Shown: one piece after another, positions 1 to 64,000 of the stretch | Numbering within the stretch: position 1 is the stretch's first letter | How the letters are laid out: every line of letters starts with the position of its first letter | DNA from: Ignavibacteria bacterium | GTDB taxonomy: Bacteria > Bacteroidota > Ignavibacteria > Tepidaquicellales > Tepidaquicellaceae | Assembly (NCBI GenBank): GCA_016929695.1 | Contig: JAFGII010000035.1 | Span: 1 to 64,000, forward strand | Length of the DNA: 64,000 bases | Direction of reading: 5' to 3' | Notes under the pieces: generated by a model | Databases searched by the model: none | The model's input: only the letters and a program-made list of their open reading frames with translations | What the model was told of the DNA's origin: nothing | Position numbers and translations under genes: made by a program

Positions 1-39
1 AGAAATCAGAATTAAAATTATTAATATTGTTTTTTTCAT
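1..39 (-). CDS. 5' end of a secreted or membrane protein gene, cut by the window edge
   Basis: On the minus strand an ATG at 39-37 opens a frame that stays open to base 1 and reads MKKTILIILILIS. Two lysines followed by an unbroken hydrophobic run is the start of a Sec signal peptide or membrane anchor. It would be transcribed away from ispF, so the roughly 170 bases between them would hold two divergent promoters. Only 13 codons are visible, so no family can be named and chance cannot be excluded. Confidence 0.55.
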   Translation of the reverse strand, partial: MKKTILIILILIS

Positions 40-206
40 TTGTACAGATTTTATTTCTTAAAGATACACATATTATTGCAATTTAAAACGGAAAGAATTT
101 CATACCAATCTTAACGAACTTTATGAACTCTACAAACTTTACAACTTTCAACTTGTCACTTGTCACTATATTAAATATTAGTTATTTTTATTAAAAAATT
201 ATTGGC

Positions 207-677
207 ATGAGATATAAAATCGGAATCGGTTATGACGTGCATAAGTTTGTTAAAGGAAGAAAATTAATCCTCGGAGGGATTAATATACCTCATACAAAAG
301 GTCTGGAAGGTCATTCTGATGCAGATGTGCTTCTGCATTCAATCTGCGATGCACTGCTCGGTGCCGCGGGATTCAGGGATATCGGAAATCAGTTCCCCAA
401 TACCGACCCGTCATATAAAAATATTTCGAGTTTGATTTTACTTGATAAAACATATAAACTTCTGAAATCAAAAAGATATAAAATAGAAAACATCGACTCG
501 ATGCTTATTCTTGAAGAACCGAAAATTAATAAATATATTGATGCGATGAAAAAAAATATTACGCGAACAGTAAAATCAGAAAATATATCAATAAAAGCAA
601 CTACTTCAGAAGGACTCGGCTTCACGGGGCAAAAGAAAGGTTGCGTTGCATACTCAGTCGCATTAATTTATAAATAA
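207..677 (+). CDS. ispF: 2-C-methyl-D-erythritol 2,4-cyclodiphosphate synthase
   Basis: IspF converts CDP-methylerythritol 2-phosphate to methylerythritol 2,4-cyclodiphosphate, releasing CMP, in the cytosolic MEP pathway to isoprenoids. The 156-residue protein is the usual family length. The metal ligands are visible as D10 and H12 in GYDVH and H44 in DVLLH. The family signature EGHSDADVLLH and the C-terminal ATTSEGLGFTG nucleotide-binding stretch are intact. It starts at the ATG that gives MRYKIGIGYD. It sits 3 bases before a PAP2 phosphatase gene and may share its transcript. That pairing could link isoprenoid precursor supply to undecaprenyl carrier recycling, but this is inference. IspD and IspE are not in the window. 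Confidence 0.97.
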   Translation: MRYKIGIGYDVHKFVKGRKLILGGINIPHTKGLEGHSDADVLLHSICDALLGAAGFRDIGNQFPNTDPSYKNISSLILLDKTYKLLKSKRYKIENIDSMLILEEPKINKYIDAMKKNITRTVKSENISIKATTSEGLGFTGQKKGCVAYSVALIYK

Positions 678-680
678 TTT

Positions 681-1244
681 ATGTTGGAATTTCTTCAGAC
701 GATAGATACAAATCTATTTTATTTTATTAATGTAACTCTTGCAAATCCGGTTACGGATGCGTTAACACCGTTTATTACCGAACGGGAACACTGGTTTATC
801 TTTTTCGGTATTATGTGGCTTGTTATGCTGTTTAAAGGAGGTAAAAGGGGGAAAATTGCTGCAATACTTATTCTAATTACAATCACCGTAAGTGACCAGA
901 CAAGCAGTTTTTTACTTAAAGATTTATTTGCAAGAATTCGTCCCTGTAATGTTCTTGACGGAGTTCATCTGATTGTTAACTGTACGGGTTCATATTCTTT
1001 CCCCTCTTCCCACGCGGTTAATCATTTCGCAGGAGCATCAATGCTCGGACATTTTTTTCCTGAATATAGAGTAGCTCTGTACGGAGGTGGATTTCTGGTT
1101 GCAATATCAAGAGTTTTTAACGGTGTTCATTATCCTTTTGATGTACTCGGAGGAATAATTGTTGGAATGTTAATCGGTTATATAATTGTTTATTTATGGT
1201 TATTATTAAACAGATATCTCAAAATTGAGTACAAGAAAGTATGA
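681..1244 (+). CDS. PAP2-superfamily membrane phosphatase
   Basis: A 187-residue type 2 phosphatidic acid phosphatase family protein that removes phosphate from lipid phosphates or diphosphates at the inner membrane. All three catalytic motifs are present: KX6RP at K80-P88, PSSH at 108-111, and SRX5HX3D at S143-D154. H111 and H150 would be the phosphoryl-transfer histidines. About five or six hydrophobic segments surround them, as in the family. The substrate cannot be read from sequence. Undecaprenyl diphosphate is a common one for proteins of this size, and the neighbours ispF (isoprenoid synthesis) and lnt (envelope lipoprotein maturation) agree with an envelope role. The gene stops 7 bases before the preferred lnt start. 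Confidence 0.9.
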   Translation: MLEFLQTIDTNLFYFINVTLANPVTDALTPFITEREHWFIFFGIMWLVMLFKGGKRGKIAAILILITITVSDQTSSFLLKDLFARIRPCNVLDGVHLIVNCTGSYSFPSSHAVNHFAGASMLGHFFPEYRVALYGGGFLVAISRVFNGVHYPFDVLGGIIVGMLIGYIIVYLWLLLNRYLKIEYKKV

Positions 1245-1251
1245 AGAAAAT

Positions 1252-2946
1252 ATGAAAACACCGTCAGTTCGGAAGACTGTCCTGCTTTGTTTGTTTACGG
1301 GGATTGTACTTGGACTGGCTTTTCCCCCGTTTAATCTGAGTTACCTTATTATTGCGGGATATGCAATATTTATAGGTATTATCCATAATTCAAAAAACTA
1401 CAAATCGTTATTCATAAGAGCATATATTGTTTTCCTTTTTTATGATTTAGTTGCTCTTTCCTGGATTGCATTGAGCGGAATGCGGGAGAATGCTGACAGG
1501 TTTCTCGTTCTCGGCGGCTCGCTTACAATCCTCATTCACTGCGTTTTAAATCAGATACCTGTTTTCATATATTATTTTATTTACCAAAAAGGCAGGACAG
1601 CCTTCCGGACTGTCAATCAACCAATCAGCCGGTCAGCCAGTCAGCCGGTTAACTTTTCTTTAATATTTTTCCCCTTTATTTTTACTGCTTACGAATATTT
1701 TATGTCACTTACAGAAGTAAGTTTCCCGTGGCTTACAACAGGTAATGCATTTACAAATCAACTTGTAAAAATTCAATATGCGGATATCACGGGAGTATTT
1801 GGAATTTCCGTCTGGGCTTTATCTTTAAGTGTTTTGTTTTATTATTTGTTTTCTGTGCTACGGTATTCCAGAAATAATGTTAAAAATATTTTCTCACGCA
1901 AATCCCTGACGGTTGCTATTCTGATTATAATTTTATTTGTATCACCGAATTTCTACACATATTTTGCAAGGTCCGAAAAAAACTATGCAAGAAATGAAAT
2001 TTGTGATACGGTTAAAATCGGTATAATTCAGCCGAATATTAATCCCTGGTATAAATGGAGCGCCGGGTCCTCCGACCTCGTTCAGACTTATATTCAATCT
2101 ATCAGAGATATCGTCAATAAAGATTCAACAGTGGAATTGATTGTCCTTCCCGAAACCGCTGTTACATTTTATCTGCTTTATCCGTCTTTCAAGGACAGGT
2201 TTAAACCGTTAGAAAATATTGTTGACAGTATAGGAATACCTGTTCTTATAGGTTTCCCCGATATGGAGGTCCATGAAGATTTATCAAAAATCAGAGTTGA
2301 TTCAAGACAATTGTCTAACGGTAAGTATTATGATATTTTTAATGCTGTCGCTCTGCTTGAAAAAAATAAACCTGTTTATCAGAAATATGCAAAGAACAAA
2401 CTTGTTATAGGCAGCGAAAGAATGCCTTATCAGGAAAAATTGATTTTTCTCAAAAATTTGATAACGTGGGGAGTAGGTATAAGTTCGTATCAGATTGGTT
2501 TAGATACAACAATTTTTAATACAGGTAATCTGAAATTTAACACCGCTATATGTTATGAATCAATCTATCCGGAATTCTTTTCTAAATTTGTAAAAAAAGG
2601 TGCCGAATTCTGCGTTATTGTTACAAATGACGGATGGTGGGGAAAACTCCCGGGAACACATCAGCATAATCAGTTCGCTGTACTGAGAGCAATCGAAAAC
2701 AGAAGATGGCTCGTCCGATGTGCCAACACGGGAATATCGGGAGTGATTGACCCGTACGGTAATTTACTGGAGCAAACAAAAATTAATGAAGAAGCAATAA
2801 TTATTACGGCATTAGGACTGAGAGATGAAATCACATTCTATACAATGCACGGCGATTATGTTGGCAGATATTCTCTTTATTTGACAGTATTGATTTTTAT
2901 CGGGGGAGTAATAATGAAATTCATTAACGGTTTAAAAAAGAAATGA
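1252..2946 (+). CDS. lnt: Apolipoprotein N-acyltransferase
   Basis: Lnt adds the third acyl chain to the N-terminal cysteine of lipoproteins at the inner membrane. An N-terminal block of about six membrane helices is followed by a carbon-nitrogen hydrolase domain with the catalytic triad E301 (LPETA), K381 (AKNKLV) and C434 (AICYES), and a last C-terminal helix. I chose the ATG at 1252 (MKTPSVRKTV). The frame is open to a TTG at 1225, but that start would overlap the PAP2 gene. The loop between two N-terminal helices (about residues 115-134) is odd: it is coded by a GACAG-type palindrome followed by five copies of an octamer repeat, giving a hydrophilic low-complexity loop. Several lipoproteins in this window would be substrates. 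Confidence 0.93.
   Translation: MKTPSVRKTVLLCLFTGIVLGLAFPPFNLSYLIIAGYAIFIGIIHNSKNYKSLFIRAYIVFLFYDLVALSWIALSGMRENADRFLVLGGSLTILIHCVLNQIPVFIYYFIYQKGRTAFRTVNQPISRSASQPVNFSLIFFPFIFTAYEYFMSLTEVSFPWLTTGNAFTNQLVKIQYADITGVFGISVWALSLSVLFYYLFSVLRYSRNNVKNIFSRKSLTVAILIIILFVSPNFYTYFARSEKNYARNEICDTVKIGIIQPNINPWYKWSAGSSDLVQTYIQSIRDIVNKDSTVELIVLPETAVTFYLLYPSFKDRFKPLENIVDSIGIPVLIGFPDMEVHEDLSKIRVDSRQLSNGKYYDIFNAVALLEKNKPVYQKYAKNKLVIGSERMPYQEKLIFLKNLITWGVGISSYQIGLDTTIFNTGNLKFNTAICYESIYPEFFSKFVKKGAEFCVIVTNDGWWGKLPGTHQHNQFAVLRAIENRRWLVRCANTGISGVIDPYGNLLEQTKINEEAIIITALGLRDEITFYTMHGDYVGRYSLYLTVLIFIGGVIMKFINGLKKK
1596..1652 (+). repeat. Palindrome plus octamer array inside lnt
   Basis: The imperfect palindrome GACAGCCTTCCGGACTGTC (1596-1614) is followed directly by 8-base units of the type TCAATCAA, CCAATCAG, CCGGTCAG, CCAGTCAG, CCGGTTAA (1613-1652). 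The unit resembles the CCCATCAA octamer array just after lnt. The whole block is in frame and adds about 20 residues to a loop of the membrane domain. Confidence 0.75.
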
Positions 2947-2971
2947 TCCGAGAACTACAAAATTTTCATAA

Positions 2972-3035
2972 CCCATCAACCCATCAACCCATCAACCCAT
3001 CAATCCATCAACCCATCAATCCATCAACCCATCAA
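2972..3035 (+). repeat. Octanucleotide tandem repeat, eight units
   Basis: Eight consecutive units of YCCATCAA (CCCATCAA six times, TCCATCAA twice) fill exactly 64 bases between the lnt stop and the end of the opposing HU-like gene. No spacers or flanking genes suggest CRISPR. An octamer array can change copy number by slipped-strand pairing. Confidence 0.95.
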
Positions 3036-3104
3036 TTCCTTCTTCCAAATCTCCGGTTTTTAAAGAAAATCCGCTTCATTTAAAAAACCCTCTGAAGAAA
3101 TATA

Positions 3105-5426
3105 CTAAATCTCCTCATCTTTATCCGTTAAATCTTTCTTATCAAACTTCTTTTTTATGTCTTCAAAATAGTCGTCCATGCTTTTGGGAAAATCAATGTC
3201 ATCAATCTTTTTAAACGGCGATGATTTATCGTCGGATTTTGAAATATCAGCCGAAGGAGATTCTTTTTTGTCAAATTTATCCAGAAAATCCTTAATGTCT
3301 TTTAGTGTTTCATCTGCGGAAGTCATTGAGGAACTTTCGTCAACCGGTTTGAAAGGAGTATCGGTAATTTTAAAATCCGGTTCTTTGTCGGGAATTTGTA
3401 TTGCCGGTTTTTGTGTTTCTTCAGTCAGGATATCGTCATCAATTTTCATTGTAATTTCCTCGGGGTGAAAGTCTTCTGAATATTTTTTTAATAATTCTTC
3501 AAACTTGTGTTTCTTGTCTTCGTATGTAAGTCCCTCTTCAATATGCATATCCTCTTTAACGGAAAAATCTGTCTCGCTTTTAACGGGAGGGATTTCTTCC
3601 GGAATAACAGGTTTTTCCCGTGATGTTTCAGCAGGATGTTCGGGTATTTCCGGTTTCGGTGTAATAGTCCTGACAGGTTTTTCAATTTCCGGTGCGGCTG
3701 TATCAACAGGTTCGGTGGTTTTTTTCGGTTCCTGTTCTTCCGGAAAACCGTATCTTAATTTCTTATATATCTGACTTATGGGTATATCGTCTGCATCAGT
3801 AATGGTTTCCCCGGCTGCTCCCGCTTTGGAAGGAGGTTCTTTGGTAATCAATATATCTTTATCTTTCGTTACTTCTGTTGATATGATTTCGGGTTTTATT
3901 TCTTCTTCTTTAATAACGGTCTCGGTAATATCAGGAAAAGTCTCCTGTATGATTTTTTCCTCTTCTGCTTTCATTACGGTTAATTCAATGTCATCTTCAT
4001 CATCTTTCATTATTTTATCAATTGTCTCTGCGAAGGAAATTTCCGGTCTGCCTTCCTGTTTTATTTCCTCAACCGGCGGTTTGGCTATACCGGTTAAATC
4101 GGCTATTGATTTTTCAGGAAATCCCTTTTGCTTGTCCAGTATTTTTTCGTAAGATTTACGCTCTTCCTCTTCCTTTTTACGGAACATTTTTATTTTTTCC
4201 TCAAAATCGGTAACTATCTTCTCGGTAATGGGTGATTCTTTTTCTTTTATCACGTAAGGTTGTTCTGCAGGTTCTTCTGTAATGGTCTCGGTTATATCTT
4301 CCGTGCTTTTTGTTATGACGGTTTCTTCAGGTTCTTTAATATCATAATCAGGTGATGTTTTTTCAGTTGTTTTTTTCGGACTTTCTTCTGCAGCTGTTTT
4401 TGCCTCAGATTCTTTTAGTTTTGTTTCCAGTGGTTCGGTAATTTCTTCGGGCTGTTCCTCAATTACTGCTTTTTCCTTAATTAATTCCTCAGCTTCTTCA
4501 AGTTCCTGTATTATTCGTATATCAAGTTCAGGTTCGGCCGCTTTTTCATCAGGTTCGGCCGAAACTTCTTCTTTCTCTTCAAATAATTCCTGGAGAACTC
4601 TAAAATCAGTGGAAATTTTTTCTTTTAGCTCGATATCTTCTTCCTCAATATCTTCCATCAGAATATTTTCTTTTAAAATCGTATCACCCGTAATTTCATA
4701 CTCGTCGGGTTTCTTTTCTCCGGTTATAACAGGAATTTCAGTGTCTTTTTTATCTGCAATTTCGGGGATTCTTTCAGGTGCCTTGGGCATTTTATCCTCT
4801 TTCAGAACCTCGGCGGTTTCTTCCGGAAAATATTCTTCTTCTTTAAAATGCTTGCTTTCTTTATACAGTTTTTTTATCTCGTCCCTGTTTAGACTTCTGA
4901 TAATCTGTGTTTTCAGATTATTAAAGTTATAATTTACTTTTTCGGAGAATTTTTTTGCAGGTGAAAAACTGATTTTGTCCTTTTTGTTAATTTTAAACTT
5001 ACCGAATTCCGCAATGTTAACATTTCTTTTCCCTTCCAGATATTCCCTGATAACCTCAAAAAGAATATTATAAAATTCATAAACCGTTATTTCGTCAACT
5101 TTTGTATTTGCGGAAACCTGTGCAATAATTTTCTTTGACGGAAAATCTGCTTTTTCATATGCAGGAGTTTCTTTTTGTTCCGCTCCATTTTTAAATTCAA
5201 AAAGAATTTTATCTTTAGGAGGAAGAAGGACTACAACTTTCCTGTTGTAATCTATCATGGTCTGCATTTTTCTTCTTTCAACTCTGAACATTCCGAAGTT
5301 GTTAATCAGAACAGTTTCCCTGTTTATGACTGAACTCTTTATTGAATCAAATATCTGAGTAAATAAATCCGCACTGTTTTTTTTATTTAGAGTTGAATCT
5401 GCTGTTAGTTTGTTTAATAAACTCAT
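3105..5426 (-). CDS. Tandem HU-like domain protein with long acidic disordered tail
   Basis: The first 175 or so of 773 residues hold two HU/IHF-like domains. The first is at about 1-79, with an N-terminal helix pair then INNFGMFRVERR. The second is at about 108-172, with NIAEFGKFKINKKDKISFSP. The GxF turn before the beta-arm is the HU family hallmark, as in HU-CCDC81 proteins of Bacteroidota. The remaining 590 or so residues are extremely rich in Glu, Lys, Pro, Ile and Thr, with no membrane segment, and look disordered. The upstream gene, 29 bases away on the same strand, encodes a TPR-TM-SPOR protein, so the pair probably works together. A DNA-, protein- or cell-division-linked role is inference. 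The Ser-rich frames opposite this gene are shadows of its Glu/Lys-rich codons. Confidence 0.85.
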   Translation of the reverse strand: MSLLNKLTADSTLNKKNSADLFTQIFDSIKSSVINRETVLINNFGMFRVERRKMQTMIDYNRKVVVLLPPKDKILFEFKNGAEQKETPAYEKADFPSKKIIAQVSANTKVDEITVYEFYNILFEVIREYLEGKRNVNIAEFGKFKINKKDKISFSPAKKFSEKVNYNFNNLKTQIIRSLNRDEIKKLYKESKHFKEEEYFPEETAEVLKEDKMPKAPERIPEIADKKDTEIPVITGEKKPDEYEITGDTILKENILMEDIEEEDIELKEKISTDFRVLQELFEEKEEVSAEPDEKAAEPELDIRIIQELEEAEELIKEKAVIEEQPEEITEPLETKLKESEAKTAAEESPKKTTEKTSPDYDIKEPEETVITKSTEDITETITEEPAEQPYVIKEKESPITEKIVTDFEEKIKMFRKKEEEERKSYEKILDKQKGFPEKSIADLTGIAKPPVEEIKQEGRPEISFAETIDKIMKDDEDDIELTVMKAEEEKIIQETFPDITETVIKEEEIKPEIISTEVTKDKDILITKEPPSKAGAAGETITDADDIPISQIYKKLRYGFPEEQEPKKTTEPVDTAAPEIEKPVRTITPKPEIPEHPAETSREKPVIPEEIPPVKSETDFSVKEDMHIEEGLTYEDKKHKFEELLKKYSEDFHPEEITMKIDDDILTEETQKPAIQIPDKEPDFKITDTPFKPVDESSSMTSADETLKDIKDFLDKFDKKESPSADISKSDDKSSPFKKIDDIDFPKSMDDYFEDIKKKFDKKDLTDKDEEI

Positions 5427-5455
5427 AGCGTTGTTAACTGTAATAAATTATTAAT

Positions 5456-7192
5456 TTATTTAATTTGCGAAGCAACGGAATCTGCTTCGCTTAATGTTTT
5501 AAAATTCCCGAGTCTGACTCTGTATAATATTTGCGAACTGTCTTTATCAAATCTGTATATATATGGTTTCAAGTTTTGTTCCGATAATTGTTCAACACGT
5601 TTTACCGCAAGCAGACTGTCTTTAAAAGAACCTGCCTGTAGAGAATAGCCCGTATCGTTCTCAATTAGTATGAGCCCTTTTAATACAAGCATCTCTTCAA
5701 AAGATTTCTCAAGAACTGCTGATGCTGTATCACTGCTTTGTTTCTCGCTGATGAATACACTGATTTTCGGGGTATCCTGCATTGCTGCCGTTTCCTGTGT
5801 CTCTTTCTCGTCAAATACACCCGATGATATCAAAGCCATGATAATTACCGCGATAATTAAAACTATTATTACGATATACAGCCATAAATAATTCGTTGTT
5901 TTTTTCTGTTTCTGAACGGGAGAAATATATTTTGACGCAGGTATTTTTTGTGTGGTTTCCTGAACGGTTTCCCGGATAATAGGTTCTTTGTCTTCTGTTT
6001 TTTCTGCAGGAGGAGGAGGAAATGAAACAATTTCTTCGTGAAGTTTCTTAAGTTCATCGGACATTTTTACTTCCGGTAAGGTATCGGCTGTTTTCTCTTC
6101 TTTCTCTTTTATAAACTCTTCAAGGTCAGGAAATTTCTCCCCGCTATCGGGAGTAATTTTCCCCTCCTTGATTTCTTTTTTTTCAACTTCAATAAATGAA
6201 TCGGAAAAACTCCCGGTTGTTTCATATTCTTTCAGAAACTCGTCAATATAATCAGGTGGTTTTTTTTCCTCGGGAGGTCCGGCAGGAATTATTTCGTCTT
6301 TTATAACATTTCTGTCAAATTCCAGTATGGATGATTCCTCTTTTGGTCTGAGACTTTCTATCCCCTCGCTTAAATAATCAGCATCCTTTATAGATATATT
6401 TTTTTCGGATTCCGTATCGGCTGTTCTTGTAACAGGCGGCGGAATGAATTTATCTTTTTCGGGTTCCGGTTTTTTTTCATACGAGGGCTCGGATTTTTTT
6501 TCCAAAGCCAGTTTTTCATAAGCTTCGTTAATTGCCTTTATTTTTTCCCTGACTTCAGTTTCATAAGAAGGTTTGAGAGAAATTGCTTTTTCCCAGTCGA
6601 GTTTTGCTCCGAGGTAATCCTTTTTCAAATAGAAATATGCCGCACCTCTGTTGAAGTATGCTACAGCATAACTGGGTTTTATTTTTATTGCTTTCGTGAA
6701 ATCATCAATGCATTCGTCCGTCTTGGATAAATTGAAATAAGCACTGCCCCTGTTGTTATATGCTTCGGCTAAGTCCGGTTTTAAAATTACCGCTCTCGTT
6801 GCATCAAGTATGGCATCTTCAAGTTCGCCTGAAAGTCTTAATGCCTTTGACTTGTTATTGTATGCTTTAAAATTCTCGGGATTGTACTTCACCGACTTTC
6901 TGAAATCCTCAGCGGCAGCTTTATAATTTTTTTGCTTTAAATTACTTATGCCTTTCTTGTTGTACAGTTGGGATGTGTATTTACGGTCTCTCGACTTTGC
7001 AAGCTCTGCGGCATCATTGTAATTAATTTGTGCCTGCTCAAAGTTTTTCATGTGATAATAACAGTCACCGCGCAGTTCAAAACCCTCCGGATTGGCAGGC
7101 TCTTCAGCAATTATCTTATTACTGATTTCAATTGCTTTAGTGAAATTACCTTTTGCAATTTCGTTTAATGCAATATCTATGTATTTTTTCAT
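5456..7192 (-). CDS. TPR - transmembrane - SPOR domain protein
   Basis: Residues 1-235 of 578 form about six tetratricopeptide repeats (for example AYNNRGSAYFNLSKTDECID and AYFNRGAAYFYLKKDYLGAK). A charged Pro/Glu linker runs to about 430. One membrane helix lies at about 435-456. A SPOR domain ends the protein at about 514-578, with GYSLQAGSF and YRVRLGNFKTLSEAD. SPOR domains bind denuded septal peptidoglycan, so the C-terminus should be periplasmic and the TPRs cytoplasmic, where they could bind a partner. There is no signal peptide, which fits that topology. It is the first gene of a two-gene operon with the HU-like protein. The linker composition resembles the tail of that partner. Confidence 0.88.
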   Translation of the reverse strand: MKKYIDIALNEIAKGNFTKAIEISNKIIAEEPANPEGFELRGDCYYHMKNFEQAQINYNDAAELAKSRDRKYTSQLYNKKGISNLKQKNYKAAAEDFRKSVKYNPENFKAYNNKSKALRLSGELEDAILDATRAVILKPDLAEAYNNRGSAYFNLSKTDECIDDFTKAIKIKPSYAVAYFNRGAAYFYLKKDYLGAKLDWEKAISLKPSYETEVREKIKAINEAYEKLALEKKSEPSYEKKPEPEKDKFIPPPVTRTADTESEKNISIKDADYLSEGIESLRPKEESSILEFDRNVIKDEIIPAGPPEEKKPPDYIDEFLKEYETTGSFSDSFIEVEKKEIKEGKITPDSGEKFPDLEEFIKEKEEKTADTLPEVKMSDELKKLHEEIVSFPPPPAEKTEDKEPIIRETVQETTQKIPASKYISPVQKQKKTTNYLWLYIVIIVLIIAVIIMALISSGVFDEKETQETAAMQDTPKISVFISEKQSSDTASAVLEKSFEEMLVLKGLILIENDTGYSLQAGSFKDSLLAVKRVEQLSEQNLKPYIYRFDKDSSQILYRVRLGNFKTLSEADSVASQIK

Positions 7193-7284
7193 TTTATTAA
7201 AGCAATTATAATATAATTTTTGGAATTTAAAAATTATAACCGTAATTTAAAAGGTTTAAAATATTAGATTAAAAATTTTTTTAT

Positions 7285-8634
7285 TTGAGCTCCGACCGTA
7301 AAATAATATTAAATCTCGCCTTGCCTGCTGTTTTTCAGACTGTCTTAAGGTCTTTTTTTATTTTGATTGACGCTTTCTGGATTGGGAAAATGGGAAGTAC
7401 AGAACTTGCAGCACTGACAGCAGCCGCTTTCATCGTATGGGGAGCACTGGAACTTGGAGACCTGATATCCACGGGAAACAGTTCTCTTGTTGCCCAGTCT
7501 GTCGGTGCAAAAGATTTTGTTTTATCAAAAAAAATTGGTATTCAGAATTTAGTAAATTCATTTTTTTATTCTCTTGCTCTCGGATTTCTTATTATACCCC
7601 TGCTGCCCATACTATTCGGTATTATGAAACTGAGTGCGGAGCATTCAGTACTGTCCCGTGAATACCTTACTGTATTGTTTTTTGGACTTCCCTGCGTGAT
7701 TTTACTGTCCACGGTTAATTCCGTCTTCAGAGGACACGGTGATACAAAAACTCCTTTCTGGCTTTTACTTATTGCGCTTGTTCTGAACTTTTTTCTTAAT
7801 CCGCTTTTAATTTTCGGTGTTGACGGATTTCTTCTTTTCGGAATGAAAGGGGCTGCACTTGCAACTTTAATTTCATATTCTGTTTCCGTTATAATCGGAA
7901 TTATCATCGCCTACCGGAGAAAACTGATTCTTCCTTTCTTAAAATACAAACCGGATTTTATAATAATTAAAGAAACTGTAAAAATTGGTTTGCCTGTGTC
8001 TCTTAACGGTTTGGCGTTTTCATTTATTTATATTATTCTCTCAAGATTTATTTCAGATTACGGAACTGTCGGTTTTGCATCGGTTGGAATTAGTCACCGC
8101 TCGGAATCGCTGTCATATCAGATAACTGTCGGCTTCTCTCTCGCAGCGGCAATATTAACAGGTCAATATGTAGGAGCAAATGATACAGCCCGTGCGGAAA
8201 AACTTGCAATGAAAACACTTGGTTTTGGTAGTATGGTCATTATTATTTATGCACTGCTTTTGTTTATTTTTAGCAGTGAAGTAGCGGCTATTTTTACTGC
8301 CGATACTGACGTAATTAAAACCGCTTCCGTATTTAATAAAATTACTGCCTGTGTAATAATTTTTTCTGCTGCTGAGGTAATTCTCACGGGTGCTTTTGCA
8401 GGAGCAGGGGATTCTCTGCCTCCCTCTGTCATAAGTGCTTCTATTAATGTTATGAGAATTCCGCTCGCGGGTATATTATCGGTTTATTTTGGTCTAATCG
8501 GTATCTGGATTGGAATATCTCTCACCGTTTTTCTTAAAGGTGTTCTGATTTTTATCTGGTTCAAACGGGGTAAGTGGAAAAACAAAAAAACAAATCTCCT
8601 AAAAAAAGAACCACCTGTTCACCTCTTCGATTAA
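7285..8634 (+). CDS. MATE family multidrug/cation efflux transporter
   Basis: A 449-residue protein with about twelve membrane helices in two similar halves, of the multidrug and toxic compound extrusion family. Such proteins export cationic drugs or metabolites using a sodium or proton gradient. The start LNLALPAVFQTVLRS and the motif VFRGHGDTKTP at the end of the first half are typical. The gene must start at TTG 7285: an in-frame TAA lies 15 bases upstream and the first ATG (7390) would remove the first helix. It is divergent from the TPR-SPOR gene. The natural substrate cannot be told. The C-terminal tail is lysine-rich and cytoplasmic. Confidence 0.93.
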   Translation: MSSDRKIILNLALPAVFQTVLRSFFILIDAFWIGKMGSTELAALTAAAFIVWGALELGDLISTGNSSLVAQSVGAKDFVLSKKIGIQNLVNSFFYSLALGFLIIPLLPILFGIMKLSAEHSVLSREYLTVLFFGLPCVILLSTVNSVFRGHGDTKTPFWLLLIALVLNFFLNPLLIFGVDGFLLFGMKGAALATLISYSVSVIIGIIIAYRRKLILPFLKYKPDFIIIKETVKIGLPVSLNGLAFSFIYIILSRFISDYGTVGFASVGISHRSESLSYQITVGFSLAAAILTGQYVGANDTARAEKLAMKTLGFGSMVIIIYALLLFIFSSEVAAIFTADTDVIKTASVFNKITACVIIFSAAEVILTGAFAGAGDSLPPSVISASINVMRIPLAGILSVYFGLIGIWIGISLTVFLKGVLIFIWFKRGKWKNKKTNLLKKEPPVHLFD

Positions 8635-8708
8635 CCGGATTTACCCGCTTCATTATCCTATGAACTCCTTCATCTGTTAATAAAAACAACTTCGTTGTAT
8701 AAACGTTA

Positions 8709-8746
8709 AGCAGGAAATGCTTCCGGACTGTCTTTCAAGTCTGAAG
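8709..8746. repeat. Dispersed GACTGTC-type palindromic element
   Basis: The stretch CTTCCGGACTGTC followed by TTTCAAGTCTGAAGG resembles elements at 1596-1614 and 63121-63141. It lies in an otherwise featureless 255-base gap between the MATE and DUF3592-like genes. Confidence 0.5.
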
Positions 8747-8889
8747 GATTTGACTACTGATAGTTACGCAAAAATCAATTGATGTCAAAATTTCTTATTT
8801 CGTTAGTACCTGATACAATTTATTGTTAATGCTCCCGTTCTATAACGGAAAAGACTTTACTATAAAGATATAACTGATTACATTTATAT

Positions 8890-9315
8890 ATGACTCCGGT
8901 TTCTTTAATAATAGCAGGTGCTTTTATACTTTCGTTTTCACTTTCAACATTTATTGGCTATATGATAGATTTGTACAGATTAATTTCAATAAGGGCAAAC
9001 GGTTTCGAAAGCAAGGGTCTTGTAAAGGGATTGATTTATGATGATAATGAAAAACTCGCCTGCCGGTTGCTGGTCGAATACAGGGCTATTAACGGAAAAA
9101 CATATCAGGTCGAAACATCTGTGGGAACTGCCTTCTGGAGTAAATATGAAAATCAGTATATTGATATAATTTATAATCAGAATAATCCGGAGATAGTCTT
9201 TATTAAAAAAGAAATGAAATTCCGTTTTGGTTTCTTATTAATATTTAATTTTTTATGGACTTTAACCGGGGTTTTTTGTTTGTTCTACGGATTGTATAAA
9301 TTACTATTAGAGTAA
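8890..9315 (+). CDS. DUF3592-like small membrane protein
   Basis: A 141-residue protein with membrane helices at about 5-27 and 112-136 flanking a soluble beta-rich middle (VEYRAINGKTYQVETSVGT, then YIDIIYNQNNPEIVFI). This layout and the pattern in which a pasted Asn-Pro follows a beta strand match the DUF3592 family, which has no established biochemical function. It starts at an ATG with a hydrophobic N-terminus that could be an uncleaved signal anchor. It stands alone, with 250 to 470 bases of non-coding DNA on each side. The family call is from pattern only. Confidence 0.65.
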   Translation: MTPVSLIIAGAFILSFSLSTFIGYMIDLYRLISIRANGFESKGLVKGLIYDDNEKLACRLLVEYRAINGKTYQVETSVGTAFWSKYENQYIDIIYNQNNPEIVFIKKEMKFRFGFLLIFNFLWTLTGVFCLFYGLYKLLLE

Positions 9316-9783
9316 AGAATTATTGTATTAAGTTTGATGGTTCTTAATATTTATAACCGCAGGTAAAATCCGCGAAAAGGTTTAATCGGAAACAATGTAG
9401 CAAATTTAAAAAATTATTTTAGAATGAAGTGGAAAGAGGTTTTCCTCTACTCTTTTCAGTGTCTAATATCGGTATCCGTGTGCGAAAGCCGGCGGACTTC
9501 ATTACCCGGCATAGCCAAAACCAAACATAAAGTATTTCATCCGCTGTGGCGGATAAAGTAGGAAAAGCCGAAAAGAAAACATATAATAAAAAAACTTAGT
9601 GCATTTTATATAAATTTTTAACTTTTGTTTTTTAAAATGAGTAATCAGGATTTATTAGACAATAATATAATTTTCTTGTCCCCTTAGACACGGGACACAG
9701 AATTTGAGGATTAACTGAATAAAGTAAAAAAAAGCGGTTTAACACTCTTGTATTAAACCACTTTAAAAAAAACCGGAAAATTC
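9316..9783. other. 468-base gene-free stretch with several hairpins
   Basis: No convincing reading frame lies here. It holds a perfect AGAGG/CCTCT hairpin with a TTTT loop (9433-9446), a GCCGG/CCGGC hairpin (about 9488-9510), an ATCCGC-TGTG-GCGGAT hairpin (9539-9554) and, at its right end, the terminator of the DUF1573 operon. The central part could be a structured RNA or degraded palindromic repeats. I cannot match it to tmRNA, RNase P RNA, SRP RNA or 6S RNA. Confidence 0.5.
9725..9764 (-). terminator. Intrinsic terminator of the ruvB-DUF1573 operon
   Basis: Read on the minus strand, the arms AAAGTGGTTTAA (9764-9753) and TTAAACCGCTTT (9742-9731) form a 12-base stem with one wobble or mismatch and a 10-base loop, followed by a U-run. 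It lies about 20 bases after the DUF1573 stop codon. Confidence 0.8.
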
Positions 9784-10245
9784 TTAATAATTCAGGTTCG
9801 GGTCAATATCGCATTTTACTTTTAAAGTAACTTCCATGTTATTTGGGTCATTAGTAAATACAACTATTCCTTTTTCCTGATGTCCTATCCTGCCCTGTGT
9901 GTGAAATTCTACTTTTATTTCACCTTTTTCATTTTTTTCATACTCTGTTTTAGTACCTACTGTAGCACCTGTGCATCCGCAGGTTGTTTGAATTCTCTCA
10001 ATTCTTAAGGTGCTGTTACCTTTATTAGTAAATTTGAAATTATACTGTAATGATGGACCTTGCGGAACTTTTCCAAAATCATGAACGGTTTCTTTAAAGA
10101 TTATTTTCGGTCCTTTCTGATAAGCAGATACATTTGAATTATTTATCGCAAAAACCATTATTACCGCAATAATCGCAAGACCGATGATAAAATATCCTAT
10201 TTTTGCTGTTTTACTGTTGATTAATTCTTTCATTTTGAATCTCAT
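9784..10245 (-). CDS. DUF1573 domain protein, membrane-anchored
   Basis: A 153-residue protein with one N-terminal membrane helix (about 14-34) and a DUF1573 immunoglobulin-like domain. Family marks are VHDFGKVPQG, FTNKGNSTLRI and the TTCGCTGA cysteine pair. DUF1573 proteins are common in Bacteroidota and are thought to sit in the periplasm; their biochemical role is unsettled. The gene overlaps the upstream MauE-like gene by 35 bases if the first ATG is used, or 23 bases if MKELINSK is the true start, so the two are translationally coupled. It closes a run of ruvB, rhodanese and MauE. The Cys pair and neighbours suggest a periplasmic thiol role (inference). Confidence 0.88.
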   Translation of the reverse strand: MRFKMKELINSKTAKIGYFIIGLAIIAVIMVFAINNSNVSAYQKGPKIIFKETVHDFGKVPQGPSLQYNFKFTNKGNSTLRIERIQTTCGCTGATVGTKTEYEKNEKGEIKVEFHTQGRIGHQEKGIVVFTNDPNNMEVTLKVKCDIDPNLNY

Positions 10246-10684
10246 TTGTTTTAGTTTTATTAACCGCAGAACCTATAAATATTAATACCGCTGCGATTAA
10301 CATTAAAATATCTTCTATCATACGAACTAAAATATCGCTTGTTGAACTTGAATTTTCAAGGGAAAAACAACCGCAGTTTATATCCAGCCCCCGGGCATAT
10401 GCCTGCCCCAGACCTATTAGGAAAAATACCAGCATTATTATTATTAAAGCCGAACTGCCCCTTTTCCATAATCCGATAATTAAGAATAGTCCCGTGAAAA
10501 ATTCCAGATAAGGTATTATTATTGCGGGAAAATTCACGAGTGAAATAGGAAGGAAATCATAGTTTTTTATTACTTTAGCAAATTCGGTCGGGTCAAATAT
10601 TTTGTCAACTGAAGCAAAAATAAAAAGTCCGCCTATAACAAGTCTCAAAATAAACTGAAAATTTTTATTTTTTATAAATTCCAT
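10211..10684 (-). CDS. MauE/DoxX-like membrane protein
   Basis: A 157-residue protein with four membrane helices, of the DoxX/MauE family. Recognisable features are the RLVIGGLFIFASVDKIFDP start, PYLEFFTGLFLIIGLW in helix two, and a DINCGCF cysteine motif after helix three. MauE was named for methylamine utilisation, where it helps mature a disulfide-rich protein. Relatives in other operons are linked to thiol and electron transfer. No methylamine dehydrogenase genes are here, so only the general redox role is likely. It lies 6 bases after the rhodanese gene and overlaps DUF1573. Confidence 0.85.
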   Translation of the reverse strand: MEFIKNKNFQFILRLVIGGLFIFASVDKIFDPTEFAKVIKNYDFLPISLVNFPAIIIPYLEFFTGLFLIIGLWKRGSSALIIIMLVFFLIGLGQAYARGLDINCGCFSLENSSSTSDILVRMIEDILMLIAAVLIFIGSAVNKTKTNEIQNERINQQ

Positions 10685-10690
10685 AATTTT

Positions 10691-11263
10691 TTACCTTTCA
10701 ACGGGATAACCCGCACTTTCCCATTCTAAAAAACCGCCGAGATATATATTAACACTGTTAAATCCGATTTTCGCAAGTTCATACGCAAGGTCAATACTCG
10801 TGTCACATCCGCCGCCGTCACAGTAACATACAATTATTCCTTCTTTGTTGAATTTCCTCATCATTTCAATTTTTTCTTCCTGCGGTTTTTCCCTGAATTC
10901 CTCGTAAGAAATGTTTATCGCTCCTTTAATTCGTCCCGCCGTAAAGTCCACCGGTTTTCGTCCGTCTATGAAAAGTCCGTTAATGTCAAATAATGATTTT
11001 GCCTGCGACAGCGTTATGTTCTGGGGTTTTATATATCCTTCTTTTGTCTTTTCTGTAGTGGAAAAAAGATTTGGTTTCCTTGTCGTCGTATCATAAGGGT
11101 CATTCATAATATTTGATACATCCAATGTTTTATTCGAGTCAACTTCAAATAAACTTGCATCGGCAATTAATGATACGCCGTTCGGATTTATAGCGTTAAT
11201 TATTAATGCAATTATAAGCGCAATAAAAAAAATGATTAGTATTTCTTTTAATATTTTATTCAT
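10691..11263 (-). CDS. Membrane-anchored rhodanese-domain protein
   Basis: Residues 5-25 of 190 form one membrane anchor and residues 85-190 a rhodanese domain that would face the periplasm. Fold marks are LFIDGRKPVDFTAGRIKGA and the C-terminal YLGGFLEWESAGYPVER. The active loop reads VCYCDGGGCDTSID, so C148 is the likely sulfur-carrying cysteine, flanked by C146 and C153. Three cysteines and a Gly-rich loop without the usual Arg are unusual and hint at disulfide chemistry rather than simple sulfur transfer. It follows ruvB by 2 bases and precedes the MauE-like gene. Confidence 0.88.
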   Translation of the reverse strand: MNKILKEILIIFFIALIIALIINAINPNGVSLIADASLFEVDSNKTLDVSNIMNDPYDTTTRKPNLFSTTEKTKEGYIKPQNITLSQAKSLFDINGLFIDGRKPVDFTAGRIKGAINISYEEFREKPQEEKIEMMRKFNKEGIIVCYCDGGGCDTSIDLAYELAKIGFNSVNIYLGGFLEWESAGYPVER

Positions 11264-11265
11264 AC

Positions 11266-12312
11266 TTAATTATTAAACAACGGATTATCGTCTTTTGTTC
11301 TCTTTTTTGTTACTCCCAGCCTTTTAAAGGCTAGTGGGGTTGCTTCCCTGCCTTTTGGAGTTCTTTTTATAAAACCTTCGATTATTAGAAAAGGTTCATA
11401 TACTTCTTCGATTGTCCCGGGGTCTTCGGAAAGTGATGCTGATATTGTTGACAGTCCTACGGGACCGCCGTTGTGCTTGTGTATTATTACTTCGAGGATT
11501 TTTATGTCGGTCTTGTCCAGTCCATAATCATCAACACCAAGCGATTCCAGTGCATATTGGGCAATTTCTTTTTCGATTACTCCCGTCCCTTTAACAATTG
11601 CAAAATCCCTTGTTCTTCTCAGTAAACGGTTTGCAATTCTCGGAGTTGCTCGGCTGCGCTTTGCTATCTCCGCTGCACCGGATTCATCTATTTTTATTTT
11701 CATTAATCTTGCCGAACGCTTAACAATGTCAATTAAATTGTTAATCGTGTAATAATCGAGGTGTGAAGTTATACCGAACCTGTCAAGCATCGGAGAGGAC
11801 AATAACCCCTGACGGGTTGTGGCTCCTATCAATGTGAATTTTTCAAGTTTTATGGGAATACTTCTTGTTGAAGGTCCTTGATCTATCATAATATCCAATC
11901 TATATTCCTCCATTGCCGAATATAAAAATTCTTCGACTACTTTCGGAATTCTGTGTATCTCGTCAATAAATAATACTTGCCCCCGTGACATTTTTGTCAG
12001 CATTCCTGCAAGGTCACCGGGTTTTTCAATCACGGGGCCTGAAGTCGTTACTATCGAAGCACCCAGTTCATTTGCAATTATGTGTGCCAGTGTGGTTTTC
12101 CCTAAGCCGGGAGGTCCGGTAAATAAGATATGGTCCAGCGGCTCTGATAATATTTTTGAACTTTGTATGAAAACCGACAAATTTTCTTTAACTTTTTCCT
12201 GACCTACAAATTCTTTAAATAATTTTGGTCTTATTAATGAGATAAAATCTTTATCGTCTTCCGGTATCTTTTCGGGAGTATTTATTGACGTTCTGGTCTT
12301 CATTATTAACAA
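11266..12312 (-). CDS. ruvB: Holliday junction DNA helicase RuvB
   Basis: RuvB is the AAA+ motor that, with RuvA, drives branch migration of Holliday junctions. The 348 residues show Walker A GPPGLGKT (66-73), Walker B VLFIDEIHR (about 113-121), sensor 1 TLIGATTRQG, the arginine-finger region SPMLDRFGI and the C-terminal winged helix ending in GREATPLAFKRLG. Start is ATG 12312 (MLIMKTRTS) or the next Met at 12303. RuvA and RuvC are not nearby. It heads a run with three envelope redox genes that have no obvious link to recombination, so the co-transcription may simply be convenience. Confidence 0.97.
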   Translation of the reverse strand: MLIMKTRTSINTPEKIPEDDKDFISLIRPKLFKEFVGQEKVKENLSVFIQSSKILSEPLDHILFTGPPGLGKTTLAHIIANELGASIVTTSGPVIEKPGDLAGMLTKMSRGQVLFIDEIHRIPKVVEEFLYSAMEEYRLDIMIDQGPSTRSIPIKLEKFTLIGATTRQGLLSSPMLDRFGITSHLDYYTINNLIDIVKRSARLMKIKIDESGAAEIAKRSRATPRIANRLLRRTRDFAIVKGTGVIEKEIAQYALESLGVDDYGLDKTDIKILEVIIHKHNGGPVGLSTISASLSEDPGTIEEVYEPFLIIEGFIKRTPKGREATPLAFKRLGVTKKRTKDDNPLFNN

Positions 12313-12420
12313 AAATAATATTAAATTTGTTAATAGACAATTTAAAGAATAATCCCTTGTTTTTTATTTGTTTATTATTTTTTTTATTAAAAATATGCTC
12401 TTTAATAATACAATATCAAA

Positions 12421-12900
12421 ATGAATACTAATTACAAAAGTGAAATTCCCCTCAAAATTCAGATAGAATTTGAATTCGTTTCAAAAAGAATACGGATACT
12501 TGCAATTGCAATTATTGCCGGAATAGTTATTATTTTTGCCGCAGGACTTTTTACTGCTAAAATGAGTATATATCCGATAAAAGAAATTTATAATATTTTT
12601 GCTGTAATTATCAGCCTCGGACTTTGTATTTTATCGTATCCCGTAAAAAGAATAATGCTGAAAAGAAGAATTGATGAAAAGAAATTTATGCCATTTTATT
12701 TTAATGCTCTTATTATTCCGCTTGCTCTCTGTGATGTCGGAGGATTGTTCGGCATTGTAACAAATTTTTTTATCAGTGTAAATATTATTTACGCAATTGT
12801 CTGTTTTGTAATTTCAGTGTTCTGCATTTATCTTGTCTTTCCCAGAATGAAAGACCTTGACCTGATTAATTTTGAAAAAGATAAGGTAAAAGTGGTTTAA
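12421..12900 (+). CDS. Hypothetical four-helix membrane protein
   Basis: A 159-residue protein with about four hydrophobic segments (near 28-49, 57-77, 93-113 and 117-140), a short basic cytoplasmic loop (KRIMLKRRIDEKK) between the second and third, and a charged C-terminal tail. No enzymatic motif is visible and I do not recognise the family. It is divergent from ruvB and stands alone, facing the Nudix gene at its 3' end. The ATG at 12421 is preceded by an A+T-rich leader without a Shine-Dalgarno match. Confidence 0.7.
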   Translation: MNTNYKSEIPLKIQIEFEFVSKRIRILAIAIIAGIVIIFAAGLFTAKMSIYPIKEIYNIFAVIISLGLCILSYPVKRIMLKRRIDEKKFMPFYFNALIIPLALCDVGGLFGIVTNFFISVNIIYAIVCFVISVFCIYLVFPRMKDLDLINFEKDKVKVV

Positions 12901-13015
12901 TAATTAAAAGTTTTTGATTTTTAAGAATTATACTTAAGTATTCTGCATCTCCGCGGGAAAAAAAACATTGCAACCTTTGCGTGAAATAACACTGCTGTAT
13001 TTTTCTTTTGAGACT

Positions 13016-13609
13016 TTACAAACTTGAGAAGTGCTTCAGCAACAGCGTCAGTGTAAATCCGTCCTTAATCTCCCCTTTTTCGATTAATTTCATTATCTCA
13101 TCCCTTGAAAACCATTTAACATCAAGTATTTCATTCGTGTCGAACCGTTCCGTAATTTGCGTAACGCCTTTTGCGTAATAACAATGAAATAACTGTGAAC
13201 TTGAACCAATTGACGGATAATAACTCCCGTTATATATTAAATTCTCACGAGGGATTTCACAACCTGCTTCTTCTTTTAATTCCTGCACTATACAGTCGGA
13301 GTGATGCTGGTCGGGCGGAACCGTACCGGCAGGAACTTCCCACCCTGTATAATCATTAATGTATCTATAACTTTTTACCAGTATGATTTTTCCCTCATCA
13401 TTTTCTGCTACAATACCCGCCCCCGCTCTGTGATAATACAATGCCTCGTAATTAATAATCTTCCCGTCCGGAAGTTCTATTTTATCAACATTAAGGTTTA
13501 TCCAGTCTCCTATAAATCCTTTTTTCGTATCAATTACTTTCCAATGTTTCTTCTCTTCCATTAATAATATTTTTTTAAATTTCTCCTGCAAAATGTTTTT
13601 TTTCTCCAT
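13016..13609 (-). CDS. Nudix hydrolase, ADP-ribose pyrophosphatase-like
   Basis: A 197-residue Nudix protein that would hydrolyse a nucleoside diphosphate linked to another group, such as ADP-ribose. The domain starts near GIVAENDEGKIILVKSYRY and carries GWEVPAGTVPPDQ then IVQELKEEAGCEIP. The Nudix box is GX5EX7REUXEEXGU. Here the first Glu is Gln and the RE pair is QE, while the key EEXG is intact. Activity is likely kept, but the substitutions deserve note. Start may be ATG 13609 or the internal Met at 13561 (MEEKKHWKV). Its 5' side is a tract of short degenerate repeats. Confidence 0.87.
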   Translation of the reverse strand: MEKKNILQEKFKKILLMEEKKHWKVIDTKKGFIGDWINLNVDKIELPDGKIINYEALYYHRAGAGIVAENDEGKIILVKSYRYINDYTGWEVPAGTVPPDQHHSDCIVQELKEEAGCEIPRENLIYNGSYYPSIGSSSQLFHCYYAKGVTQITERFDTNEILDVKWFSRDEIMKLIEKGEIKDGFTLTLLLKHFSSL

Positions 13610-13610
13610 C

Positions 13611-13702
13611 CTTAACGACTAAACACTAAGAACTAACCACTAACCAGCAACAATTAATCACTGACAACCAACCGCTAACAACTAAGCACTAACGGCCAAC
13701 CA
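13611..13702. repeat. Degenerate octamer-like repeat tract
   Basis: Units of the form AACYACTAA, AAGCACTAA and AACAACTAA repeat imperfectly over about 90 bases (on the minus strand GTTAGTGGTTAGT-like). The tract runs from the Nudix start into the last codons of the C_GCxxG_C_C gene, so its C-terminal VVGR comes from repeat sequence. Confidence 0.75.
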
Positions 13703-14129
13703 CTAATTTCTCCAGTAAATCGCATACGTCCGCGATATATTTCTCACATTTAACTCCGGAAATATTTTCCTCGTGTTTTTTTTTCATTCCTTCTTCTGTA
13801 GAAAAATCCAGTTCTGTTAAATCTCTGCATCTTATACTGCCGTAAACAGATTCGAACTTTTTGAGTAAAGTTTGTATTTGCTTGTTAATAAAGTTTTTTG
13901 ATTCAGTCGGGTTTTTCTCGTCATAGTATTTATATCCTATTACCATTACTGCACCCGATAATGCGCCGCAAACTTCCTGCATTTTTCCGATACCGCCTCC
14001 GAATCCTGCTGCAATTTTTGCTGCTGCCGAATCATTTAAACCGGTAATATCACTGAATGCTATTAATACCGACTGGGCACAATTATTGTCACCCCGAAAA
14101 AGTTTAATTGCCTTATTTTTTCTTTCCAT
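13689..14129 (-). CDS. C_GCxxG_C_C family putative redox protein
   Basis: A 146-residue protein of the C_GCxxG_C_C family, small cysteine-rich proteins believed to be redox active and often found near oxidoreductases. The pattern is seen as NNCAQSVLIAF (C17), AGFGGGIGKMQEVCGALSG, IRCRDLTE, then VKCEKYIADVC. Function in vivo is not established. It starts at ATG 14129 with MERKNKAIKLF. It stands alone between the Nudix gene and the divergent MscS gene. The final residues are encoded within the repeat tract, which suggests the 3' end was remodelled. Confidence 0.87.
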   Translation of the reverse strand: MERKNKAIKLFRGDNNCAQSVLIAFSDITGLNDSAAAKIAAGFGGGIGKMQEVCGALSGAVMVIGYKYYDEKNPTESKNFINKQIQTLLKKFESVYGSIRCRDLTELDFSTEEGMKKKHEENISGVKCEKYIADVCDLLEKLVVGR

Positions 14130-14277
14130 TTTGATAATATTTTATACTGTATGTCAAAAATAACTTTTATAAAAATTTCTATAAATGCATTTAATAAAAT
14201 ATTTAATGGATTTATTATTAGATTTTTATTATTATAATATAGAACATTAATAAATTTATTAATTTAACTATATAAAA

Positions 14278-15195
14278 ATGGGACAAAAAATATTTTCACC
14301 GGAATACTGGTCGGATTTTCTGAATAATTCTTTAGACTGGTTAATTCAATTTTTTCCAAAATTAATTGTGCTGGTTATTCTGTTTATTGTGATTCTAAAA
14401 ATTTTTCGCTTTATCATAAAAAAAATCAGGGTGTTCATGATTTCAAGAGCGGATAATTCCTCCGACAGTATTGAATCTGAAAAGAGAATTAAAACACTAA
14501 TGGGAATTATAAGTAAAACAGGAACAATATCACTCTGGATAATTTTTATTATGATGCTTTTAAATGCTGTCGGGATTGATATTGCTCCAATTCTTGCCGG
14601 TGCCGGTATTATAGGACTTGCTGTCGGTTTCGGTGCTCAGACGCTTGTTAAGGATGTTATTACGGGATTCTTTATTTTGCTGGAAAATCAGATTCGTGTC
14701 GGTGACGTAGCAACTATCAACGATGTCACTGGTAAAGTTGAAGAAATTCAGTTAAGAACAATCATTTTACGTGATTTTTCCGGAATTGTTCATATCTTTG
14801 AAAACGGACAGGTTAATACTCTGGCAAATATAACAAAGGAATGGTCAGGTGCCGTCGTAGATATAGGTGTGGCTTACAAGGAAGATACTGACAATGTTAC
14901 AAATGTTATACGTGAAGTAGCCGATAATTTATTTAACGATGAAAATTATAAAAAGAAATTTATCGAGCCGATAGAAATACTTGGTGTGGATAATTTTGAT
15001 GATTCTGCCGTTGTTATCAGAACAAGATTAAAAACAATTCCTCACGAACAATGGACAATAAGCAGAGAATTTAGAAGAAGAATTAAATATGCATTTGATG
15101 ATAAAGGAATCGAAATTCCGTTCCCGCACACTTCCCTGTACTGGGGAGAAGCCAGTAAACCTATGAAAATGGAACTGATAAACCGGACAAACTAA
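14278..15195 (+). CDS. Small-conductance mechanosensitive channel, MscS family
   Basis: A 305-residue MscS-family channel that opens under membrane tension to release solutes on osmotic downshock. Three membrane helices (about 25-50, 80-100, 103-130) precede the beta domain. The pore-lining third helix is the Ala/Gly-rich ILAGAGIIGLAVGFGAQTLV. The next stretch, FFILLENQIRVGDVATINDV, is the family hallmark. Length is close to the 286 residues of E. coli MscS. It is the only one of three MscS genes here on the plus strand. Confidence 0.95.
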   Translation: MGQKIFSPEYWSDFLNNSLDWLIQFFPKLIVLVILFIVILKIFRFIIKKIRVFMISRADNSSDSIESEKRIKTLMGIISKTGTISLWIIFIMMLLNAVGIDIAPILAGAGIIGLAVGFGAQTLVKDVITGFFILLENQIRVGDVATINDVTGKVEEIQLRTIILRDFSGIVHIFENGQVNTLANITKEWSGAVVDIGVAYKEDTDNVTNVIREVADNLFNDENYKKKFIEPIEILGVDNFDDSAVVIRTRLKTIPHEQWTISREFRRRIKYAFDDKGIEIPFPHTSLYWGEASKPMKMELINRTN

Positions 15196-15509
15196 TCGGC
15201 AATTGACTTTTCGCCAAACGCCCGGATGTGTAAATTATTTCAAAGATGTATTTTTTGTCTTTAAAATATTCAATCAGTCTGATATGTGTCATTAGTGTTC
15301 CCGATACGTAATACTTAACCAAAATTCCTTGCTCTCATGGACACGAAATTTAAAATTTCAGGACTAAATGTATAATAATAAATTCTTTCGTGTTCTTCTG
15401 CTTTTTTCCGGGCTCAGAGTGGTGAAAATATGTTATGTATGTTTTTCTGTTCTCAATAACGACAGTCCCGAAAACTGCTTTGCTGTTACTATTATATTTT
15501 TGAAATAAA
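15196..15509. other. 314-base gap between convergent MscS genes
   Basis: No gene or clear terminator is seen. It contains one of the dispersed near-repeats (TCAGTCTGATATGTGTCATTAGTGTTC, split here as TCAGTCTGATATG and TGTCATTAGTGTTC, around 15275-15300) and a following GATACGTAATACTTA like those at 62310-62420. Confidence 0.5.
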
Positions 15510-16442
15510 TCAAGTATTTTTTTGTTTCATTCGCTTTTGACGGGTTTGTGATAATTTAATCTTGATTTCAGGTGCTTCAACCAGATGGAAGGTTGCCGAT
15601 GCAAACTTCACTTTTCCTTTCGTTGCCTCAACGGAATTTAAAATTTCCTCGGAAAGAAGGTCTTTTGTTGTTCGGCGGGCTTTGTAATTAACAACATATC
15701 GTAATGTATATTCAACCCAGTTATCGTTAATTATCATTGTAATCATCGGCTCTGTTTTTGCATTTTCTATCATATACTTTTTTACAATTTCTTCCCATGC
15801 TTTTTTGGATTTTTGACCATACTCACCGACAGTTTTTTCTGCGGTATTTTTTATTATTTCTCTGGCAAGTTTATAGTCACTACCGTATTGTATCGGAATT
15901 TTAATTTCGTCCCACAGGAAAGGATAATCGCCTGAATAATTATAAACCGGCTCTTTGAAAACAAAACTGTTTGCCACAAAAACAATTCTTCCGTTGTAAT
16001 TATCGCCGTTAACCCACTGACCGAGCTCCATTAGAGTTGTTCTTAATATCCCGATATCAATTACATCTCCCATTATACCGCCGAGTTGTACACGGTCTCC
16101 TGTTCTGTAAAAATTATTTGACAATAATGCAAGCCAGCCCGCAAAACTTACTATTACTTCCTGAAGCGCAAAGGCAATTCCCGCACCCGCTACGCCGAGT
16201 GCTACCGTCAGACCTCCGAGTTTATTGCTGTATATTACCGTTGCCAGTAATATGATTAATATATAACTGATAAATGTGATGAATTTCCTCGTGCGGTATC
16301 TATTCTGAATATCGGATATGTGCTTTGAGACCTGACGTCTGATAAATCCGGCGACGACCAGAATTATTACTATCCCTATAATAAGATATATAATATTTCT
16401 TATAATAGGATTTGAAATGATTTCATTATAGATGTTTTCCAT
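15510..16442 (-). CDS. MscS-family mechanosensitive channel
   Basis: A 310-residue MscS-family protein with three or four N-terminal helices. The pore helix region is VALGVAGAGIAFALQEVIVS and is followed by NNFYRTGDRVQLGGIMGDVI, the family signature. The loop after it (LMELGQWVNGDNYNGRIVFV) is longer than in E. coli MscS. It lies 9 bases after the larger MscS gene on the same strand, so the two are co-transcribed and could form mixed or stepwise channels. No ligand-binding domain is visible. Confidence 0.93.
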   Translation of the reverse strand: MENIYNEIISNPIIRNIIYLIIGIVIILVVAGFIRRQVSKHISDIQNRYRTRKFITFISYILIILLATVIYSNKLGGLTVALGVAGAGIAFALQEVIVSFAGWLALLSNNFYRTGDRVQLGGIMGDVIDIGILRTTLMELGQWVNGDNYNGRIVFVANSFVFKEPVYNYSGDYPFLWDEIKIPIQYGSDYKLAREIIKNTAEKTVGEYGQKSKKAWEEIVKKYMIENAKTEPMITMIINDNWVEYTLRYVVNYKARRTTKDLLSEEILNSVEATKGKVKFASATFHLVEAPEIKIKLSQTRQKRMKQKNT

Positions 16443-16451
16443 ATAAAAATT

Positions 16452-18335
16452 TTATTTATCCTTATTTATTTTTAAATTTATTTCAGGTGCCTTGTAATCT
16501 TTCGGCAGATAATCAGGAGGTAATGTTACTGTACTTCCGTCGCGAATAGCCCCGTAATGCGGTGACATGATTTCAACTCCCGCTTCGTTGAATTTATCCT
16601 GTATTTGCTGATGTAGTCTCGAATATAACTGTGCCATCTGATTCGGAAGATTTGTATATGCGTTGAGCTGATAAGACACGTAAAAATCATCGAGACTTGT
16701 TTGAAGAACAAATGGTTTCTTCGTCTTGTCAATACCTTCAGTGTCAAGAGCGGCATTTATCAGCAGTTCCTGAACCTTTTGCCAGGGAACATCATAACCT
16801 ATTGTTACGGTTGTGTATAAAATCAAACCGAGAGTATCGCTCGAACTTGAATAATTAATTGTATGTCCTGTTAATATAGATGCATTGGGAATTGATATAT
16901 CTTCATTTTTTGTTGTGCGGACTCTTGTTACAAGGATACTTTTTTCAATTACATCGCCCAAAACATCGCCAATTTTTACCCGGTCACCTACTTTAAAAGG
17001 TCTCATATAAGTTATGACAATACCGGCAACGGCATTCGCAACTGCTGACGTGGAACCCAGCGATATCAGCAAACCGATAAATACCGAAACCCCCTGAAAT
17101 ATGGGTGAATCGCTTCCGGGTAAATATGGAAAAATTGCCACGAACATAAGTGCATATAAAACAAACCTTACAATATTTGCGGTAGGTTTTGCCCAGTCGG
17201 GATAAAAACCTGAAATAGTAAGTTTACCTTTTTCAATTTCACCTGCAAGAAAAAGTACAAATTTTACCAGATACTTTGTAATAATAACAATTACAAGAAT
17301 CGCAAATAAATTTGGTATAAAATCAATAAAACCGGTTAAAATTACCATAAACGGTTTAATTATATAATCCAGAAGAGTATCCGCAATATACCTGGTACCC
17401 GGAAAAACTCCGAATAGCATCAGCAGAGCAAAATAAATTAAGAGTAAAACCAGAAACCATTTAAACAATTTTGCCAGAAATAAAACTGCTTTTACCTGTT
17501 TGTCTGCATCCCATAACTCGTAAGATTTAATTTTCAGTCCTTTTAGAACTGTACCTTTAAGAGAAAAGATTTTTTTGTTAATCAAAATAAATAATTTTGA
17601 GAGCCCTTTTAAAAGTCCGGCTAAAGCAATTATTATTAGCAGAGCTTTTCCCAGTCTTATAAGCCAGGAAGTCAAGCTTGTGTCCTCCTTGTGCTTAAAA
17701 ACTGCATTGTTTATAATAGTTTTGTATTTTTCGGCAAGTAATTCGGAAGTAGATTCATTCCATATCGCATCTTCCTCAGTAATTGTAATAATAATTATAT
17801 TGTCATATATTATTTCAGGTCTGTCTGAAATTCTCAAAGTTAATTTTGAACTATCGTAATCATGTCTTTCTGCAATTTGTAATATTTTATTTGATATGGA
17901 TTCGGCTCTCTGGGCAATAGTAAAGGAACCTATTCTTGTATAGACAACGAATAGAGTATCATAACCTAAAATTACGGGAAATCCGGGTGTCTCGTCCTTC
18001 CTTAACTGAATTTTTTGCCGGAGTTCTTCTTTTCTTAATGAATCCTGCTTTCTAACACTGTCAATTTGCTGAAGAAGTCTTTGCTTGGATAAGTTATCAG
18101 TGGACTTTAATTTTTCAATTTCTGCCTGTAAAAGGGATAATTTTACGGAATCCGCTGCCCTTAAAGAATCCACGGTTAATAATTCCTCTGTCCCTTCGTC
18201 CAGCATTTGAGTTCTTAAAGAATCCTCTTCTTTTTTCAGTGAATCTTTATCCTGCATTTTCTTTATCTGCGTAAAGGAAACTGAAGTAAGCAGAAATACT
18301 GAAAATATTATTCCGAGTAATAATTTTTTACACAT
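16452..18335 (-). CDS. Large MscS-family channel with signal peptide and coiled coil
   Basis: Using ATG 18335 the protein has 627 residues. A signal peptide (MCKKLLLGIIFSVFLLTSVS) is followed by a Lys/Glu/Asp-rich coiled coil with repeated DSL units to about residue 115, a periplasmic domain, about five helices and a MscS core. The core pore helix is GSTSAVANAVAGIVITYMRP, followed by FKVGDRVKIGDVLGDVIEKS. The frame continues upstream to 18500, but those codons run through the tRNA-Phe gene in antisense (MVEQWTENPCVAGSIPALST is the known shadow of such tRNAs) and were rejected. It is the first gene of the two-MscS operon. Confidence 0.93.
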   Translation of the reverse strand: MCKKLLLGIIFSVFLLTSVSFTQIKKMQDKDSLKKEEDSLRTQMLDEGTEELLTVDSLRAADSVKLSLLQAEIEKLKSTDNLSKQRLLQQIDSVRKQDSLRKEELRQKIQLRKDETPGFPVILGYDTLFVVYTRIGSFTIAQRAESISNKILQIAERHDYDSSKLTLRISDRPEIIYDNIIIITITEEDAIWNESTSELLAEKYKTIINNAVFKHKEDTSLTSWLIRLGKALLIIIALAGLLKGLSKLFILINKKIFSLKGTVLKGLKIKSYELWDADKQVKAVLFLAKLFKWFLVLLLIYFALLMLFGVFPGTRYIADTLLDYIIKPFMVILTGFIDFIPNLFAILVIVIITKYLVKFVLFLAGEIEKGKLTISGFYPDWAKPTANIVRFVLYALMFVAIFPYLPGSDSPIFQGVSVFIGLLISLGSTSAVANAVAGIVITYMRPFKVGDRVKIGDVLGDVIEKSILVTRVRTTKNEDISIPNASILTGHTINYSSSSDTLGLILYTTVTIGYDVPWQKVQELLINAALDTEGIDKTKKPFVLQTSLDDFYVSYQLNAYTNLPNQMAQLYSRLHQQIQDKFNEAGVEIMSPHYGAIRDGSTVTLPPDYLPKDYKAPEINLKINKDK

Positions 18336-18442
18336 ATTATTTGAATTTATTAAAAATAATATATTAAATACTATAAATAAAGGTACGGTAATAAACCGTT
18401 GCTGAACAATAAAAGAATAAAGATATAAGTACAAAAAGTAAG

Positions 18443-18515
18443 TGGACAGGGCCGGAATCGAACCGGCGACACATGGATTTTCAGTCCATTGCTCTACCAA
18501 CTGAGCTACCTGTCC
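18443..18515 (-). tRNA. tRNA-Phe (GAA)
   Basis: A 73-base cloverleaf on the minus strand. The acceptor arms GGACAGG and CCTGTCC pair perfectly. The D arm contains TAGCTCAGTTGGTAGAGC, the anticodon loop CTGAAAATC gives GAA, and the T arm contains GGTTCGATTCC. The discriminator base is A and CCA is not encoded. Confidence 0.98.
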
Positions 18516-18867
18516 GTCAGAAGCAAATTAATGATTTTATATAAATTATTCAATTTATTTTCATTACCCTGTTATCAGAGAAGTATTTAATAAAACGGGT
18601 GAACAAAATGGTTTTTTCTTATTGTATAGTTCTCAGTCAGGAGCGCAAAATTTATTGCAAAATATTGTATTTCTCCTTTCATTACCTGTAAGGTTGTGAA
18701 TTTATCAAAAATTTTGATAATGATATTCCGGGAATAATATTTCAATATTGTAATCCTGTTTGTCCGTTTAAATAATTTTTGAAACATTGCCTTTTTAGTA
18801 TATTATATAAAGTTGGAATGGCAAAATTAATATACATTAAGTATATTGATAAATAAAAATTTATTAA
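18516..18867. other. 352-base gap between tRNA-Phe and antiporter
   Basis: Apart from the tRNA promoter at its left end I see no gene. A 66-codon minus-strand frame (18587-18787) has no start context, no family pattern and biased A+T-rich composition. Confidence 0.55.
18524..18553 (-). promoter_or_regulatory. Promoter of tRNA-Phe
   Basis: On the minus strand TTG (18553-18551) is followed after exactly 19 bases by TTAATTTG (18531-18524), one mismatch from the Bacteroidota -7 box TAnnTTTG. It ends 8 bases before the mature tRNA 5' end. Confidence 0.65.
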
Positions 18868-20058
18868 ATGACTGCTTTTTTAATAATTATACTGTCAATA
18901 TTAATACTATTGGCATATATTTTTGATATAACTTCAGATAAAACTAAAATTCCGTCTGTTATTTTGCTTTTGTTATCCGGTTGGCTTATCCGGCAGGGAA
19001 TAGAAGCTTCCAAATTAAATATACCCGATTTAAATCCTGTGCTGCCGGTTATAGGTACTATTGGATTAATATTAATAGTCCTTGAGGGCAGCCTTGAACT
19101 TGAATTTAGCAAAAATAAAATTAAAATAATCAAATCTTCTTTTTTAACAGCTTTTATTCCGATGATTGTTCTGGGAATTGTTTTGACTATGTTGTTTCTT
19201 TCAAAAGGAGAAAAATTGCAGCCCTCAATTGCTAACGTAATTCCTCTTTGTGTAATAAGCAGTGCGGTTGCAATTTCTACTGCTCGCCATCTCTCTTCTT
19301 ATATAAATGAATTTATAGTATATGAAAGCAGCTTTTCGGATATTCTTGGCATTATTTTATTTAATCTGTTTGTGTTAAGCGGAGGTCTTTCAGTAACGGT
19401 TGCAATGATATTTTTTCTGCAGCTTCTCGCAATTGCTGCCATTTCTTTCGTTACTACGGGATTACTTTCTCTTCTGCTCAGCAAGGTCAAACACAAAGTC
19501 AAATATGTCCCGATTATATTTATTTTAATACTTATATATGAAATTTCCAAAATATATAATTTACCTGCATTGATTTTTATAATGGTATTCGGACTTTTCC
19601 TTGGTAACCTTGACGAATTTACAAAATTTAAAATAATCAAATCATTAAAACCTGAAAATCTTGATATGGAAGTTCATAAGTTTAAGGAAATGGTTATTGA
19701 AGCAACTTTTGTTGCAAAGGTTTTATTTTTTGTGTTATTCGGTTTTCTAATGAAAACTTCGGATATTATTAATCTTGAAAGTCTGCTTCTTTCATTAATA
19801 ATTGTGTTGCTAATATACACTGTCAGATATATATATCTGAAAATTTCAAAAACTGCAATATTTCCGTATTTTTTTATCGCACCCAGAGGTTTAATAACTA
19901 TATTGCTCTTTATTTCTATTCCTTCTTCATTATCAATTCCAATGGTTAATAATGCAATTATAATAAAGATTATCGTAATTACATCGTTAATCATGATGTT
20001 GGGCACAATGTTCGGAGAAAAAAATGAAAATGATGTTAATTTACCCGGCTGTAAATAG
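18868..20058 (+). CDS. Cation:proton antiporter, CPA family
   Basis: A 396-residue protein with about twelve membrane helices of the monovalent cation:proton antiporter type. Marks are KIPSVILLLLSGWLIRQGIE in the second segment, LILIVLEGSLELEF, SAVAISTARHLS, and VYESSFSDILGIILF, where Glu and Asp sit in the ion-binding helix region. The C-terminal cytoplasmic tail is short and lacks TrkA-type domains. It would exchange Na+ or K+ for protons at the inner membrane. It starts at ATG 18868 with a hydrophobic helix. It has no operon partners. Confidence 0.88.
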   Translation: MTAFLIIILSILILLAYIFDITSDKTKIPSVILLLLSGWLIRQGIEASKLNIPDLNPVLPVIGTIGLILIVLEGSLELEFSKNKIKIIKSSFLTAFIPMIVLGIVLTMLFLSKGEKLQPSIANVIPLCVISSAVAISTARHLSSYINEFIVYESSFSDILGIILFNLFVLSGGLSVTVAMIFFLQLLAIAAISFVTTGLLSLLLSKVKHKVKYVPIIFILILIYEISKIYNLPALIFIMVFGLFLGNLDEFTKFKIIKSLKPENLDMEVHKFKEMVIEATFVAKVLFFVLFGFLMKTSDIINLESLLLSLIIVLLIYTVRYIYLKISKTAIFPYFFIAPRGLITILLFISIPSSLSIPMVNNAIIIKIIVITSLIMMLGTMFGEKNENDVNLPGCK

Positions 20059-20096
20059 TTCTTAGTCAGCCTGCCTGATTATCTTTTCAACTGTTT

Positions 20097-20729
20097 TTAT
20101 TCAGCAAACTTTTTGCTAAGTTCTTCTTTTTCTAATTCAATTACGGCATTAAGTTCATAGGGTGCATCATATCTTATATCGCTTGAAAAAAAGACCGAAC
20201 CGTTTACGGATGCTTTCAGACTAACCAGATTAGATTCATATACCAGTTCCGATATTGTCAGTGTGAAATATTTAAATTCAATTTTTTCCGGTGTTAATAT
20301 GTTTATGTCCGTTCTTGTGTATTTTTCGAGATTAATTTTCGGTTGTACGTATTTCTGAAGTCTTTGACTGTAAATGTTGTTAAAATCATCATTGTTTAAA
20401 ATCAGAGGTAACCCTTCATTTTCAAGAACGTACTTATTTTTTCCGTCTTCACTGACACTTACAAATTTAAGTTTATTTATTTCAGGCAGTTCAATTACAA
20501 ATCGATAAAATTCCTGCTTGCTCTCATCTTCCGAGAAAACCAGTTCTATTCCCGAATATGCCCCTCTGATAACAGAAATTAATTTAAACGGAATTGAATA
20601 ATCGAACATCTGATATTTCGGCTTCACCGGACCGGCAAGCGGACTGTCAATTGAAAACACAATCTTACTCTGCGGATACAGTTCTGATGACAGAAGAAGT
20701 AAAGTAATTATTATTAAATATTTTTTCAT
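20097..20729 (-). CDS. Secreted hypothetical protein
   Basis: A 210-residue protein with a clear signal peptide (MKKYLIIITLLLLSSELYP) and no other membrane segment. The body is rich in beta-strand patterns (YSGIELVFSEDES, FKYFTLTISELVYESNLVSL) and charged residues. No motif or cysteine pattern points to a function, and I do not recognise the family. It likely sits in the periplasm. It is convergent with the antiporter and lies on the same strand as, but more than 120 bases downstream of, the M64 peptidase and its terminator. Confidence 0.75.
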   Translation of the reverse strand: MKKYLIIITLLLLSSELYPQSKIVFSIDSPLAGPVKPKYQMFDYSIPFKLISVIRGAYSGIELVFSEDESKQEFYRFVIELPEINKLKFVSVSEDGKNKYVLENEGLPLILNNDDFNNIYSQRLQKYVQPKINLEKYTRTDINILTPEKIEFKYFTLTISELVYESNLVSLKASVNGSVFFSSDIRYDAPYELNAVIELEKEELSKKFAE

Positions 20730-20798
20730 AATTTCAATTTATAAATTTTTTATTTATAATTAAATAAAAAAGTTCAATTAAAATTTTTAATTTTGTAT

Positions 20799-20829
20799 AA
20801 AAAACCGCTCCGGCGGGGAACCGGAACGG
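20799..20829 (-). terminator. Intrinsic terminator after M64 peptidase gene
   Basis: On the minus strand CCGTTCCGG and CCGGAGCGG form a 9-base stem with one wobble and a 7-base loop, followed by six U residues (A on the plus strand at 20799-20804). It lies 28 bases after the peptidase stop. Confidence 0.85.
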
Positions 20830-20856
20830 CTTAAGGAAGGTTAATGAGAAAAACAC

Positions 20857-22149
20857 TTATTCGGAATAAAATTTTATCATATCAATTATTGCATTCCTGC
20901 ATACAGGACAAAAATAATTGTATTTTATAGACTTCATTGTGCAGTCCTGATACGGACGGTAAACTCCTTTTGCCACATATCCGCCGCCTTCAAACGCTCC
21001 GACTGTGTTTTTGTATTCTATTGTCGGAGGAGTCGGTATCGGTGTACCTTCTTCTACAAGAGCAGACCACTTTTTACCAAAATCCTTTAAAGTTGTAATG
21101 TTTGGTTCATAGGGTTCAACATTTAAATCATAATAATCCTCTGTTGCAACATCGGATGTATAATATTCATCAGCTAGACCGGCAAAGCCGTGCCCGAATT
21201 CGTGAACAAGTACGTAATCTGTATATTCGTTATCCACACTTGTAAGAGAATAATAATTGTATATTCCGCCGCCGCCGTAAACATCTGTATTTACTAGAAT
21301 GTATATCTGGTCATATGGAACATGACCTGCAAGGTCGCGAACTGCTTTTATGTCTTTTGTTGTTAAATATCTTTCAATATCGAATGTATAAAATGACGAA
21401 TTGATTATCGTGTTTTTGTAAATTCTCTTACCGGGGAAATCAGTTCCGGATTCTTCTGAATTAGCATATACTATCCAGAAATTAAAACTGTTTTTATATT
21501 CACCAAAAGGTTCACATCCGTAAAAATAGCCGACCATTCTTTTTGCATCATTTTCAAATTTTTCCATTTCCGCTTCGGTATAACCGTCGGGTAAAAAAAC
21601 AATATCAATCTTGGATTCGGGCTCACCGTTATAAACTAGTTTTCCCGAATTAAATTTGGGTTTTGATTCCGGCTGAATAAAATAATCATCGGGATTAACC
21701 GTCATTGAAAACATTTTTTTGAAATCCGGTTTCCTCATTCTGCCGTATATTTCTATACGTACAGGATTTTTAGGAAACGGGATTCTAACTGATTCATAAA
21801 AACTTTTCGGCAGAACCCTTGCTTCCTCTGTGGCTTTCCATTCCTGAAAGAGGGTTGCATAGCCCCGTGAATAAATAAGATTTCCTGATGCGGAATCATA
21901 TACCTCAACTTTATTTTCGCCGTATCCGAATTTGTCTATGAGATTCTTCTTCGAACCGCCCCAGTAAGGCTCCGTGAGCATGTTTTCAAGGAAATAATTT
22001 TCCTCCTGAAAATTACCCGCGTGAATGAAATCCAGTCTTAACGACTTTGAAACGAAATAGTCGTCAAAATTTATATTTTGCGAATTTAAGGGGGAAATTA
22101 CAAATAAGACTAAAATTAACGTTAAAAATAAAAATGTTGTTTTTTTCAT
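20857..22149 (-). CDS. Secreted M64-family zinc peptidase
   Basis: A 430-residue peptidase of family M64, whose founder is the IgA endopeptidase of Clostridium ramosum. A signal peptide (MKKTTFLFLTLILVLFVISP) leads a beta-sandwich region, then KIDIVFLPDGYTEAEMEKF marks the catalytic domain. The zinc motif is VLVHEFGHGFAGLADEYY: two His, the catalytic Glu, and Asp as third ligand candidate. Two CxxC-like cysteines near the end (CPVCRN) may bind metal or form a disulfide. No T9SS sorting domain is present, so it may stay periplasmic or be exported otherwise. It lies 11 bases after the SRPBCC gene. The substrate is unknown; IgA is not implied in a free-living organism. Confidence 0.92.
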   Translation of the reverse strand: MKKTTFLFLTLILVLFVISPLNSQNINFDDYFVSKSLRLDFIHAGNFQEENYFLENMLTEPYWGGSKKNLIDKFGYGENKVEVYDSASGNLIYSRGYATLFQEWKATEEARVLPKSFYESVRIPFPKNPVRIEIYGRMRKPDFKKMFSMTVNPDDYFIQPESKPKFNSGKLVYNGEPESKIDIVFLPDGYTEAEMEKFENDAKRMVGYFYGCEPFGEYKNSFNFWIVYANSEESGTDFPGKRIYKNTIINSSFYTFDIERYLTTKDIKAVRDLAGHVPYDQIYILVNTDVYGGGGIYNYYSLTSVDNEYTDYVLVHEFGHGFAGLADEYYTSDVATEDYYDLNVEPYEPNITTLKDFGKKWSALVEEGTPIPTPPTIEYKNTVGAFEGGGYVAKGVYRPYQDCTMKSIKYNYFCPVCRNAIIDMIKFYSE

Positions 22150-22160
22150 AATAAGTAAAT

Positions 22161-22649
22161 TTAAATTTTCCCGAATAGTTTTTCAAGTTTATTATAACGG
22201 TATTTAAAAATAAACTTAAGTTTCTTTCTTATAAATAATTTGTTCATTAAATCTCCCAAGGGTCCGAAGGGAATTTTGTAATGGACTGTGTCAAACATTT
22301 CAACTCCGCCCTGAATCTCTTTCAAAAAGTGCTTGTGATGCCAGAATTTGTAAGGTCCGAACCGCTGCTCGTCAACAAAATAAAACGGCTCCTGTACGTG
22401 TGTGATTTCAGTCACCCATTTTATTGGAAGATTCAGCATCGGCTTTACAATGTAAGCGATTATCATCCCGGGATACATTTTTGAAAATATCGCATTATCT
22501 GGGGCGCTGCCGTCAAATCCCGTTGTAATCTGAAATTCCATACCTTCCGGAGTAATTTTCTTCAGGTTCCCGGGCGATGAAAGAAAATCCCAAGCCTCCG
22601 TAATTGATATCGGAAGACGCTGCGATGTATTAAATATATGTAAACTCAT
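22161..22649 (-). CDS. SRPBCC-family ligand-binding protein
   Basis: A 162-residue protein of the START/SRPBCC superfamily (helix-grip fold with a hydrophobic pocket). It begins with IFNTSQRLPISITEAWDFLS, the beta-strand and helix that open the fold. It continues with PYKFWHHKHFLKEIQGGVEM, and ends in a long helix after HYKIPFGPLGDLMNKLFI. There is no signal peptide, so it is cytosolic. The ligand cannot be told. It is divergent from the glutathione peroxidase gene and co-directional with the M64 peptidase 11 bases downstream. Confidence 0.85.
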   Translation of the reverse strand: MSLHIFNTSQRLPISITEAWDFLSSPGNLKKITPEGMEFQITTGFDGSAPDNAIFSKMYPGMIIAYIVKPMLNLPIKWVTEITHVQEPFYFVDEQRFGPYKFWHHKHFLKEIQGGVEMFDTVHYKIPFGPLGDLMNKLFIRKKLKFIFKYRYNKLEKLFGKI

Positions 22650-22721
22650 AATTCATATTTTGTTTTCTGAATTTAATTAAAATAATTAATGTTATTAATA
22701 CAAAATAAAATACTGAAAAAT

Positions 22722-23348
22722 ATGAAAAAATTAATGTTTGCTTTACTAATTTCAGTTATGTTTGCAGTAACGGCATATAGTTGTTCAAAAGAAAATTTAA
22801 AAAATAAATCAATTGATATGAATAATAATCCTGATCCGATTAATATCTACGATGTAACAGTTAAAAATATAAACGGCGAAGAAATCTCTTTGTCTGATTA
22901 TAAAGGAAGAGTCCTATTAATCGTAAATGTCGCCTCAAAATGTGGATTTACACCTCAGTATGAGGGTCTTGAGGCAATATATAATAAATATAAGAATCAG
23001 GGATTTGAAATTCTTGCATTTCCCTGTAATGATTTCAAAGGTCAGGAGCCCGGAACAAATGAAGAGATAGTTGAATTTTGTAAAACTAATTACGGTGTTA
23101 CGTTCAACTTGTTCGATAAAATAAAAGTTATCGGTGACGAAAAATCGTCTCTGTATTCAAAGTTAATCCGGTACGAACCTGCAGGAAATATCAGCTGGAA
23201 CTTTGAAAAATTTGTAATTGATAAGCAGGGAAATGTCGTCGGCAGATTTAAAAGCAAAGTAAAACCCGATTCGGGAGAACTGATATCCCTTATCAAATCC
23301 GAACTTGAAAAACAATCTACCGAAGATTCCGATGCAACCGATTCTTGA
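22722..23348 (+). CDS. Lipoprotein glutathione peroxidase
   Basis: A thiol peroxidase of the glutathione peroxidase family that reduces hydroperoxides. I chose ATG 22722, which gives a lipoprotein signal MKKLMFALLISVMFAVTAYSC with the acylated Cys at residue 21. An ATG at 22689 is in frame but would put extra residues before it. Catalytic residues are Cys in VASKCGFTPQ, Gln in DFKGQEPG and Trp in NISWNFEKF. The second cysteine in LAFPCND is also conserved. The peroxidatic residue is Cys rather than selenocysteine, so thioredoxin is the probable reductant. The membrane-facing location fits lipid peroxide repair (inference). Confidence 0.93.
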   Translation: MKKLMFALLISVMFAVTAYSCSKENLKNKSIDMNNNPDPINIYDVTVKNINGEEISLSDYKGRVLLIVNVASKCGFTPQYEGLEAIYNKYKNQGFEILAFPCNDFKGQEPGTNEEIVEFCKTNYGVTFNLFDKIKVIGDEKSSLYSKLIRYEPAGNISWNFEKFVIDKQGNVVGRFKSKVKPDSGELISLIKSELEKQSTEDSDATDS

Positions 23349-23468
23349 TAACTTATCGTAGAGACAGGGCATGACTTGTTTTTACTTCTGATTTTTCCCT
23401 TTCTTCAATTAATAATTTCTAATATTGTATTTTTTCTTTGCGTATTCTGTGACGTTGCTGTTTCTGCA

Positions 23469-23496
23469 CCTCATCCATTAAAGCTCATCGGATGAG
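23469..23496. repeat. CCTCATCC/GGATGAG hairpin element, copy 1
   Basis: CCTCATCC (23469-23476) and GGATGAG (23490-23496) face each other across a short loop in the gap before the subtilase gene. Two related copies lie at 50206-50256 and 62186-62250. Confidence 0.65.
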
Positions 23497-23603
23497 AAAA
23501 TTAATATATTCAATACTATGATTTAAAATGAATTTTTATCTGAACTTTATTATATTAATTTCCGTATAAAAAATAACTATATTACTAAAAAAATCACATA
23601 TTT

Positions 23604-25406
23604 ATGGACAAAAAAATGTATTTAAAGGCTTTATTCGTAATGCTGTTAGTTGTATTACCGTTATCACTCGGGTTTACGCAGAATAAATCAGAGAAAATTT
23701 GGATAACTACAATTTTGAAAGAAAAATTTCTTGATAAAGAGGGGAACCCGCTCACAGGAAAGGGAGTCGTTGTTGGAGATGTTGATTCGGGAATAGATAT
23801 TTTTCACCCGATGTTTTTCTTTGCTGATGGCGGAGAATTTAACTGGATAGATGTTGATAAAGACGGAAAATTTTCTCCGGGTATTGATGCTGTGGATTTT
23901 AACAAAAACGGAAAAGCCGGAGTTGATGAAATCCTCCAATTCCTTGAAATAAAAAATAATACTTACACCTTAATTAGCACCAAAAAAAATATGTACGAAC
24001 CCGATATGGATTTCCTTTATATGGATGTGAACGGAAATGAAATAAGGGATTATGGTGAGAAAAACGGATTTACCGAACGGGATGCAACCTATGGTGAACA
24101 GTTGTTTATCTCACTTGATAAAAATAAAAATAATAAACTCGATGTGAATGAAAAACTCGTCGCTTTGAAAACATCGAAAGTTAAAGCAATCAGAGAGAAA
24201 AACGGAAATATCAGAAGAAGAGGACTTGATTTGATAAAAGCAGAACCTGATTCCATCGGACATGGAACAGGTGTTTGCGGTATTATTTGCGGAGGTCATT
24301 GCGGAGTTCAGAAACTGCACGGTTTCGCACCCGATGCCGAAATAGTTATGGCAAATATTAAGTATGATTACACTCCGAGATTTGTAAGAAATTTTCCTGA
24401 TATGCTGAAATTTCTCAGAAATGAGAATATTAATATATTATTATTTGAAGACGGAGAATGGATGTGGGAATTTATGGACGGTTCAACAGAAGAAGAGCAA
24501 TTATCGGATGAAATGGCGAGAGACGGAATAACAGTTGTTGGCGGTGCAGGAAATCTTGCAGACGGTAATATGCACATTAAGGACAATATCAAAGCAGGTC
24601 AGGAATATACTTATGTATTCACATCACCTAAAGAAGCAGAGGGCAAGAAAAATGACGGCTCGTTTGTTTCTTTCCTGTGGACACAGCCCGATAATTTTAT
24701 CACATTTAAGGTTACAGACCCTGACGGAAAAACAACAAAAGAATTAAAATCCGGCAGTAAATTTTTCAATAACGGCAATTATAATATTTTCTATCAGAGA
24801 GAAGTTTCACCGAGAGGAACTGTTATGTTCAAATTTGGTTTTTCTGAAGTTGATTCAGGCGCGGTTGACGGAAAATGGAAAATAACCGTTAAACCCGAAA
24901 AGGATGTTACAATAGACGGATTCATCGTTGATGTAACTCAATCCTGGTCGGGTTCCACGAGATGGATTGGAAACAAAATTACTTCGGAAGGAACAGTAAC
25001 ATTCCCGAGTACATCGGACAGTATTATTGCGGTCGGTGCATACACTGTAAATTATGAATGGCCCGGGTTCGGTGCTTTGAATGATTTATGCTCATACAGC
25101 GGTGTAGGTTATAATATTTCAGGAAAAATGGGAACAGATATTTGTGCTCCCGGACACACAACTTTTACGAGTGCAACAAATTTTGAATACAGTATTTTCA
25201 GCGGTACCAGTGCCGCCGCACCGCACGTGGTCGGTACTGTGGCATTAATGCTCCAGTATGACCCGACTCTGACACACGGACAAATTCGCAGGATTCTCTG
25301 GCAGACTGCCTCAACAGATAGTTTTACGGGAACAGTTCCTAACACTAATTGGGGTTACGGTAAACTTAATCCCGAGGCTGCGCTGAAATATATAATAAAA
25401 AAATAA
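23604..25406 (+). CDS. Secreted subtilisin-like serine protease (S8) with calcium-loop insertion
   Basis: A 600-residue S8 protease with the triad D61 (GDVDSGID), H220 (GHGTGV) and S536 (SGTSAAAPH). The signal peptide is MDKKMYLKALFVMLLVVLPL. Between Asp and His lies an unusual insertion of about 140 residues holding four calcium-binding-loop-like segments: about 83-94, 98-109 (DFNKNGKAGVDE, canonical spacing), 141-152 and 172-183 (DKNKNNKLDVNE, canonical spacing). A large insertion also separates His and Ser (about 310-475). No T9SS sorting domain follows the catalytic core, which ends at the usual place. It stands alone on the plus strand before adenine deaminase. Calcium likely stabilises or activates the enzyme (inference). 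Confidence 0.95.
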   Translation: MDKKMYLKALFVMLLVVLPLSLGFTQNKSEKIWITTILKEKFLDKEGNPLTGKGVVVGDVDSGIDIFHPMFFFADGGEFNWIDVDKDGKFSPGIDAVDFNKNGKAGVDEILQFLEIKNNTYTLISTKKNMYEPDMDFLYMDVNGNEIRDYGEKNGFTERDATYGEQLFISLDKNKNNKLDVNEKLVALKTSKVKAIREKNGNIRRRGLDLIKAEPDSIGHGTGVCGIICGGHCGVQKLHGFAPDAEIVMANIKYDYTPRFVRNFPDMLKFLRNENINILLFEDGEWMWEFMDGSTEEEQLSDEMARDGITVVGGAGNLADGNMHIKDNIKAGQEYTYVFTSPKEAEGKKNDGSFVSFLWTQPDNFITFKVTDPDGKTTKELKSGSKFFNNGNYNIFYQREVSPRGTVMFKFGFSEVDSGAVDGKWKITVKPEKDVTIDGFIVDVTQSWSGSTRWIGNKITSEGTVTFPSTSDSIIAVGAYTVNYEWPGFGALNDLCSYSGVGYNISGKMGTDICAPGHTTFTSATNFEYSIFSGTSAAAPHVVGTVALMLQYDPTLTHGQIRRILWQTASTDSFTGTVPNTNWGYGKLNPEAALKYIIKK

Positions 25407-25433
25407 AATATAATTTTTAGTATTTTGTAAAGA

Positions 25434-25447
25434 CAGGGCATGCCCTG
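25434..25447. repeat. Palindrome in the ade leader
   Basis: CAGGGCATGCCCTG is a perfect 14-base palindrome. The 12-mer AGACAGGGCATG also occurs at 23362-23373, after the glutathione peroxidase gene. It belongs to the GACAG-type dispersed palindromes of this window. Confidence 0.75.
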
Positions 25448-25481
25448 CCCTTACTATAAGATAATAGATTTTATCAAACCT

Positions 25482-27104
25482 ATGAACAAAATATCAGGCA
25501 ACATAATAGACGTATTTAATAAAAGAATTTTTCCGGGAACATTAACTGTTGAAAATCAGAGGATAACCGAAATTATTGAGGATAATGCCAAATATAATTC
25601 TTACATTCTGCCGGGACTTATTGATTCGCATATACACATTGAAAGTTCAATGCTGGTTCCTTCTGAATTTGCCAAACTTGCGGTTATACACGGAACAGTT
25701 GCGACTGTATCAGACCCGCACGAAATTGCAAATGTTCTCGGGATGAAGGGGATAAAATTTATGCTTGATAATGCAGCACAGGTTCCTTTTAAAATTTACT
25801 TTGGTGCTCCATCCTGCGTACCCGCTACATCATTTGAAACTGCAGGTGCGGAAATAACCGCTGAAGATATTGAAAAATTATTTACGGATTATGATTTGAA
25901 ATATTTAAGCGAAATGATGAATTTTCCGGGGGTTGTTTTCGGCGATAAAACCGTTATGGAAAAATTATCGATTGCAATAAAATTCGATAAACCTGTTGAC
26001 GGGCATTCCCCGGGACTTAAAGGTGAACAGTTAAAAACTTATGTTTTTGCAGGAATATCCACCGACCACGAATGCTATATGCTTGAAGAAGCCCAGCAGA
26101 AAATTTCCCTCGGAATGAAAGTATTAATCCGTGAAGGGTCTGCCGCAAAGAACTACGAAACCCTGAAATCTTTGATTGATTCACACACCGATATGGTGAT
26201 GCTCTGCAGTGATGATAAGCATCCGGATGACCTTGTTGAAGGACATATTAATCTTTTAATAAAACGCGGACTGAAAGACGGATTTGATTTGTTTAAACTC
26301 CTGAGGTGCTGCTGCATAAACCCGGTTGTTCATTATAATCTTGATGTGGGATTATTAAGAAAAAATGATTTTGCGGACTTTATTGTAATAGATAATATCG
26401 AAAATTTTAACATATATCAAACCTATATAAATGGTGAACTCGTTGCCGAAAAAGGAAAGTCTTTTATCGCTTCTCCCCGTGTAATTCCCGTAAATAATTT
26501 TAAAACGGATTACAAGAAACCCGGAGATTTTATTGTAAAAGTTTTTGACGGTGAAGTTAAAATAATCGAGGCACTCGACGGTGAACTGATTACAAGGGAA
26601 ACACACGGGAAACCAAAAATTAAGAATGATGATTTCGTTTCAGATGTTGAAAATGATATTTTGAAAATCGCCGTTGTGAATCGCTATGCGGATGTAAAAC
26701 CTATGGTGAGTTTTATTAAAAATTTCGGAATAAAAAGGGGAGCTCTCGCTTCAAGCGTTGCGCACGACTCACATAATATAATCGCAATCGGAACATCCGA
26801 TGAGGAATTGTGCGAAGCAGTTAATACACTGATAGAAACAAAAGGCGGAATAACCGTTGTTTACGACGGAAAAAAAGAAGTGTTGCCTCTTCCCGTCGCC
26901 GGAATTATGTCCGATAAAAACGGTTATGAGGTTGCAAAGTTATATTCGGAAATAAGCAATAAGGTTAAAGAACTCGGAAGTAGTTTGCACTCCCCGTTTA
27001 TGACATTGTCTTTCATGGCTTTGCTGGTAATACCCGCATTAAAGTTAAGTGACAAAGGATTATTCGACGGAAACAAGTTCGAGTTTACATCAACTAATGT
27101 TTGA
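25482..27104 (+). CDS. ade: Adenine deaminase
   Basis: Ade converts adenine to hypoxanthine and ammonia for purine salvage. It is an amidohydrolase-superfamily enzyme. Residues HIHIE after LPGLIDS supply metal-binding histidines, with later SDPHEIANVLG, GHSPGL and MLCSDDKHPDD. The C-terminal domain (ASSVAHDSHNIIAIG) is typical of bacterial adenine deaminase rather than the adenosine deaminase family. I chose ATG 25482 (MNKISGNIIDVFN), giving 540 residues. The longer frame from 25440 begins inside a palindromic repeat. It is a single gene; the upstream region shows no purine-riboswitch pattern. Confidence 0.95.
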   Translation: MNKISGNIIDVFNKRIFPGTLTVENQRITEIIEDNAKYNSYILPGLIDSHIHIESSMLVPSEFAKLAVIHGTVATVSDPHEIANVLGMKGIKFMLDNAAQVPFKIYFGAPSCVPATSFETAGAEITAEDIEKLFTDYDLKYLSEMMNFPGVVFGDKTVMEKLSIAIKFDKPVDGHSPGLKGEQLKTYVFAGISTDHECYMLEEAQQKISLGMKVLIREGSAAKNYETLKSLIDSHTDMVMLCSDDKHPDDLVEGHINLLIKRGLKDGFDLFKLLRCCCINPVVHYNLDVGLLRKNDFADFIVIDNIENFNIYQTYINGELVAEKGKSFIASPRVIPVNNFKTDYKKPGDFIVKVFDGEVKIIEALDGELITRETHGKPKIKNDDFVSDVENDILKIAVVNRYADVKPMVSFIKNFGIKRGALASSVAHDSHNIIAIGTSDEELCEAVNTLIETKGGITVVYDGKKEVLPLPVAGIMSDKNGYEVAKLYSEISNKVKELGSSLHSPFMTLSFMALLVIPALKLSDKGLFDGNKFEFTSTNV

Positions 27105-27214
27105 TTGCTCTGCACGCAGATAAAACTGATACGACAGATATCACAGATAAATATATTTTCAACGAATCAGTGTAAATCTGTTTAGTCTGTGTCATCAGTG
27201 TGCTTAACCGTAAA

Positions 27215-29380
27215 TTAAAACTGCAGTTCCATTCCGAAATTCAGACGATTGTTGATATCATTCAGTATTTTATCGTTTCCTGAACCGATTGAAGTTGCCC
27301 CGTCTATGTAGGTTTCCGCATATTTTGCCGATAATTCAAGAAAGTCAAACGGTTTATATTTTAATACAATATACCATCTTCTGCCTTCTCCGTATAATGC
27401 GAGGTTTGTTAAAATTCCTTTGATATCATTTTCAAATTCGTACAGACGGCTGTCGTAACTGTCTGTCCTGAAATATATCAGCCGCGTATTTATTGTAAAA
27501 CCTTTAAAAGGTATTGCTCTTAAATCCGAATAAAACATCATTCCTTTATTGTTTCCTCCGAAATTCTCATAATCAACAAATACATAATCAAATCTTCCCT
27601 TTACTCTGACTTTGTCGGAAATATCATATTCAAACCCCGTTCTTACGTTTAATTGATTTCTTGAATCCACTTTTTTTACATCACGGTTAAATTCATCTTT
27701 TACTGTCCGTGTTTCTTCTTTTGTTTCATTTTTATATCTTAAAAATAATGTAAGATTTCTTGTTGCTTTCCATTCAACATAAGTGAGAAAATCATTTCCT
27801 GTCAGCGGGACGGGTTCAAAATATGAGCGGTATGGAAACTTGTACTGGTCAAAATATGAATTGATTAACAAACTTTTTAGTGGTCTCAATTTTATCCCCG
27901 CATAAAATCCTCTTTCGTTTTTCGTTGCCCCGCTTTTCTCTCCGAAACCGAATGAATGAACAGGAGCAAAATCTTCGGGGTAATTTCTGTATATGAAAAT
28001 CAAATCCGCAATTTTGTAAAATGTAAACTGAAGTCCGTTGACATTTGCAACGGCTCCCGACTGTGAACGGGCAAATTCACCGTATAAATTCATGTTTCTG
28101 TAAATAACATCATAATCAACACTTAGCATATCCGCCTTGTTTCCTGAAAAATTGTATAACTGTGTCGTGCTGTCTGCACCTATATTTTTCGAAAATTTCG
28201 ATGTCCAGAATGTTGTGCCGAATCTCATTCCCGGACTCGTGTAAGCAAACCTGCTGCCAAAAAGTTTTTCTTTCACTGCATTTGTACGGTCTTTCTCCGA
28301 TACGGTTCTGTGATATCCGTCAAAATAAAAACTCGTGAATTCATTCAGTGTCGTATCAATTGAACCATCGTAGTAATTATCGGAATAAAAAACACTTAAA
28401 TCGAAATTTTTGTAGTTCAACTGCGTTGCCGCACCGCGGAAAAATTGAGACTCGTTAACGGATGTATAACCTCTCATCGGAACACCGGAGCGTTTCATCC
28501 CGTCAACTGCCGTGGTGCTTTTTGAAAATGCAAGTGATGTCCACATCCCCAGACCTTGTCCGAAATTCAGTAAGTAATCTCCGACTATTGCCTGCCTGAT
28601 AAATTTATAATCCTTCAGTGCAATGAAACCGGATGTGAAATCAGACAGACTTTCTTCTCCCGGGTCTTTTTCAATTGTTGCGTTTCCCTCCAGCAAAAAC
28701 TGACTGTATTCGTAATTTAACCTCGCCTGATTATATACTTTAGGTTTCGTACCGAGATATTTCCCGTTGAAAAATCCTTCCCTTGTCTGTAAATCCTGAA
28801 GAAATCTTGAACGGATTTTTATTCCGAAATTATTGAATAGTATAGTTTTACTTTTTGAAGATTCCCTGATGATTTCACCCGATTCCGTTCTTATAAAATC
28901 CGAAGTTGAACCTTTTACATATAAAAATGATTTTATGTTATCATAAACGTCCTCAGAAATACCTTTAACCTCAAGTAATTCTCGCTTTGTGCTGAAGCCG
29001 TATTTGTTTCTGTATTCTATTATATTTCGTATTACTACGGAATTTAATGCCGGAATCTGTTCAAGTTGTTCAAATGTTACAGAATTTAAATCGTATGGAT
29101 TATCTTCAATGTATTCAAGCAGTTCCAGCAGTTCGGAATCTTCTTTTTCGTCCTGTAAGTTTTCAAGAAGTTTTTCTTTCTGTTTAATTTCTCCCTTAAT
29201 AGTGGTATCACCGGGCTGAATTATTGTATCGGATTGTATAGGATAAAATACAGTATAGGATGCAGTTAAATATATAGAACAGGGTATGGAACAGGGTGTA
29301 AGACAGGCTTCAAGCCTGTCACATTTTAAAAATAAAACCGCTGTCGAAATAAAAATCAATATTAAAATCCTGCTTTTCAA
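27215..29380 (-). CDS. Outer-membrane beta-barrel with N-terminal helix-hairpin-helix
   Basis: A 721-residue protein that starts with a signal or lipoprotein-like peptide (MKSRILILIFISTAVLFLKC). A helix-hairpin-helix segment follows at about 90-155 (FEQLEQIPALNSVVIRNIIE and KRELLEVKGISEDVYDNI), then about 550 residues of alternating beta-strand, aromatic-rich sequence ending in FGMELQF, a terminal phenylalanine typical of outer-membrane barrels. The combination is common in Bacteroidota, with no proven role. Residues about 20-50 (CDRLEACLTPCSIPCS and beyond) are encoded by dispersed repeats, including a perfect palindrome, and look like an insertion after the signal. It is the last gene of the run from ptsI. 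Confidence 0.85.
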   Translation of the reverse strand: MKSRILILIFISTAVLFLKCDRLEACLTPCSIPCSIYLTASYTVFYPIQSDTIIQPGDTTIKGEIKQKEKLLENLQDEKEDSELLELLEYIEDNPYDLNSVTFEQLEQIPALNSVVIRNIIEYRNKYGFSTKRELLEVKGISEDVYDNIKSFLYVKGSTSDFIRTESGEIIRESSKSKTILFNNFGIKIRSRFLQDLQTREGFFNGKYLGTKPKVYNQARLNYEYSQFLLEGNATIEKDPGEESLSDFTSGFIALKDYKFIRQAIVGDYLLNFGQGLGMWTSLAFSKSTTAVDGMKRSGVPMRGYTSVNESQFFRGAATQLNYKNFDLSVFYSDNYYDGSIDTTLNEFTSFYFDGYHRTVSEKDRTNAVKEKLFGSRFAYTSPGMRFGTTFWTSKFSKNIGADSTTQLYNFSGNKADMLSVDYDVIYRNMNLYGEFARSQSGAVANVNGLQFTFYKIADLIFIYRNYPEDFAPVHSFGFGEKSGATKNERGFYAGIKLRPLKSLLINSYFDQYKFPYRSYFEPVPLTGNDFLTYVEWKATRNLTLFLRYKNETKEETRTVKDEFNRDVKKVDSRNQLNVRTGFEYDISDKVRVKGRFDYVFVDYENFGGNNKGMMFYSDLRAIPFKGFTINTRLIYFRTDSYDSRLYEFENDIKGILTNLALYGEGRRWYIVLKYKPFDFLELSAKYAETYIDGATSIGSGNDKILNDINNRLNFGMELQF
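29302..29320. repeat. Palindrome inside the HHH-barrel gene
   Basis: GACAGGCTTCAAGCCTGTC has two perfect 9-base arms around one central base and lies in the codons just after the signal peptide. The bases to its left repeat ACAGGGTRTGGA-like units. Confidence 0.85.
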
Positions 29381-29460
29381 CTCTTGTCTGAATTATTTCA
29401 TTATATTCAGTAAAAACTATTGTTTCCGATGAATTGTCAACCTTCCAAAACCTGAAAAAT

Positions 29461-30261
29461 TTAATTTATTAATTTTATACTTTCAACTCCGAATACTTCC
29501 TTGCTCGAAAGACTTTGTACAAAAATTACAAGTTTGCAATTTGCCAGTTCCAGTCTGCTGTCTACAGTATATTCTTTTATTAAATTAATTGACTGACCGG
29601 GAATAATGTTAATACTTTGTCCTGAACCAGGAGTAATTAATGCTCTCATTACATTGTTGAATTCTGTTTCTCCGTTTGGAGCATTGTAATGCAAATTGCT
29701 TTCAGTAACGGCAATAAGCAGTTTCAGGTCATTTATCTGGGAACCGCTGAATTGTCCGATTTGTAAATTTAGTGTTCCTGTTCTTGAGGTCGAATCAAAT
29801 GTGTTTGTTGCATTGATTCCGAATGAGTTAAGTATGTTTAAATATTGATTAATCTGAGAAGCCCATCCGTTCTGGTCAAAGGGAATCGGCATTATTGAAC
29901 CATTCGTATAGGCAACCGGATTGAATGAACCCGCATTGTAATATTGCTGGCGGCATAAATTATCAACAGGATTGAAGAGATGAAACGGGTCACCTGGAAA
30001 CATTGTAGTGTGTACTGTCAGAATTACAACGTTTGTGTCATTTATTGTTACACCCAGTAAATTATTAATCCTGTTGAGAAAATTTCCCGCTGCCGGACAG
30101 CCGATACAACTTGTGTTGGTAAAGAATTCTACAAGCACCTTGCTTTTGGATGTTAAATTGCTTGTTCCCTGTGGTATAATACCGTCGTTGCTTTCACAGG
30201 AAAAAGTGATAAATGATGCAACAACTAACAAAAAAATTACGAATAGTTTATTTAATTTCAT
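29461..30261 (-). CDS. Omp28-related lipoprotein with thioredoxin-like CxxC
   Basis: A 266-residue lipoprotein (signal MKLNKLFVIFLLVVASFITFSC, acylated Cys22) of the Omp28-related family known from Porphyromonas gingivalis. The N-terminal half opens with VLVEFFTNTSCIGCPAAGNF, a thioredoxin-fold start with a CxxC pair. A beta-sandwich follows. Omp28 relatives are surface or outer-membrane proteins of unclear role. It follows the beta-barrel gene by 50 bases and a TlpA-like thioredoxin lies before that, so three neighbours carry or may handle thiols or outer-membrane export. The redox interpretation is inference. Confidence 0.88.
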   Translation of the reverse strand: MKLNKLFVIFLLVVASFITFSCESNDGIIPQGTSNLTSKSKVLVEFFTNTSCIGCPAAGNFLNRINNLLGVTINDTNVVILTVHTTMFPGDPFHLFNPVDNLCRQQYYNAGSFNPVAYTNGSIMPIPFDQNGWASQINQYLNILNSFGINATNTFDSTSRTGTLNLQIGQFSGSQINDLKLLIAVTESNLHYNAPNGETEFNNVMRALITPGSGQSINIIPGQSINLIKEYTVDSRLELANCKLVIFVQSLSSKEVFGVESIKLIN

Positions 30262-30311
30262 TTTGGTTTCTTTTATGAACTTAGAAAGTTGTTTTTTCGG
30301 TTATAAAAAGT

Positions 30312-31961
30312 CTAAAATCTCGATTGTACCGTTAATCTGAATCCGTTAAACGGATTTACATATCTGCAGATTCCGCTTGTGCATCTTAGTCCGCCTCTTT
30401 CTGAACCGTAGGATACCGTTACTATGTTTGCCGGATTGATGTTATAGGATATTTCTCCCTGTACCCACGATTTTTTCCCGGTTGCTTCATCTTCGTCATT
30501 TGTAAATTCTGCATTGAGTGTTAACGTTAAATTCGGGGATTTAATAAAACTTAACGCTATGAACTGATTCATGTATTCCTTTTCACCTATTCTGATTGAA
30601 TTATTCATCCACTGCTGTTCAAGTATTAATTTTGCTGTTAAATCTTTTGCAAATGTATATTTAAATTCGGCAGGAATTGTAGTAGCAAAAATTCGCTCTA
30701 CTGAATATGGATAAGTAAATGTTACGGAACTCTGTCTTGATAATGCAAGTTTTGCATAAATATTTTTCGTAACATAGTATTCCGATTCAAGATATACTTC
30801 CCAGAATGGATTTAACTCGTTATCAAAAGCCGGAATAAAATCATCGCTTCTGTCTATTCTTGAATACATATCGGTTGTATCGTTGTAGAGATATTTGTAA
30901 TGTCTGGAAGCCACGCTTGCATTGAGCAAAAATGTTAAATCATCAATCGGGACAAAATTCACTTCAAGTTGTGCTCCGACTTCGTCATTAAAATCAACTA
31001 CATGCGGATTTCTTGAAATTAAAGTTGATGTGTGCTCCTTTATTACCGTAGGCGGATTCTGGAACGGAAGCATTTTTGTTGGCCGCTCAGTGCTCTGATT
31101 GTTCGGATTGGTTACGTCAAATCTGTAATTCTTGTATTCAAGTGTTAACCCCCATCCTGCGGTTGAATAGGAAGCAGATGAATAAAAAGCATCTCCGTCT
31201 GCAGATAAAGAAACAGGATATCTTAAATTTGCTTCTGTTATTGTGTGCTTGTGCGCATAAGATGAAAATATCTGCAGCCCTTTGTAATTGAAATCAAAAT
31301 ATGCTTCCGGAATGTCGGCTTTAATGTCTGTTGCTACGTTTCCGGAAGGTACTGTTCCTTTTGCGTGAATATAGTTACTTCCAAGTGTCAGGAACTTTAC
31401 CGGAGATATTTCAAAATTCGCATCACGGATTTTATATGTTTCAATTCTGTCGGTATTAGGATAATCTACAAATTCAATGTCTCCGCCCAGTACTTCCGCT
31501 TTTATTTTAACAGGTCTTTTTTTACCGAACGTATACTTAAATATTATTCTTGCACCGTCTATATCGGTATCATAAGCCAGTGGTCTCTGCTCGAAAGTAT
31601 TTAAGGTTAAACCCCTGCCGATTACCTCATAAAAATTACCGCCTCTTACTGATATCATATCACTGCCGGTATATTCAACGTATCTTTTACGTATGCCTTT
31701 GAAATTTCGTCCGAATTCTATCGGCTCGCTTATTTCATACCGCATTCCAAATACGATATCGTTAACGGATAATCGAGCATCGCTCAGGTTTTCAAAGTAT
31801 TCTTTTGTTACGTCCTGACCGTTCAGGAATTCCGTTCCGCTTCCGTATCTGAGAGTGTTATTCAGCGATGCTTTTACGTTCAGTTTAATCTGTGAAAAGA
31901 CGTCATCAGTTATCGTAAAAGCAAATAATAAAATTAACATCGATAAATAAATTTTTCTCAT
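30312..31961 (-). CDS. Outer-membrane beta-barrel protein, DUF6029-like
   Basis: A 549-residue protein with a signal peptide (MRKIYLSMLILLFAFTITD) and a long series of amphipathic beta strands ending FRLTVQSRF with a terminal Phe. Recognisable stretches are ISVRGGNFYEVIGRGLTL and AYDTDIDGARIIFKYTFG, the sort of sequence seen in DUF6029 proteins that neighbour Omp28 genes in Bacteroidota (from memory of the family, not checked). It is probably an integral outer-membrane protein. It lies 116 bases after the TlpA-like gene and 50 bases before Omp28. A cysteine pair near the end (GLRCTSGICRY) is unusual for a barrel. Confidence 0.75.
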   Translation of the reverse strand: MRKIYLSMLILLFAFTITDDVFSQIKLNVKASLNNTLRYGSGTEFLNGQDVTKEYFENLSDARLSVNDIVFGMRYEISEPIEFGRNFKGIRKRYVEYTGSDMISVRGGNFYEVIGRGLTLNTFEQRPLAYDTDIDGARIIFKYTFGKKRPVKIKAEVLGGDIEFVDYPNTDRIETYKIRDANFEISPVKFLTLGSNYIHAKGTVPSGNVATDIKADIPEAYFDFNYKGLQIFSSYAHKHTITEANLRYPVSLSADGDAFYSSASYSTAGWGLTLEYKNYRFDVTNPNNQSTERPTKMLPFQNPPTVIKEHTSTLISRNPHVVDFNDEVGAQLEVNFVPIDDLTFLLNASVASRHYKYLYNDTTDMYSRIDRSDDFIPAFDNELNPFWEVYLESEYYVTKNIYAKLALSRQSSVTFTYPYSVERIFATTIPAEFKYTFAKDLTAKLILEQQWMNNSIRIGEKEYMNQFIALSFIKSPNLTLTLNAEFTNDEDEATGKKSWVQGEISYNINPANIVTVSYGSERGGLRCTSGICRYVNPFNGFRLTVQSRF

Positions 31962-32077
31962 ATTGTATGCTTTTAATTTGTGTGAATTTTGCAGGTGTTC
32001 AATTATGAATTATTAATTATGAATGAAAATATATACGTAAAACTTAACCGTCAATCAGAATCTAAATCTCTTATTAG

Positions 32078-32635
32078 TTAATCCAAATTAATATCAGGTT
32101 GTGTTTCAGGTTTTGTTTCGGATTTGGGTTCACACTCTGTACTTTCACCAAGTGCCGATGTAATTTCCGCTTCAATCTTGCTTTCGTCTCCTGTCTTAAA
32201 TCCAAGGTGTGTTGCCAATATTTCCTTGTCTTTACTTATTAATACGGAATAAGGTATTTCATCGGGTTTGCCTCCGTATGCTTCTATTACTTTTTTATCA
32301 ATGTCAAGAAGTACTACAAACGAATAATCCTGTGAAGTAATATAAGATTTTACTTTCGAAATCGATTTTTGATTGTCCTGATTAATTGCTATGTAGGTAA
32401 ATCCTTTGTCTTTGTATTTATCATATATAACCTGCAGTTTTTTTAATTCTTCCTTGCAGGGTGTACACCATAATGCCCAGAATCCCATTAATACGGGTCC
32501 TTTCTCAAGGTATGTGCTTAATTTAATATCGTTGTTCTCAAGGTCGGGAAGAGTAAAATCATAATATATCTGCGCATTCAATAATCCTGTCATTGCAATT
32601 AAAATCAAAAATGTGAGTAAGATTGTCTTTTTCAT
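32078..32635 (-). CDS. TlpA-like periplasmic thioredoxin
   Basis: A 185-residue protein of the TlpA/AhpC-TSA thioredoxin group. A signal peptide (MKKTILLTFLILIAMTGLLN) leads a thioredoxin fold with the active site ALWCTPC (C57 and C60) and the cis-proline region EIPYSVLIS. It would reduce or shuffle disulfides in the periplasm. The C-terminal tail (SECEPKSETKPETQPDINLD) is acidic and carries one more Cys. It follows nuoH by 10 bases and precedes the barrel and Omp28 genes, whose Cys pairs could be substrates (inference). Confidence 0.92.
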   Translation of the reverse strand: MKKTILLTFLILIAMTGLLNAQIYYDFTLPDLENNDIKLSTYLEKGPVLMGFWALWCTPCKEELKKLQVIYDKYKDKGFTYIAINQDNQKSISKVKSYITSQDYSFVVLLDIDKKVIEAYGGKPDEIPYSVLISKDKEILATHLGFKTGDESKIEAEITSALGESTECEPKSETKPETQPDINLD

Positions 32636-32645
32636 TTTTATTTTA

Positions 32646-33677
32646 TTATTTTAATAATGTTACTATAATAGCTGTTATTGTTAAGTTTGCCAGTGCAAGC
32701 GGAAGCATTACCTTCCAGCCGAGAACCATCAGCTGGTCGTAACGGAATCGCGGGACTGTCCACCGTATCCATATAAAGAAAAATACTATTATAAATATTT
32801 TTATAAGAAATGTTATTATCTGTAAAATACTTACAAGAACGGGTGATAATCCGAAAGTCTGAAGATACGGAAATTGATAACCGCCAAGGTATAATGTCGT
32901 AATTACACAGGCGGAAACTATTACATTTGCATATTCGGAAAGAAAGAATAATGCAAATTTCAGACTGGAATATTCCGTGTGATAACCACCTACAAGTTCC
33001 TGCTCCGCTTCCGGTAAATCAAAAGGGGTTCTGTTAGTCTCGGCAAAAGCCGCTGTGAGGAAAATTAAAAATCCTACCGGCTGTAATATTATATTCCATT
33101 TCCATCCTGCCTGATTCTGGACTATTGTATCAAGTTCAAATGTCCCGTTAACAAGTATGATTCCCAGTACTGCTACACCCATTGATAATTCATAACTTAT
33201 CATCTGTGCAGACGACCTTAACCCTCCGAGCAGTGAATACTTATTATTCGATGCCCAGCCGCTTAATGTAACTCCGTAAACACCAAGAGACACCATCGCT
33301 AAAATGTATAAAATACCTATGTTAACATCCGCAATCTGAAGTTTAAATTCCGAACCAAATAATTGTATCGGGTCTGCAAAAGGAATAACGGCTATTGTGG
33401 ATAATGCTATCGTTACCGATATTGCAGGTGCCAGAGAATGTATGAATTTGTTTGCTTTCTCCGGTACGATGTCTTCTTTCATAAAAAGTTTTACTACATC
33501 GGCAACAGGCTGAAGTAATCCGAAAGGTCCTACTCTGTTCGGTCCATATCGGTCCTGTATAAAACCGGCAGTCCTCCGCTCTAACCAGACAGTAAGGGCA
33601 ACTCCTATCAGGAGGGTTATCTGAATAAGCACAACTTTTACTAATGGTATAATTATGTATTGTACTGCTGCAGGCAT
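32646..33677 (-). CDS. nuoH: NADH-quinone oxidoreductase subunit H
   Basis: NuoH (ND1) is the membrane subunit of complex I that forms the quinone channel with the peripheral arm. The 343 residues contain the family hallmarks WLERRTAGFIQDRYGPNRVG and AAFAETNRTPFDLPEAEQEL, and eight or so helices. It is complete and not degenerate. What is odd is the setting: no other nuo gene lies within the window, and it is placed 1 base after a sugar isomerase and 10 bases before a thioredoxin. Complex I genes usually form one long operon, so the locus here is split or this is a second copy. Confidence 0.97.
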   Translation of the reverse strand: MPAAVQYIIIPLVKVVLIQITLLIGVALTVWLERRTAGFIQDRYGPNRVGPFGLLQPVADVVKLFMKEDIVPEKANKFIHSLAPAISVTIALSTIAVIPFADPIQLFGSEFKLQIADVNIGILYILAMVSLGVYGVTLSGWASNNKYSLLGGLRSSAQMISYELSMGVAVLGIILVNGTFELDTIVQNQAGWKWNIILQPVGFLIFLTAAFAETNRTPFDLPEAEQELVGGYHTEYSSLKFALFFLSEYANVIVSACVITTLYLGGYQFPYLQTFGLSPVLVSILQIITFLIKIFIIVFFFIWIRWTVPRFRYDQLMVLGWKVMLPLALANLTITAIIVTLLK

Positions 33678-33678
33678 T

Positions 33679-34713
33679 TTATGATAATTTTTCTTTCAAA
33701 TATGTTATTGCATCTACGGGAGTAGGGTCAACATTATTTAATATCGCAAGATGATAACTAATCCAGTCTCCCAGATATATTAAATTGAAAATTCTTTCGA
33801 GCCTTGAATTGCCTTCGCCGTAAATGGAAATCACAGAATCGGTATATTTCCTGTAAATTTTCTCGGTGATTTCCATTCTCATTTTTATTCTGTTATTGTC
33901 ATCAATATCTTTTAAAAATACAACTATTATCTTATTTAAAATATCCCTGTTTTTTTCCCATCCGACAAGTTCATTGTGATTCATTTCGGGATATACGTTT
34001 CCGTATGATAATTGTTTGGCGTTTTCTTCTATTTGCCCCCTCCATCTCAAATTAACAACATCAAGAATATCAGTAGATGAATAAATTATCGGTAACCTGT
34101 TCTGCATCATTTTTGCAATTTTTAAAGCATTGTTATTTTCGTTGTTTATAGCGGAAAACAGGTCTGCGTTTTCTCTTATGTTTTCTTTTACTTTGTTTAA
34201 TTCACTGTCCTTTACCTGAAAAAAACCGAATTTCGATAAAATTATCAACAGAATAAAAAATGAGTATCCGATTGCACATCTGGGCTGAAGTCCACCGGGA
34301 ATTTTAACAAATAAATTTTTATTTTTTATAGCCATTTTTTCTACGTTCCCGCCGCTGCTTATGCATATTATTCGGCATCCTTTATTTATAGACTCACTGT
34401 ATGCCGAATTTGTTTCCTCTGTGTTTCCTGAATAACTTGAAATTATTGAAAGAGTATTTTTCCCTGCAAATCCCGGAAGATGATAATTACGGTTTATATT
34501 TATCGGTATAGAAGTATTATAATGTGTGAAACTTCTGACTAAATCACCCCCTATTGCCGAGCCGCCGAGCCCGTTTATTATGATATTCTTAATGCTTTTT
34601 ATACCGAAACCGCTGAAATAAAAATTCTTCCCTATATCTATTGCTTCTGAAATCTGTTTGTGAAAATTTTTCAGTACATTATACATATTGCTTTTGTCAA
34701 TCTCGTTAATCAT
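33679..34713 (-). CDS. Bifunctional phosphoglucose/phosphomannose isomerase
   Basis: A 344-residue isomerase interconverting glucose-6-phosphate or mannose-6-phosphate with fructose-6-phosphate. It belongs to the archaeal/bacterial bifunctional PGI/PMI family with SIS domains. Signature segments are GLGGSAIGGDLVRS, SSYSGNTEETNSAYSE, PGGLQPRCAIGYS and the catalytic-region MNHNELVGWE. The protein is cytosolic. It lies 4 bases after ptsI and 1 base before nuoH. Pairing with PTS enzyme I suits sugar phosphate control, but no sugar transporter gene is present. Confidence 0.93.
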   Translation of the reverse strand: MINEIDKSNMYNVLKNFHKQISEAIDIGKNFYFSGFGIKSIKNIIINGLGGSAIGGDLVRSFTHYNTSIPININRNYHLPGFAGKNTLSIISSYSGNTEETNSAYSESINKGCRIICISSGGNVEKMAIKNKNLFVKIPGGLQPRCAIGYSFFILLIILSKFGFFQVKDSELNKVKENIRENADLFSAINNENNNALKIAKMMQNRLPIIYSSTDILDVVNLRWRGQIEENAKQLSYGNVYPEMNHNELVGWEKNRDILNKIIVVFLKDIDDNNRIKMRMEITEKIYRKYTDSVISIYGEGNSRLERIFNLIYLGDWISYHLAILNNVDPTPVDAITYLKEKLS

Positions 34714-34717
34714 ACTG

Positions 34718-36457
34718 TTATTTTAGATAAGGTTTAACATTTTCATTGTAAAAATTAATGACTTCTTTTCTTATTTCTGTCTCGGTTGTATAGGTGGTTA
34801 TTTTTTCAATCAGTTCTTTTGCTTCCGAATATCTTATTGCACGTATTATTTGTTTAATTTCAGGATACTTCCCGGGAGTAACGCTCAGTTCGTCAATATC
34901 AAGACCGAGTAAGACCGGCACGGCAATTGAATTGGAGGCCATTTCACCGCAGATACTGACTTTAATATTGCTCTTATGACCTGAAGTTACAATGCTCTGC
35001 AAGGTTCTTATAACTGCAGGATGAAATTCCTGATATAAATCCGCAACAAGTTCGTTATTCCTGTCAACTGCAAGCAGATATTGAATTAGGTCGTTTGTCC
35101 CGATACTGAAAAAATCAACTTCTTTGGCAAGTTCATCAGCAAGCATACAGGCAGACGGTACTTCTATCATAATTCCAAAAGGCGTTGGCTTATGATATTT
35201 GATTTTTTTTCGGTCAAGTTCCTTTCTTACATCATTGAAAATTATTTTTGCTTGTTTGACTTCCTCTATGGAAGATATCATCGGAAGCATAATTTTCATA
35301 TTCTTTTTAACTGAAGCAATTAATAATGCGCGGATTTGTTCCCTGAATATGTCTTCCCTGTCCAGACAAATTCTTATTCCCCGCCAGCCGAGAAAAGGAT
35401 TTGGTTCTCTTTCTGAACTTGGCAGAAGTTTATCACCACCTATATCGTATGTCCTTATTGTTGCCTGTTTTGGATATGCTATTGCACATATTTTGGAATA
35501 TTCTTCTATTTGTTCTGCCTCTGTCGGGAAATCACCTCTGTCAATAAAAAGACGCTCGCTTCTGTATAATCCGATTCCGCATTCCTTTAGATTTCTCATT
35601 AATTCCATTTCATCGTCAACGTTAATATTCACGGTGAGTTCGAGAGGTTTACCGTCAAGCGTTACGTTTGGAAGATATACAAATTTAATTAATTTTTTCT
35701 CCTGCTCTCTGTAAGCCCTTAATTTCTCTTCGTAATTGTCAATTGTCTTTTCTTCCGGATTCAATATAATAATTCCTTCAAATCCGTCTATAATTATTGT
35801 TTGTCCGGGAATAACAAACTTCGATATTACTTTCATACCTACAACTGCGGGTATTCGTAATGCCCTCGAAATAATGGCTGCGTGTGAGTTTATCCCCCCT
35901 ACATCGGTTGCATAACCCTGAACTTTCCTGCGGCTGAATAATATCGTGTCGCTTGGTGAAAGTTCGTGTGCTACTATTATTGAATTTTCTTCAACTTTTG
36001 ATACAAGTTTTTCCCTGTTCATATTTCTCACAACTCTGTTCTTAACGTCGTTTATGTCGGCAAATCTTTCACGCATATAATCATCGTCAGAAGTCAGTAG
36101 CGTTCCTCCTAGTTTATTTATTTCATCATTAAAAACATAACTTGCCGAACGCTTTTCTCTTTTTATTCGGCTTAGAACGTTATTAAAAAAATAATTGTCG
36201 TTTAAAATTTCTATCTGGGCTTCAAATATTTTTGAATTCTTTTCTCCTATTCGCTCTATTGCTATGTTGTGGATTTTTGTTAATTCAGTCCTTGATATTT
36301 CAATTGCATTTTTGAATTCTGACAATTCCGCTTCTATTTCATCTTCGGAAAGAACTTTTGTGTTGATAAAAATCTGCTTTCGTGTATATAAATATGCCTG
36401 CCCTATTGATATTCCGGGTGATGCCGCGATACCTTTATATATCTTTTCTTCTGACAA
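34718..36457 (-). CDS. ptsI: PTS enzyme I (phosphoenolpyruvate-protein phosphotransferase)
   Basis: Enzyme I moves the phosphate from phosphoenolpyruvate to HPr. The 579 residues match the usual length. The phosphorylated His is H192 in GGINSHAAIISRALRIPAVV. The C-terminal PEP-binding barrel shows LYRSERLFIDRGDFP, FLGWRGIRICLDR and SIGTNDLIQYLLAVDRNN. No EIIA, EIIB or EIIC gene is in the window, and HPr is encoded 5 kb away, so a regulatory phosphorelay is possible (inference). It is the first gene of the seven-gene minus-strand run. Confidence 0.97.
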   Translation of the reverse strand: MSEEKIYKGIAASPGISIGQAYLYTRKQIFINTKVLSEDEIEAELSEFKNAIEISRTELTKIHNIAIERIGEKNSKIFEAQIEILNDNYFFNNVLSRIKREKRSASYVFNDEINKLGGTLLTSDDDYMRERFADINDVKNRVVRNMNREKLVSKVEENSIIVAHELSPSDTILFSRRKVQGYATDVGGINSHAAIISRALRIPAVVGMKVISKFVIPGQTIIIDGFEGIIILNPEEKTIDNYEEKLRAYREQEKKLIKFVYLPNVTLDGKPLELTVNINVDDEMELMRNLKECGIGLYRSERLFIDRGDFPTEAEQIEEYSKICAIAYPKQATIRTYDIGGDKLLPSSEREPNPFLGWRGIRICLDREDIFREQIRALLIASVKKNMKIMLPMISSIEEVKQAKIIFNDVRKELDRKKIKYHKPTPFGIMIEVPSACMLADELAKEVDFFSIGTNDLIQYLLAVDRNNELVADLYQEFHPAVIRTLQSIVTSGHKSNIKVSICGEMASNSIAVPVLLGLDIDELSVTPGKYPEIKQIIRAIRYSEAKELIEKITTYTTETEIRKEVINFYNENVKPYLK

Positions 36458-36848
36458 TATCTGTTTTCTATATTTTCCTGTAAAATAAGATTAAATTTCT
36501 ATGATAAAAAGGAATTAACACTATCTTATTTTCCTTAGATTTTTCGATTAATTTTTGTGTTCTTGTTATTATTTCATTGTAAATTTATTTCATCGAATGA
36601 ACTTGTAAAAGAGTTCGTATGAACGAAATGAATCAGGGTTCATTTAGAGAGATAATTATTTTCACCCAAAATCATTAAAACCTATCTAACCTCATTATTG
36701 TAATTTATAATTTTTAATTTTGTGTTCTTAGATTTTTTTTCGTGTGATTAGTGTTAAAAAACACCCTGTTATTTATCACTTGTTTTTCTCTTTTGAATTG
36801 AGTTAATAATTAAATAAGACTAATTTATGCAGAAAGGAAAGGAAAAAC
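36458..36848. other. 391-base gap between divergent ptsI and DUF2721 genes
   Basis: No gene is seen. It contains a long imperfect inverted repeat (about 36580-36640, with ATTTCATCGAATGAAC facing GTTCGTATGAACGAAAT) and one copy of the TTAGTGTTAAA-type intergenic repeat (about 36738-36765). Promoters for both flanking genes must lie here. Confidence 0.55.
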
Positions 36849-37328
36849 TTGGCACTTGATACATTTTTAAAAGCTATTCAGTTAATGCTGGCACCTGCGG
36901 TGATGATTTCCGCTTGCGGGCTCTTATTACTTAGTATTAACAATAAACACTCGTCAATTACTAATAGGATTCGCCTTTTAAACGAAGAGAAAAGAAGATT
37001 TTTATTTAAAATGAAAGACGAAAAGGACCTTGAACTCTTTGAAACCATACGATATCAGAGCATAGGAAAACAACTCGACGATATGCTGTACCGTCTGAAA
37101 CTCGTCAGAAATGTAATAATTTTTTTCGTCAGCGGCATATTTCTCTTTATATTAACATCCCTGATAATTGGTCTTGAAATGTTTTTGAAAATAAATGAAA
37201 TGGAATATTTGAAAGTAATTTGCTTTATTCTCGGTATGATTTCCGTTGCGATAGGAATGATATACTCCCTTACTGAAACTCTTAAGGGTTATAAAATTGT
37301 TTTTCTTGACGTAAAAGCGGATGAATAA
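36849..37328 (+). CDS. DUF2721 family membrane protein
   Basis: A 159-residue protein of the DUF2721 family: two or three membrane helices around a charged cytoplasmic helical segment. The start APAVMISACGLLLLSINN and the following NRIRLLNEEKRRF are the family hallmark. Function is unknown. The gene must start at TTG 36849, preceded by an AGGAAAGG ribosome binding site; the nearby ATG at 36827 is in another frame and stops quickly. The aldo/keto reductase gene follows after 9 bases. Confidence 0.85.
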   Translation: MALDTFLKAIQLMLAPAVMISACGLLLLSINNKHSSITNRIRLLNEEKRRFLFKMKDEKDLELFETIRYQSIGKQLDDMLYRLKLVRNVIIFFVSGIFLFILTSLIIGLEMFLKINEMEYLKVICFILGMISVAIGMIYSLTETLKGYKIVFLDVKADE

Positions 37329-37337
37329 AATAATTAT

Positions 37338-38777
37338 ATGAAACCGGCGGATATAGGATTCGGGTGTTATCGTATTGATTACAGGGTTGAAGAGCATTAT
37401 AAATCTCTTTATAAGGCAATCCTCGGCGGAATAGCTCTAATAGATACATCGGCAAATTATTCCGACGGAGGCAGTGAAATTCTGGTTGGTAATGTAATAA
37501 CAGACCTGATTAACGAAAATAAAATTACTAGGAAAGATGTAATAATTGTCACAAAAGCAGGTTATATTCAGGGAAAAAATTTCAAGTTTGCAATGGACAA
37601 AAAAAAGTCCGGGAATCCTTATCCGGATGTTGTCGAATATTCCGGTAATTTATGGCACTGTATAAATCCCATCTTCTTGGAAGACCAGTTTAAATTACAA
37701 CTTGAACGGCTGAAACAAAATAATGCAGGTGGATATATTGATGTGTATTTACTCCATAACCCCGAGTATTTTTTCGGTTGGGCTAAAAATAATAATGAAT
37801 ATATTGCGGAAGAGAATGTTCAAAAAGAGTTTTATTCAAGAATAAAAAAAGCATTTGTATTTCTTGAAGAAAAAGTCAGAAGCGGAATTATTAAATATTA
37901 TGGAATTTCATCCAATACTTTTCCCGTAAATTCTAAAATTTATGATTTTGTTTCGCTTGAAAAAATTATACAAATAGCAAATGAAATATCTCCTGAAAAT
38001 CATTTCAATTATGTGCAGTTGCCGTTTAATTTGCTTGAGTCAGGAGCCATGCTTGAAAAAAATCAAAGGAAAAATTTTGCTTCCGTCTTAGATATTACAA
38101 GAAAAAATAATATTTTCGTTCTTGTTAATAGACCTCTGAATTCTATTACTCCTAAAGGATTGATAAGACTTGCAGATTTCTCTGTTGAGGATTACTCCGT
38201 TTCTGATTTTCAAAATCAGCTTTCTCTTACCATTGATTTGGAAAATGATTTAATAAACAGGGAACTTGAACAGTTTAATATAGAAGAAAATTCCCGAACT
38301 AAACTTAATGCAATTCTTCAGATTGCAAATTTAATTAAGGAAAACTGGAATAATTTTACTTCGATTGAACATTTGAATGATGTTATTGAAAATTATTTCA
38401 TTCCTAGAATAAATTATCTTACGGATTTGTTTCATTCGGGACAATTTGATAGTGACACGGAAGATTATTTTGATAATTATATGTTCGAATTGAAGAAATT
38501 AATAAGAATACTTACTAATATTTATAAAATTAAAGCAAACAAACGTAATAATTCTATTAAATCTATTGTTGACTCGCATTTGAAAAAAGATTTACACGGT
38601 TTAACCCTGTCACAAAAAGCAGTGCATATATTGCGTTCGGTTGAAGGAGTTGGGTGTGTCCTTGTCGGTGCTAAAAAACAAAATTATGTTGAGGAAATGA
38701 TTAATATTATGAAAGTTAATAGGGTCACAAATCCCCTTAAGATATTTAAAAAATTGCAAAAAGATATATTCAAATAA
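37338..38777 (+). CDS. Aldo/keto reductase with an inserted helical region
   Basis: A 479-residue NAD(P)H-dependent aldo/keto reductase. The catalytic tetrad is visible: Asp and Tyr in ALIDTSANYSDG, Lys in IIVTKAGY and His in VYLLHNPEYF. The barrel closes with SVEGVGCVLVGAKKQNYVEE at the end, as in the family. It is longer than the usual 280-350 residues because a helical, Asn/Leu-rich region of about 150 residues (about 290-430) is inserted late in the barrel. The substrate cannot be told. It is followed by the deacetylase-like gene and tadA in one transcript. Confidence 0.85.
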   Translation: MKPADIGFGCYRIDYRVEEHYKSLYKAILGGIALIDTSANYSDGGSEILVGNVITDLINENKITRKDVIIVTKAGYIQGKNFKFAMDKKKSGNPYPDVVEYSGNLWHCINPIFLEDQFKLQLERLKQNNAGGYIDVYLLHNPEYFFGWAKNNNEYIAEENVQKEFYSRIKKAFVFLEEKVRSGIIKYYGISSNTFPVNSKIYDFVSLEKIIQIANEISPENHFNYVQLPFNLLESGAMLEKNQRKNFASVLDITRKNNIFVLVNRPLNSITPKGLIRLADFSVEDYSVSDFQNQLSLTIDLENDLINRELEQFNIEENSRTKLNAILQIANLIKENWNNFTSIEHLNDVIENYFIPRINYLTDLFHSGQFDSDTEDYFDNYMFELKKLIRILTNIYKIKANKRNNSIKSIVDSHLKKDLHGLTLSQKAVHILRSVEGVGCVLVGAKKQNYVEEMINIMKVNRVTNPLKIFKKLQKDIFK

Positions 38778-38792
38778 AAATTTAAGTATCCT

Positions 38793-39878
38793 TTGCCTTT
38801 GAAAAGTCTGAAAATAAAAATTTTAATTTTACTTGTACTCTTAATTACTGTTGTAATTTTGCTTATCTTCAGACAGAAAGAAAACAATTATGATTATGGT
38901 GATAATATTTCAAAATCAGTTAAGACAAAGGAAGAAATAAAAATATCCTTGTCGAATGAATTGGATTCCGTTATGTTTTCGTTCGGAATACAAAAAGAAT
39001 GGATTAAAAATACATCCGCGCAGAATCCTTCCGGATGGTTTTCAAAAGAAATATCCCTGCCCAACGATGTTTATGCTGGTGCTGTAGTAAGTGATTTAAT
39101 AAAACATATTTTGCAATACAGTTTAATAATAGAATCAAAAGAAGACTTCAATCCGAATCATCTGGTCCCTGTAAATTTATTCGCGGAAATTAAAGATGCA
39201 GGAGGCAAATCTGAATTTATTATTGCTAATTTAGATTTTATTTACAATGAAAATCTGAAAAGAGATGCAGGCAAAGTTTGTATTATCCTGAATGACTTTG
39301 AAAACTTTGAACGGGAAAAGGCAGAGGAAATAATTAATAATCAGAAAAATCTTTCTTTTGTTATGCCTAATTCATTTGATTTGATAGATATTCAGGCAAT
39401 TATGATTAATTCTGAATGCGATTACATAAACTGTTTTGAAATAGGCGAAGCAAATAATTATCAGGCTGATTTCAGAAACCAGAAGGATAATATGGTTAAC
39501 CGTAGCAATAATAAAAAAAGAATGTACAAGATATGTAATGATTACGATAAAGAAAAATATCTCATACTGCTTAATCCTCTCAAATTAAATGAAACTCAAA
39601 CGGAGATTATAAATGATTTATCAAAATGCAGAGGAAATATTTTTGTTGATACTGTGTTAATAAAAATTGATTTAAGAAATGAGGGAAATATTGATGAATC
39701 TGATTTTGAAAAACTTATTAAAGAAAAAACAAATTACGGTCTTATGAAGAAAGCAATTCTCCTCGGTATTAACGGCGGAGATTATTCTGCTTTAATGAAT
39801 TGTATCTCGCGGATGGAAAAATCAGGATATAAATTTTATTCTTTTAAAGAATTTGTTAAACGGCAAATGATTGAATGA
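38793..39878 (+). CDS. Membrane-anchored divergent polysaccharide deacetylase-like protein
   Basis: A 361-residue protein with one N-terminal membrane anchor (about 6-25) and a large periplasmic part. Segments AGKVCIILNDFENFERE, NLSFVMPNSFDL and the final KKAILLGINGGDYSALMNCI follow the order of the divergent polysaccharide deacetylase (YibQ-like) family: a beta strand ending in Asp, a strand ending in Pro, and a late Gly-rich strand. The metal-binding His residues are not obvious, so it may be inactive. It starts at TTG 38793 or TTG 38799, as no ATG is available before the anchor. Its stop overlaps the tadA start (ATGA). Confidence 0.6.
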   Translation: MPLKSLKIKILILLVLLITVVILLIFRQKENNYDYGDNISKSVKTKEEIKISLSNELDSVMFSFGIQKEWIKNTSAQNPSGWFSKEISLPNDVYAGAVVSDLIKHILQYSLIIESKEDFNPNHLVPVNLFAEIKDAGGKSEFIIANLDFIYNENLKRDAGKVCIILNDFENFEREKAEEIINNQKNLSFVMPNSFDLIDIQAIMINSECDYINCFEIGEANNYQADFRNQKDNMVNRSNNKKRMYKICNDYDKEKYLILLNPLKLNETQTEIINDLSKCRGNIFVDTVLIKIDLRNEGNIDESDFEKLIKEKTNYGLMKKAILLGINGGDYSALMNCISRMEKSGYKFYSFKEFVKRQMIE

Positions 39879-40330
39879 TAACCGACTCTCATAAATTATG
39901 GATGAATTTTGCGTTAAAGGAATCAGTAATTGCATACGATAACGGGGAAGTTCCGGTCGGCTGTGTAATAATATATAATAATAAATTAATTGCCAAGACG
40001 CATAATCAGGTTGAAAAACTTAAAGACCCTACCGCACATGCGGAAATTCTTGCTATAACATCTGCTGCAAATTATTTAGGAAAAAAATTCCTTGAAAATT
40101 GTTTAATGTATGTTACCCTTGAACCGTGTTCAATGTGTTCCGGTGCAATTGTTCATGCAAGAATTTCACATCTTTATTTTGGTTGTTATGATATAAAAGC
40201 AGGTGCTTGCGGAAGTGTTATGAATATTCCTGAATCGGATAAATTAAATCACAAAGTAAAAGTTTTTGGTGGCATTATGGACGCCGAATGCTCCCAACTC
40301 CTGAAAGAATTCTTCCTCAAAAAACGATAA
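39875..40330 (+). CDS. tadA: tRNA adenosine(34) deaminase
   Basis: TadA deaminates adenosine 34 of tRNA-Arg to inosine in the cytosol. The 151-residue protein has the zinc site H55-A-E57 (TAHAEIL) and PCSMC (C85, C88), with E57 as proton shuttle, and the FGCYDIKAGACGS region that fixes the tRNA-specific subclass. The start ATG overlaps the upstream stop by four bases, so translation is probably coupled. It ends the DUF2721-AKR-deacetylase-tadA run. Confidence 0.95.
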   Translation: MITDSHKLWMNFALKESVIAYDNGEVPVGCVIIYNNKLIAKTHNQVEKLKDPTAHAEILAITSAANYLGKKFLENCLMYVTLEPCSMCSGAIVHARISHLYFGCYDIKAGACGSVMNIPESDKLNHKVKVFGGIMDAECSQLLKEFFLKKR

Positions 40331-40774
40331 CAATTTTTCGATGTACTGATATGTTTTTGCCTGCATGCTTTGGGAATTCCGCCCATTCCGCCATTATGAC
40401 TAACTTTGATTTTTATTCCTAATAATTGACACTATCAAGCCGGAACAAAAGAGTTTTTATATTTAAAAAAATCTTTGTAATTCCGTGTTATTTGTGTTAC
40501 GAATGCATAATCTTTGATTCACTATCGAACATTGAATATTAAATATGCTTTGCGTCCTTTGCATCGTAGCGGGTTTATTTAAATTCATAATACTTTTTAT
40601 CCGTATAAATCAGTCTAATCTGTGTCGTCAGTTTTCTCATGCATAATATCGGTGTTCAGCTATATTACGCTATTCTATGTATTTGGCATTATAATAGAGT
40701 TTGTTATTTAACGCAGAATTTTAAATCCAAAGAATTAATTGATATTCACCTGTCTGAAACAACCGCATCTGTTA
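40331..40774. other. 444-base gap of degenerate intergenic repeats
   Basis: No gene or terminator is clear. It is built of short phrases that recur elsewhere in the window, such as GTAATTCCGTGTTATTTGTG, GCGTCCTTTGCATC and AATCAGTCTAATCTGTGTCG (compare 27165-27205, 62285-62415 and 63180-63230). Confidence 0.6.
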
Positions 40775-41848
40775 CTAAAATCTCTTTATTATTTCCACCT
40801 TTATAAACCTGCTGCAGAAATAATGCTTAATTTTATACACACCTTGCCTTAAAAAATTTAAGTCCAGTAAAAATATATTCCGGTTATTTTTATACACACC
40901 TGAATAAAGCGTTGCTACATTAATTCCCATATCGTTGTATATCTCTGATTTTAAAACAACGGGTTTGTAGGTATAAAAATTAAATTTATAAATGTTACTG
41001 CCGTCAAAACTTGTTATGATTTTTCCGTATTTTTTAAAATAATTTTCAATGTATAATTTACGGCTTTCGGTTTTTTCATAGCCGGTTATAATATTATTTT
41101 GCTTTTCTACTTTTATATGCATCTCATTGGAAATTTCCACAAGATTATTAACCAGTTCTTTATTATGCCAGAGTGAATTATCCTGAAGATGGATATGAAT
41201 ATTTCCGCGTCCCCCGTGCTGCATAAATTTTAAACCGATTTTTTCACATTCTTCTTCTATAATTTTTCTCTCTGTACCGAAATATCTTCCCATATCGGAT
41301 GCAATTCCGGCCATGTGCGGAGATTTATCTACTGTTGACCACCCCCTGCGGTTATATTTCATTTGGTCTTTATATGTTCTTAAGGCATCAGTTAAAAAAG
41401 TTCTGAACTTTACGAGGTCATATAAATGAATTACTTTGATTAAATATATTCCGTTAAGATAAGGAACTATATTTTCTTTTCTGTTTAAAAAAGGAAAATT
41501 GATGTTTACCAGCGTATAATTTTTATTTTTATAAACAACAGGAATAATCTGATTTTCACCTGCTGGATATAAAAATGAGTCGATGTTTGTTGCAAAATAA
41601 AAATTTGGATTGGTGCTTGTATTAAATTCTGCATAAAACGAAAAGTTGTCCTGAGTCGGTATTTCAATACTGTACTTGTGAAAGTTTCTGGTATAATTCC
41701 ACTCTGTTAATTTTCTTTTGACAGGTTCGTTTTCATTACTGGAATTATTACAGTTATATACAAAAATTATATAAGAAATTCCCACCGCTATTAAAAGAGG
41801 AATTAAAATTAATATCAACCTCAGTGTCCGCCATTTAAATCTCATCAA
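40775..41848 (-). CDS. LAS-type (M15-like) metallopeptidase with C-terminal sorting-like domain
   Basis: A 357-residue protein with one N-terminal membrane anchor (about 8-30). The central part carries SPHMAGIASDMGRY, which fits SxHxxGxAxD of D,D-peptidases in the LAS group, and NIHIHL, giving the HxH zinc pair about 30 residues later. Such enzymes cut peptidoglycan or D-Ala peptides. The C-terminal part (YNDMGINVATLYSG, then LRQGVYKIKHYF and KVEIIKRF) resembles a FlgD/T9SS-type beta domain. An N-terminal anchor with a C-terminal sorting-like domain is an unusual mix. It overlaps the HPr gene by 14 bases. Confidence 0.7.
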   Translation of the reverse strand: MMRFKWRTLRLILILIPLLIAVGISYIIFVYNCNNSSNENEPVKRKLTEWNYTRNFHKYSIEIPTQDNFSFYAEFNTSTNPNFYFATNIDSFLYPAGENQIIPVVYKNKNYTLVNINFPFLNRKENIVPYLNGIYLIKVIHLYDLVKFRTFLTDALRTYKDQMKYNRRGWSTVDKSPHMAGIASDMGRYFGTERKIIEEECEKIGLKFMQHGGRGNIHIHLQDNSLWHNKELVNNLVEISNEMHIKVEKQNNIITGYEKTESRKLYIENYFKKYGKIITSFDGSNIYKFNFYTYKPVVLKSEIYNDMGINVATLYSGVYKNNRNIFLLDLNFLRQGVYKIKHYFCSRFIKVEIIKRF

Positions 41849-42101
41849 ACCCCCTGTTAAAAAAATTTACTATTTCATCGGAAAATTCTTCTTCATCCGG
41901 TCCGTCAAATTTTAAAGTCAGGACAGCACCCTTTTCTGCTGCCAGAGTCATTACTCCTATTATGCTTTTACCGTTCACTTCGTAATCATCTCTGGATATT
42001 GTAAATCCGGATTTATATTTTGCTGCTATTTTAACAATTGCTGACGCAGGTCTTGTGTGCATTCCGGCTTTATTTATTATTGTCACTTTTTTTTCTATCA
42101 T
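41835..42101 (-). CDS. ptsH: Phosphocarrier protein HPr
   Basis: HPr accepts phosphate from enzyme I. The 88 residues include H15 in KAGMHTRPA, the phosphorylated site, and S46 in NGKSIIGVMTL, the site used by HPr kinase in many bacteria. Both sit at canonical positions. It is encoded between a polyprenyl synthase (9 bases upstream) and the LAS-type peptidase (overlap), far from ptsI. A regulatory rather than transport role is plausible since no PTS permease is seen here. Confidence 0.95.
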   Translation of the reverse strand: MIEKKVTIINKAGMHTRPASAIVKIAAKYKSGFTISRDDYEVNGKSIIGVMTLAAEKGAVLTLKFDGPDEEEFSDEIVNFFNRGFDEI

Positions 42102-42109
42102 TTTTCCTG

Positions 42110-43099
42110 TCAGTGACTTCTGTTTAATATTATTTCTGAAAACCAGTATAATAATTCTTTCCCCTCTTTTGTCTTAATATTATTAAGAGCAGAGACTGCT
42201 TTTTCTGTATATTCTTTCACAACTTTATTCGCTTCGTTAATTACTCCGTATTTTAAATATATTTCTCTAACGAGATTAACAAAGTTGTCTTCGGAAATAA
42301 CATCATCTTTATTTATAACTGATATAAGTACGTTTCTGTCTTTGTCATCACCTGCAAGTTCGATTGCCTTTAAAAGCAAAAATGTTTTTTTACCTTCTCT
42401 TATATCACCGCCTGTTTTTTTACCGAAATTTTCTTCTTCTCCCATTATATCAAGCAAATCATCCTGCATCTGAAATGCTAACCCGAGGTTCTCTGCATAT
42501 ATCTCTGCCGATTTAATTTCGTTATCACTCGCTTCGGCTATAATTCCCCCTATTGCTGTGCAGGATTCCAGAAGCTTTGATGTTTTTTTCCGGCACATCA
42601 TTATGTAATCGTTAATCGAAACATTTCTGTCTTTTTCAAATGCCTTGTCGTATATCTGTCCTTCACATACTTCCGATAAACTGTTTATGTAATAATCGTA
42701 TATTCTCTTCATATTATTTGAAGAGGTCATATTCAATGCTTTTAAGGATAATGCGATTAAATGGTCGCCTGCAAGTATTGCGGTATCCCTGTCCCATTTT
42801 TTATGAATGGTGATTTTTCCTCTCCTTGTGTCTGCATTGTCCATTATATCGTCGTGTACAAGCGTGAAGTTATGAAGTAATTCAATTGCCGTTGCTGCAT
42901 ATAAAGCATTTCTGTAATCACTTCCGAATGCCTCGCAGGAAAAAAGAGTTAATACGGGCCTTAATCTTTTTCCGCCGCCTGATAATATGTATCTTATAGG
43001 GTCGTATAAATTACGGGGCTCTGTTTTTATGACTAAAGATTTTATCAGATTATTTATTTCTGTTTTGTAACTGTTGTATTTATCCGAATAATCTTTCAC
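42110..43099 (-). CDS. Polyprenyl diphosphate synthase
   Basis: A 329-residue trans-prenyltransferase that condenses isopentenyl diphosphate onto an allylic primer. The first Asp-rich motif DDIMDNADTRRG and the second, QMQDDLLDIMG, are intact, as is GGKRLRPVLTL at the start of the fold. The product length (for quinones or other) cannot be read with certainty. The start overlaps the end of the SGNH gene upstream by four bases, and HPr follows, so the genes are translationally linked. IspF, an upstream pathway enzyme, lies at the other end of the window. Confidence 0.93.
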   Translation of the reverse strand: MKDYSDKYNSYKTEINNLIKSLVIKTEPRNLYDPIRYILSGGGKRLRPVLTLFSCEAFGSDYRNALYAATAIELLHNFTLVHDDIMDNADTRRGKITIHKKWDRDTAILAGDHLIALSLKALNMTSSNNMKRIYDYYINSLSEVCEGQIYDKAFEKDRNVSINDYIMMCRKKTSKLLESCTAIGGIIAEASDNEIKSAEIYAENLGLAFQMQDDLLDIMGEEENFGKKTGGDIREGKKTFLLLKAIELAGDDKDRNVLISVINKDDVISEDNFVNLVREIYLKYGVINEANKVVKEYTEKAVSALNNIKTKEGKELLYWFSEIILNRSH

Positions 43100-43770
43100 T
43101 GTAAAATAATTTTTTGGTCAAGTAAATTATAATATTTAAGTATATAATATATAAAAAGGTCCTGTATAGAGTCATAATTTTGCGGATGCAGACCATCTGT
43201 GCTCATCTCTAGACCGTTTTCCTTCTGAATTTCTATTTCACTGTAAAGGTCAATTATCTGGATTTCAGGATATTTTTTCCCTATATCCAATAGCCATTCG
43301 TTCATTATTGCAATGACTTCTTCTGCAGGCTTGTAATTGGCAATGTTGCATATAAAAATTACCGGTACTTTAGATAATGATACGTTAAAAAATTCCGCAA
43401 AGTCATTTGCTATAACCTGTGGAGAATTTCTGTAGTCATTTATTCCCGAAAGGAGAAATATTGCATCGTATTCGTTTGTGTCGGAAATTTCTTTTGCTTT
43501 ATTTGTTGCCCATTGAAGAGATGTCCCAAGATTACTTTCTTGGTCTATGATTATTCCGTATTGCCAGAAGAATTCTTCGTATCCTTCAAAAGCACCAACC
43601 GCCCAGGAATGTCCTATTATTTTAATGTATGGTATAAAAGATTCGGAATTTCTTTTTATTTTTAGTAAACTGTCTGTGTATAAATTGGTATCCCTGATAA
43701 TAATATCCGCTCCTGCCCTGCCGGCAATTAAAAGTGTCAGTAGTAAAACAAAAAAAAATTTTCTTGTCAT
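43096..43770 (-). CDS. Secreted SGNH/GDSL hydrolase
   Basis: A 224-residue SGNH-fold esterase. Signal peptide MTRKFFFVLLLTLLIAGRAG. Block I is IIGHSWAVG, with nucleophile S55 preceded by His rather than Asp. Block III is LLSGINDYR with the Asn. Block V is STDGLHPQNYD with Asp and His. Such enzymes remove or transfer acyl groups on sugars or lipids in the periplasm. It heads the operon with polyprenyl synthase, HPr and the LAS-type peptidase, and is divergent from a plus-strand acylation cluster with two more SGNH proteins. Confidence 0.88.
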   Translation of the reverse strand: MTRKFFFVLLLTLLIAGRAGADIIIRDTNLYTDSLLKIKRNSESFIPYIKIIGHSWAVGAFEGYEEFFWQYGIIIDQESNLGTSLQWATNKAKEISDTNEYDAIFLLSGINDYRNSPQVIANDFAEFFNVSLSKVPVIFICNIANYKPAEEVIAIMNEWLLDIGKKYPEIQIIDLYSEIEIQKENGLEMSTDGLHPQNYDSIQDLFIYYILKYYNLLDQKIILQ

Positions 43771-43932
43771 TAAATAATATTTCTGTTCAGAAATTCGTTA
43801 AAATTAGTCATTATTTAATTCTAAATAAATGCAGTAACACATTAAAAAGTTTTACTTTACAACGCCTCGCGGTTTCCTTCCTCCCTGTAATATCCCGCTC
43901 CGTCTTAGACTTTTCTTTCTGTCTAATAAATT

Positions 43933-44676
43933 TTGAATATTTTTATTATATTTGAGTTTTATAAATTTATATTGAACTTGAAAGGAAAATTTTTTATACC
44001 ATTCGCTGCTGCATTTCTTATTTTAACTCCGCTGTTTTCTTTTATTGAATATAATTATTCCAGTCTCCGGGGCAGTATTATAGAAAACTCACCGGTTGTT
44101 AGTTCTGATGAAACTGTCGTCAAAACGGAAAATAAAATTGATACTGCCGAGCATACAATTTTGATTACCGGTGACTCTATGGCTGACGGAATTAAAATGT
44201 TCCTGACAAATTATTGTAAATATAACGGACACAAATTGGTAGGAAACGGTTTAATTAGTTCAACTACGGGCGTTTGGAGTCAAAAAAAGAAACTAAAATC
44301 CTTCATAGAAAAATATAAACCGACGTATATAATTATTGCACTTGGTTCAAATGAACTTTTTTCCCGTGACCTCGAAAAAAGAGAGCAATATGTGAAAGAT
44401 ATAATGGAACAAACAGAAGGTATTAAATATATATGGATTGGTCCCCCCAACTGGAAGGAAGACAGGGGATTTAACGATATGCTGAAAAAAGTTCTTGGTG
44501 AAAAAAAATTTTTTGCATCTAAAGAAATATTCCTGAAAGACCCCTTATTAAATAAAAGGTCATCTGATAAACGCCATCCTAATATGGAAGGTTACAGAAT
44601 ATGGATGGATAATATTGCCGAATGGGTAATGAAAAAAAGCGATTATCCGATTAAACTGAATAAACCCGTGCAATGA
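43933..44676 (+). CDS. Membrane-anchored SGNH-family protein
   Basis: A protein of up to 247 residues with a hydrophobic N-terminal anchor (about 18-40) and an SGNH core: ILITGDSMADGIK (nucleophile Ser in GDS), IIALGSNELF (Asn block) and KRHPNMEGYR (His block). No ATG precedes the anchor, so it starts at one of three TTG codons (43933, 43972 or 43978). The last gives LKGKFFIPFA and the tidiest anchor. It is the first of three plus-strand genes (SGNH, SGNH, MBOAT) and should work on an acylated sugar in the periplasm. Confidence 0.8.
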   Translation: MNIFIIFEFYKFILNLKGKFFIPFAAAFLILTPLFSFIEYNYSSLRGSIIENSPVVSSDETVVKTENKIDTAEHTILITGDSMADGIKMFLTNYCKYNGHKLVGNGLISSTTGVWSQKKKLKSFIEKYKPTYIIIALGSNELFSRDLEKREQYVKDIMEQTEGIKYIWIGPPNWKEDRGFNDMLKKVLGEKKFFASKEIFLKDPLLNKRSSDKRHPNMEGYRIWMDNIAEWVMKKSDYPIKLNKPVQ

Positions 44677-44683
44677 GGTTCGT

Positions 44684-46099
44684 TTGAAGAAAACCGTCTA
44701 TCTTGTTATTACTGCTGTATTACTTCTTATAATTACTTCTTTTATAATTTCCGATTTTATTTTTCTGGGGCTTAATATAAAAAAAATTAATCTCTTTTCT
44801 GATTTCTTGCCCGCCTTTGAAATTAACCCTGTAGATACTGCGGTTGAAAAGTATGAGAATAATTTTCTGATGATGCTTTCCGATTCTCTTGATTTTGAAA
44901 GTGACAGTAATTTTTTTTCGGGTAATAATCAAGACTTTCTCGAATTTTACGGACAGGATTCTTCTTTATTTCTTTTAAATTTCTTTGAGTCACTGAAAAA
45001 AACGGAAAGGGACGGAACAAAAACAAGAGTTGCTTTCCTCGGAGATTCTATGATTGAAGGTGATTTGGTTTCTCAAACGTTTCGGTATAAATTGCAGAAG
45101 AAATTTGGAGGAAGCGGTGTGGGTTATGTCCCGTTAACAAGTACTGTCTCGGGATTTAGAAAATCAATTAAGCATTCTTTCTCCCGTAACTGGCGTACTT
45201 ATTCCCTTATTTCGGATGGTTATTTTAAAAAATTTGGATTGTCAGGTTATGTCTTTGTCCCGCAGATTGTAAGTAAAAAATCACTTGCTGATTCCGCTTC
45301 AACTGATAATCAAAGCTGGGTGTACTTTGAGTCTCCTCAGAATAGTTATGATAATTTAAAAGAATTTTATACGATAAAATTATATTACTCTTCTACGGAT
45401 AATTTTAATTACGTGAATTTTATTGGAAAAACAAATAAATATTTTATTCTTGGGGGTGAAGATATTGTTAATGAACTTGTTCTGAATGATTCAAATACAA
45501 TTAGTGAATTAAAACTGTATTTTAATACCGCCTCCCGTACCGATTTTCACGGAATAAGTTTTGAAAGTGCGTCAGGGATATTTGTAGATAATTACGCACT
45601 GCGTGGTAATACTGGTCTCCCGCTCGTTAATCTTGATAAGGACGTTTTAAAAGCACAGAATAAATATTTTAATTATAGTCTTATTATTCTTCAGTACGGG
45701 CTAAATGTCGTTGCACCTGAATCTAAATACTTTGACTGGTATAAAAATGATATGGTTAAAACGGTTTCCTTTTTTAAAGAATGTTTCCCGCAAGCGGATA
45801 TTATTATTATGAGTGTCAGCGATAAATGCTACAGAAAAAACGGATGTTTTCTTACAGAGCCGAGTATTCCAATAATGGTGGGTCTCCAGCAGGAAACGGC
45901 AAAGGAAAGTGGTGTTGTTTTTTGGAATCTTTTTGAATCTATGGGCGGAGTGAATTCTATGTATAAGTGGGTAAATGCTAATCCTCCGCTTGCTAATAAA
46001 GATTTTACACATTTTAATAGCCTGGGTGCAGAAAAAATCGGAACTTTTTTCTACAAGCAACTTCTCAGGTCTTATATCAAATTCAGAAATAAAAAATAA
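44684..46099 (+). CDS. SGNH-like protein of the acylation cluster
   Basis: A 471-residue protein with an N-terminal membrane helix (MKKTVYLVITAVLLLIITSF after a TTG start) and a long domain with AFLGDSMIEGDLVS (S122 in the SGNH nucleophile block) and a late DFTHFNSLGAEKI (Asp-x-x-His block). The middle (VGYVPLTSTVSGF) and order resemble AlgJ/AlgX or DltD-like acyl-transfer partners of MBOAT proteins. It starts at TTG 44684, 6 bases after GAGG. The MBOAT gene follows 12 bases after its stop. I would call it the periplasmic acyl-transfer partner (inference). Confidence 0.8.
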   Translation: MKKTVYLVITAVLLLIITSFIISDFIFLGLNIKKINLFSDFLPAFEINPVDTAVEKYENNFLMMLSDSLDFESDSNFFSGNNQDFLEFYGQDSSLFLLNFFESLKKTERDGTKTRVAFLGDSMIEGDLVSQTFRYKLQKKFGGSGVGYVPLTSTVSGFRKSIKHSFSRNWRTYSLISDGYFKKFGLSGYVFVPQIVSKKSLADSASTDNQSWVYFESPQNSYDNLKEFYTIKLYYSSTDNFNYVNFIGKTNKYFILGGEDIVNELVLNDSNTISELKLYFNTASRTDFHGISFESASGIFVDNYALRGNTGLPLVNLDKDVLKAQNKYFNYSLIILQYGLNVVAPESKYFDWYKNDMVKTVSFFKECFPQADIIIMSVSDKCYRKNGCFLTEPSIPIMVGLQQETAKESGVVFWNLFESMGGVNSMYKWVNANPPLANKDFTHFNSLGAEKIGTFFYKQLLRSYIKFRNKK

Positions 46100-46111
46100 T
46101 TTTTATAGGTT

Positions 46112-47617
46112 TTGTTGAATTTTGATTATATAATAAATTTATTAAAATTTAATCCGGAAGAACCAATTATATTTATTACTGGGTTTTTCCTGTGGTTTTT
46201 TGTTATTTTTATTTTTTTCTATTCTGTTTTTTCAAAAGTTCATATCGCAAGACTGCTGGTCCTTGTTTCTTTTTCTTATTATTTTTATTATAAAGCTGGT
46301 GGTGATTTTATTGCCCTTTTGTTTATTTCTTCACTTGCTGAATATTTTCTCTCACGGGCAATTTATAAATCAGAGAAGAAATCTTTTCGTGGAACTTTGT
46401 TCGCACTGATATTGCTGCTCAATATCGGAGTGCTTGTTTATTTTAAATATTCAAATTTCTTTGCGGGAATTTATAACGATATTTTTAACGGCTCTGTGAA
46501 CTTGCTTAAGGTTTCGATTCCTGTTGGAATTTCTTTCTTTACTTTTCAGAAACTCGGTTATTCAATTGATATATTCAGAAAAAATGGAATACCGGCAAAT
46601 AGTATTCTGGAATTTTTTGCTTTTGTTTCGTTTTTCCCGTCGGTGCAGTCGGGTCCCATTCTAAGAACAAATAATTTTATTCCGCAGTTAAGTAAAAAAA
46701 AAGTTTTAGTTACAACTGAAGATACGGGCAAGGCTGTTTTCCTGATTATTTCAGGAATGATTAAAAAAATTGTTATCTCCGATTATATAAGTCTGAATTT
46801 TGTTGACAGAGTGTTTGATAATCCGGCATTGTATTCGGGATTTGAAAATCTTACCGCGGTTTACGGTTACGCATTGCAGATTTACTGCGATTTCTCTGGA
46901 TATTCTGATATTGCAATCGGTATTGCTCTGCTGATTGGGTTTAAAGTCCCTCCCAACTTTAATGCACCCTATAAATCGATTAGTATTAAAGAATTCTGGC
47001 AGAGATGGCATATTTCTCTTTCTTTCTGGCTGCGTGATTATGTGTTCTTCCCGCTTGCATATAAGGTATTAAGACTTTTTAAAAATAAAAAATTTCTGTC
47101 GCTCAGGGCTGAAATCTGGAGTTATCATACGGGAATGCTGGTTACAATGTTTGTGTGTGGATTGTGGCACGGTGCAAGCTGGACATTTGTTGTATGGGGA
47201 GTACTTCACGGGATTGGTATTTCTCTCGAAAGAATTATTAAAACATCTCTCAAATTTAAATCAAATATTTTCTCTAAAGCAATAGGCGCTTTTATTACTT
47301 TTAACTTCGTTGTGTTTGCTTGGATTCTCTTCAGAGTAGAAGACTTTGCAAAATTTAATGAAATACTTACCCGCATTTTTAGTGCTTTTGACTTCTTTAT
47401 TATTCCCGGGATATTAGCAGGGTATAAAGAGGTCTTTGTAATAATTTTAATTGGATATGCGCTTCATTTTCTGCCCGATAAAATCGGTACTTTTACTGAA
47501 AATTTCTTTATAAAATCACCTCTCTTTTTTAAAGCATTGTATCTTGTCTTTGCAATCTGGGTAATAGTTCAGATAAAATCTGCGGATATTCAGCCTTTCA
47601 TTTATTTTAATTTTTGA
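46112..47617 (+). CDS. MBOAT-family O-acyltransferase
   Basis: A 501-residue membrane-bound O-acyltransferase of the AlgI/DltB/PatA type, with ten or more helices. Hallmarks are IPVGISFFTFQKLGYSID, SFFPSVQSGPILR, IYCDFSGYSDIAIGIA, FWQRWHISLSFWLRDYVF and GLWHGASWTFVVWG, whose His is the catalytic residue. It passes acyl groups across the inner membrane to an SGNH partner, here the two genes just upstream, for O-acylation of a polysaccharide or peptidoglycan. It starts at TTG 46112 or the next TTG codon; no ATG fits. Confidence 0.93.
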   Translation: MLNFDYIINLLKFNPEEPIIFITGFFLWFFVIFIFFYSVFSKVHIARLLVLVSFSYYFYYKAGGDFIALLFISSLAEYFLSRAIYKSEKKSFRGTLFALILLLNIGVLVYFKYSNFFAGIYNDIFNGSVNLLKVSIPVGISFFTFQKLGYSIDIFRKNGIPANSILEFFAFVSFFPSVQSGPILRTNNFIPQLSKKKVLVTTEDTGKAVFLIISGMIKKIVISDYISLNFVDRVFDNPALYSGFENLTAVYGYALQIYCDFSGYSDIAIGIALLIGFKVPPNFNAPYKSISIKEFWQRWHISLSFWLRDYVFFPLAYKVLRLFKNKKFLSLRAEIWSYHTGMLVTMFVCGLWHGASWTFVVWGVLHGIGISLERIIKTSLKFKSNIFSKAIGAFITFNFVVFAWILFRVEDFAKFNEILTRIFSAFDFFIIPGILAGYKEVFVIILIGYALHFLPDKIGTFTENFFIKSPLFFKALYLVFAIWVIVQIKSADIQPFIYFNF

Positions 47618-47684
47618 ATTTCAAGTTATCACAATTTAATATAAATTTATTGATTATTTTTAAAATTAAACTCAGGAGTAAAAA

Positions 47685-49043
47685 ATGAAAAAACTTTTTA
47701 CAATGATATTTGTTCTTTTAATTGCAGTCAGTTTTGCATATGGACAAAATCAGTGGACTTATGTCTCGGGTTTCCCGACTCCGAATCCTCCCGCAAGTTC
47801 TCTTTCAGTCATTAATGCAACTACAATGTGGGTAGTTTGTTCGGCAACAGGAGGTGCAGCTCGTGTATATAAAACTACAAATGCAGGATTGAATTGGACA
47901 CTCGCAAATGGCGGACTTTCTTCACAGGATCTTTATGGAGTTTGTGGACTTGATGACCAGAATTGCTGGATTGGTACTGTAGGAGGCAGTATATATCGTA
48001 CCTCAAACGGCGGCGCAAACTGGACTCTCCAGATTGCTGTTTCAGGCAGCTTTATAAACGGAATAAAAATGTTTACTCCAAACTACGGTGTTTATATAGG
48101 CGACCCTACAGGTGCAGGTCAGCCGTATCAGTTCAGATACACAACTAACGGAGGAACGAACTGGACTCTCTCTCCAAGTGCACCAATAGCAGGTAGTGAG
48201 TGGGGTGTTATTAATGCATGGGATTGGACAGATTCTCTTCATTTCTGGACCGGCTCTGTTAACACTATCCCGAATTCCACAACCACAAAAATTTATTATA
48301 CTACAACAGGTTTTGAAGGTACCTGGTTGAATACTGTCGTTACGGGAACAGGTGGAACTCAAGGATTGTATTATCAGGCAGTTGCCTTCGTTGATAATAA
48401 TAATGGACTTATTGGTTCGAGCGGCTCTAATATAATAAAAACTACAAACGGAGGTTTAACATTTACAAATGTAACCGCCCCTCCTATTCTTGGAAGTTCT
48501 TTTGCGGTTATGAATATGACTTCTGTTAAATCTGCCGGTATTATCAGAATGGCTGTAGATACGGGTGGAGGTTCTATAATGATGAGAACGTCAAATCTCG
48601 GCACCAGTTGGATTCAGGAAACATTGCCAATAACTGCAGCTGTAAATATTGTCGCAGATATGGAATTCTTAAATGAAAATCTTGGATTCGCTGTTATTGG
48701 CTCTCCTACCGTTCCGCTCGGCGGCTTTCTCAAATACGGACCCGCAAGCAGTATTAATCCGATTAACTCCGAAGTACCGGATGGATTCAAACTTGAACAG
48801 AATTACCCGAACCCGTTCAATCCCGGAACAACTATTAAATTCTCGATTCCGAAAGCACAATATGTAACTCTAAAAGTATATGACGCTCTCGGAAAAGAAC
48901 TTGATGTTCTTGTAAGTGAATTTATGGGTACCGGTAACTATTCGGTATTTTATGATGCAGCAAAACTGCCCTCCGGAGTATATTTCTATAAGTTAACAAC
49001 CGATTCTTATTCAGATATCAAGAAAATGATGCTCGTGAAATAA
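47685..49043 (+). CDS. T9SS cargo: YCF48-like beta-propeller with type A sorting domain
   Basis: A 452-residue secreted protein. Signal peptide MKKLFTMIFVLLIAVSFAYG. The body has at least five repeats of the YKTTNAGLNWTL kind (YRTSNGGANWTL, YTTNGGTNWTL, IIKTTNGGLTF, MRTSNLGTSW), typical of YCF48/sialidase-like propeller blades. The C-terminus is a type A sorting domain: FKLEQNYPNPFNPGTTIKF then LPSGVYFYKL and KKMMLVK. It is exported through the type IX system and attached to or released from the surface. The ATG has a strong CAGGAG site. A bidirectional terminator follows the gene. Confidence 0.93.
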   Translation: MKKLFTMIFVLLIAVSFAYGQNQWTYVSGFPTPNPPASSLSVINATTMWVVCSATGGAARVYKTTNAGLNWTLANGGLSSQDLYGVCGLDDQNCWIGTVGGSIYRTSNGGANWTLQIAVSGSFINGIKMFTPNYGVYIGDPTGAGQPYQFRYTTNGGTNWTLSPSAPIAGSEWGVINAWDWTDSLHFWTGSVNTIPNSTTTKIYYTTTGFEGTWLNTVVTGTGGTQGLYYQAVAFVDNNNGLIGSSGSNIIKTTNGGLTFTNVTAPPILGSSFAVMNMTSVKSAGIIRMAVDTGGGSIMMRTSNLGTSWIQETLPITAAVNIVADMEFLNENLGFAVIGSPTVPLGGFLKYGPASSINPINSEVPDGFKLEQNYPNPFNPGTTIKFSIPKAQYVTLKVYDALGKELDVLVSEFMGTGNYSVFYDAAKLPSGVYFYKLTTDSYSDIKKMMLVK

Positions 49044-49081
49044 GGACGTCTGTTTTCACCAAATAATTAAATTTTTTACAA

Positions 49082-49113
49082 AAAAGCCCGTTTCAATAAT
49101 GAAACGGGCTTTT
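49082..49113. terminator. Bidirectional intrinsic terminator
   Basis: AAAAGCCCGTTTC and GAAACGGGCTTTT form a perfect 13-base stem with loop AATAAT, flanked by A and T runs. It serves the T9SS cargo gene on the plus strand and the pirin gene, 45 bases away, on the minus strand. Confidence 0.92.
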
Positions 49114-49157
49114 CGATATGAACTTATTGTTTTCTTCTTCCGGAATATTTATCTCTG

Positions 49158-50180
49158 TTATTTGTTTTTTTCTTCCACACTGCCGTCCCTGTGCCTCGCA
49201 AATCTTCCTCTTTCCCGCGGATGAACATTATCGGAACGTTCCCATTGCCATCCGCCGAATTGTGTTCTGCGGTAATCGGCAAATGCCTGTCTTATCTCTT
49301 CTTCTGTATTCATAACAAACGGACCGTATTGAACAACAGGTTCTTTAATCGGGTTGCCCTGTAATAAAAGCAAATAACCGTCTGTATCTCCGTTTAAAAT
49401 TATAACTTCCTCATCGCTTTTTAATTTAATCGCATTGTAATTCTTAATTTCCGTTTCATCAATAAATATAGATGAGCCTCTGTAAAAATACAGACTTCTT
49501 TCAATGTCTTTTCCTGCACCGTGTAAAGTCCACTCCGCTCCTGCTTCCATTTTAACGGTTAAAATCAGAACTTCGTTTTCCTCTTCCGCCGCCCAGGAAT
49601 CCGGTGCGGGAGCAGGTGCTGCTTTTCCTTCAATATTACCTGCAATTACATTTGCTGTTGTAAGTTTTCCGTTTCTGTCTTTTGATTTATAAGCAGGAAT
49701 ATTTTCAGACCAAAGCATTTTGAAATGAGGCTCTGCAAATTTTTTTCTTCGCGGAAGATTAATCCAGACCTGAAATAATTCTAGAGGATTTTTTTCGTTT
49801 TGTTTTAAAAGCGGAAACATTTCACTGTGCTGAAGCCCTGAACCCGCAGTCATCCACTGTACATCCCCTTCGCCGTATCTGCCTGCCTGCCCGTGTGAAT
49901 CGGAATGGTCAACAAAACCTTCAAGTACAATTGTGACTGTTTCAAATCCTCTGTGCGGATGAACGGGAAAACCGGGGATGGTATCTCCGTGATACATCCG
50001 CCATCCGTCTTTAATCGTAAAATCCTGTCCTATATTACGACCTGTTAACGGTGCTGCGGGACCCATTTCTTCGTTACCTTCGGGATATTTGTCAAGATGA
50101 TGAGCACAAAACAAAAAAGGTTCGCCTACGGGATATAAAAATCCGAGTGATTGAATGCTGATTATTGATTCGTTTTTCAT
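49158..50180 (-). CDS. Pirin-family protein
   Basis: A 340-residue bicupin of the pirin family; some members have quercetin 2,3-dioxygenase activity, others act as regulators. The N-terminal cupin carries the metal-binding HPHRGFETVT and GSGLQHSEM histidines. The C-terminal cupin (GAEWTLHGAG, SIFIDETEI) lacks a clear metal site, as usual. It is longer than typical because of an added C-terminal region (FGGWQWERSDNVHPRERG). It is cytosolic, with no signal peptide. The YidB-like gene lies upstream on the same strand, with a hairpin element between them. Confidence 0.88.
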   Translation of the reverse strand: MKNESIISIQSLGFLYPVGEPFLFCAHHLDKYPEGNEEMGPAAPLTGRNIGQDFTIKDGWRMYHGDTIPGFPVHPHRGFETVTIVLEGFVDHSDSHGQAGRYGEGDVQWMTAGSGLQHSEMFPLLKQNEKNPLELFQVWINLPRRKKFAEPHFKMLWSENIPAYKSKDRNGKLTTANVIAGNIEGKAAPAPAPDSWAAEEENEVLILTVKMEAGAEWTLHGAGKDIERSLYFYRGSSIFIDETEIKNYNAIKLKSDEEVIILNGDTDGYLLLLQGNPIKEPVVQYGPFVMNTEEEIRQAFADYRRTQFGGWQWERSDNVHPRERGRFARHRDGSVEEKNK

Positions 50181-50205
50181 ATTAAATTTATTTTATAAAA
50201 AAATT

Positions 50206-50256
50206 CCTCATCCTGTTAACAGTTTTATATATCTGATATTTGTTTCCTGGATGAGG
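50206..50256. repeat. CCTCATCC/GGATGAGG hairpin element, copy 2
   Basis: CCTCATCC (50206-50213) and GGATGAGG (50249-50256) bracket a loop of 35 bases, flanked by A and T runs. It lies between the YidB-like stop and the pirin gene and could end transcription of the former. Confidence 0.75.
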
Positions 50257-50283
50257 AAAATTTAATTTGAAATTTCCATTTAA

Positions 50284-50724
50284 TTATTCCTTTTTCCCGA
50301 ATAATCCGCCTAATAAATCACCTATGTTTCCAAGGTCAATGCCTCCTTCGTTTGCATCGGGTAATTTTCCTTCGGGAGTAACTTTGTCAATTGCTTTTGG
50401 AAGTATCTCGGATAATTGTCCGGTTATTTCTTCCTTATTCATACCGGTTTTGTTTGCCATTTCTTCTATACCTTCTTCGCCAAAAACATCTTTTACTTGT
50501 TCGGGAGTAACCGGGGCATTATCTCCCTTTCCTATCCAGGAAGAAACAACATCTCCTAATCCGTTTTCCGTAAATTTTTTAACTAATTCGCCTAATCCGG
50601 CTCCGCCTTGACCGCCGATTAAGCCTGTTATTATTGACATTAAGTCGAGTTTTCCGCTTCCTTCACTGCTGCTGCCCTCGCCGCTGCCGCCGAGAACCGA
50701 TTTTAAAATATTGCCTAAATTCAT
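50284..50724 (-). CDS. YidB/DUF937-like protein
   Basis: A 146-residue Gly-rich helical protein of the YidB (DUF937) family. Marks are MNLGNILKSVLGG, LGELVKKFTENGLGDVVSSW, TPEQVKDVFGEEGIEEMANK and GMNKEEITGQLSEILPKAID. The C-terminus GNIGDLLGGLFGKKE mirrors the N-terminus. There is no signal peptide or membrane helix. Function is not established. The ATG is preceded by a clear AGAGGTG site. It is divergent from the tandem DUF5916 pair. Confidence 0.88.
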   Translation of the reverse strand: MNLGNILKSVLGGSGEGSSSEGSGKLDLMSIITGLIGGQGGAGLGELVKKFTENGLGDVVSSWIGKGDNAPVTPEQVKDVFGEEGIEEMANKTGMNKEEITGQLSEILPKAIDKVTPEGKLPDANEGGIDLGNIGDLLGGLFGKKE

Positions 50725-51000
50725 TTTTCACCTCTTTTTTTAAATTTATATTGTTGGGATTGTTTATAATGTAACAATAATTACTGAAATTAAAAACTTA
50801 ATAAATATTATTAATTTCATATATTTTCTTCTTTTATCTTTGATTCGTTTGCCGAAAGGTACAGGTTTATATTTTAATTCAAAATTATTTAGTGTTTTTT
50901 AGTGTAAGTTTTAGTGTTTTTAGTGGTAAAATACAAACTCCTTGTTTTTTTTTAAAATTGAATTGTAACATTTTCTTTTGTTTATACGTCTAAAAAATAT

Positions 51001-53403
51001 ATGATGCGTAATATGAAACATTTTTACATATATTTTCTGTCTATTTGCTGCTTGATTTATACTATTTCCTTCTCACAGAATAAAACAACAGAAATTATTA
51101 TTTCCGTTTCAGATACAACAAAAACTCTTACCCCTTCCGACTCGACGGCAATAAAAGATACTTCCTCTGTCTCATTTGTCCCGAATGAAAATCCCGAAGT
51201 CACTATTACAAGAATTCCAAATGAAAAAATTGTAATTGACGGAGAACTTAATGAAGAAGAATGGAAAAATGCCGTAAAAATTACAAATTTCTGTGAAGTT
51301 GACCCGGGTGATAATGTAAAACCTCCCGTAAATACTGATGTCCTGATTTGTTACGATGAAGATAATTTGTACTTTGGATTTATCTGCTACGAAGATAATG
51401 TTAATGAAATAAGAAAAACATTAACAAGACGCGATGCAATGTACAGTGATGATTTTGCGGATGTACTTATAGATACTTACGGAGAAGGAAAACAGGCGTA
51501 TGAGTTTGTTGTAAATCCTCTCGGCATACAGGGGGATTTATTATGGACTAATCCCGGGAATGAGGATGACAGTTATGATGCTGTCTGGTATTCGGAAGCA
51601 AAAATTGAAAAAGACAGGTGGACAGCGGAATTTGCAATACCATTTAAAAGTATAAGATTTCCGGACAAAAATATTAATAACTGGAAAATTCACTTTATCA
51701 GAAACAGACCTCGTGAAAATAGACGTCAGTTTAGTTGGGCGGCAATTTCAAGAGATGCTCCGACTCTGTTTACTAAAAGTGGTACACTGAAAGGAATCGA
51801 AAATGTGAAATCCGGAAAAAATCTTGAAATTCTTCCTTCGTTTGTAAGTTCTCAATCAGGTAGTATTTCCGATTATTCCAATGCAAATTCCGGTTTTGTC
51901 AACGATAAAATAAAAGGTGATTTCGGACTTAATGTTAAATACGGAATTTCGTCGACTCTCACATCGGATATCACTTATAATCCCGATTTCTCACAGATTG
52001 AAGCCGATGCGGGTATTATTAATGTTAACAATCCTTATGCATACTTTTATACCGAAAAACGACCTTTCTTTATTGAGGGCGCAAATATTTTCAGCACAGC
52101 ATTTAATGTGGTTTATACACGAACAATTAATAATCCGTTAATTGCATCAAAACTTACCGGAAAAATCGGGAAATTTGATGTTGGCTACCTTGTTGCTTAC
52201 GACCGGAAAACTCCGTTTATTATACCGTTCGAATATAACAGCGATTATTTAAATACTGACAGAAAATCTCTTTCGAATATTTTAAGAATGAAATACACTA
52301 TTAAGGATGAAACTTATTTAGGTTTTATTTTCACAGATCGCGAAGTAAATAAACAGGGTAATGATTTTCTAAATATTGACGGTTATAACAGAGTTTTCGG
52401 GTTTGACGGTAATTTTAAACTCGGTGAAAATTATTTTCTGGATTTTCAAACACTCTATTACGCATCAAAAGAAATTACCGAACCCGCATATAACAAAACC
52501 GGGACTTTTTACAACGGAAAATATACAAAAGCCCTTGACGGTGAAATTTTTTCCGGATTCGGAACTCATCTTAAATTACTTAGAAGCGCCAAACATCTAA
52601 ACTTTGAACTATCTTATAATGATGCTTCCCCGGAAGCAAGAAGAGATAACGGTTATATATCCTACAATAATTACAGAGCACTCTCTCTTTGGTCGGGATA
52701 TATGTTCTATCCCGAAACGGATTTTTTGAAAAGAATTCAGTTAAGTTCTTATAGCCTTGTAAGACATACATACAATGGTAATTTGAGGGAACTTTTTTTT
52801 CAACCAGAAATTTATTTAAGACTTAAACATCAGTTATCTGCTTCGGCAGGGTTATATCTTATTAACAACGAAAAATTCAATGATGTTTATCATAAAGGGG
52901 CAAGAAGGTTCTATTTAAATTTTAATGCAAGTACTTTCAGTTTTTTACGGGGTGGGTTTTATGCTACAATGGGAAAATATATTATTCGTTCTCAGAATTC
53001 ATTTGTCGGGTATGGCGGAGAATTTGATTTTTGGTTTACAATAACTCCTCTTGAAAACCTTATTCTATCTCCGGAATATATTTATTTCGAGCTTTCAAAT
53101 AACTACGGTGGTGAAAAATTATTTGCCGGATATATTCTGAGGAACACCGTTAATTATCAGATATTGAAAGACCTTTCATTAAGAATAATAACGGAATACA
53201 GTTCTGCCGATAAATATTTTTATGTCAATCCGCTTGTAAGTTACAGACCTAATCCGTTTACAATATTTTACTTCGGTATTACACATCAGTACGACAATCT
53301 TAATCTTTTGCCTTCCGACCCTAATTATTACCGGAATACTTCAAAATATGTTCTCAGTAACCGCCAGTTCTTTCTTAAATGTCAGTATCTCTTCCGCTTA
53401 TAA
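51001..53403 (+). CDS. DUF5916 outer-membrane protein with CBM9-like domain, copy 1
   Basis: An 800-residue secreted protein. After a signal peptide (from Met 51001 or the ATG at 51013, MKHFYIYFLSICC) residues about 60-260 form a carbohydrate-binding family 9-like domain (KIVIDGELNEEEWKNA, ICYDEDNLYFGFICYE, WTAEFAIPFKSIRF). The rest, with DITYNPDFSQIEADAGIINV and EKRPFFIEGANIFST, is the DUF5916 beta-barrel that ends in a Phe/Arg/Leu outer-membrane strand (CQYLFRL). Role is unknown; outer-membrane binding of sugars is possible. It is the first of a tandem pair; the second copy starts about 365 bases downstream. Confidence 0.92.
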   Translation: MMRNMKHFYIYFLSICCLIYTISFSQNKTTEIIISVSDTTKTLTPSDSTAIKDTSSVSFVPNENPEVTITRIPNEKIVIDGELNEEEWKNAVKITNFCEVDPGDNVKPPVNTDVLICYDEDNLYFGFICYEDNVNEIRKTLTRRDAMYSDDFADVLIDTYGEGKQAYEFVVNPLGIQGDLLWTNPGNEDDSYDAVWYSEAKIEKDRWTAEFAIPFKSIRFPDKNINNWKIHFIRNRPRENRRQFSWAAISRDAPTLFTKSGTLKGIENVKSGKNLEILPSFVSSQSGSISDYSNANSGFVNDKIKGDFGLNVKYGISSTLTSDITYNPDFSQIEADAGIINVNNPYAYFYTEKRPFFIEGANIFSTAFNVVYTRTINNPLIASKLTGKIGKFDVGYLVAYDRKTPFIIPFEYNSDYLNTDRKSLSNILRMKYTIKDETYLGFIFTDREVNKQGNDFLNIDGYNRVFGFDGNFKLGENYFLDFQTLYYASKEITEPAYNKTGTFYNGKYTKALDGEIFSGFGTHLKLLRSAKHLNFELSYNDASPEARRDNGYISYNNYRALSLWSGYMFYPETDFLKRIQLSSYSLVRHTYNGNLRELFFQPEIYLRLKHQLSASAGLYLINNEKFNDVYHKGARRFYLNFNASTFSFLRGGFYATMGKYIIRSQNSFVGYGGEFDFWFTITPLENLILSPEYIYFELSNNYGGEKLFAGYILRNTVNYQILKDLSLRIITEYSSADKYFYVNPLVSYRPNPFTIFYFGITHQYDNLNLLPSDPNYYRNTSKYVLSNRQFFLKCQYLFRL

Positions 53404-53762
53404 GTATCAAGTTTATAAAGTTTTTAACGTCCGAAATGTAATTTATCATTTGTTTTTGTACTTATTAGTAAGAATTTTGGTGTTTTTAGTGTTAGAACCT
53501 CTCCCCATGTTTTTTTAAATTAATAATTTTCTCGCGTTCGTTACGCCCCACCGTGATGAACGATTATATTTTAGTTTAAATTCATAAGTGATACCACTGT
53601 TTGTTTTATTGTTTCTTAGTGTAAATTTTAGTGTTTTTATTGGTAAAACCTCACACCGCAGTTTTTTCAATTCATAATTAAAAATTGACATTCTATGCTA
53701 AACTTCTTCCTTTTTCTTAAAGTAAAAAATTTACTAACTTGCAACATTACATTATCAAAATC
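53404..53762. other. 359-base gap between the DUF5916 copies
   Basis: No gene is seen. It holds two copies of the TTAGTGTTTTTAGTG-type intergenic repeat (about 53470-53500 and 53610-53650), which also occurs before the first copy (50890-50930) and after the second (56135-56180). Confidence 0.65.
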
Positions 53763-56081
53763 ATGTATATGAAATTTATTTTTGTAAGTTTGTTTTTCAT
53801 TCTTCCGCTGATTGCCGTCTCGCAGAATACTGACTCCGTTACGTCAAAAGATACATTAAAAAATGTTTCACCCGAAGTTACAATATCAAAAATTCCTAAC
53901 GACAAAATCGAAATAGACGGCATACTCAGCGAAGAAGAATGGCAAACCGCAGAAAAAATAACCGACTTTTATGAAGTTGAACCCGGAGATAATGTTAAGC
54001 CCGCCGTAAATACAGAGGTTCTTATGTGCTATGATGAAAATAATCTTTATGTCGGTTTTATCTGCTATGAAGATGACATAAACAAAATCAGAAAAACTCT
54101 AACACAACGCGACGCAACCTATGATGATGATTATGCCGGTGTAATAATTGATACCTACGGCGAAGGTAAACAGGCATATGAACTTTTTGTTAATCCCTAC
54201 GGTGTTCAGGGTGATTTATTATGGACTACTCCGGGAAATGAAGATGTAAGTTTCGACGCAGTCTGGTATTCAGAAGCAAAAATTAACGAAGATAACTGGA
54301 CTGCCGAAATTGCCGTTCCCTTTAAAAGTTTAAGATTTCCAAAAAAAAATATACAGGAATGGAAAATCCACGTTTACAGAAATAGACCGCGTAAAAATAG
54401 ACAGGAAATCAGTTGGGCGGCTGTTTCAAGGAACGCCCCGACTTTATTCACAAACAGTGGGACGCTTAAAGGTATTAATAACGTTAAATCCGGTAATAAT
54501 CTCGAAATACTTCCTTCTTTCGTGAGTTCCCAGTCGGGAAATATTTCTGATTATTCAAATGCATACTCCGAATTTCTTAATGAGAAAATTAAAGGACAGT
54601 TTGGATTAAATATCAAATATGGAATTTCCTCAACTCTCACAGCCGATCTAACTTATAATCCTGATTTCTCTCAGATTGAAGCCGATGCAGGTATTATAAA
54701 TATTAATAATCCGTATGCATATTCATATATCGAAAAAAGACCTTTTTTTATCGAAGGCGCTAATATTTTCAGCACTCCGTTTAATGTGGTTTATACAAGG
54801 ATGATTAATAACCCTTTAACTGCATTTAAACTTTCCGGGAAAATCGGGAAAACTGAAATTGGTTATCTTGCCGCTTATGATAAAAAAACTCCGTTTATTA
54901 TCCCTTTTGAAGATAATAGCAGTTTTTTAAGCACGGAAAGAAAATCTCTTTCTAATATTTTTAGAATAAAACAGACTATTAAAGACGAAACTTATATAGG
55001 ATTTATCTTGACTGACCGTGAAGTTAATAACGACGGAAAGAATTTTTTAAATGTTGATGGTTATAACCGTGTCTTTGGTTTTGACGGTAATATTAAACTG
55101 TTTTCAAATTATTTTCTTGAATTTCAGATTTTAAGATATGTTTCAAAGGAAATTACCGATACAAATTATAAAAATCCAGGGTCTTTCAATAACGGAATAT
55201 ATACAAACGCACTTGACGGTGAATTTTTTTCCGGAATCGGCACCCATCTGGAGTTGCTAAGGAGTGCCAAGCATTGGAATTTTAATCTTTCTTATGATGA
55301 TGCTTCCCCCGTTGCAAGAAGAGATAACGGATACATTACTAATAATAATTACAGAACTCTTTTTCTTAGACAGTCTTATATGTTTTATCCCGAAAAAGAT
55401 TTTTTGAAAAGAATCCAGACCGGCTGTATGGGCATTGTACGACACACCTATGACGGTAAATTGAAAGAACTATTTTTAGATGTAGAAATCTGGTTCAGAT
55501 TTAAACATCAGATCTCTGCATCCGCATCATTTTTTCTCGTTAATGACGAAGAATTCAAAGGCGTGTATCATAAAGATGCACGAAGATTTTCTTTCAATGT
55601 TGATGCAAATACTTTTAGTTTTTTACGGGGCGGACTCGGTTTAACAACAGGAAAATATATCATCCGTTTTGGAAATCCTTATGTCGGATACGGAAGTGAG
55701 TTTGACGGGTGGCTTACCTTTATTCCTTTCGAAAAACTGACGCTTAATACGGAATATTCTTATTTTGAACTGGCGAAAAATTACGGCGGGGAAAATTTAT
55801 TTGCCGGTTATATTCTTAGAAATACTCTCAATTATCACCCTGTTAAAGACCTTTCACTGCGTATAATAACGGAATACGGTTCTTCCGATAAATACTTCTA
55901 TATCAACCCTCTGATTAGTTACAGACCAAATCCTTTTACTATTTTCTATTTTGGATTCACTCATCAGTATAACAATCTTGAACTTCAACCTTCCGACCCT
56001 GAATACTACCGCAATACCTCAAAATATACCCTTTCTACTCGTCAGTTCTTTCTTAAACTCCAGTATCTCTTCCGCCTCTAA
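53763..56081 (+). CDS. DUF5916 outer-membrane protein with CBM9-like domain, copy 2
   Basis: A paralogue of the upstream protein with the same layout: signal peptide (MKFIFVSLFFILPLIAVS after ATG 53763 or 53769), CBM9-like domain (KIEIDGILSEEEWQTAEK), then DUF5916 barrel (ADLTYNPDFSQIEADAGIIN, EKRPFFIEGANIFST, ending LQYLFRL). Long identical stretches alternate with diverged loops over the full length, so it arose by tandem duplication and has since diverged. The TTG at 53739 is in frame but less likely. The role of the pair is unknown. Confidence 0.92.
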   Translation: MYMKFIFVSLFFILPLIAVSQNTDSVTSKDTLKNVSPEVTISKIPNDKIEIDGILSEEEWQTAEKITDFYEVEPGDNVKPAVNTEVLMCYDENNLYVGFICYEDDINKIRKTLTQRDATYDDDYAGVIIDTYGEGKQAYELFVNPYGVQGDLLWTTPGNEDVSFDAVWYSEAKINEDNWTAEIAVPFKSLRFPKKNIQEWKIHVYRNRPRKNRQEISWAAVSRNAPTLFTNSGTLKGINNVKSGNNLEILPSFVSSQSGNISDYSNAYSEFLNEKIKGQFGLNIKYGISSTLTADLTYNPDFSQIEADAGIININNPYAYSYIEKRPFFIEGANIFSTPFNVVYTRMINNPLTAFKLSGKIGKTEIGYLAAYDKKTPFIIPFEDNSSFLSTERKSLSNIFRIKQTIKDETYIGFILTDREVNNDGKNFLNVDGYNRVFGFDGNIKLFSNYFLEFQILRYVSKEITDTNYKNPGSFNNGIYTNALDGEFFSGIGTHLELLRSAKHWNFNLSYDDASPVARRDNGYITNNNYRTLFLRQSYMFYPEKDFLKRIQTGCMGIVRHTYDGKLKELFLDVEIWFRFKHQISASASFFLVNDEEFKGVYHKDARRFSFNVDANTFSFLRGGLGLTTGKYIIRFGNPYVGYGSEFDGWLTFIPFEKLTLNTEYSYFELAKNYGGENLFAGYILRNTLNYHPVKDLSLRIITEYGSSDKYFYINPLISYRPNPFTIFYFGFTHQYNNLELQPSDPEYYRNTSKYTLSTRQFFLKLQYLFRL

Positions 56082-56242
56082 GTACAAAGTTCTTAAAGTT
56101 TCTATAATTTCATCTATTATTCGTGATTTTTTTTTAAAAGTGTAAATTTTAGTGCATTAAGTGTTAAAGCATTACCCCGTTTATGTATTTATAATTTTTA
56201 ATTGCCATTTGTGGTTAAACTCACCCAATCTTATAAAAAACA

Positions 56243-56273
56243 AAAAGCCCGGGTTACATTAATCCGGGCTTTT
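56243..56273. terminator. Bidirectional intrinsic terminator
   Basis: AAAAGCCCGGGTT and AATCCGGGCTTTT form a 13-base stem with one wobble and a 5-base loop, flanked by A and T runs. It lies between the second DUF5916 gene and the convergent T9SS cargo gene. Confidence 0.9.
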
Positions 56274-56316
56274 GTTCAAAAATATCTTCAGTCTACTCTT
56301 CTATGACTAACTTCTG

Positions 56317-57237
56317 TTATTTTATCACCATCATCTTTTTTGTCTCAATGTAATTTCCCGCAAACAATCTGTAGAAATAAATTCCGGAAGAAAGATTCGA
56401 CGCATCAAACCTTAATTCGTATGTTCCCGGTGATTTTACACCTTCTGATAATACTTTTACTTCCTCACCGAGTGAATTGTAAACTACAAGTCTTACATCA
56501 GTTGTCTTCGGAATATCAAAACGGATATTGGTTACAGGATTGAATGGATTTGGATAGTTTTGTTTAAGTTCAAATTTTGTTGGAACTCCATTTCCAATTT
56601 GAGTTACGCTAGTCGGAACTCCGACAAAAACGTCATCTACAAATACGCAGAACCCGTTAAGCGAGCAGTCCATGTAATACCTGAATGCCACATAAAAATT
56701 TGTTGCTCCAGCAAATTGGGCTAAACTGTAAGAGTACTGTGTCCAGACGCCCCATGTTGTTCCCACCGGCCAATGAATCGAAGCAATTTTATCCAGGAAT
56801 GAATATGTATTTGAATCTAACGTACTTACCCATACCTGCATACTGTCCGAATAAGATGGTGAACCGCCGAATGCCCAGAACTTAAGGTAATCGTCTGTGG
56901 TAATACTTCCTGCATTTTTGGTTATTAACCATGCATCAGCTGTTCCGTATGGATTTGGGGGATTTGTATCAATTCCCGCATACCAGGTTGTCATTACTGA
57001 TTTATAACCTGTGTGTGCTTTTGTTGTTAAAGCACTTATACCTGGGATTGCAACACCCGTATCACGGACTGTCCAGTTACCTTCCGGATATATGGGAAAT
57101 GGTGCGTTATTAACAATCGACCAACCTGCAGGTGGGGTTAAAGAATCCGCTGTTTCAAATCCTTCTTGAATTTTAACTTGCGGAAAAACTGATAACGCAA
57201 AAACAAAAACGAATAAAAGAAGTATTAGATTTTTCAT
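56317..57237 (-). CDS. T9SS cargo: choice-of-anchor J-like protein with type A sorting domain
   Basis: A 306-residue secreted protein. Signal peptide MKNLILLLFVFVFALSVFP. Residues about 25-210 form a jelly-roll domain of the cleaved adhesin/choice-of-anchor J type (EGFETADSLTPPAGWSIV, GTADAWLITKNAG, GFCVFVDDVFVG). The C-terminal type A sorting domain reads FELKQNYPNPFNPVTNI, LSSGIYFYRL and KKMMVIK. It would be exported by the type IX system. The start has a strong GGAGG site. It ends 43 bases from the shared bidirectional terminator. Confidence 0.92.
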   Translation of the reverse strand: MKNLILLLFVFVFALSVFPQVKIQEGFETADSLTPPAGWSIVNNAPFPIYPEGNWTVRDTGVAIPGISALTTKAHTGYKSVMTTWYAGIDTNPPNPYGTADAWLITKNAGSITTDDYLKFWAFGGSPSYSDSMQVWVSTLDSNTYSFLDKIASIHWPVGTTWGVWTQYSYSLAQFAGATNFYVAFRYYMDCSLNGFCVFVDDVFVGVPTSVTQIGNGVPTKFELKQNYPNPFNPVTNIRFDIPKTTDVRLVVYNSLGEEVKVLSEGVKSPGTYELRFDASNLSSGIYFYRLFAGNYIETKKMMVIK

Positions 57238-57512
57238 TTGTACCTCCGTACTAAATTTAATTAATATAAAAGTTTCTTTTGAATTTAATAAATATTTTTG
57301 AATAATGAAACTTATATCTTATTTCCCCTCTTTTTTATTGCATAGATTGTCTTGAACCATCACTTTTGAAAAAGTTAAAAAATTTTATAACTTCTATGAC
57401 TATATCTTGTATCTTTAACTCCTGCATCCTTTACTCTTGCATTCTGTCTCCTTTTTCTTTCTACGATTAACTTCTATAACTAACTTTTCTTTTATTTACT
57501 GTTTGTTTTTTG

Positions 57513-58757
57513 TTATTTATTAGTTGCCATTTCATATTTATCTCTAATTACCTTCTCATATGTTTCCGTCATTTCCACATCTCTCCGCTTCATAACCATT
57601 TTTGCGGTATCCAGTGCATCGTCAATCTTATATAATTTGGGCTTGCTCCCTGTTATATACCAGGAAAAATTATTAATAAACTTATCGGGAAAACCCCCGC
57701 CTGCTATCAGTGCAAATATACCTATCACTGAACCCGTATTCAGCATCGTGTTTATCCCTGTTTTTGTATGGTCGCCTATAATACTCCCAAGAAACTGCAT
57801 TCCTGTATTTATCTGTGGCATATCCGCCCTGTATCTCGTCTTAATTATCGAATAATTATTTTTCAGATTACTGGTTACTGTGTCCGCACCCAGATTTACA
57901 AACTCGCATACATAAGAATTCCCTATAAACCCGTCGTGTTGCTTGTTGACAAATGAATGGAAAATCGTTCCCGTTATTTCTCCCGCCAGCCGCGAATTAA
58001 ATCCCGCCATTACTGGTCCGTAAATCTTTGTGCCTGATTTTATCAGAACTTTCTTCCCTATGTATGCAGGACCTTTGATAAATGTAAACGGTTCTATTAC
58101 ACTGCCTTCGTTTATATATATCTTTCCTTTCGTCGCATCCAGAACCACTCCGGGATAAACATCGGCTTTTCTGTCAATGTAAATGTCCTTCGGATTCCTG
58201 AAATAATCCCCGTCAGGCAGAGGAAAGTGTTTTTTTCTGAATATCGTATCTAAATCGCGCCTCAGAACTTCATCAAAATATCTCATCACATCCCACACAT
58301 AATTTATTATAAAATAATCCTTGTTCTCTTCTAACCCGAGTGACGCGAGTTCGATTTCTTTGATACCTTTAAAATTTTTCTTATCAATTATAAATTTTTC
58401 TTCTTTTAGTTTTGGATTTTTAATGTATGCGGCAATTAATGTCTCCTGATGTATTAACATGCATTCGCTTTTTAACTCGAAAATTTTCTCTATTGCTTTC
58501 GGAAACAGTATTGCCCGACCGTTAATAAAAAGATAATCGGCTTTTTCAATTTTATTTACTTCTTTTTTCTTCTGCTCCGAAACAAGTCCGGAAAGTTCCT
58601 CTCTGCAGAAATAATTGATTTCTTCCGGCTCTTCCGTAAAATGCGTCAGCCTTTCAATATTGGAAAAAATTCCCGTTTTAATGTCATATATCGGTCTTAA
58701 TATTGATACCGGCTCAAACTGTCGGTGTAAACTGTCTTCAAATATTGTTATTCTCAT
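57513..58757 (-). CDS. GlmU-like sugar nucleotidyltransferase with hexapeptide repeats
   Basis: A 414-residue protein combining a degenerate nucleotidyltransferase-like N-terminal region (MRITIFEDSLHRQFEPVSIL, INGRAILFPKAIEKIF) with a left-handed beta-helix C-terminal region (YIDRKADVYPGVVLDATKG, AYIGKKVLIKSGTKIYGP, FLGSIIGDHTKTGINTML). It resembles the GlmU-family proteins of Bacteroidota annotated as putative sugar nucleotidyl transferases. The usual GxGTRxxP signature of active N-terminal domains is absent, so its chemistry is doubtful. It lies downstream of rpmE, after a terminator, with 67 bases between them. Confidence 0.82.
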   Translation of the reverse strand: MRITIFEDSLHRQFEPVSILRPIYDIKTGIFSNIERLTHFTEEPEEINYFCREELSGLVSEQKKKEVNKIEKADYLFINGRAILFPKAIEKIFELKSECMLIHQETLIAAYIKNPKLKEEKFIIDKKNFKGIKEIELASLGLEENKDYFIINYVWDVMRYFDEVLRRDLDTIFRKKHFPLPDGDYFRNPKDIYIDRKADVYPGVVLDATKGKIYINEGSVIEPFTFIKGPAYIGKKVLIKSGTKIYGPVMAGFNSRLAGEITGTIFHSFVNKQHDGFIGNSYVCEFVNLGADTVTSNLKNNYSIIKTRYRADMPQINTGMQFLGSIIGDHTKTGINTMLNTGSVIGIFALIAGGGFPDKFINNFSWYITGSKPKLYKIDDALDTAKMVMKRRDVEMTETYEKVIRDKYEMATNK

Positions 58758-58767
58758 TTTTGAATAA

Positions 58768-58798
58768 ATAAAAAAGCCGGCATTTTCTTTTCCGGCTT
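58768..58798 (-). terminator. Intrinsic terminator after rpmE
   Basis: On the minus strand AAGCCGG and CCGGCTT form a stem with an 11-base loop, followed by a U run (A on the plus strand at 58768-58775). It lies 27 bases after the rpmE stop and just before the GlmU-like start. Confidence 0.85.
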
Positions 58799-58824
58799 AA
58801 AATTTTGATAATGTTAAGGAAAAT

Positions 58825-59055
58825 TTATTTTTTATCTGTTGTTTGTGTCTTGCCATATTTTTTAATGAACTTTTCAACTCTTCCTGCTGTATCAACTATT
58901 TTTTGAGTTCCGGTAAAGAATGGATGGCATTGTGAACAAATTTCAACCTTAATCTCTGGTACTGTTGAACGCGTTGTGAAAAGCACTCCGCGGTTCTCTC
59001 CACAGTTGCATATCACCTTACACTTGTAATATTTCGGATGAATATTCTTTTTCAT
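58825..59055 (-). CDS. rpmE: 50S ribosomal protein L31
   Basis: L31 is a small protein of the large ribosomal subunit that bridges the subunits. The 76 residues start with [20 protein letters not shown] and end with [15 protein letters not shown], both family hallmarks. Four cysteines (CNC and CSQCHPF plus KCK region) fit the zinc-binding form. The loop [12 protein letters not shown] is a few residues longer than in model species. It is followed by its own terminator and stands apart from other ribosomal genes. Confidence 0.95.
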
Positions 59056-59418
59056 TTAATCCTGTATTATTTCTAAAAAAATAAAATTAATGATTTTCCC
59101 CTCAAATTTCAATGCATCCAATCTCCCGATACGACAACTTTTTTTATGGTAATTTCTTATCACTTTTTACGGTTATCTCTCTTTTTGCGTTTACTATGCT
59201 CTGGCGTAGCAACTTTTTTTCTGTTACTCACTTCTACTAATATCTTCTATTCTTTACGTTCTCTGCGGTTGCTTTTTTGATTTGTTTTAAAATTTTACTG
59301 CCTTTGTTTTTCCAATTGAATACCGAATATTAAATTATGATATAATTCACATCTCAGGGCGCTTAGTATTAAAAATGCGTAATGTATGTATTTGCTTCTT
59401 TAATTGCATTTTGTATCC
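59056..59418. other. 363-base gap between rpmE and metK
   Basis: No gene is seen. It contains TTCTTTACGTTCTCTGCGG (about 59250-59270), a member of the CTTTGCGG-type intergenic near-repeats, and A+T-rich sequence. No clear terminator for metK was found. Confidence 0.55.
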
Positions 59419-60555
59419 TCATTTACTTACCCAGTCTTTCTTTTCCCACAAAAATTCCGGCAATTCCCTGCCGAAATGTCCGTAAGCCGCTGTCTTTCTG
59501 AAAATAGGTGAATTTAACTTTAGTTTTTTAATAATCCCGCTTGGTGTTAAATCTATTATCTTTGTAATTTGCTTCTGTATCTCTGCTTCATCGTACCTGC
59601 TTGTCCCGTGAAAATCTAACATGAAAGAAACCGGATTCTCCTGCCCAATTGCATACGCGAGCTGTACCGTACACCTCTCCGCTATCCTCGTTGCAACAAT
59701 ATTTTTCGCAATGTACCTCGCTATGTACGCCGCCGACCTGTCAACCTTTGTTGCATCCTTTCCCGAAAATGCTCCGCCTCCGTGCGGACAACTGCCGCCG
59801 TATGTATCAACAATGATTTTCCTGCCCGTTAACCCCGTATCTGTTTTTGGTCCGCCTAAATTAAATGTCCCACCGGGATTTATTAAGTATTGAACGCCAT
59901 TTAAGTTAAAATAGTTCTCAAGTACCGGTTTTATTATATCACTTCTTACAATTTTCCTCAAATTCTCTAATTTTATATCTTTTGAATGCTGTGTTGAAAA
60001 TACAACTTTTTTAACAGCAATGGGCTTGTTGTCTTCATAAAGAATTGTTACCTGCGATTTCGCATCGGGATATAAAAATGAATATTTAGGTGTTTGCCTG
60101 ATTTTTGCGTGATACTCAAGAAGTTTATGTGCAAGCAGTATTGGCATCGGCATTAATTCTTTCGTCTCGTTGCTCGCATACCCGAACATTAATCCCTGAT
60201 CACCTGCTCCCGTTTTCTTCTTGCTCGTTACTGCCCTGTTAATCTCGTGACATTGCTGCTTGATTGAAAGTACGTATGTACACGCATCCGCATCAATTCC
60301 GTTTTCTTTGTTGTAGCCGATTTCTTTTATTACTGATTTTGCTATTTCCGGTATTTCAGTCTTTGGCAGTCTCTTCGAATTAAACTCGCCCGAAATTACC
60401 ACCAGATTGTCTGATAATAATGTCTCGCATGCAACTTTTGCATTGTTGTCAACTTTAAGATATTCGTCAAGTATCGCATCCGATATTTGGTCTGCTACCT
60501 TGTCAGGATGTCCCTCCGAAACTGATTCCGATGAAAATAAATATTTTTTGCTCAT
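59419..60555 (-). CDS. metK: S-adenosylmethionine synthetase
   Basis: MetK makes S-adenosylmethionine from methionine and ATP in the cytosol. The 378 residues include SEGHPDKVADQISDAILDEY, GAGDQGLMFGYA and GGGAFSGKDATKVDRSAAY, the ATP-, metal- and phosphate-binding signatures. Length is normal. It starts at ATG 60555. The leader carries a predicted SAM-sensing riboswitch with a terminator 30 bases before the start codon, which would shut the gene off when its product is abundant. Confidence 0.98.
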   Translation of the reverse strand: MSKKYLFSSESVSEGHPDKVADQISDAILDEYLKVDNNAKVACETLLSDNLVVISGEFNSKRLPKTEIPEIAKSVIKEIGYNKENGIDADACTYVLSIKQQCHEINRAVTSKKKTGAGDQGLMFGYASNETKELMPMPILLAHKLLEYHAKIRQTPKYSFLYPDAKSQVTILYEDNKPIAVKKVVFSTQHSKDIKLENLRKIVRSDIIKPVLENYFNLNGVQYLINPGGTFNLGGPKTDTGLTGRKIIVDTYGGSCPHGGGAFSGKDATKVDRSAAYIARYIAKNIVATRIAERCTVQLAYAIGQENPVSFMLDFHGTSRYDEAEIQKQITKIIDLTPSGIIKKLKLNSPIFRKTAAYGHFGRELPEFLWEKKDWVSK

Positions 60556-60586
60556 TTTATATTTTTATTTATTTAAATTATTCAAT

Positions 60587-60631
60587 AAAAAAACCGCGCA
60601 CTGCATTTATCCTCAACTGTAGTAAGCGGTT
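60587..60631 (-). terminator. Riboswitch expression platform: terminator before metK
   Basis: On the minus strand AACCGCTTACTACA and TGCAGTGCGCGGTT form an imperfect 14-base stem with a 12-base loop followed by seven U residues. It lies between the aptamer and the metK start. Its 5' arm contains GCTTAC, complementary to GTAAGC in the aptamer P3 loop. Confidence 0.85.
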
Positions 60632-60648
60632 CTTGAGCCAGAATATTT

Positions 60649-60729
60649 CGTGTTTTCACGCGTATTATTTTAGCACCGTGTTTCCGGCTTACCGGTTGCT
60701 GTTTCTTGTATAAAGAAATCTCTTAATAC
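60649..60729 (-). ncRNA. SAM riboswitch aptamer, SAM-IV or SAM-I/IV-variant type
   Basis: Minus-strand order: P1 arm GTATTA (60729-60724), AGAGA, a P2 hairpin TTTCTT-TATAC-AAGAAA, GCAACC, a P3 region with CCGGTAAGCCGG, GGTGCTAAAA, then P1 arm TAATAC (60667-60662). The AGAG, GCAACC and GGTGCTAAA blocks are the ligand-core signature of the SAM-I clan. There is no P4 helix between P3 and P1, and a CGTG-AAAA-CACG hairpin lies directly 3' of P1 (60660-60649), as in SAM-IV or SAM-I/IV-variant RNAs. The P2 is short, without the internal kink-turn of SAM-I. The position upstream of metK fits the sensed ligand. A -7-like box lies 27 bases upstream. Confidence 0.82.
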
Positions 60730-60755
60730 ATAAACGTCTTCCTAAAGAACTGTAA

Positions 60756-60763
60756 CAAAAATA
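60756..60763 (-). promoter_or_regulatory. Candidate -7 box of metK leader
   Basis: TATTTTTG on the minus strand matches TAnnTTTG, 27 bases upstream of the riboswitch P1. I could not find a TTG at the expected 19-20 base spacing, so this is tentative. Confidence 0.4.
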
Positions 60764-61273
60764 AAACTATTAATCTACAAAATAAACTGATTAATTTTTC
60801 AAAAACTAACTCTTGCTTCCTTTGCTCCTTTGTGGTTTTTTATTCAATTTAAAATTCCTTTGCTTTCCTGAAATCAATACAGTTCTTAACTTAATTCAAA
60901 ATTATTTAGTGTTTTTTATTACTGATTTATGTATTCTTAGTGGTAAAATATTACCGCGTAGTTTTTTCTATTCATAATTTATAATTTTATTGCATTCATA
61001 GCACCTTTGCGGTTATTTTTCCCTTTATTCATAGCCCGGACAAGCCGGAAGCTCTTCTGGATACCACGCGCTCCGGCGTGGTATCAAAATTTCTTTGCCG
61101 GTTCGTGCAGAATTTAAAAACTAATGGGCAAATTTAATCCGATTTTCTAATTCAGTGAATTCCACGTTATAATAATGAAAAATTTGTTGATTTTCTCCCT
61201 GTTTTTACTCATAAAACATAATTATTTTTCGTTAAATACTTGTATTATATATATTGAATTAAACTTTACCATT
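60764..61273. other. 510-base gap with near-repeats and a palindrome
   Basis: Holds TTTAGTGTTTTTTATTACTG (about 60904-60923) and CTTTGCTCCTTTGTGG near-repeats. It also has a palindrome with ATACCACGC (61061-61069) facing GCGTGGTAT (61076-61084). The frame from 61175 into the ferredoxin gene is not the preferred coding start. Confidence 0.6.
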
Positions 61274-62179
61274 ATGACACAAATAAGAAAAATTTTTCTC
61301 TCCTTCCTTATCCTCTTGTACCCTGCATATATATTTGCACAGGGTATACAACAGCATCAAAATAAAGATTTTTTCGACTTCCTGTTAACCCCCAGATATA
61401 TAATTGTTTTCCTGATGACTGTGGTATTCATCATTTTACTTTTCACACAAAAAATTGATTCAAAAGGTAGGGTAATCGTTCTTGCGGTTTCATTTTTACT
61501 GTTCGGAGTAATCAGTTATTTCATAAATTCGTTTATGATTTCACCATCTCCGGTCTGCGCCACTACAAAACCATTTTGGATGGGTGCAAGACCTCAGTTC
61601 TTTGCAACTCTCGCTGTAATAGGAGTGCTTTCCATTATAGCTTCAAAAGGATTCTGCGGCATTGCCTGCCCAATCGGCGCGCTTCAGGAAATATTTTATA
61701 AAATTCCCGTTCTTAAAAAATTTAAAAGAAAAAAACTGCCTTTTATTATAAGTAATTCAATTAGAATAGGAATCGCGGTTTTATTTTTCATTGTTATTCT
61801 TGCCACCGGAAAATCAATATATGAATATATTAATATGTTCGACTTACTCCATTGGGAGTTTTCCTTGCCGTTAATTGATTTGATTGTACTAATCGCATTT
61901 CTTGTTATAATGCTCGGACTGAGTTTATTTATTTATAGACCGTTTTGCTATTTGATTTGTCCAATGGGGCTCTTAACCTGGATTCTCGAGCATATATCAA
62001 TTTATAAAGTAAGACTAAAAAAGGAAAACTGCACTTACTGCAAAACTTGTGTAATTGAATCACCCTGCCCTTCAGTAGAAGGTATTATAGAAGGAAACAA
62101 ACTCCGTGGCGATTGCCATCTGTGCAATATATGCATAGAATCCTGCCCGAATAAAGCATTATATTTTGGCACCAAATAA
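61274..62179 (+). CDS. Membrane polyferredoxin of the NapH/CcoG type
   Basis: With ATG 61274 the protein has 301 residues. It opens with a signal-like helix (MTQIRKIFLSFLILLYPAY), has about six membrane helices, two CxxxCP motifs (KGFCGIACPIGALQE and RPFCYLICPMGLL), and a C-terminal pair of ferredoxin-type clusters (CTYCKTCVIESPC and CHLCNICIESCP). This order is that of NapH, NosR and related 4Fe-4S quinol-side proteins that pass electrons across the membrane. The electron partner is not in view. The frame continues upstream to ATG 61175, but that would add a second odd hydrophobic stretch. Confidence 0.88.
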   Translation: MTQIRKIFLSFLILLYPAYIFAQGIQQHQNKDFFDFLLTPRYIIVFLMTVVFIILLFTQKIDSKGRVIVLAVSFLLFGVISYFINSFMISPSPVCATTKPFWMGARPQFFATLAVIGVLSIIASKGFCGIACPIGALQEIFYKIPVLKKFKRKKLPFIISNSIRIGIAVLFFIVILATGKSIYEYINMFDLLHWEFSLPLIDLIVLIAFLVIMLGLSLFIYRPFCYLICPMGLLTWILEHISIYKVRLKKENCTYCKTCVIESPCPSVEGIIEGNKLRGDCHLCNICIESCPNKALYFGTK

Positions 62180-62510
62180 TTTTTTCCTCATCCCGTGAAC
62201 TTATCGAAGATTCTGTTTAAGCGGAGCAAAACGGAATCCATCGGATGAGGAAATACTGTTTCTCTTGTTATTATTTTAATTTGTGTTTTTCCGTGTCCAT
62301 CCGTGAATCTGATGCGTAATACTATCATTCATAATTCAAAATTCATAATTTAACGTTGAATATGTTCTGTGTTACCCCGTATTTTTCTGTGTCCATCCGC
62401 ATATCTAATACGTAATACTTGCATTCCGTTAAATTCATTGACGTTATTTGTTGCTTTCTTTTCTCAGTGCTCTGAGTGTCCTTTGTGGTAAAGAATATTC
62501 CCTCTTATAT
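62180..62510. other. 331-base gap of near-repeats before the csp terminator
   Basis: Besides the hairpin element it holds two copies of a TTCCGTGTCCATCCG / TCTGTGTCCATCCG phrase each followed by ATACGTAATACT-like sequence (about 62285-62330 and 62380-62420). No gene is seen. Confidence 0.6.
62186..62250. repeat. CCTCATCC/GGATGAGG hairpin element, copy 3
   Basis: CCTCATCC (62186-62193) and GGATGAGG (62243-62250) bracket a 49-base loop directly after the ferredoxin stop. T runs flank it, so it may help end transcription. Confidence 0.7.
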
Positions 62511-62546
62511 AAAAAAAACGTCCCCGGTAATTAGCCGGGGACGTTT
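62511..62546 (-). terminator. Intrinsic terminator of the cold-shock gene
   Basis: On the minus strand AAACGTCCCCGG and CCGGGGACGTTT form a perfect 12-base stem with a 7-base loop, followed by a run of U (A at 62511-62518 on the plus strand). It lies about 20 bases after the csp stop. Confidence 0.95.
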
Positions 62547-62566
62547 ATTACTAAAATCACGAACGT

Positions 62567-62767
62567 TTAAACTTTTGATACATTCGCTGCCTGTGGACCC
62601 TTGGGACCATCTTCAATTTCAAATTCAACTGTGTCGCCTTCGTTCAAGGTTTTATAACCTTTTGCATTTATCGCTTTGTAATAAACGAATACATCAGGTT
62701 CATTTTCTCTTGAAATGAAACCGAAACCTTTAGTAGCGTTGAACCATTTGACTGTTCCTTTTTCCAT
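62567..62767 (-). CDS. Cold-shock domain protein
   Basis: A 66-residue CspA-family protein, a single-stranded nucleic-acid-binding OB fold. RNP1 reads KGFGFI and RNP2 VFVYY, where Tyr replaces the usual His. The rest, from [20 protein letters not shown] to [10 protein letters not shown], matches the family. It stands alone with a perfect terminator and a leader of about 165 bases. The long leader suggests temperature- or structure-dependent control, as in csp mRNAs of other bacteria (inference). Confidence 0.95.
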
Positions 62768-62934
62768 TAAGAAAATTTTTAATTAATAAAACAAATTTCA
62801 AAAAAGTTTTCTGTAATTTTGGCAATGTTGCTGCCTTTGAACTTGTCAAGGAGGCTCCTTCGGCTGAAGATTTTCAGGTGGAAAGTCTTACAGAAAAGGT
62901 AAATCTCAAAACAACTCAAAAAACAGATCACTTA
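62768..62934 (-). promoter_or_regulatory. Long structured 5' leader of the cold-shock gene
   Basis: Between the predicted start of transcription and the ATG lie about 165 bases containing hairpins AAGGA-GCC-TCCTT (about 62848-62863) and GGCA...TGCC (about 62820-62835). Long leaders are known regulatory parts of csp mRNAs. Confidence 0.5.
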
Positions 62935-62940
62935 CAGCCA

Positions 62941-62971
62941 CAAATATATGATAATAAGAAACTAAGTGCAA
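62941..62971 (-). promoter_or_regulatory. Promoter of the cold-shock gene
   Basis: On the minus strand TTG (62971-62969) is followed after 20 bases by TATATTTG (62948-62941), a perfect match to the TAnnTTTG box of Bacteroidota-type promoters. Confidence 0.7.
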
Positions 62972-63430
62972 TTCATTTTTTAAAATTTTTAATTTTTTGA
63001 AGTTAAGTAACTTCAGTATAAATTTTCTTTATGTTTTTTACGTTATTGCGGTTTTTAACTCAACCCATAATTTATTATTCATAACCCGTAAAAGCCGTAA
63101 CCAAAACAGTATATAAGGTAGGACTGTCTTCCGGATTGTCAAATCGTGATGCCTGAATAAAATTATTATACATTAATAATACGTTTTAATCCGTTAAATC
63201 AGTGTGTTCCGTGTTTCGAATGCATACTGATGGTTTTTAATTCTTTGCCGTTTTATGCACAATTTGAAAACTAATGGAAAAAAAATAATTTGCATAGTTG
63301 CGGTTTTTAATTCAATTTATAGTTTACAGTTCATAATTCTGCTGCGTCATTACGAATATTTATCCAATTTATGATTCAAAATTCTTTAGTGGTTTTCCGG
63401 AATTTTTAATTTCATATTGACTTAAATATT
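62972..63430. other. About 460-base gap of near-repeats before DUF134
   Basis: No gene is seen. It holds GGACTGTCTTCCGGATTGTC (63122-63141), a GACAG-type palindrome, and a TTAAATCAGTGTGTTCCGTG phrase (about 63192-63211) like those at 40500 and 62290. Confidence 0.6.
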
Positions 63431-63441
63431 TATAATGATTA

Positions 63442-63461
63442 TTTTGTGCATATGCACAAAA
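63442..63461. promoter_or_regulatory. 20-base perfect palindrome before DUF134
   Basis: TTTTGTGCATATGCACAAAA reads the same on both strands and lies 9 bases before the ATG of the DUF134 gene, next to TATAATG (63431). It is placed where a regulator bound to it could block transcription, so it is a candidate operator. Confidence 0.6.
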
Positions 63462-63470
63462 CAAAGTTTA

Positions 63471-63752
63471 ATGGGACGCTGTAAAAAACAAAGATGCTGC
63501 CGCTTCCTCGAAGGGGAGCGCCTCTATAAACCAATCACCGTCCCAATCCAACACCTTGAACAAATCGAGCTCGAACCCGACGAATTTGAAGCCGTCAGAA
63601 TCTCAGATTACGAAAATAAAAGCCAGATTGAAGGCGCCACTCTAATGGGTATTTCCCGAGGAACTTACCAGAGAATCCTCGAAAGCGGAAGAAAAAAAAT
63701 TTTTTCATTTTTATTAAATAATCAATCACTAAAAATTAAGAACAGGAGTTAA
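63471..63752 (+). CDS. DUF134-family DNA-binding protein
   Basis: A 93-residue protein of the DUF134 family (UPF0251), predicted helix-turn-helix regulators. The start MGRCKKQRCCRF carries a basic Cys-rich segment, and ISRGTYQRILESGRKKI is the recognition-helix region. I chose ATG 63471 because DUF134 proteins begin with such a basic Cys segment; the in-frame ATG at 63435 would translate the palindrome. It is followed 5 bases later by a NifX/dinitrogenase-cofactor-type gene, a pairing known for this family. It probably regulates itself through the upstream palindrome (inference). Confidence 0.85.
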   Translation: MGRCKKQRCCRFLEGERLYKPITVPIQHLEQIELEPDEFEAVRISDYENKSQIEGATLMGISRGTYQRILESGRKKIFSFLLNNQSLKIKNRS

Positions 63753-63757
63753 AACAA

Positions 63758-64000
63758 ATGAACATCGCAATTCCAACCTGCGGAAAAAATGGATTGACAG
63801 AAGAAGTATACGGACATTTTGGAAGTGCTCCGTATTTCACAATCTATAATACAGACACCAAAGAAATATCTGTAATAGATAATAATAATGACCATCACAC
63901 TCATGGTCAGTGCACACCGGTAGATTATATCTCGGAACACAATGTTAAAGCAGTTCTGACCTGCGGAATGGGAAGAAAAGCAGTCTCCTTATTAAATGAC
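63758..64000 (+). CDS. Dinitrogenase iron-molybdenum cofactor-type (NifX/NifB C-terminal-like) protein, partial
   Basis: The frame starts at ATG 63758, 9 bases after AGGAG, and is open to the window end. The visible 81 residues include AIPTCGKNGLTEEVYGHFGS, APYFTIYNTDT and VLTCGMGRKAVSLLND, the order of the dinitrogenase iron-molybdenum cofactor biosynthesis family, which are small proteins that bind metal clusters. A nitrogenase link cannot be shown here: family members exist in many organisms without one. The His and Asn stretch DNNNDHHTHGQC is a likely metal-binding loop. It is co-transcribed with DUF134. Confidence 0.85.
   Translation, partial: MNIAIPTCGKNGLTEEVYGHFGSAPYFTIYNTDTKEISVIDNNNDHHTHGQCTPVDYISEHNVKAVLTCGMGRKAVSLLND

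Follow-up and report, generated by a model that had tools for sequence, protein, structure and literature searches.

The window, a stretch of 64,000 nucleotides from an Ignavibacteria bacterium (contig JAFGII010000035.1), carries two neighbouring genes, one encoding a membrane protein with TPR and SPOR domains (gene 1) and the other a protein with two HU-like domains and a long acidic tail (gene 2). Open reading frames, Pfam profiles and AlphaFold2 models confirmed this architecture and the 29-base spacing on one strand, both as given in the initial annotation (Table 1). The flanking MATE, Lnt, PAP2 and IspF genes are, according to the open reading frame list and Pfam, unrelated housekeeping genes, and within the stretch that was read no division gene adjoins the pair. 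A promoter scan gave a site count not above that of shuffled sequences; terminator-like sites exceeded the shuffles, yet were spread across both strands.

Table 1. Features of the gene pair, with positions in the window
Feature	Position	Strand	Basis
Gene 1, TPR-linker-TM-SPOR membrane protein, 578 aa	5456..7192	-	ORF, Pfam, AlphaFold2
TPR solenoid, residues 1-233	6494..7192	-	Pfam TPR families; AlphaFold2 pLDDT mostly about 90
Linker motif SDELKKLHEEI, residues 379-389 of gene 1	6026..6058	-	Alignment, AlphaFold2
Transmembrane helix, residues 436-457	5822..5887	-	AlphaFold2
SPOR domain, about residues 505-578; Q and RVR of glycan site kept	5459..5680	-	Pfam, AlphaFold2, alignment
Intergenic gap, 29 bases	5427..5455	-	ORF coordinates
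Gene 2, HU1-HU2-acidic tail, 773 aa, without TM or SPOR	3105..5426	-	ORF, Pfam
HU1 domain, residues 1-79; arm hairpin present without R-N-P tip	5190..5426	-	Pfam, alignment, AlphaFold2
HU2 domain, about residues 96-176; arm deleted	4899..5141	-	Pfam, alignment, AlphaFold2
Acidic, probably disordered tail, residues 181-773	3108..4886	-	Composition
Tail-end motif SMDDYF, residues 749-754	3165..3182	-	Sequence

In gene 1, Pfam recognised TPR_1 (2.6e-25) and SPOR (PF05036; residues 513-578, 39.5 bits against a cut-off of 21), which places the product in the SPOR family, and the AlphaFold2 model consists of a TPR solenoid from residue 2 to 233, a transmembrane helix (436-457) and, from about 505 to 578, a SPOR fold. 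By its topology, the solenoid would lie on the cytoplasmic side. The linker that precedes the membrane helix is disordered apart from SDELKKLHEEI, the only helix predicted there with raised confidence. FtsN, DedD and DamX have a single transmembrane segment. Gene 1 shares with these and with RlpA-type SPOR proteins the glutamine and arginine residues of the glycan site, but differs from them in its cytoplasmic TPR domain and its HU neighbour, and it gave no match to the FtsN equivalog TIGR02223 up to E 0.01. The SPOR domain retains Q and YRVR; the glutamine and the arginines of RVR are the counterparts of Q270, R309 and R311 in RlpA (PMC6895207). TPR proteins are plentiful in the genomes compared.

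HU domains and acidic tail of gene 2

The N-terminal repeats of gene 2, which had been taken for HU-like, match the HU profile PF00216 (Bac_DNA_binding) over two stretches with 53.5 bits (cut-off 22.4), and the protein is thus a member of the HU superfamily; at E 0.01 the same profile found 19 of 19 HU1 and 17 of 19 HU2 domains among the rows of the locus. By profile it falls outside the HU-CCDC81 family, PF18175 (HU-CCDC81_bac_2) giving 18.7 bits against a cut-off of 35 and PF18174 (HU-CCDC81_bac_1) no match up to E 1. AlphaFold2 modelled residues 1-190 as two HU-type folds with middling confidence (mean pLDDT 64.4), from an alignment limited to three fused HU1-HU2 rows because MAFFT placed HU2 rows on HU1 in mixed alignments. 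In structure comparison, the fused-chain model resembled single-chain IHF (2iie; Z 9.4, 113 aligned) as well as 8snb_1K (Z 8.3) and 8g2z_0T (Z 6.8), which we take to be CCDC81 chains of doublet microtubules. Like gene 2, these hold tandem HU folds in one chain, although single-chain IHF is engineered and the CCDC81-like proteins are eukaryotic. Another match was to one chain of the G1-ATPase of Mycoplasma gliding (Z 10.2, rmsd 4.2); the available part of the paper on that complex makes no mention of an HU fold.

The initial annotation envisaged that the pair could link the nucleoid or a cytoplasmic structure to septal peptidoglycan; in a nucleoid tether HU-HU would sit on DNA, the TPRs would hold the HU tail and SPOR would bind the septal wall. 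The HU folds, matching PF00216 and HU/IHF structures, agree with it, and so does HU1 of the outgroup families f12 and f16, which unlike HU1 of the window keeps a canonical arm (RKG[RV]NPKTG), so that the ancestral HU was plausibly DNA-binding. For Bacteroidetes CCDC81-like proteins a role in chromosome partition was reportedly put forward by Burroughs et al. in 2017. However, the arm with the intercalating proline (RNP) is absent from both HU1 and HU2 of the window, which sets gene 2 apart from the DNA-bending HU/IHF proteins; across the locus family the N-P arm tip is gone from HU1, and HU2 is short of 11-19 arm residues. The same genome encodes elsewhere an ordinary HU of 94 residues with ARIGRNPATGE, and the tail of gene 2 is strongly acidic. 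Loss of the DNA-intercalating arm weakens the link to the nucleoid, and we regard the tether as unlikely.

The tail comprises 593 amino acids, 29.5% of them D/E and 16.2% K/R, with a net charge of -79. SMDDYF, close to its end, resembles the S-Y-D-D-V/I-F that stands just before the transmembrane segment in related HU2-TM-SPOR proteins, and the two may be equivalent. Docking of the TPRs on the extreme C-terminus of the tail was rejected, since this end is unconserved within the genus and differs among the three members compared.

Gene arrangement and history in Ignavibacteria

Many Bacteroidota genomes encode HU-HU-TM-SPOR proteins (in a phylum sample of 80 genomes, 18 exceeded the PF18175 cut-off; among 119 genomes of the class, none did), and searches of the open-access literature turned up no experimental paper on any of them. 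In Bacteroidia, HU_bac_1, HU_bac_2, TM and SPOR stand in one chain of 315-409 amino acids (10 loci read, Pfam-confirmed for one). The locus described here has, like these proteins (PF18174, PF18175 and PF05036), two HU domains, a membrane segment and SPOR as one module, but divided over two genes, with HU domains below the CCDC81_bac cut-offs and with an additional TPR solenoid and 593-residue acidic tail.

The usual arrangement in the class is a pair of genes, HU1 and HU2-linker-TM-SPOR. The operons of families f2, f12, f13 and f16 contain in this form the same HU pair and TM-SPOR as the window (f2 has, besides, the related linker motifs VELHNxI and SFSDxF), but they lack a TPR gene, their HU1 and HU2 are unfused and their HU2 SPOR is retained. 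The expectation that the two genes would be neighbours in relatives was borne out, as the TPR-TM-SPOR gene adjoins one or more HU genes in all 12 genomes that hold it. On an Lnt tree from which the long-branch genome G017 was left out, these 12 genomes form one clade (100/98); on the Lnt tree that includes it, G017, whose locus has no TPR gene, falls inside this clade on a long branch, and a single clade of the 12 was not rejected (p-AU 0.409). The sister family, f2, has HU1 and HU2-TM-SPOR, and the TPR gene is absent there.

HU1 and HU2 are separate genes in most relatives and fused in the genus of the window, and in 3/3 genomes of this genus the HU pair and TM-SPOR are divided over two adjacent genes instead of standing in one chain. 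Full separation is confined to these three genomes, because HU2 of the nine TPR-bearing relatives outside the genus keeps its TM-SPOR. By this comparison, one subclade gained a TPR-TM-SPOR gene beside HU1 and HU2-TM-SPOR; then, in the genus of the window, HU1 and HU2 became fused and the TM-SPOR of the HU protein was lost. The earlier proposal that a single-protein module was split in two holds insofar as one chain in Bacteroidia corresponds to two adjacent genes here, but the locus did not arise by simply cutting the Bacteroidia gene in two. Judging from the sequences, HU1 and HU2 are already separate in those relatives and outgroup families that were read, where HU2 bore its own TM-SPOR, and the SPOR and linker functions seem to have moved first to the new TPR protein, the HU chain losing its TM-SPOR only later.

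Linker motif and SPOR site in the HU and TPR proteins

The linker helix carries the motif DELxxLHxEI. LHxEI is found in the TPR proteins of 12/12 genomes, in the HU proteins of those same genomes in 0/12, and in the HU proteins of genomes without the TPR gene in 12/12 (11 exact, one as LNDEI), where shuffling would give 0.35 of 12 and 0.93 of 24. A stricter form of the motif occurs in 23 of the 364 ORFs in 25 loci, and all 23 are the TPR or the HU protein of the locus, one per locus. The 10 Bacteroidia HU-HU-TM-SPOR chains are without LHxEI. The SPOR glycan site (Q..S and [YF]RVR) is kept in 12/12 TPR proteins, in 5/5 HU proteins from genomes without the TPR gene and in 0/9 from genomes with it. 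With a profile of TPR-protein SPOR domains, HU proteins without TPR scored 63-85 bits and those with TPR 23-46, outgroup HU-SPOR 31-43 and other SPOR proteins 13-33 (20 stretches, 15 of them different, from the same set of genomes); part of this closeness might stem from a shared constraint that slowed evolution. Where a TPR protein exists, the HU chain's own SPOR has decayed and then, in the genus of the window, been lost.

The reading of a split module is supported because linker motif and glycan site both follow this rule of handover, and we consider it probable that in one lineage of Ignavibacteria the HU protein passed its own membrane and wall anchor to the neighbouring TPR protein. Such a handover suggests that the HU and TPR proteins are still one device at the cell envelope. 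The tree context suggests essentially one event followed by long conservation, so that 12/12 versus 0/12 are not 24 independent observations.

That the two are chance neighbours, an independent envelope TPR-TM-SPOR protein and an independent soluble HU-HU-tail protein merely sharing an operon, would be in keeping with the abundance of TPR proteins in these genomes and with the unrelated genes that flank the pair, but adjacency in 12/12 genomes, a single linker motif per locus and the decay of the HU SPOR wherever the TPR protein is present make this quite improbable. Least credible is a replacement in which the TPR C-terminus came from another SPOR protein, the motif is convergent and the HU SPOR was simply re-purposed: SPOR trees of 76-109 columns have too few columns to place the TPR SPOR, and by an AU test (p 0.158) the locus SPORs are neither shown to form a single clade nor barred from doing so, but the TPR SPORs score much nearer the HU SPORs of TPR-less genomes than other SPOR proteins, and the 11-residue motif is common to TPR and HU proteins too.

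A proposed two-protein adaptor at the envelope

We favour the view that the pair is a two-protein, envelope-anchored adaptor whose halves were formerly held in HU2-TM-SPOR, with an HU pseudodimer and a TPR-TM-SPOR anchor at the septal wall. Gene 2 would provide a soluble single-chain HU/IHF-like pseudodimer, in which HU1 is paired with HU2, followed by the long acidic tail; gene 1 would provide the membrane partner, with cytoplasmic TPRs, the helical linker motif, one TM and, in the periplasm, a SPOR domain with denuded septal peptidoglycan as its expected ligand. Anchoring and recruiting, formerly the role of the HU2 C-terminus, may have passed to the TPR protein, which would therefore still act on the same HU module, and the HU protein would be brought to the membrane or septum via the TPR protein. 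The pseudodimer may now serve mainly as a protein scaffold, as CCDC81 does, and not as a DNA bender. The handover constitutes an evolutionary argument for a physical HU-TPR partnership and supplies a short motif as bait.

LHxEI may recruit a cytoplasmic partner. Six TM-less HU proteins retain it, so its presence does not depend on a membrane anchor. Two candidate roles were rejected as sole explanation: that of ligand of the neighbouring TPR, since HU proteins also carry the motif at loci that have no TPR gene, and that of ligand of a GAF protein, since genomes G000-G002 and G008/G020 keep it without a GAF gene (G000 has just a 433-aa frame that matches GAF weakly).

More tentatively, a membrane-anchored DNA-binding HU pseudodimer might have become, by steps still traceable in living relatives, a soluble scaffold run by TPR-TM-SPOR, with DELxxLHxEI as a hitherto undescribed motif that recruits a core protein of the Ignavibacteria cytoplasm, perhaps one involved in division. 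If so, the pair would be a bacterial counterpart of the protein-scaffold role of CCDC81. The graded series of arm kept, arm lost, SPOR decayed and anchor lost frames the question of whether it is DNA or protein that such HU modules hold at the septum, and the handover is also relevant to the path by which the eukaryotic CCDC81 family became a structural protein. In cilia, according to one study (PMC10105768), CFAP52 is stabilised by a CCDC81 homologue.

Architecture of the gene pair

The two genes lie 29 bases apart on the minus strand (source genome size, 2.78 Mb). By Pfam and AlphaFold2, gene 1 encodes a TPR solenoid followed by a disordered linker, a transmembrane (TM) helix at residues 436-457 and a C-terminal SPOR domain. 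Gene 2 encodes two HU domains (HU1 and HU2) followed by a tail of 593 residues with a net charge of -79; reading this chain for domains and membrane segments found neither TM nor SPOR. Pfam, predicted structure and open reading frames bear out the architecture described in the initial annotation, and its HU-like domains match PF00216 but fall below the HU-CCDC81_bac cut-offs.

Bacteroidia carry HU_bac_1, HU_bac_2, TM and SPOR within one chain. The pair putatively works like that module, of which it is a real variant, but by the tests made it lies outside the PF18174/PF18175-type HU families; PF18175 exceeded its cut-off in 18 of 80 genomes of the phylum and 0 of 119 of the class. A search of the open-access literature turned up no study of this gene pair or of any HU-SPOR protein.

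Coordinates of the gene pair and of further features in the window and in related loci
Feature	Sequence	Position	Strand	Remark
Gene 1 (TPR-TM-SPOR)	window	7192..5456	-	578 aa ORF
Gene 2 (HU1-HU2-acidic tail)	window	5426..3105	-	773 aa ORF
Region modelled for comparison with 9io5_T	window	4857-5426		
tRNA-Phe gene	window	18442-18515	-	
SAM-I/IV riboswitch	window	60633-60734	-	60.7 bits
TPR-type protein, genome G007	L048	6088-7707	-	N-terminus lost at contig end
Glycosyltransferase-like pair, G016	L119	253-1701 + 1718-3189		
Glycosyltransferase-like pair, G013	L141	1492-2937 + 1-1479	-	
ExbB/ExbD/TonB-like genes, family f12	L105	5173-8567		
HU2-TM-SPOR, family f16	L068	4551-5840	-	

The locus in the family and beyond

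Of 59 relatives searched with the window's HU1-HU2, 24 gave a match at E 0.001, counting the genome of the window itself. All 24 fall in its family, f1 (29 genomes sampled), of which G004, G012, G014, G015 and G023 gave no match at this threshold. The locus was inspected in all 24, and a TPR-TM-SPOR gene adjoins the HU gene or genes in 12 (G000, G001, G002, G006, G007, G009, G010, G021, G022, G026, G027, G028; the G007 and G026 loci are truncated at contig ends). The nine TPR-bearing genomes outside the window's genus have a separate HU1 gene (91-94 aa), then HU2-acidic linker-TM-SPOR, with a GAF-domain gene (identified by Pfam in one of the eight) between TPR and HU1 in all except G007. Throughout the genus (3/3; the window's genus-mates are Ignavibacteria MAGs Ch128a and SKW224, loci L060 and L063), HU1 and HU2 are fused, the HU chain has lost TM-SPOR and the GAF gene is absent. 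Fusion of neighbouring HU genes, present also in TPR-less G011 and G024, is as expected if HU1 and HU2 make one pseudodimer.

In the remaining 12 genomes the locus lacks a TPR gene within contig reach: six encode HU2-TM-SPOR (G005, G008, G013, G016, G019, G020) and six short HU proteins without TM (G003, G011, G017, G018, G024, G025). Beyond f1, HU1 is paired with HU2-TM-SPOR in families f2 (2 loci), f12 (4), f13 (2) and f16 (3), and this TPR gene adjoins the pair at none of the loci read; the pair without it is therefore the older state. In a tree of Lnt, whose gene adjoins the locus, the 12 TPR genomes form one clade (100/98) when G017 is left out. With G017, a long branch, included, that genome is placed among them without resolved support for its position, and a single clade is not rejected by the AU test (p-AU 0.409). 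TPR-less G005, G016, G019 and G025 are not in this tree, having no Lnt in the stretch read.

In f12 (L104-L107), ExbB-, ExbD- and TonB-like genes directly follow the HU pair (called by Pfam for L105 and by ORF position and sequence for the other three, L104 stopping after the first gene), an arrangement suggestive of a Tol-like envelope setting for the older form. An f16 HU2-TM-SPOR protein weakly matches the FtsN equivalog (33 bits; cut-off 107.65).

The linker motif and the SPOR glycan site

Across nine aligned TPR proteins, the otherwise variable linker contains a single invariant block, K-x-L-H-x-x-I, within DELxxLHxEI; in the window's protein, residues 379-389 are the linker's only helix of raised AlphaFold2 confidence. 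Counted in the linker as L[HN]x[EQ]I, the motif is present in 12/12 TPR proteins, in 0/12 HU proteins of the same genomes and in 12/12 HU proteins of TPR-less genomes (LNDEI in G017), the expectation from shuffled sequences being 0.35/12 and 0.93/24. The stricter LH form gave 23 matches among 364 ORFs of 25 f1 loci: in 23 loci a single ORF matched, always the TPR or HU protein, and in the other two, L032 (downstream on the window's contig, without such a locus) and L073 (G017), none did. A TPR-type protein of G007 has LHxEI twice, in repeated linker segments.

The SPOR residues Q..S plus [YF]RVR are found in 12/12 TPR SPORs, 5/5 HU SPORs of TPR-less genomes (G020 left out) and 0/9 HU SPORs of TPR-bearing genomes. 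Decay in these nine is graded, since Q alone is retained in eight and in G006 and G022 both arginine positions are still basic. The rule is valid within f1 and, for Q..S, in f12, f13 and f16 (9/9 HU SPORs); it fails in f2, whose two HU SPORs have A and RAR instead of S and RVR. A weak alignment of a relative's SPOR to 6i05 (E 0.22) places Q on Q270 and RVR on R309/R311; Q270, R302, R309 and R311 are described as the glycan-touching side chains of RlpA (PMC6895207).

A TPR-SPOR profile scored HU SPORs at 63-85 bits in TPR-less genomes, 23-46 in TPR-bearing genomes and 31-43 in outgroups, and other SPOR proteins at 13-33 (20 stretches, 15 different, eight genomes); the reverse profile gave TPR SPORs 48-87 bits versus at most 56. 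Trees of this short domain left the branching unsettled. The putative handover of motif and glycan site is most likely one event with long conservation, not many.

In G016 and G013 a glycosyltransferase-like protein, identified by eye, seems to be split between two neighbouring genes, of which the first ends in TM-SPOR and the second opens with a new domain before the rest of the transferase; in the SPOR tree its SPOR clusters with f2 HU2 SPORs (99/95).

HU domains and proposed function

The arm proline of HU and IHF is the residue pushed into DNA. HU1 of f12 and f16 retains the arm as RKG[RV]NPKTG; in f1 the HU1 arm is of roughly unchanged length and has lost its N-P tip, and the HU2 arm, compared with f16, lacks some 11 residues in f1 and 19 in members of the window's genus. 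The window's genome also encodes an ordinary HU of 94 residues, carrying ARIGRNPATGE. The initial annotation had considered a link from nucleoid to septum; with an HU fold on one side and this arm loss on the other, nucleoid tethering appears unlikely.

We propose, as the rather more probable reading, that the TPR and HU proteins form a joint device. The TPR protein would have taken over anchoring and recruitment from the C-terminus of HU2, and would therefore serve the same process, probably with the same HU module. Its SPOR would direct it to denuded septal wall and its linker helix would recruit a cytoplasmic partner, while the HU pseudodimer and acidic tail would be a protein scaffold carried there by the TPR protein. 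That the genes are neighbours by chance, given the exclusivity of the motif, seems more improbable still.

Fused HU1-HU2 was modelled as two HU units (pLDDT 64.4; three sequences), and the best structural matches cover both. The model aligns with single-chain IHF 2iie (Z 9.4, rmsd 3.4, 113 aligned) and with two chains of doublet microtubules, 8snb_1K (Z 8.3, 148 aligned) and 8g2z_0T (Z 6.8), both candidate CCDC81 chains; in Tetrahymena, one report describes CFAP52 as stabilised by a CCDC81 homologue (PMC10105768). The same tandem HU model also resembles a chain (9io5_T) of the gliding G1-ATPase from Mycoplasma mobile (Z 10.2, rmsd 4.2, 8% identity), perhaps merely a common arrangement.

Follow-up and report, generated by a model that had tools for sequence, protein, structure and literature searches.

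A SAM-I/IV riboswitch with an intrinsic terminator and a predicted antiterminator upstream of metK in an Ignavibacteria bacterium

SAM-I/IV riboswitches combine features of the SAM-I and SAM-IV classes and have no internal loop in P2 (PMC2864571); their P2 is undivided, and the pseudoknot PK-1 is absent (PMC6890682). The SAM-I/IV RNA that has been crystallized, 4L81, contains an internal P4 (PMC5393176). Here, we analyzed a stretch of 64,000 nucleotides from an Ignavibacteria bacterium (hereafter, the window), for which a preliminary description had proposed a compact SAM-sensing RNA with a built-in terminator in front of metK.

A cmscan search with the Rfam models gave a significant SAM-clan match on the minus strand, in which RF01725 (SAM-I/IV) was aligned over its full length (1–99) to positions 60734–60633 with a score of 60.7 bits, compared with the curated gathering score of 41.1. 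The E-value of this match was 1.5e-7 for the 64-kb window against all of Rfam. RF01725 was the best SAM-clan model for the element, which was the only riboswitch found in the 64 kb by the Rfam scan, and the metK leader provided the single RF01725 match in the whole source genome. The ligand core, consisting of AAGA, GCAACC, and GGUGCUAAA, was intact in the Rfam alignment of the window aptamer, and CAACC and GGT were without variation across the alignment of 29 relatives. The SAM-I-clan ligand core that had been read from the sequence was found in full on the minus strand (AAGAGA, GCAACC, and GGUGCUAAAA), and the coordinates and elements given for P1, the short P2, GCAACC, P3, GGUGCUAAAA, the hairpin 3′ of P1, and the terminator were correct. 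On the other hand, the suggestion of a lineage-specific aptamer variant was not sustained, since the simple P2, the missing P4, and the hairpin outside P1 correspond to the RF01725 consensus. The short P2 without a kink-turn is a SAM-I/IV trait, because both PMC2864571 and PMC6890682 describe an undivided P2 for this class. A new riboswitch class and a lineage-specific aptamer are ruled out by the full-length match, and by its sequence the element is an ordinary, well-conserved member of SAM-I/IV, a known riboswitch class. Its features are listed in Table 1.

Table 1. Positions of the riboswitch, terminator, and metK features in the window
Feature	Position	Strand	Pairing and evidence
SAM-I/IV aptamer, whole match	60633..60734	-	RF01725 cmscan
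P1 5′ strand, GUAUU	60725..60729	-	pairs with 60666-60662; Rfam alignment
P1 3′ strand, AAUAC	60662..60666	-	Rfam alignment
P2, short hairpin	60701..60720	-	Rfam alignment, pairs checked
P3 with core strand GCAACC (60699-60694) and start of GGUGCUAAAA (60677-60668)	60672..60700	-	Rfam alignment, covariation
P5, hairpin 3′ of P1	60649..60660	-	Rfam alignment; seen in growing-transcript folds
PK-2 5′ strand, AGCCGGAA, P3 loop	60682..60689	-	pairs with 60643-60636
PK-2 3′ strand, UUCUGGCU, tail after P5	60636..60643	-	pairs with 60689-60682
Predicted antiterminator 5′ strand, CAAC-C-GGUAAGC-C-GG (P3 5′ strand and loop)	60684..60698	-	folding
Predicted antiterminator 3′ strand, CC-GCUUACU-ACA-GUUG, over terminator 5′ arm and loop	60614..60629	-	folding
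Intrinsic terminator, stem AAGAACCGC.UACU / AGUG.GCGGUUUUU	60588..60634	-	folding; then end of U-run at 60587
metK, SAM synthetase, 378 aa	59419..60555	-	TIGR01034, 519 bits, cut-off 309

P1 comprises six pairs when the first A of the core is included. The strands of P2 (60720–60714 and 60706–60701) enclose a lone bulged A, with no internal loop and no kink-turn, and the segment that joins GGUGCUAAAA to the 3′ strand of P1 had no internal P4 in either the window sequence or the Rfam alignment. Among the 29 relatives, P1 was paired in 97.9%, with changes on both sides in three of its five pairs, and P3 was paired in 88.5%, with changes on both sides in three pairs. The covariation score of P1, P3, and P5 taken jointly over 29 sequences was 0.350, compared with 0.150 for shuffled sequences; when partners were slid, it did not exceed 0.104. 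P5 itself was paired in 50.9% phylum-wide, where it is poorly aligned and therefore of little weight, and P2 was left out of the count because it was not alignable. Covariation across related leaders, which had been proposed as a check of the helices, was thus observed for P1 and P3, with P2 outside the count; the SAM-clan assignment stands because the RF01725 match is present and these two helices covary. In addition, the UGUAU of the P1 5′ strand is complementary to AUACA in the P2 loop (60701–60735), and this alternative hairpin dominates the ligand-free folds of the window but was not seen in the folds of two same-genus leaders (L031 and L032, from genomes G429 and G430, respectively).

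The canonical P3-loop pseudoknot of the family, which the preliminary description had missed, is represented in the sequence by PK-2, with eight pairs in the window, one of which is G-U. For the window alone, a PK-2-like match occurred in 8% of shuffles and could therefore be due to chance. Family-wide, however, the pairing of each P3 loop with its own tail had a mean of 11.06, compared with 8.85 ± 0.44 for swapped tails, and the observed value was reached in 0 of 50,000 permutations, in which duplicate loop-tail pairs were removed and relatedness was corrected no further. A looser version of the own-versus-swapped comparison gave 5/20,000. The strands read GAGAC/GUCUC in L031 and L032, UCCAGGA/UCUUGGA in L034, and CCAAG/CUUGG in L006. 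The isolated PK-2 duplex of the window was calculated at −10.6 kcal/mol; in the ligand-free folds, its 3′ strand is taken up by pairing to the core and to the 3′ strand of P1.

A terminator 30 bases before the ATG of metK had also been noted, and the terminator was borne out. The terminator had a folding energy of −14.8 kcal/mol (z = −2.7), equally good structures were obtained in 5 of 200 shuffles, and 31 nt separate the end of the U-run at 60587 from the ATG of metK at 60555, the gene being identified by TIGR01034 (Table 1). A simple terminator scan, which considers loops of 3–8 nt only, did not list this structure, which is evident from folding. No sigma-70-type promoter was found. The sequence TATTTTTG at 60763–60756 fits the −7 box of Bacteroidota promoters, but motifs of this type were no more frequent in the window than expected by chance. 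Terminator-like hairpins were also observed on the plus strand at 61060–61085 and 60940–60957, between metK and a divergent gene at 61175, whose product resembles a NapH-like ferredoxin protein with a match below the curated cut-off.

Given the components established from the sequence, namely the aptamer with its covarying P1 and P3, the PK-2 complementarity, the terminator, and metK, the SAM-I/IV riboswitch very probably shuts metK off by transcription termination at high SAM. Under this mechanism, the P1/P2/P3 core would bind SAM at high concentrations, and P1, P3, and PK-2 would be held together; with the P3 5′ strand occupied, the 5′ arm of the terminator would be left free, so that the terminator would form and transcription would end before metK. 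At low SAM, the P3 5′ strand and loop (60698–60684) would pair with the 5′ arm and loop of the terminator (60629–60614), while the PK-2 3′ strand would pair with the P1 3′ strand and the core, allowing the polymerase to read through and metK to be expressed. The proposed direction of the switch follows from the logic of antiterminator and terminator and from the feedback expected for a gene of SAM synthesis. The earlier prediction that SAM favors termination and thereby controls metK is in line with the RF01725 match, the covariation of P1 and P3, the terminator, and the identity of metK.

The predicted antiterminator is centered on GUAAGC (60692–60687), which is exactly complementary over 6 nt to GCUUAC (60627–60622) and extends to 13 pairs. 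In growing-transcript folding, this helix had a probability of 0.93–0.97 in transcripts ending at 60613–60601. Once the 3′ arm of the terminator was made, its probability fell to approximately zero and that of the terminator rose to 0.91–0.998, the latter being at least 0.91 in transcripts extending past 60592. The antiterminator duplex was calculated at −13.8 kcal/mol, compared with −6.5 ± 2.2 kcal/mol for shuffled arms, of which 0.5% were as good; when the whole aptamer was offered as a partner, 2.1% of shuffles matched it. P3, PK-2, and the terminator stem each have bases that this helix also uses, and the states are therefore mutually exclusive. This exclusion is the reason why we read the helix as an antiterminator rather than as a part of the aptamer. 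The 13-pair helix is specific to the window sequence, being absent from L031 and L032, and among 31 loci the P3 5′ strand paired no better with its own tail than with swapped tails (11.516 and 11.509, respectively), so that no family trend was seen; for these reasons, the evidence for the antiterminator is that of one sequence and of energy models. Weighing these results, we put the chance that the 60698–60684/60629–60614 helix acts as an antiterminator a little below even.

Both same-genus genomes carry RF01725 before metK, with scores of 63.6 and 60.9 bits. Their leaders share with the window the aptamer class, the gene, an equally placed terminator, and ACCGCUUA in the terminator 5′ arm. 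In these relatives, however, the role of antiterminator falls to a strong local hairpin, formed between GUCUCUCAAUAAG of the PK-2 3′ strand region and CUUAUUGAGAGC. The window has lost most of this arm, with CUCAA/UUGAG remaining, and its predicted antiterminator is built instead from the P3 5′ strand and loop. It is conceivable, and we propose it tentatively, that one genus combines a single aptamer and an almost unchanged terminator with two antiterminators, one using the PK-2 3′ strand (the relatives) and the other the P3 5′ strand with the core GCAACC (the window); under the same tentative proposal, the partners would have been swapped as the P3 loop mutated and a portion of the tail was lost. 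The predicted partner-swapped expression platform would be the sole mildly new point of this locus, and a modest one. If the predicted switch is true, the three same-genus leaders would represent a small natural experiment in which the platform was rewired while the sensor remained fixed. The loop-to-terminator pairing, which had been suggested as a possible lineage-specific design, is specific to the window sequence and was not shared by the two same-genus leaders.

Alternatively, the riboswitch and its direction could be the same, with the antiterminator of the window being the local hairpin CUCAA (60637–60633)/UUGAG (60616–60612) as a remnant of the same-genus design. The strong version of this hairpin in both L031 and L032, GUCUCUCAAUAAG with CUUAUUGAGAGC, and the conservation of the terminator core ACCGCUUA among the three leaders are in its favor, and the 2 nt that CUCAA shares with the PK-2 3′ strand could still allow PK-2 to control it. 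In the window, however, the hairpin retains only five pairs around a 16-nt loop, the middle of the relatives' arm being gone; it did not form when the growing window transcript was folded, and UUGAG is located in the terminator loop, outside the stem. We regard this explanation as rather unlikely.

The preliminary description had left open whether GUAAGC/GCUUAC is an antiterminator or a pseudoknot. The complementarity was confirmed, and the former reading is favored. If the pairing instead belonged to the SAM-bound aptamer as a pseudoknot, the terminator arm would be held in the presence of SAM and termination would be prevented, making the element an on-switch. The exact 6-nt complementarity is in favor of this explanation, as is the fact that SAM-I/IV P3 loops do pair with the 3′ tail, but PK-2 offers a better-placed partner directly after P5, at the family position. 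Furthermore, pairing of GUAAGC would break the loop-closing pairs of P3 (60692–60680 and 60691–60681), its extension would break P3 itself, and switching on a gene of SAM synthesis in response to SAM would constitute perverse feedback, making this explanation very improbable.

In pseudoknot-free energy models, P1 was unformed at all lengths examined, and the refolded state was favored over the aptamer by 7–8 kcal/mol before PK-2 and SAM are taken into account. For the off-switch, it is plausible that PK-2 together with SAM would pay this refolding preference, and the calculated stability of the PK-2 duplex could offset it. The view that the aptamer is a decayed relic without SAM binding, so that the terminator merely attenuates metK, may appeal to the AU-rich P1 and P2 and to the non-aptamer fold preferred in unconstrained folding, but it is highly unlikely given the full-length score, the intact core (AAGA, GCAACC, and GGUGCUAAAA), and the retention of an eight-pair PK-2 whose sequence differs from that of the relatives.

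RF01725 matches above the cut-off were found in 29 of 395 genomes of the phylum, 9 of 294 of the class, and 5 of 44 of the order. With its terminator, the window leader is a clean further example of SAM-I/IV from an order in which few genomes carry this element. The source genome has two metK genes, one in the window and the other at 50849–51961 of contig C40, and the riboswitch is present at the window copy only. No Rfam riboswitch was detected near the C40 metK or the second metK of G429, and a further 20 metK loci, almost all of them belonging to the same order, gave zero Rfam matches. The riboswitch-linked metK copies (the window, G429, and G430) formed one clade with that of L058, an uncultured Bacteroidetes MAG; the window copy sits on a long branch, and we regard the grouping, which involves long branches, as tentative. 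Outside the genus, the scan of the genome collection for close relatives returned distant metK genes only. In L058, the RF01725 element (765–865) is located about 1.1 kb upstream of metK with ORFs between them; the start of one of them, a 176-aa ORF (1351–1881), resembles the N-terminus of MetK (SVSNGHANKIVVQTSNAISDDYLAQ), perhaps as a decayed partial duplicate.

Many SAM-I/IV elements of the phylum are followed, mostly 10–35 nt past the aptamer, by a complement of the P1 5′ strand and J1/2, as in ACATCAAGA/TCTTGATGT. Such loci include L002, L003, L004, L005, L008, L010, L013, L015, L017, L024, L026, L028, L033, and others. Own pairs exceeded swapped pairs, and the observed mean was reached in 0 of 50,000 permutations. 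From these sequences, the downstream complement has the appearance of a widespread anti-P1 expression platform; the window lacks such a complement of its P1 5′ strand. Judging from the first ORFs only, the elements of L002–L005, L010, L027, L011, L019, L023, and L033 seem to precede uncharacterized proteins that show no evident connection with methionine or SAM, and those of L007, L012, L014, L016, and L018 precede a likely membrane transporter.

Among the known SAM riboswitches, SAM-I (RF00162) has the ligand core in common with the window element, which differs in having neither the kink-turn nor P4; no match to RF00162 was obtained in the source genome at E-values up to 1. SAM-IV (RF00634, PMC6890682) resembles it in P5 outside P1, PK-2, and the absence of P4, but has a P2 split into P2a and P2b and the second pseudoknot PK-1; P2 in the window is one short hairpin. 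The sole aptamer difference found from SAM-I/IV concerns P4, which is present in the crystallized RNA and absent from both the window and the Rfam consensus. In P1, the undivided P2, P3, P5, the core, and PK-2, the element preceding metK matches SAM-I/IV as represented by RF01725.
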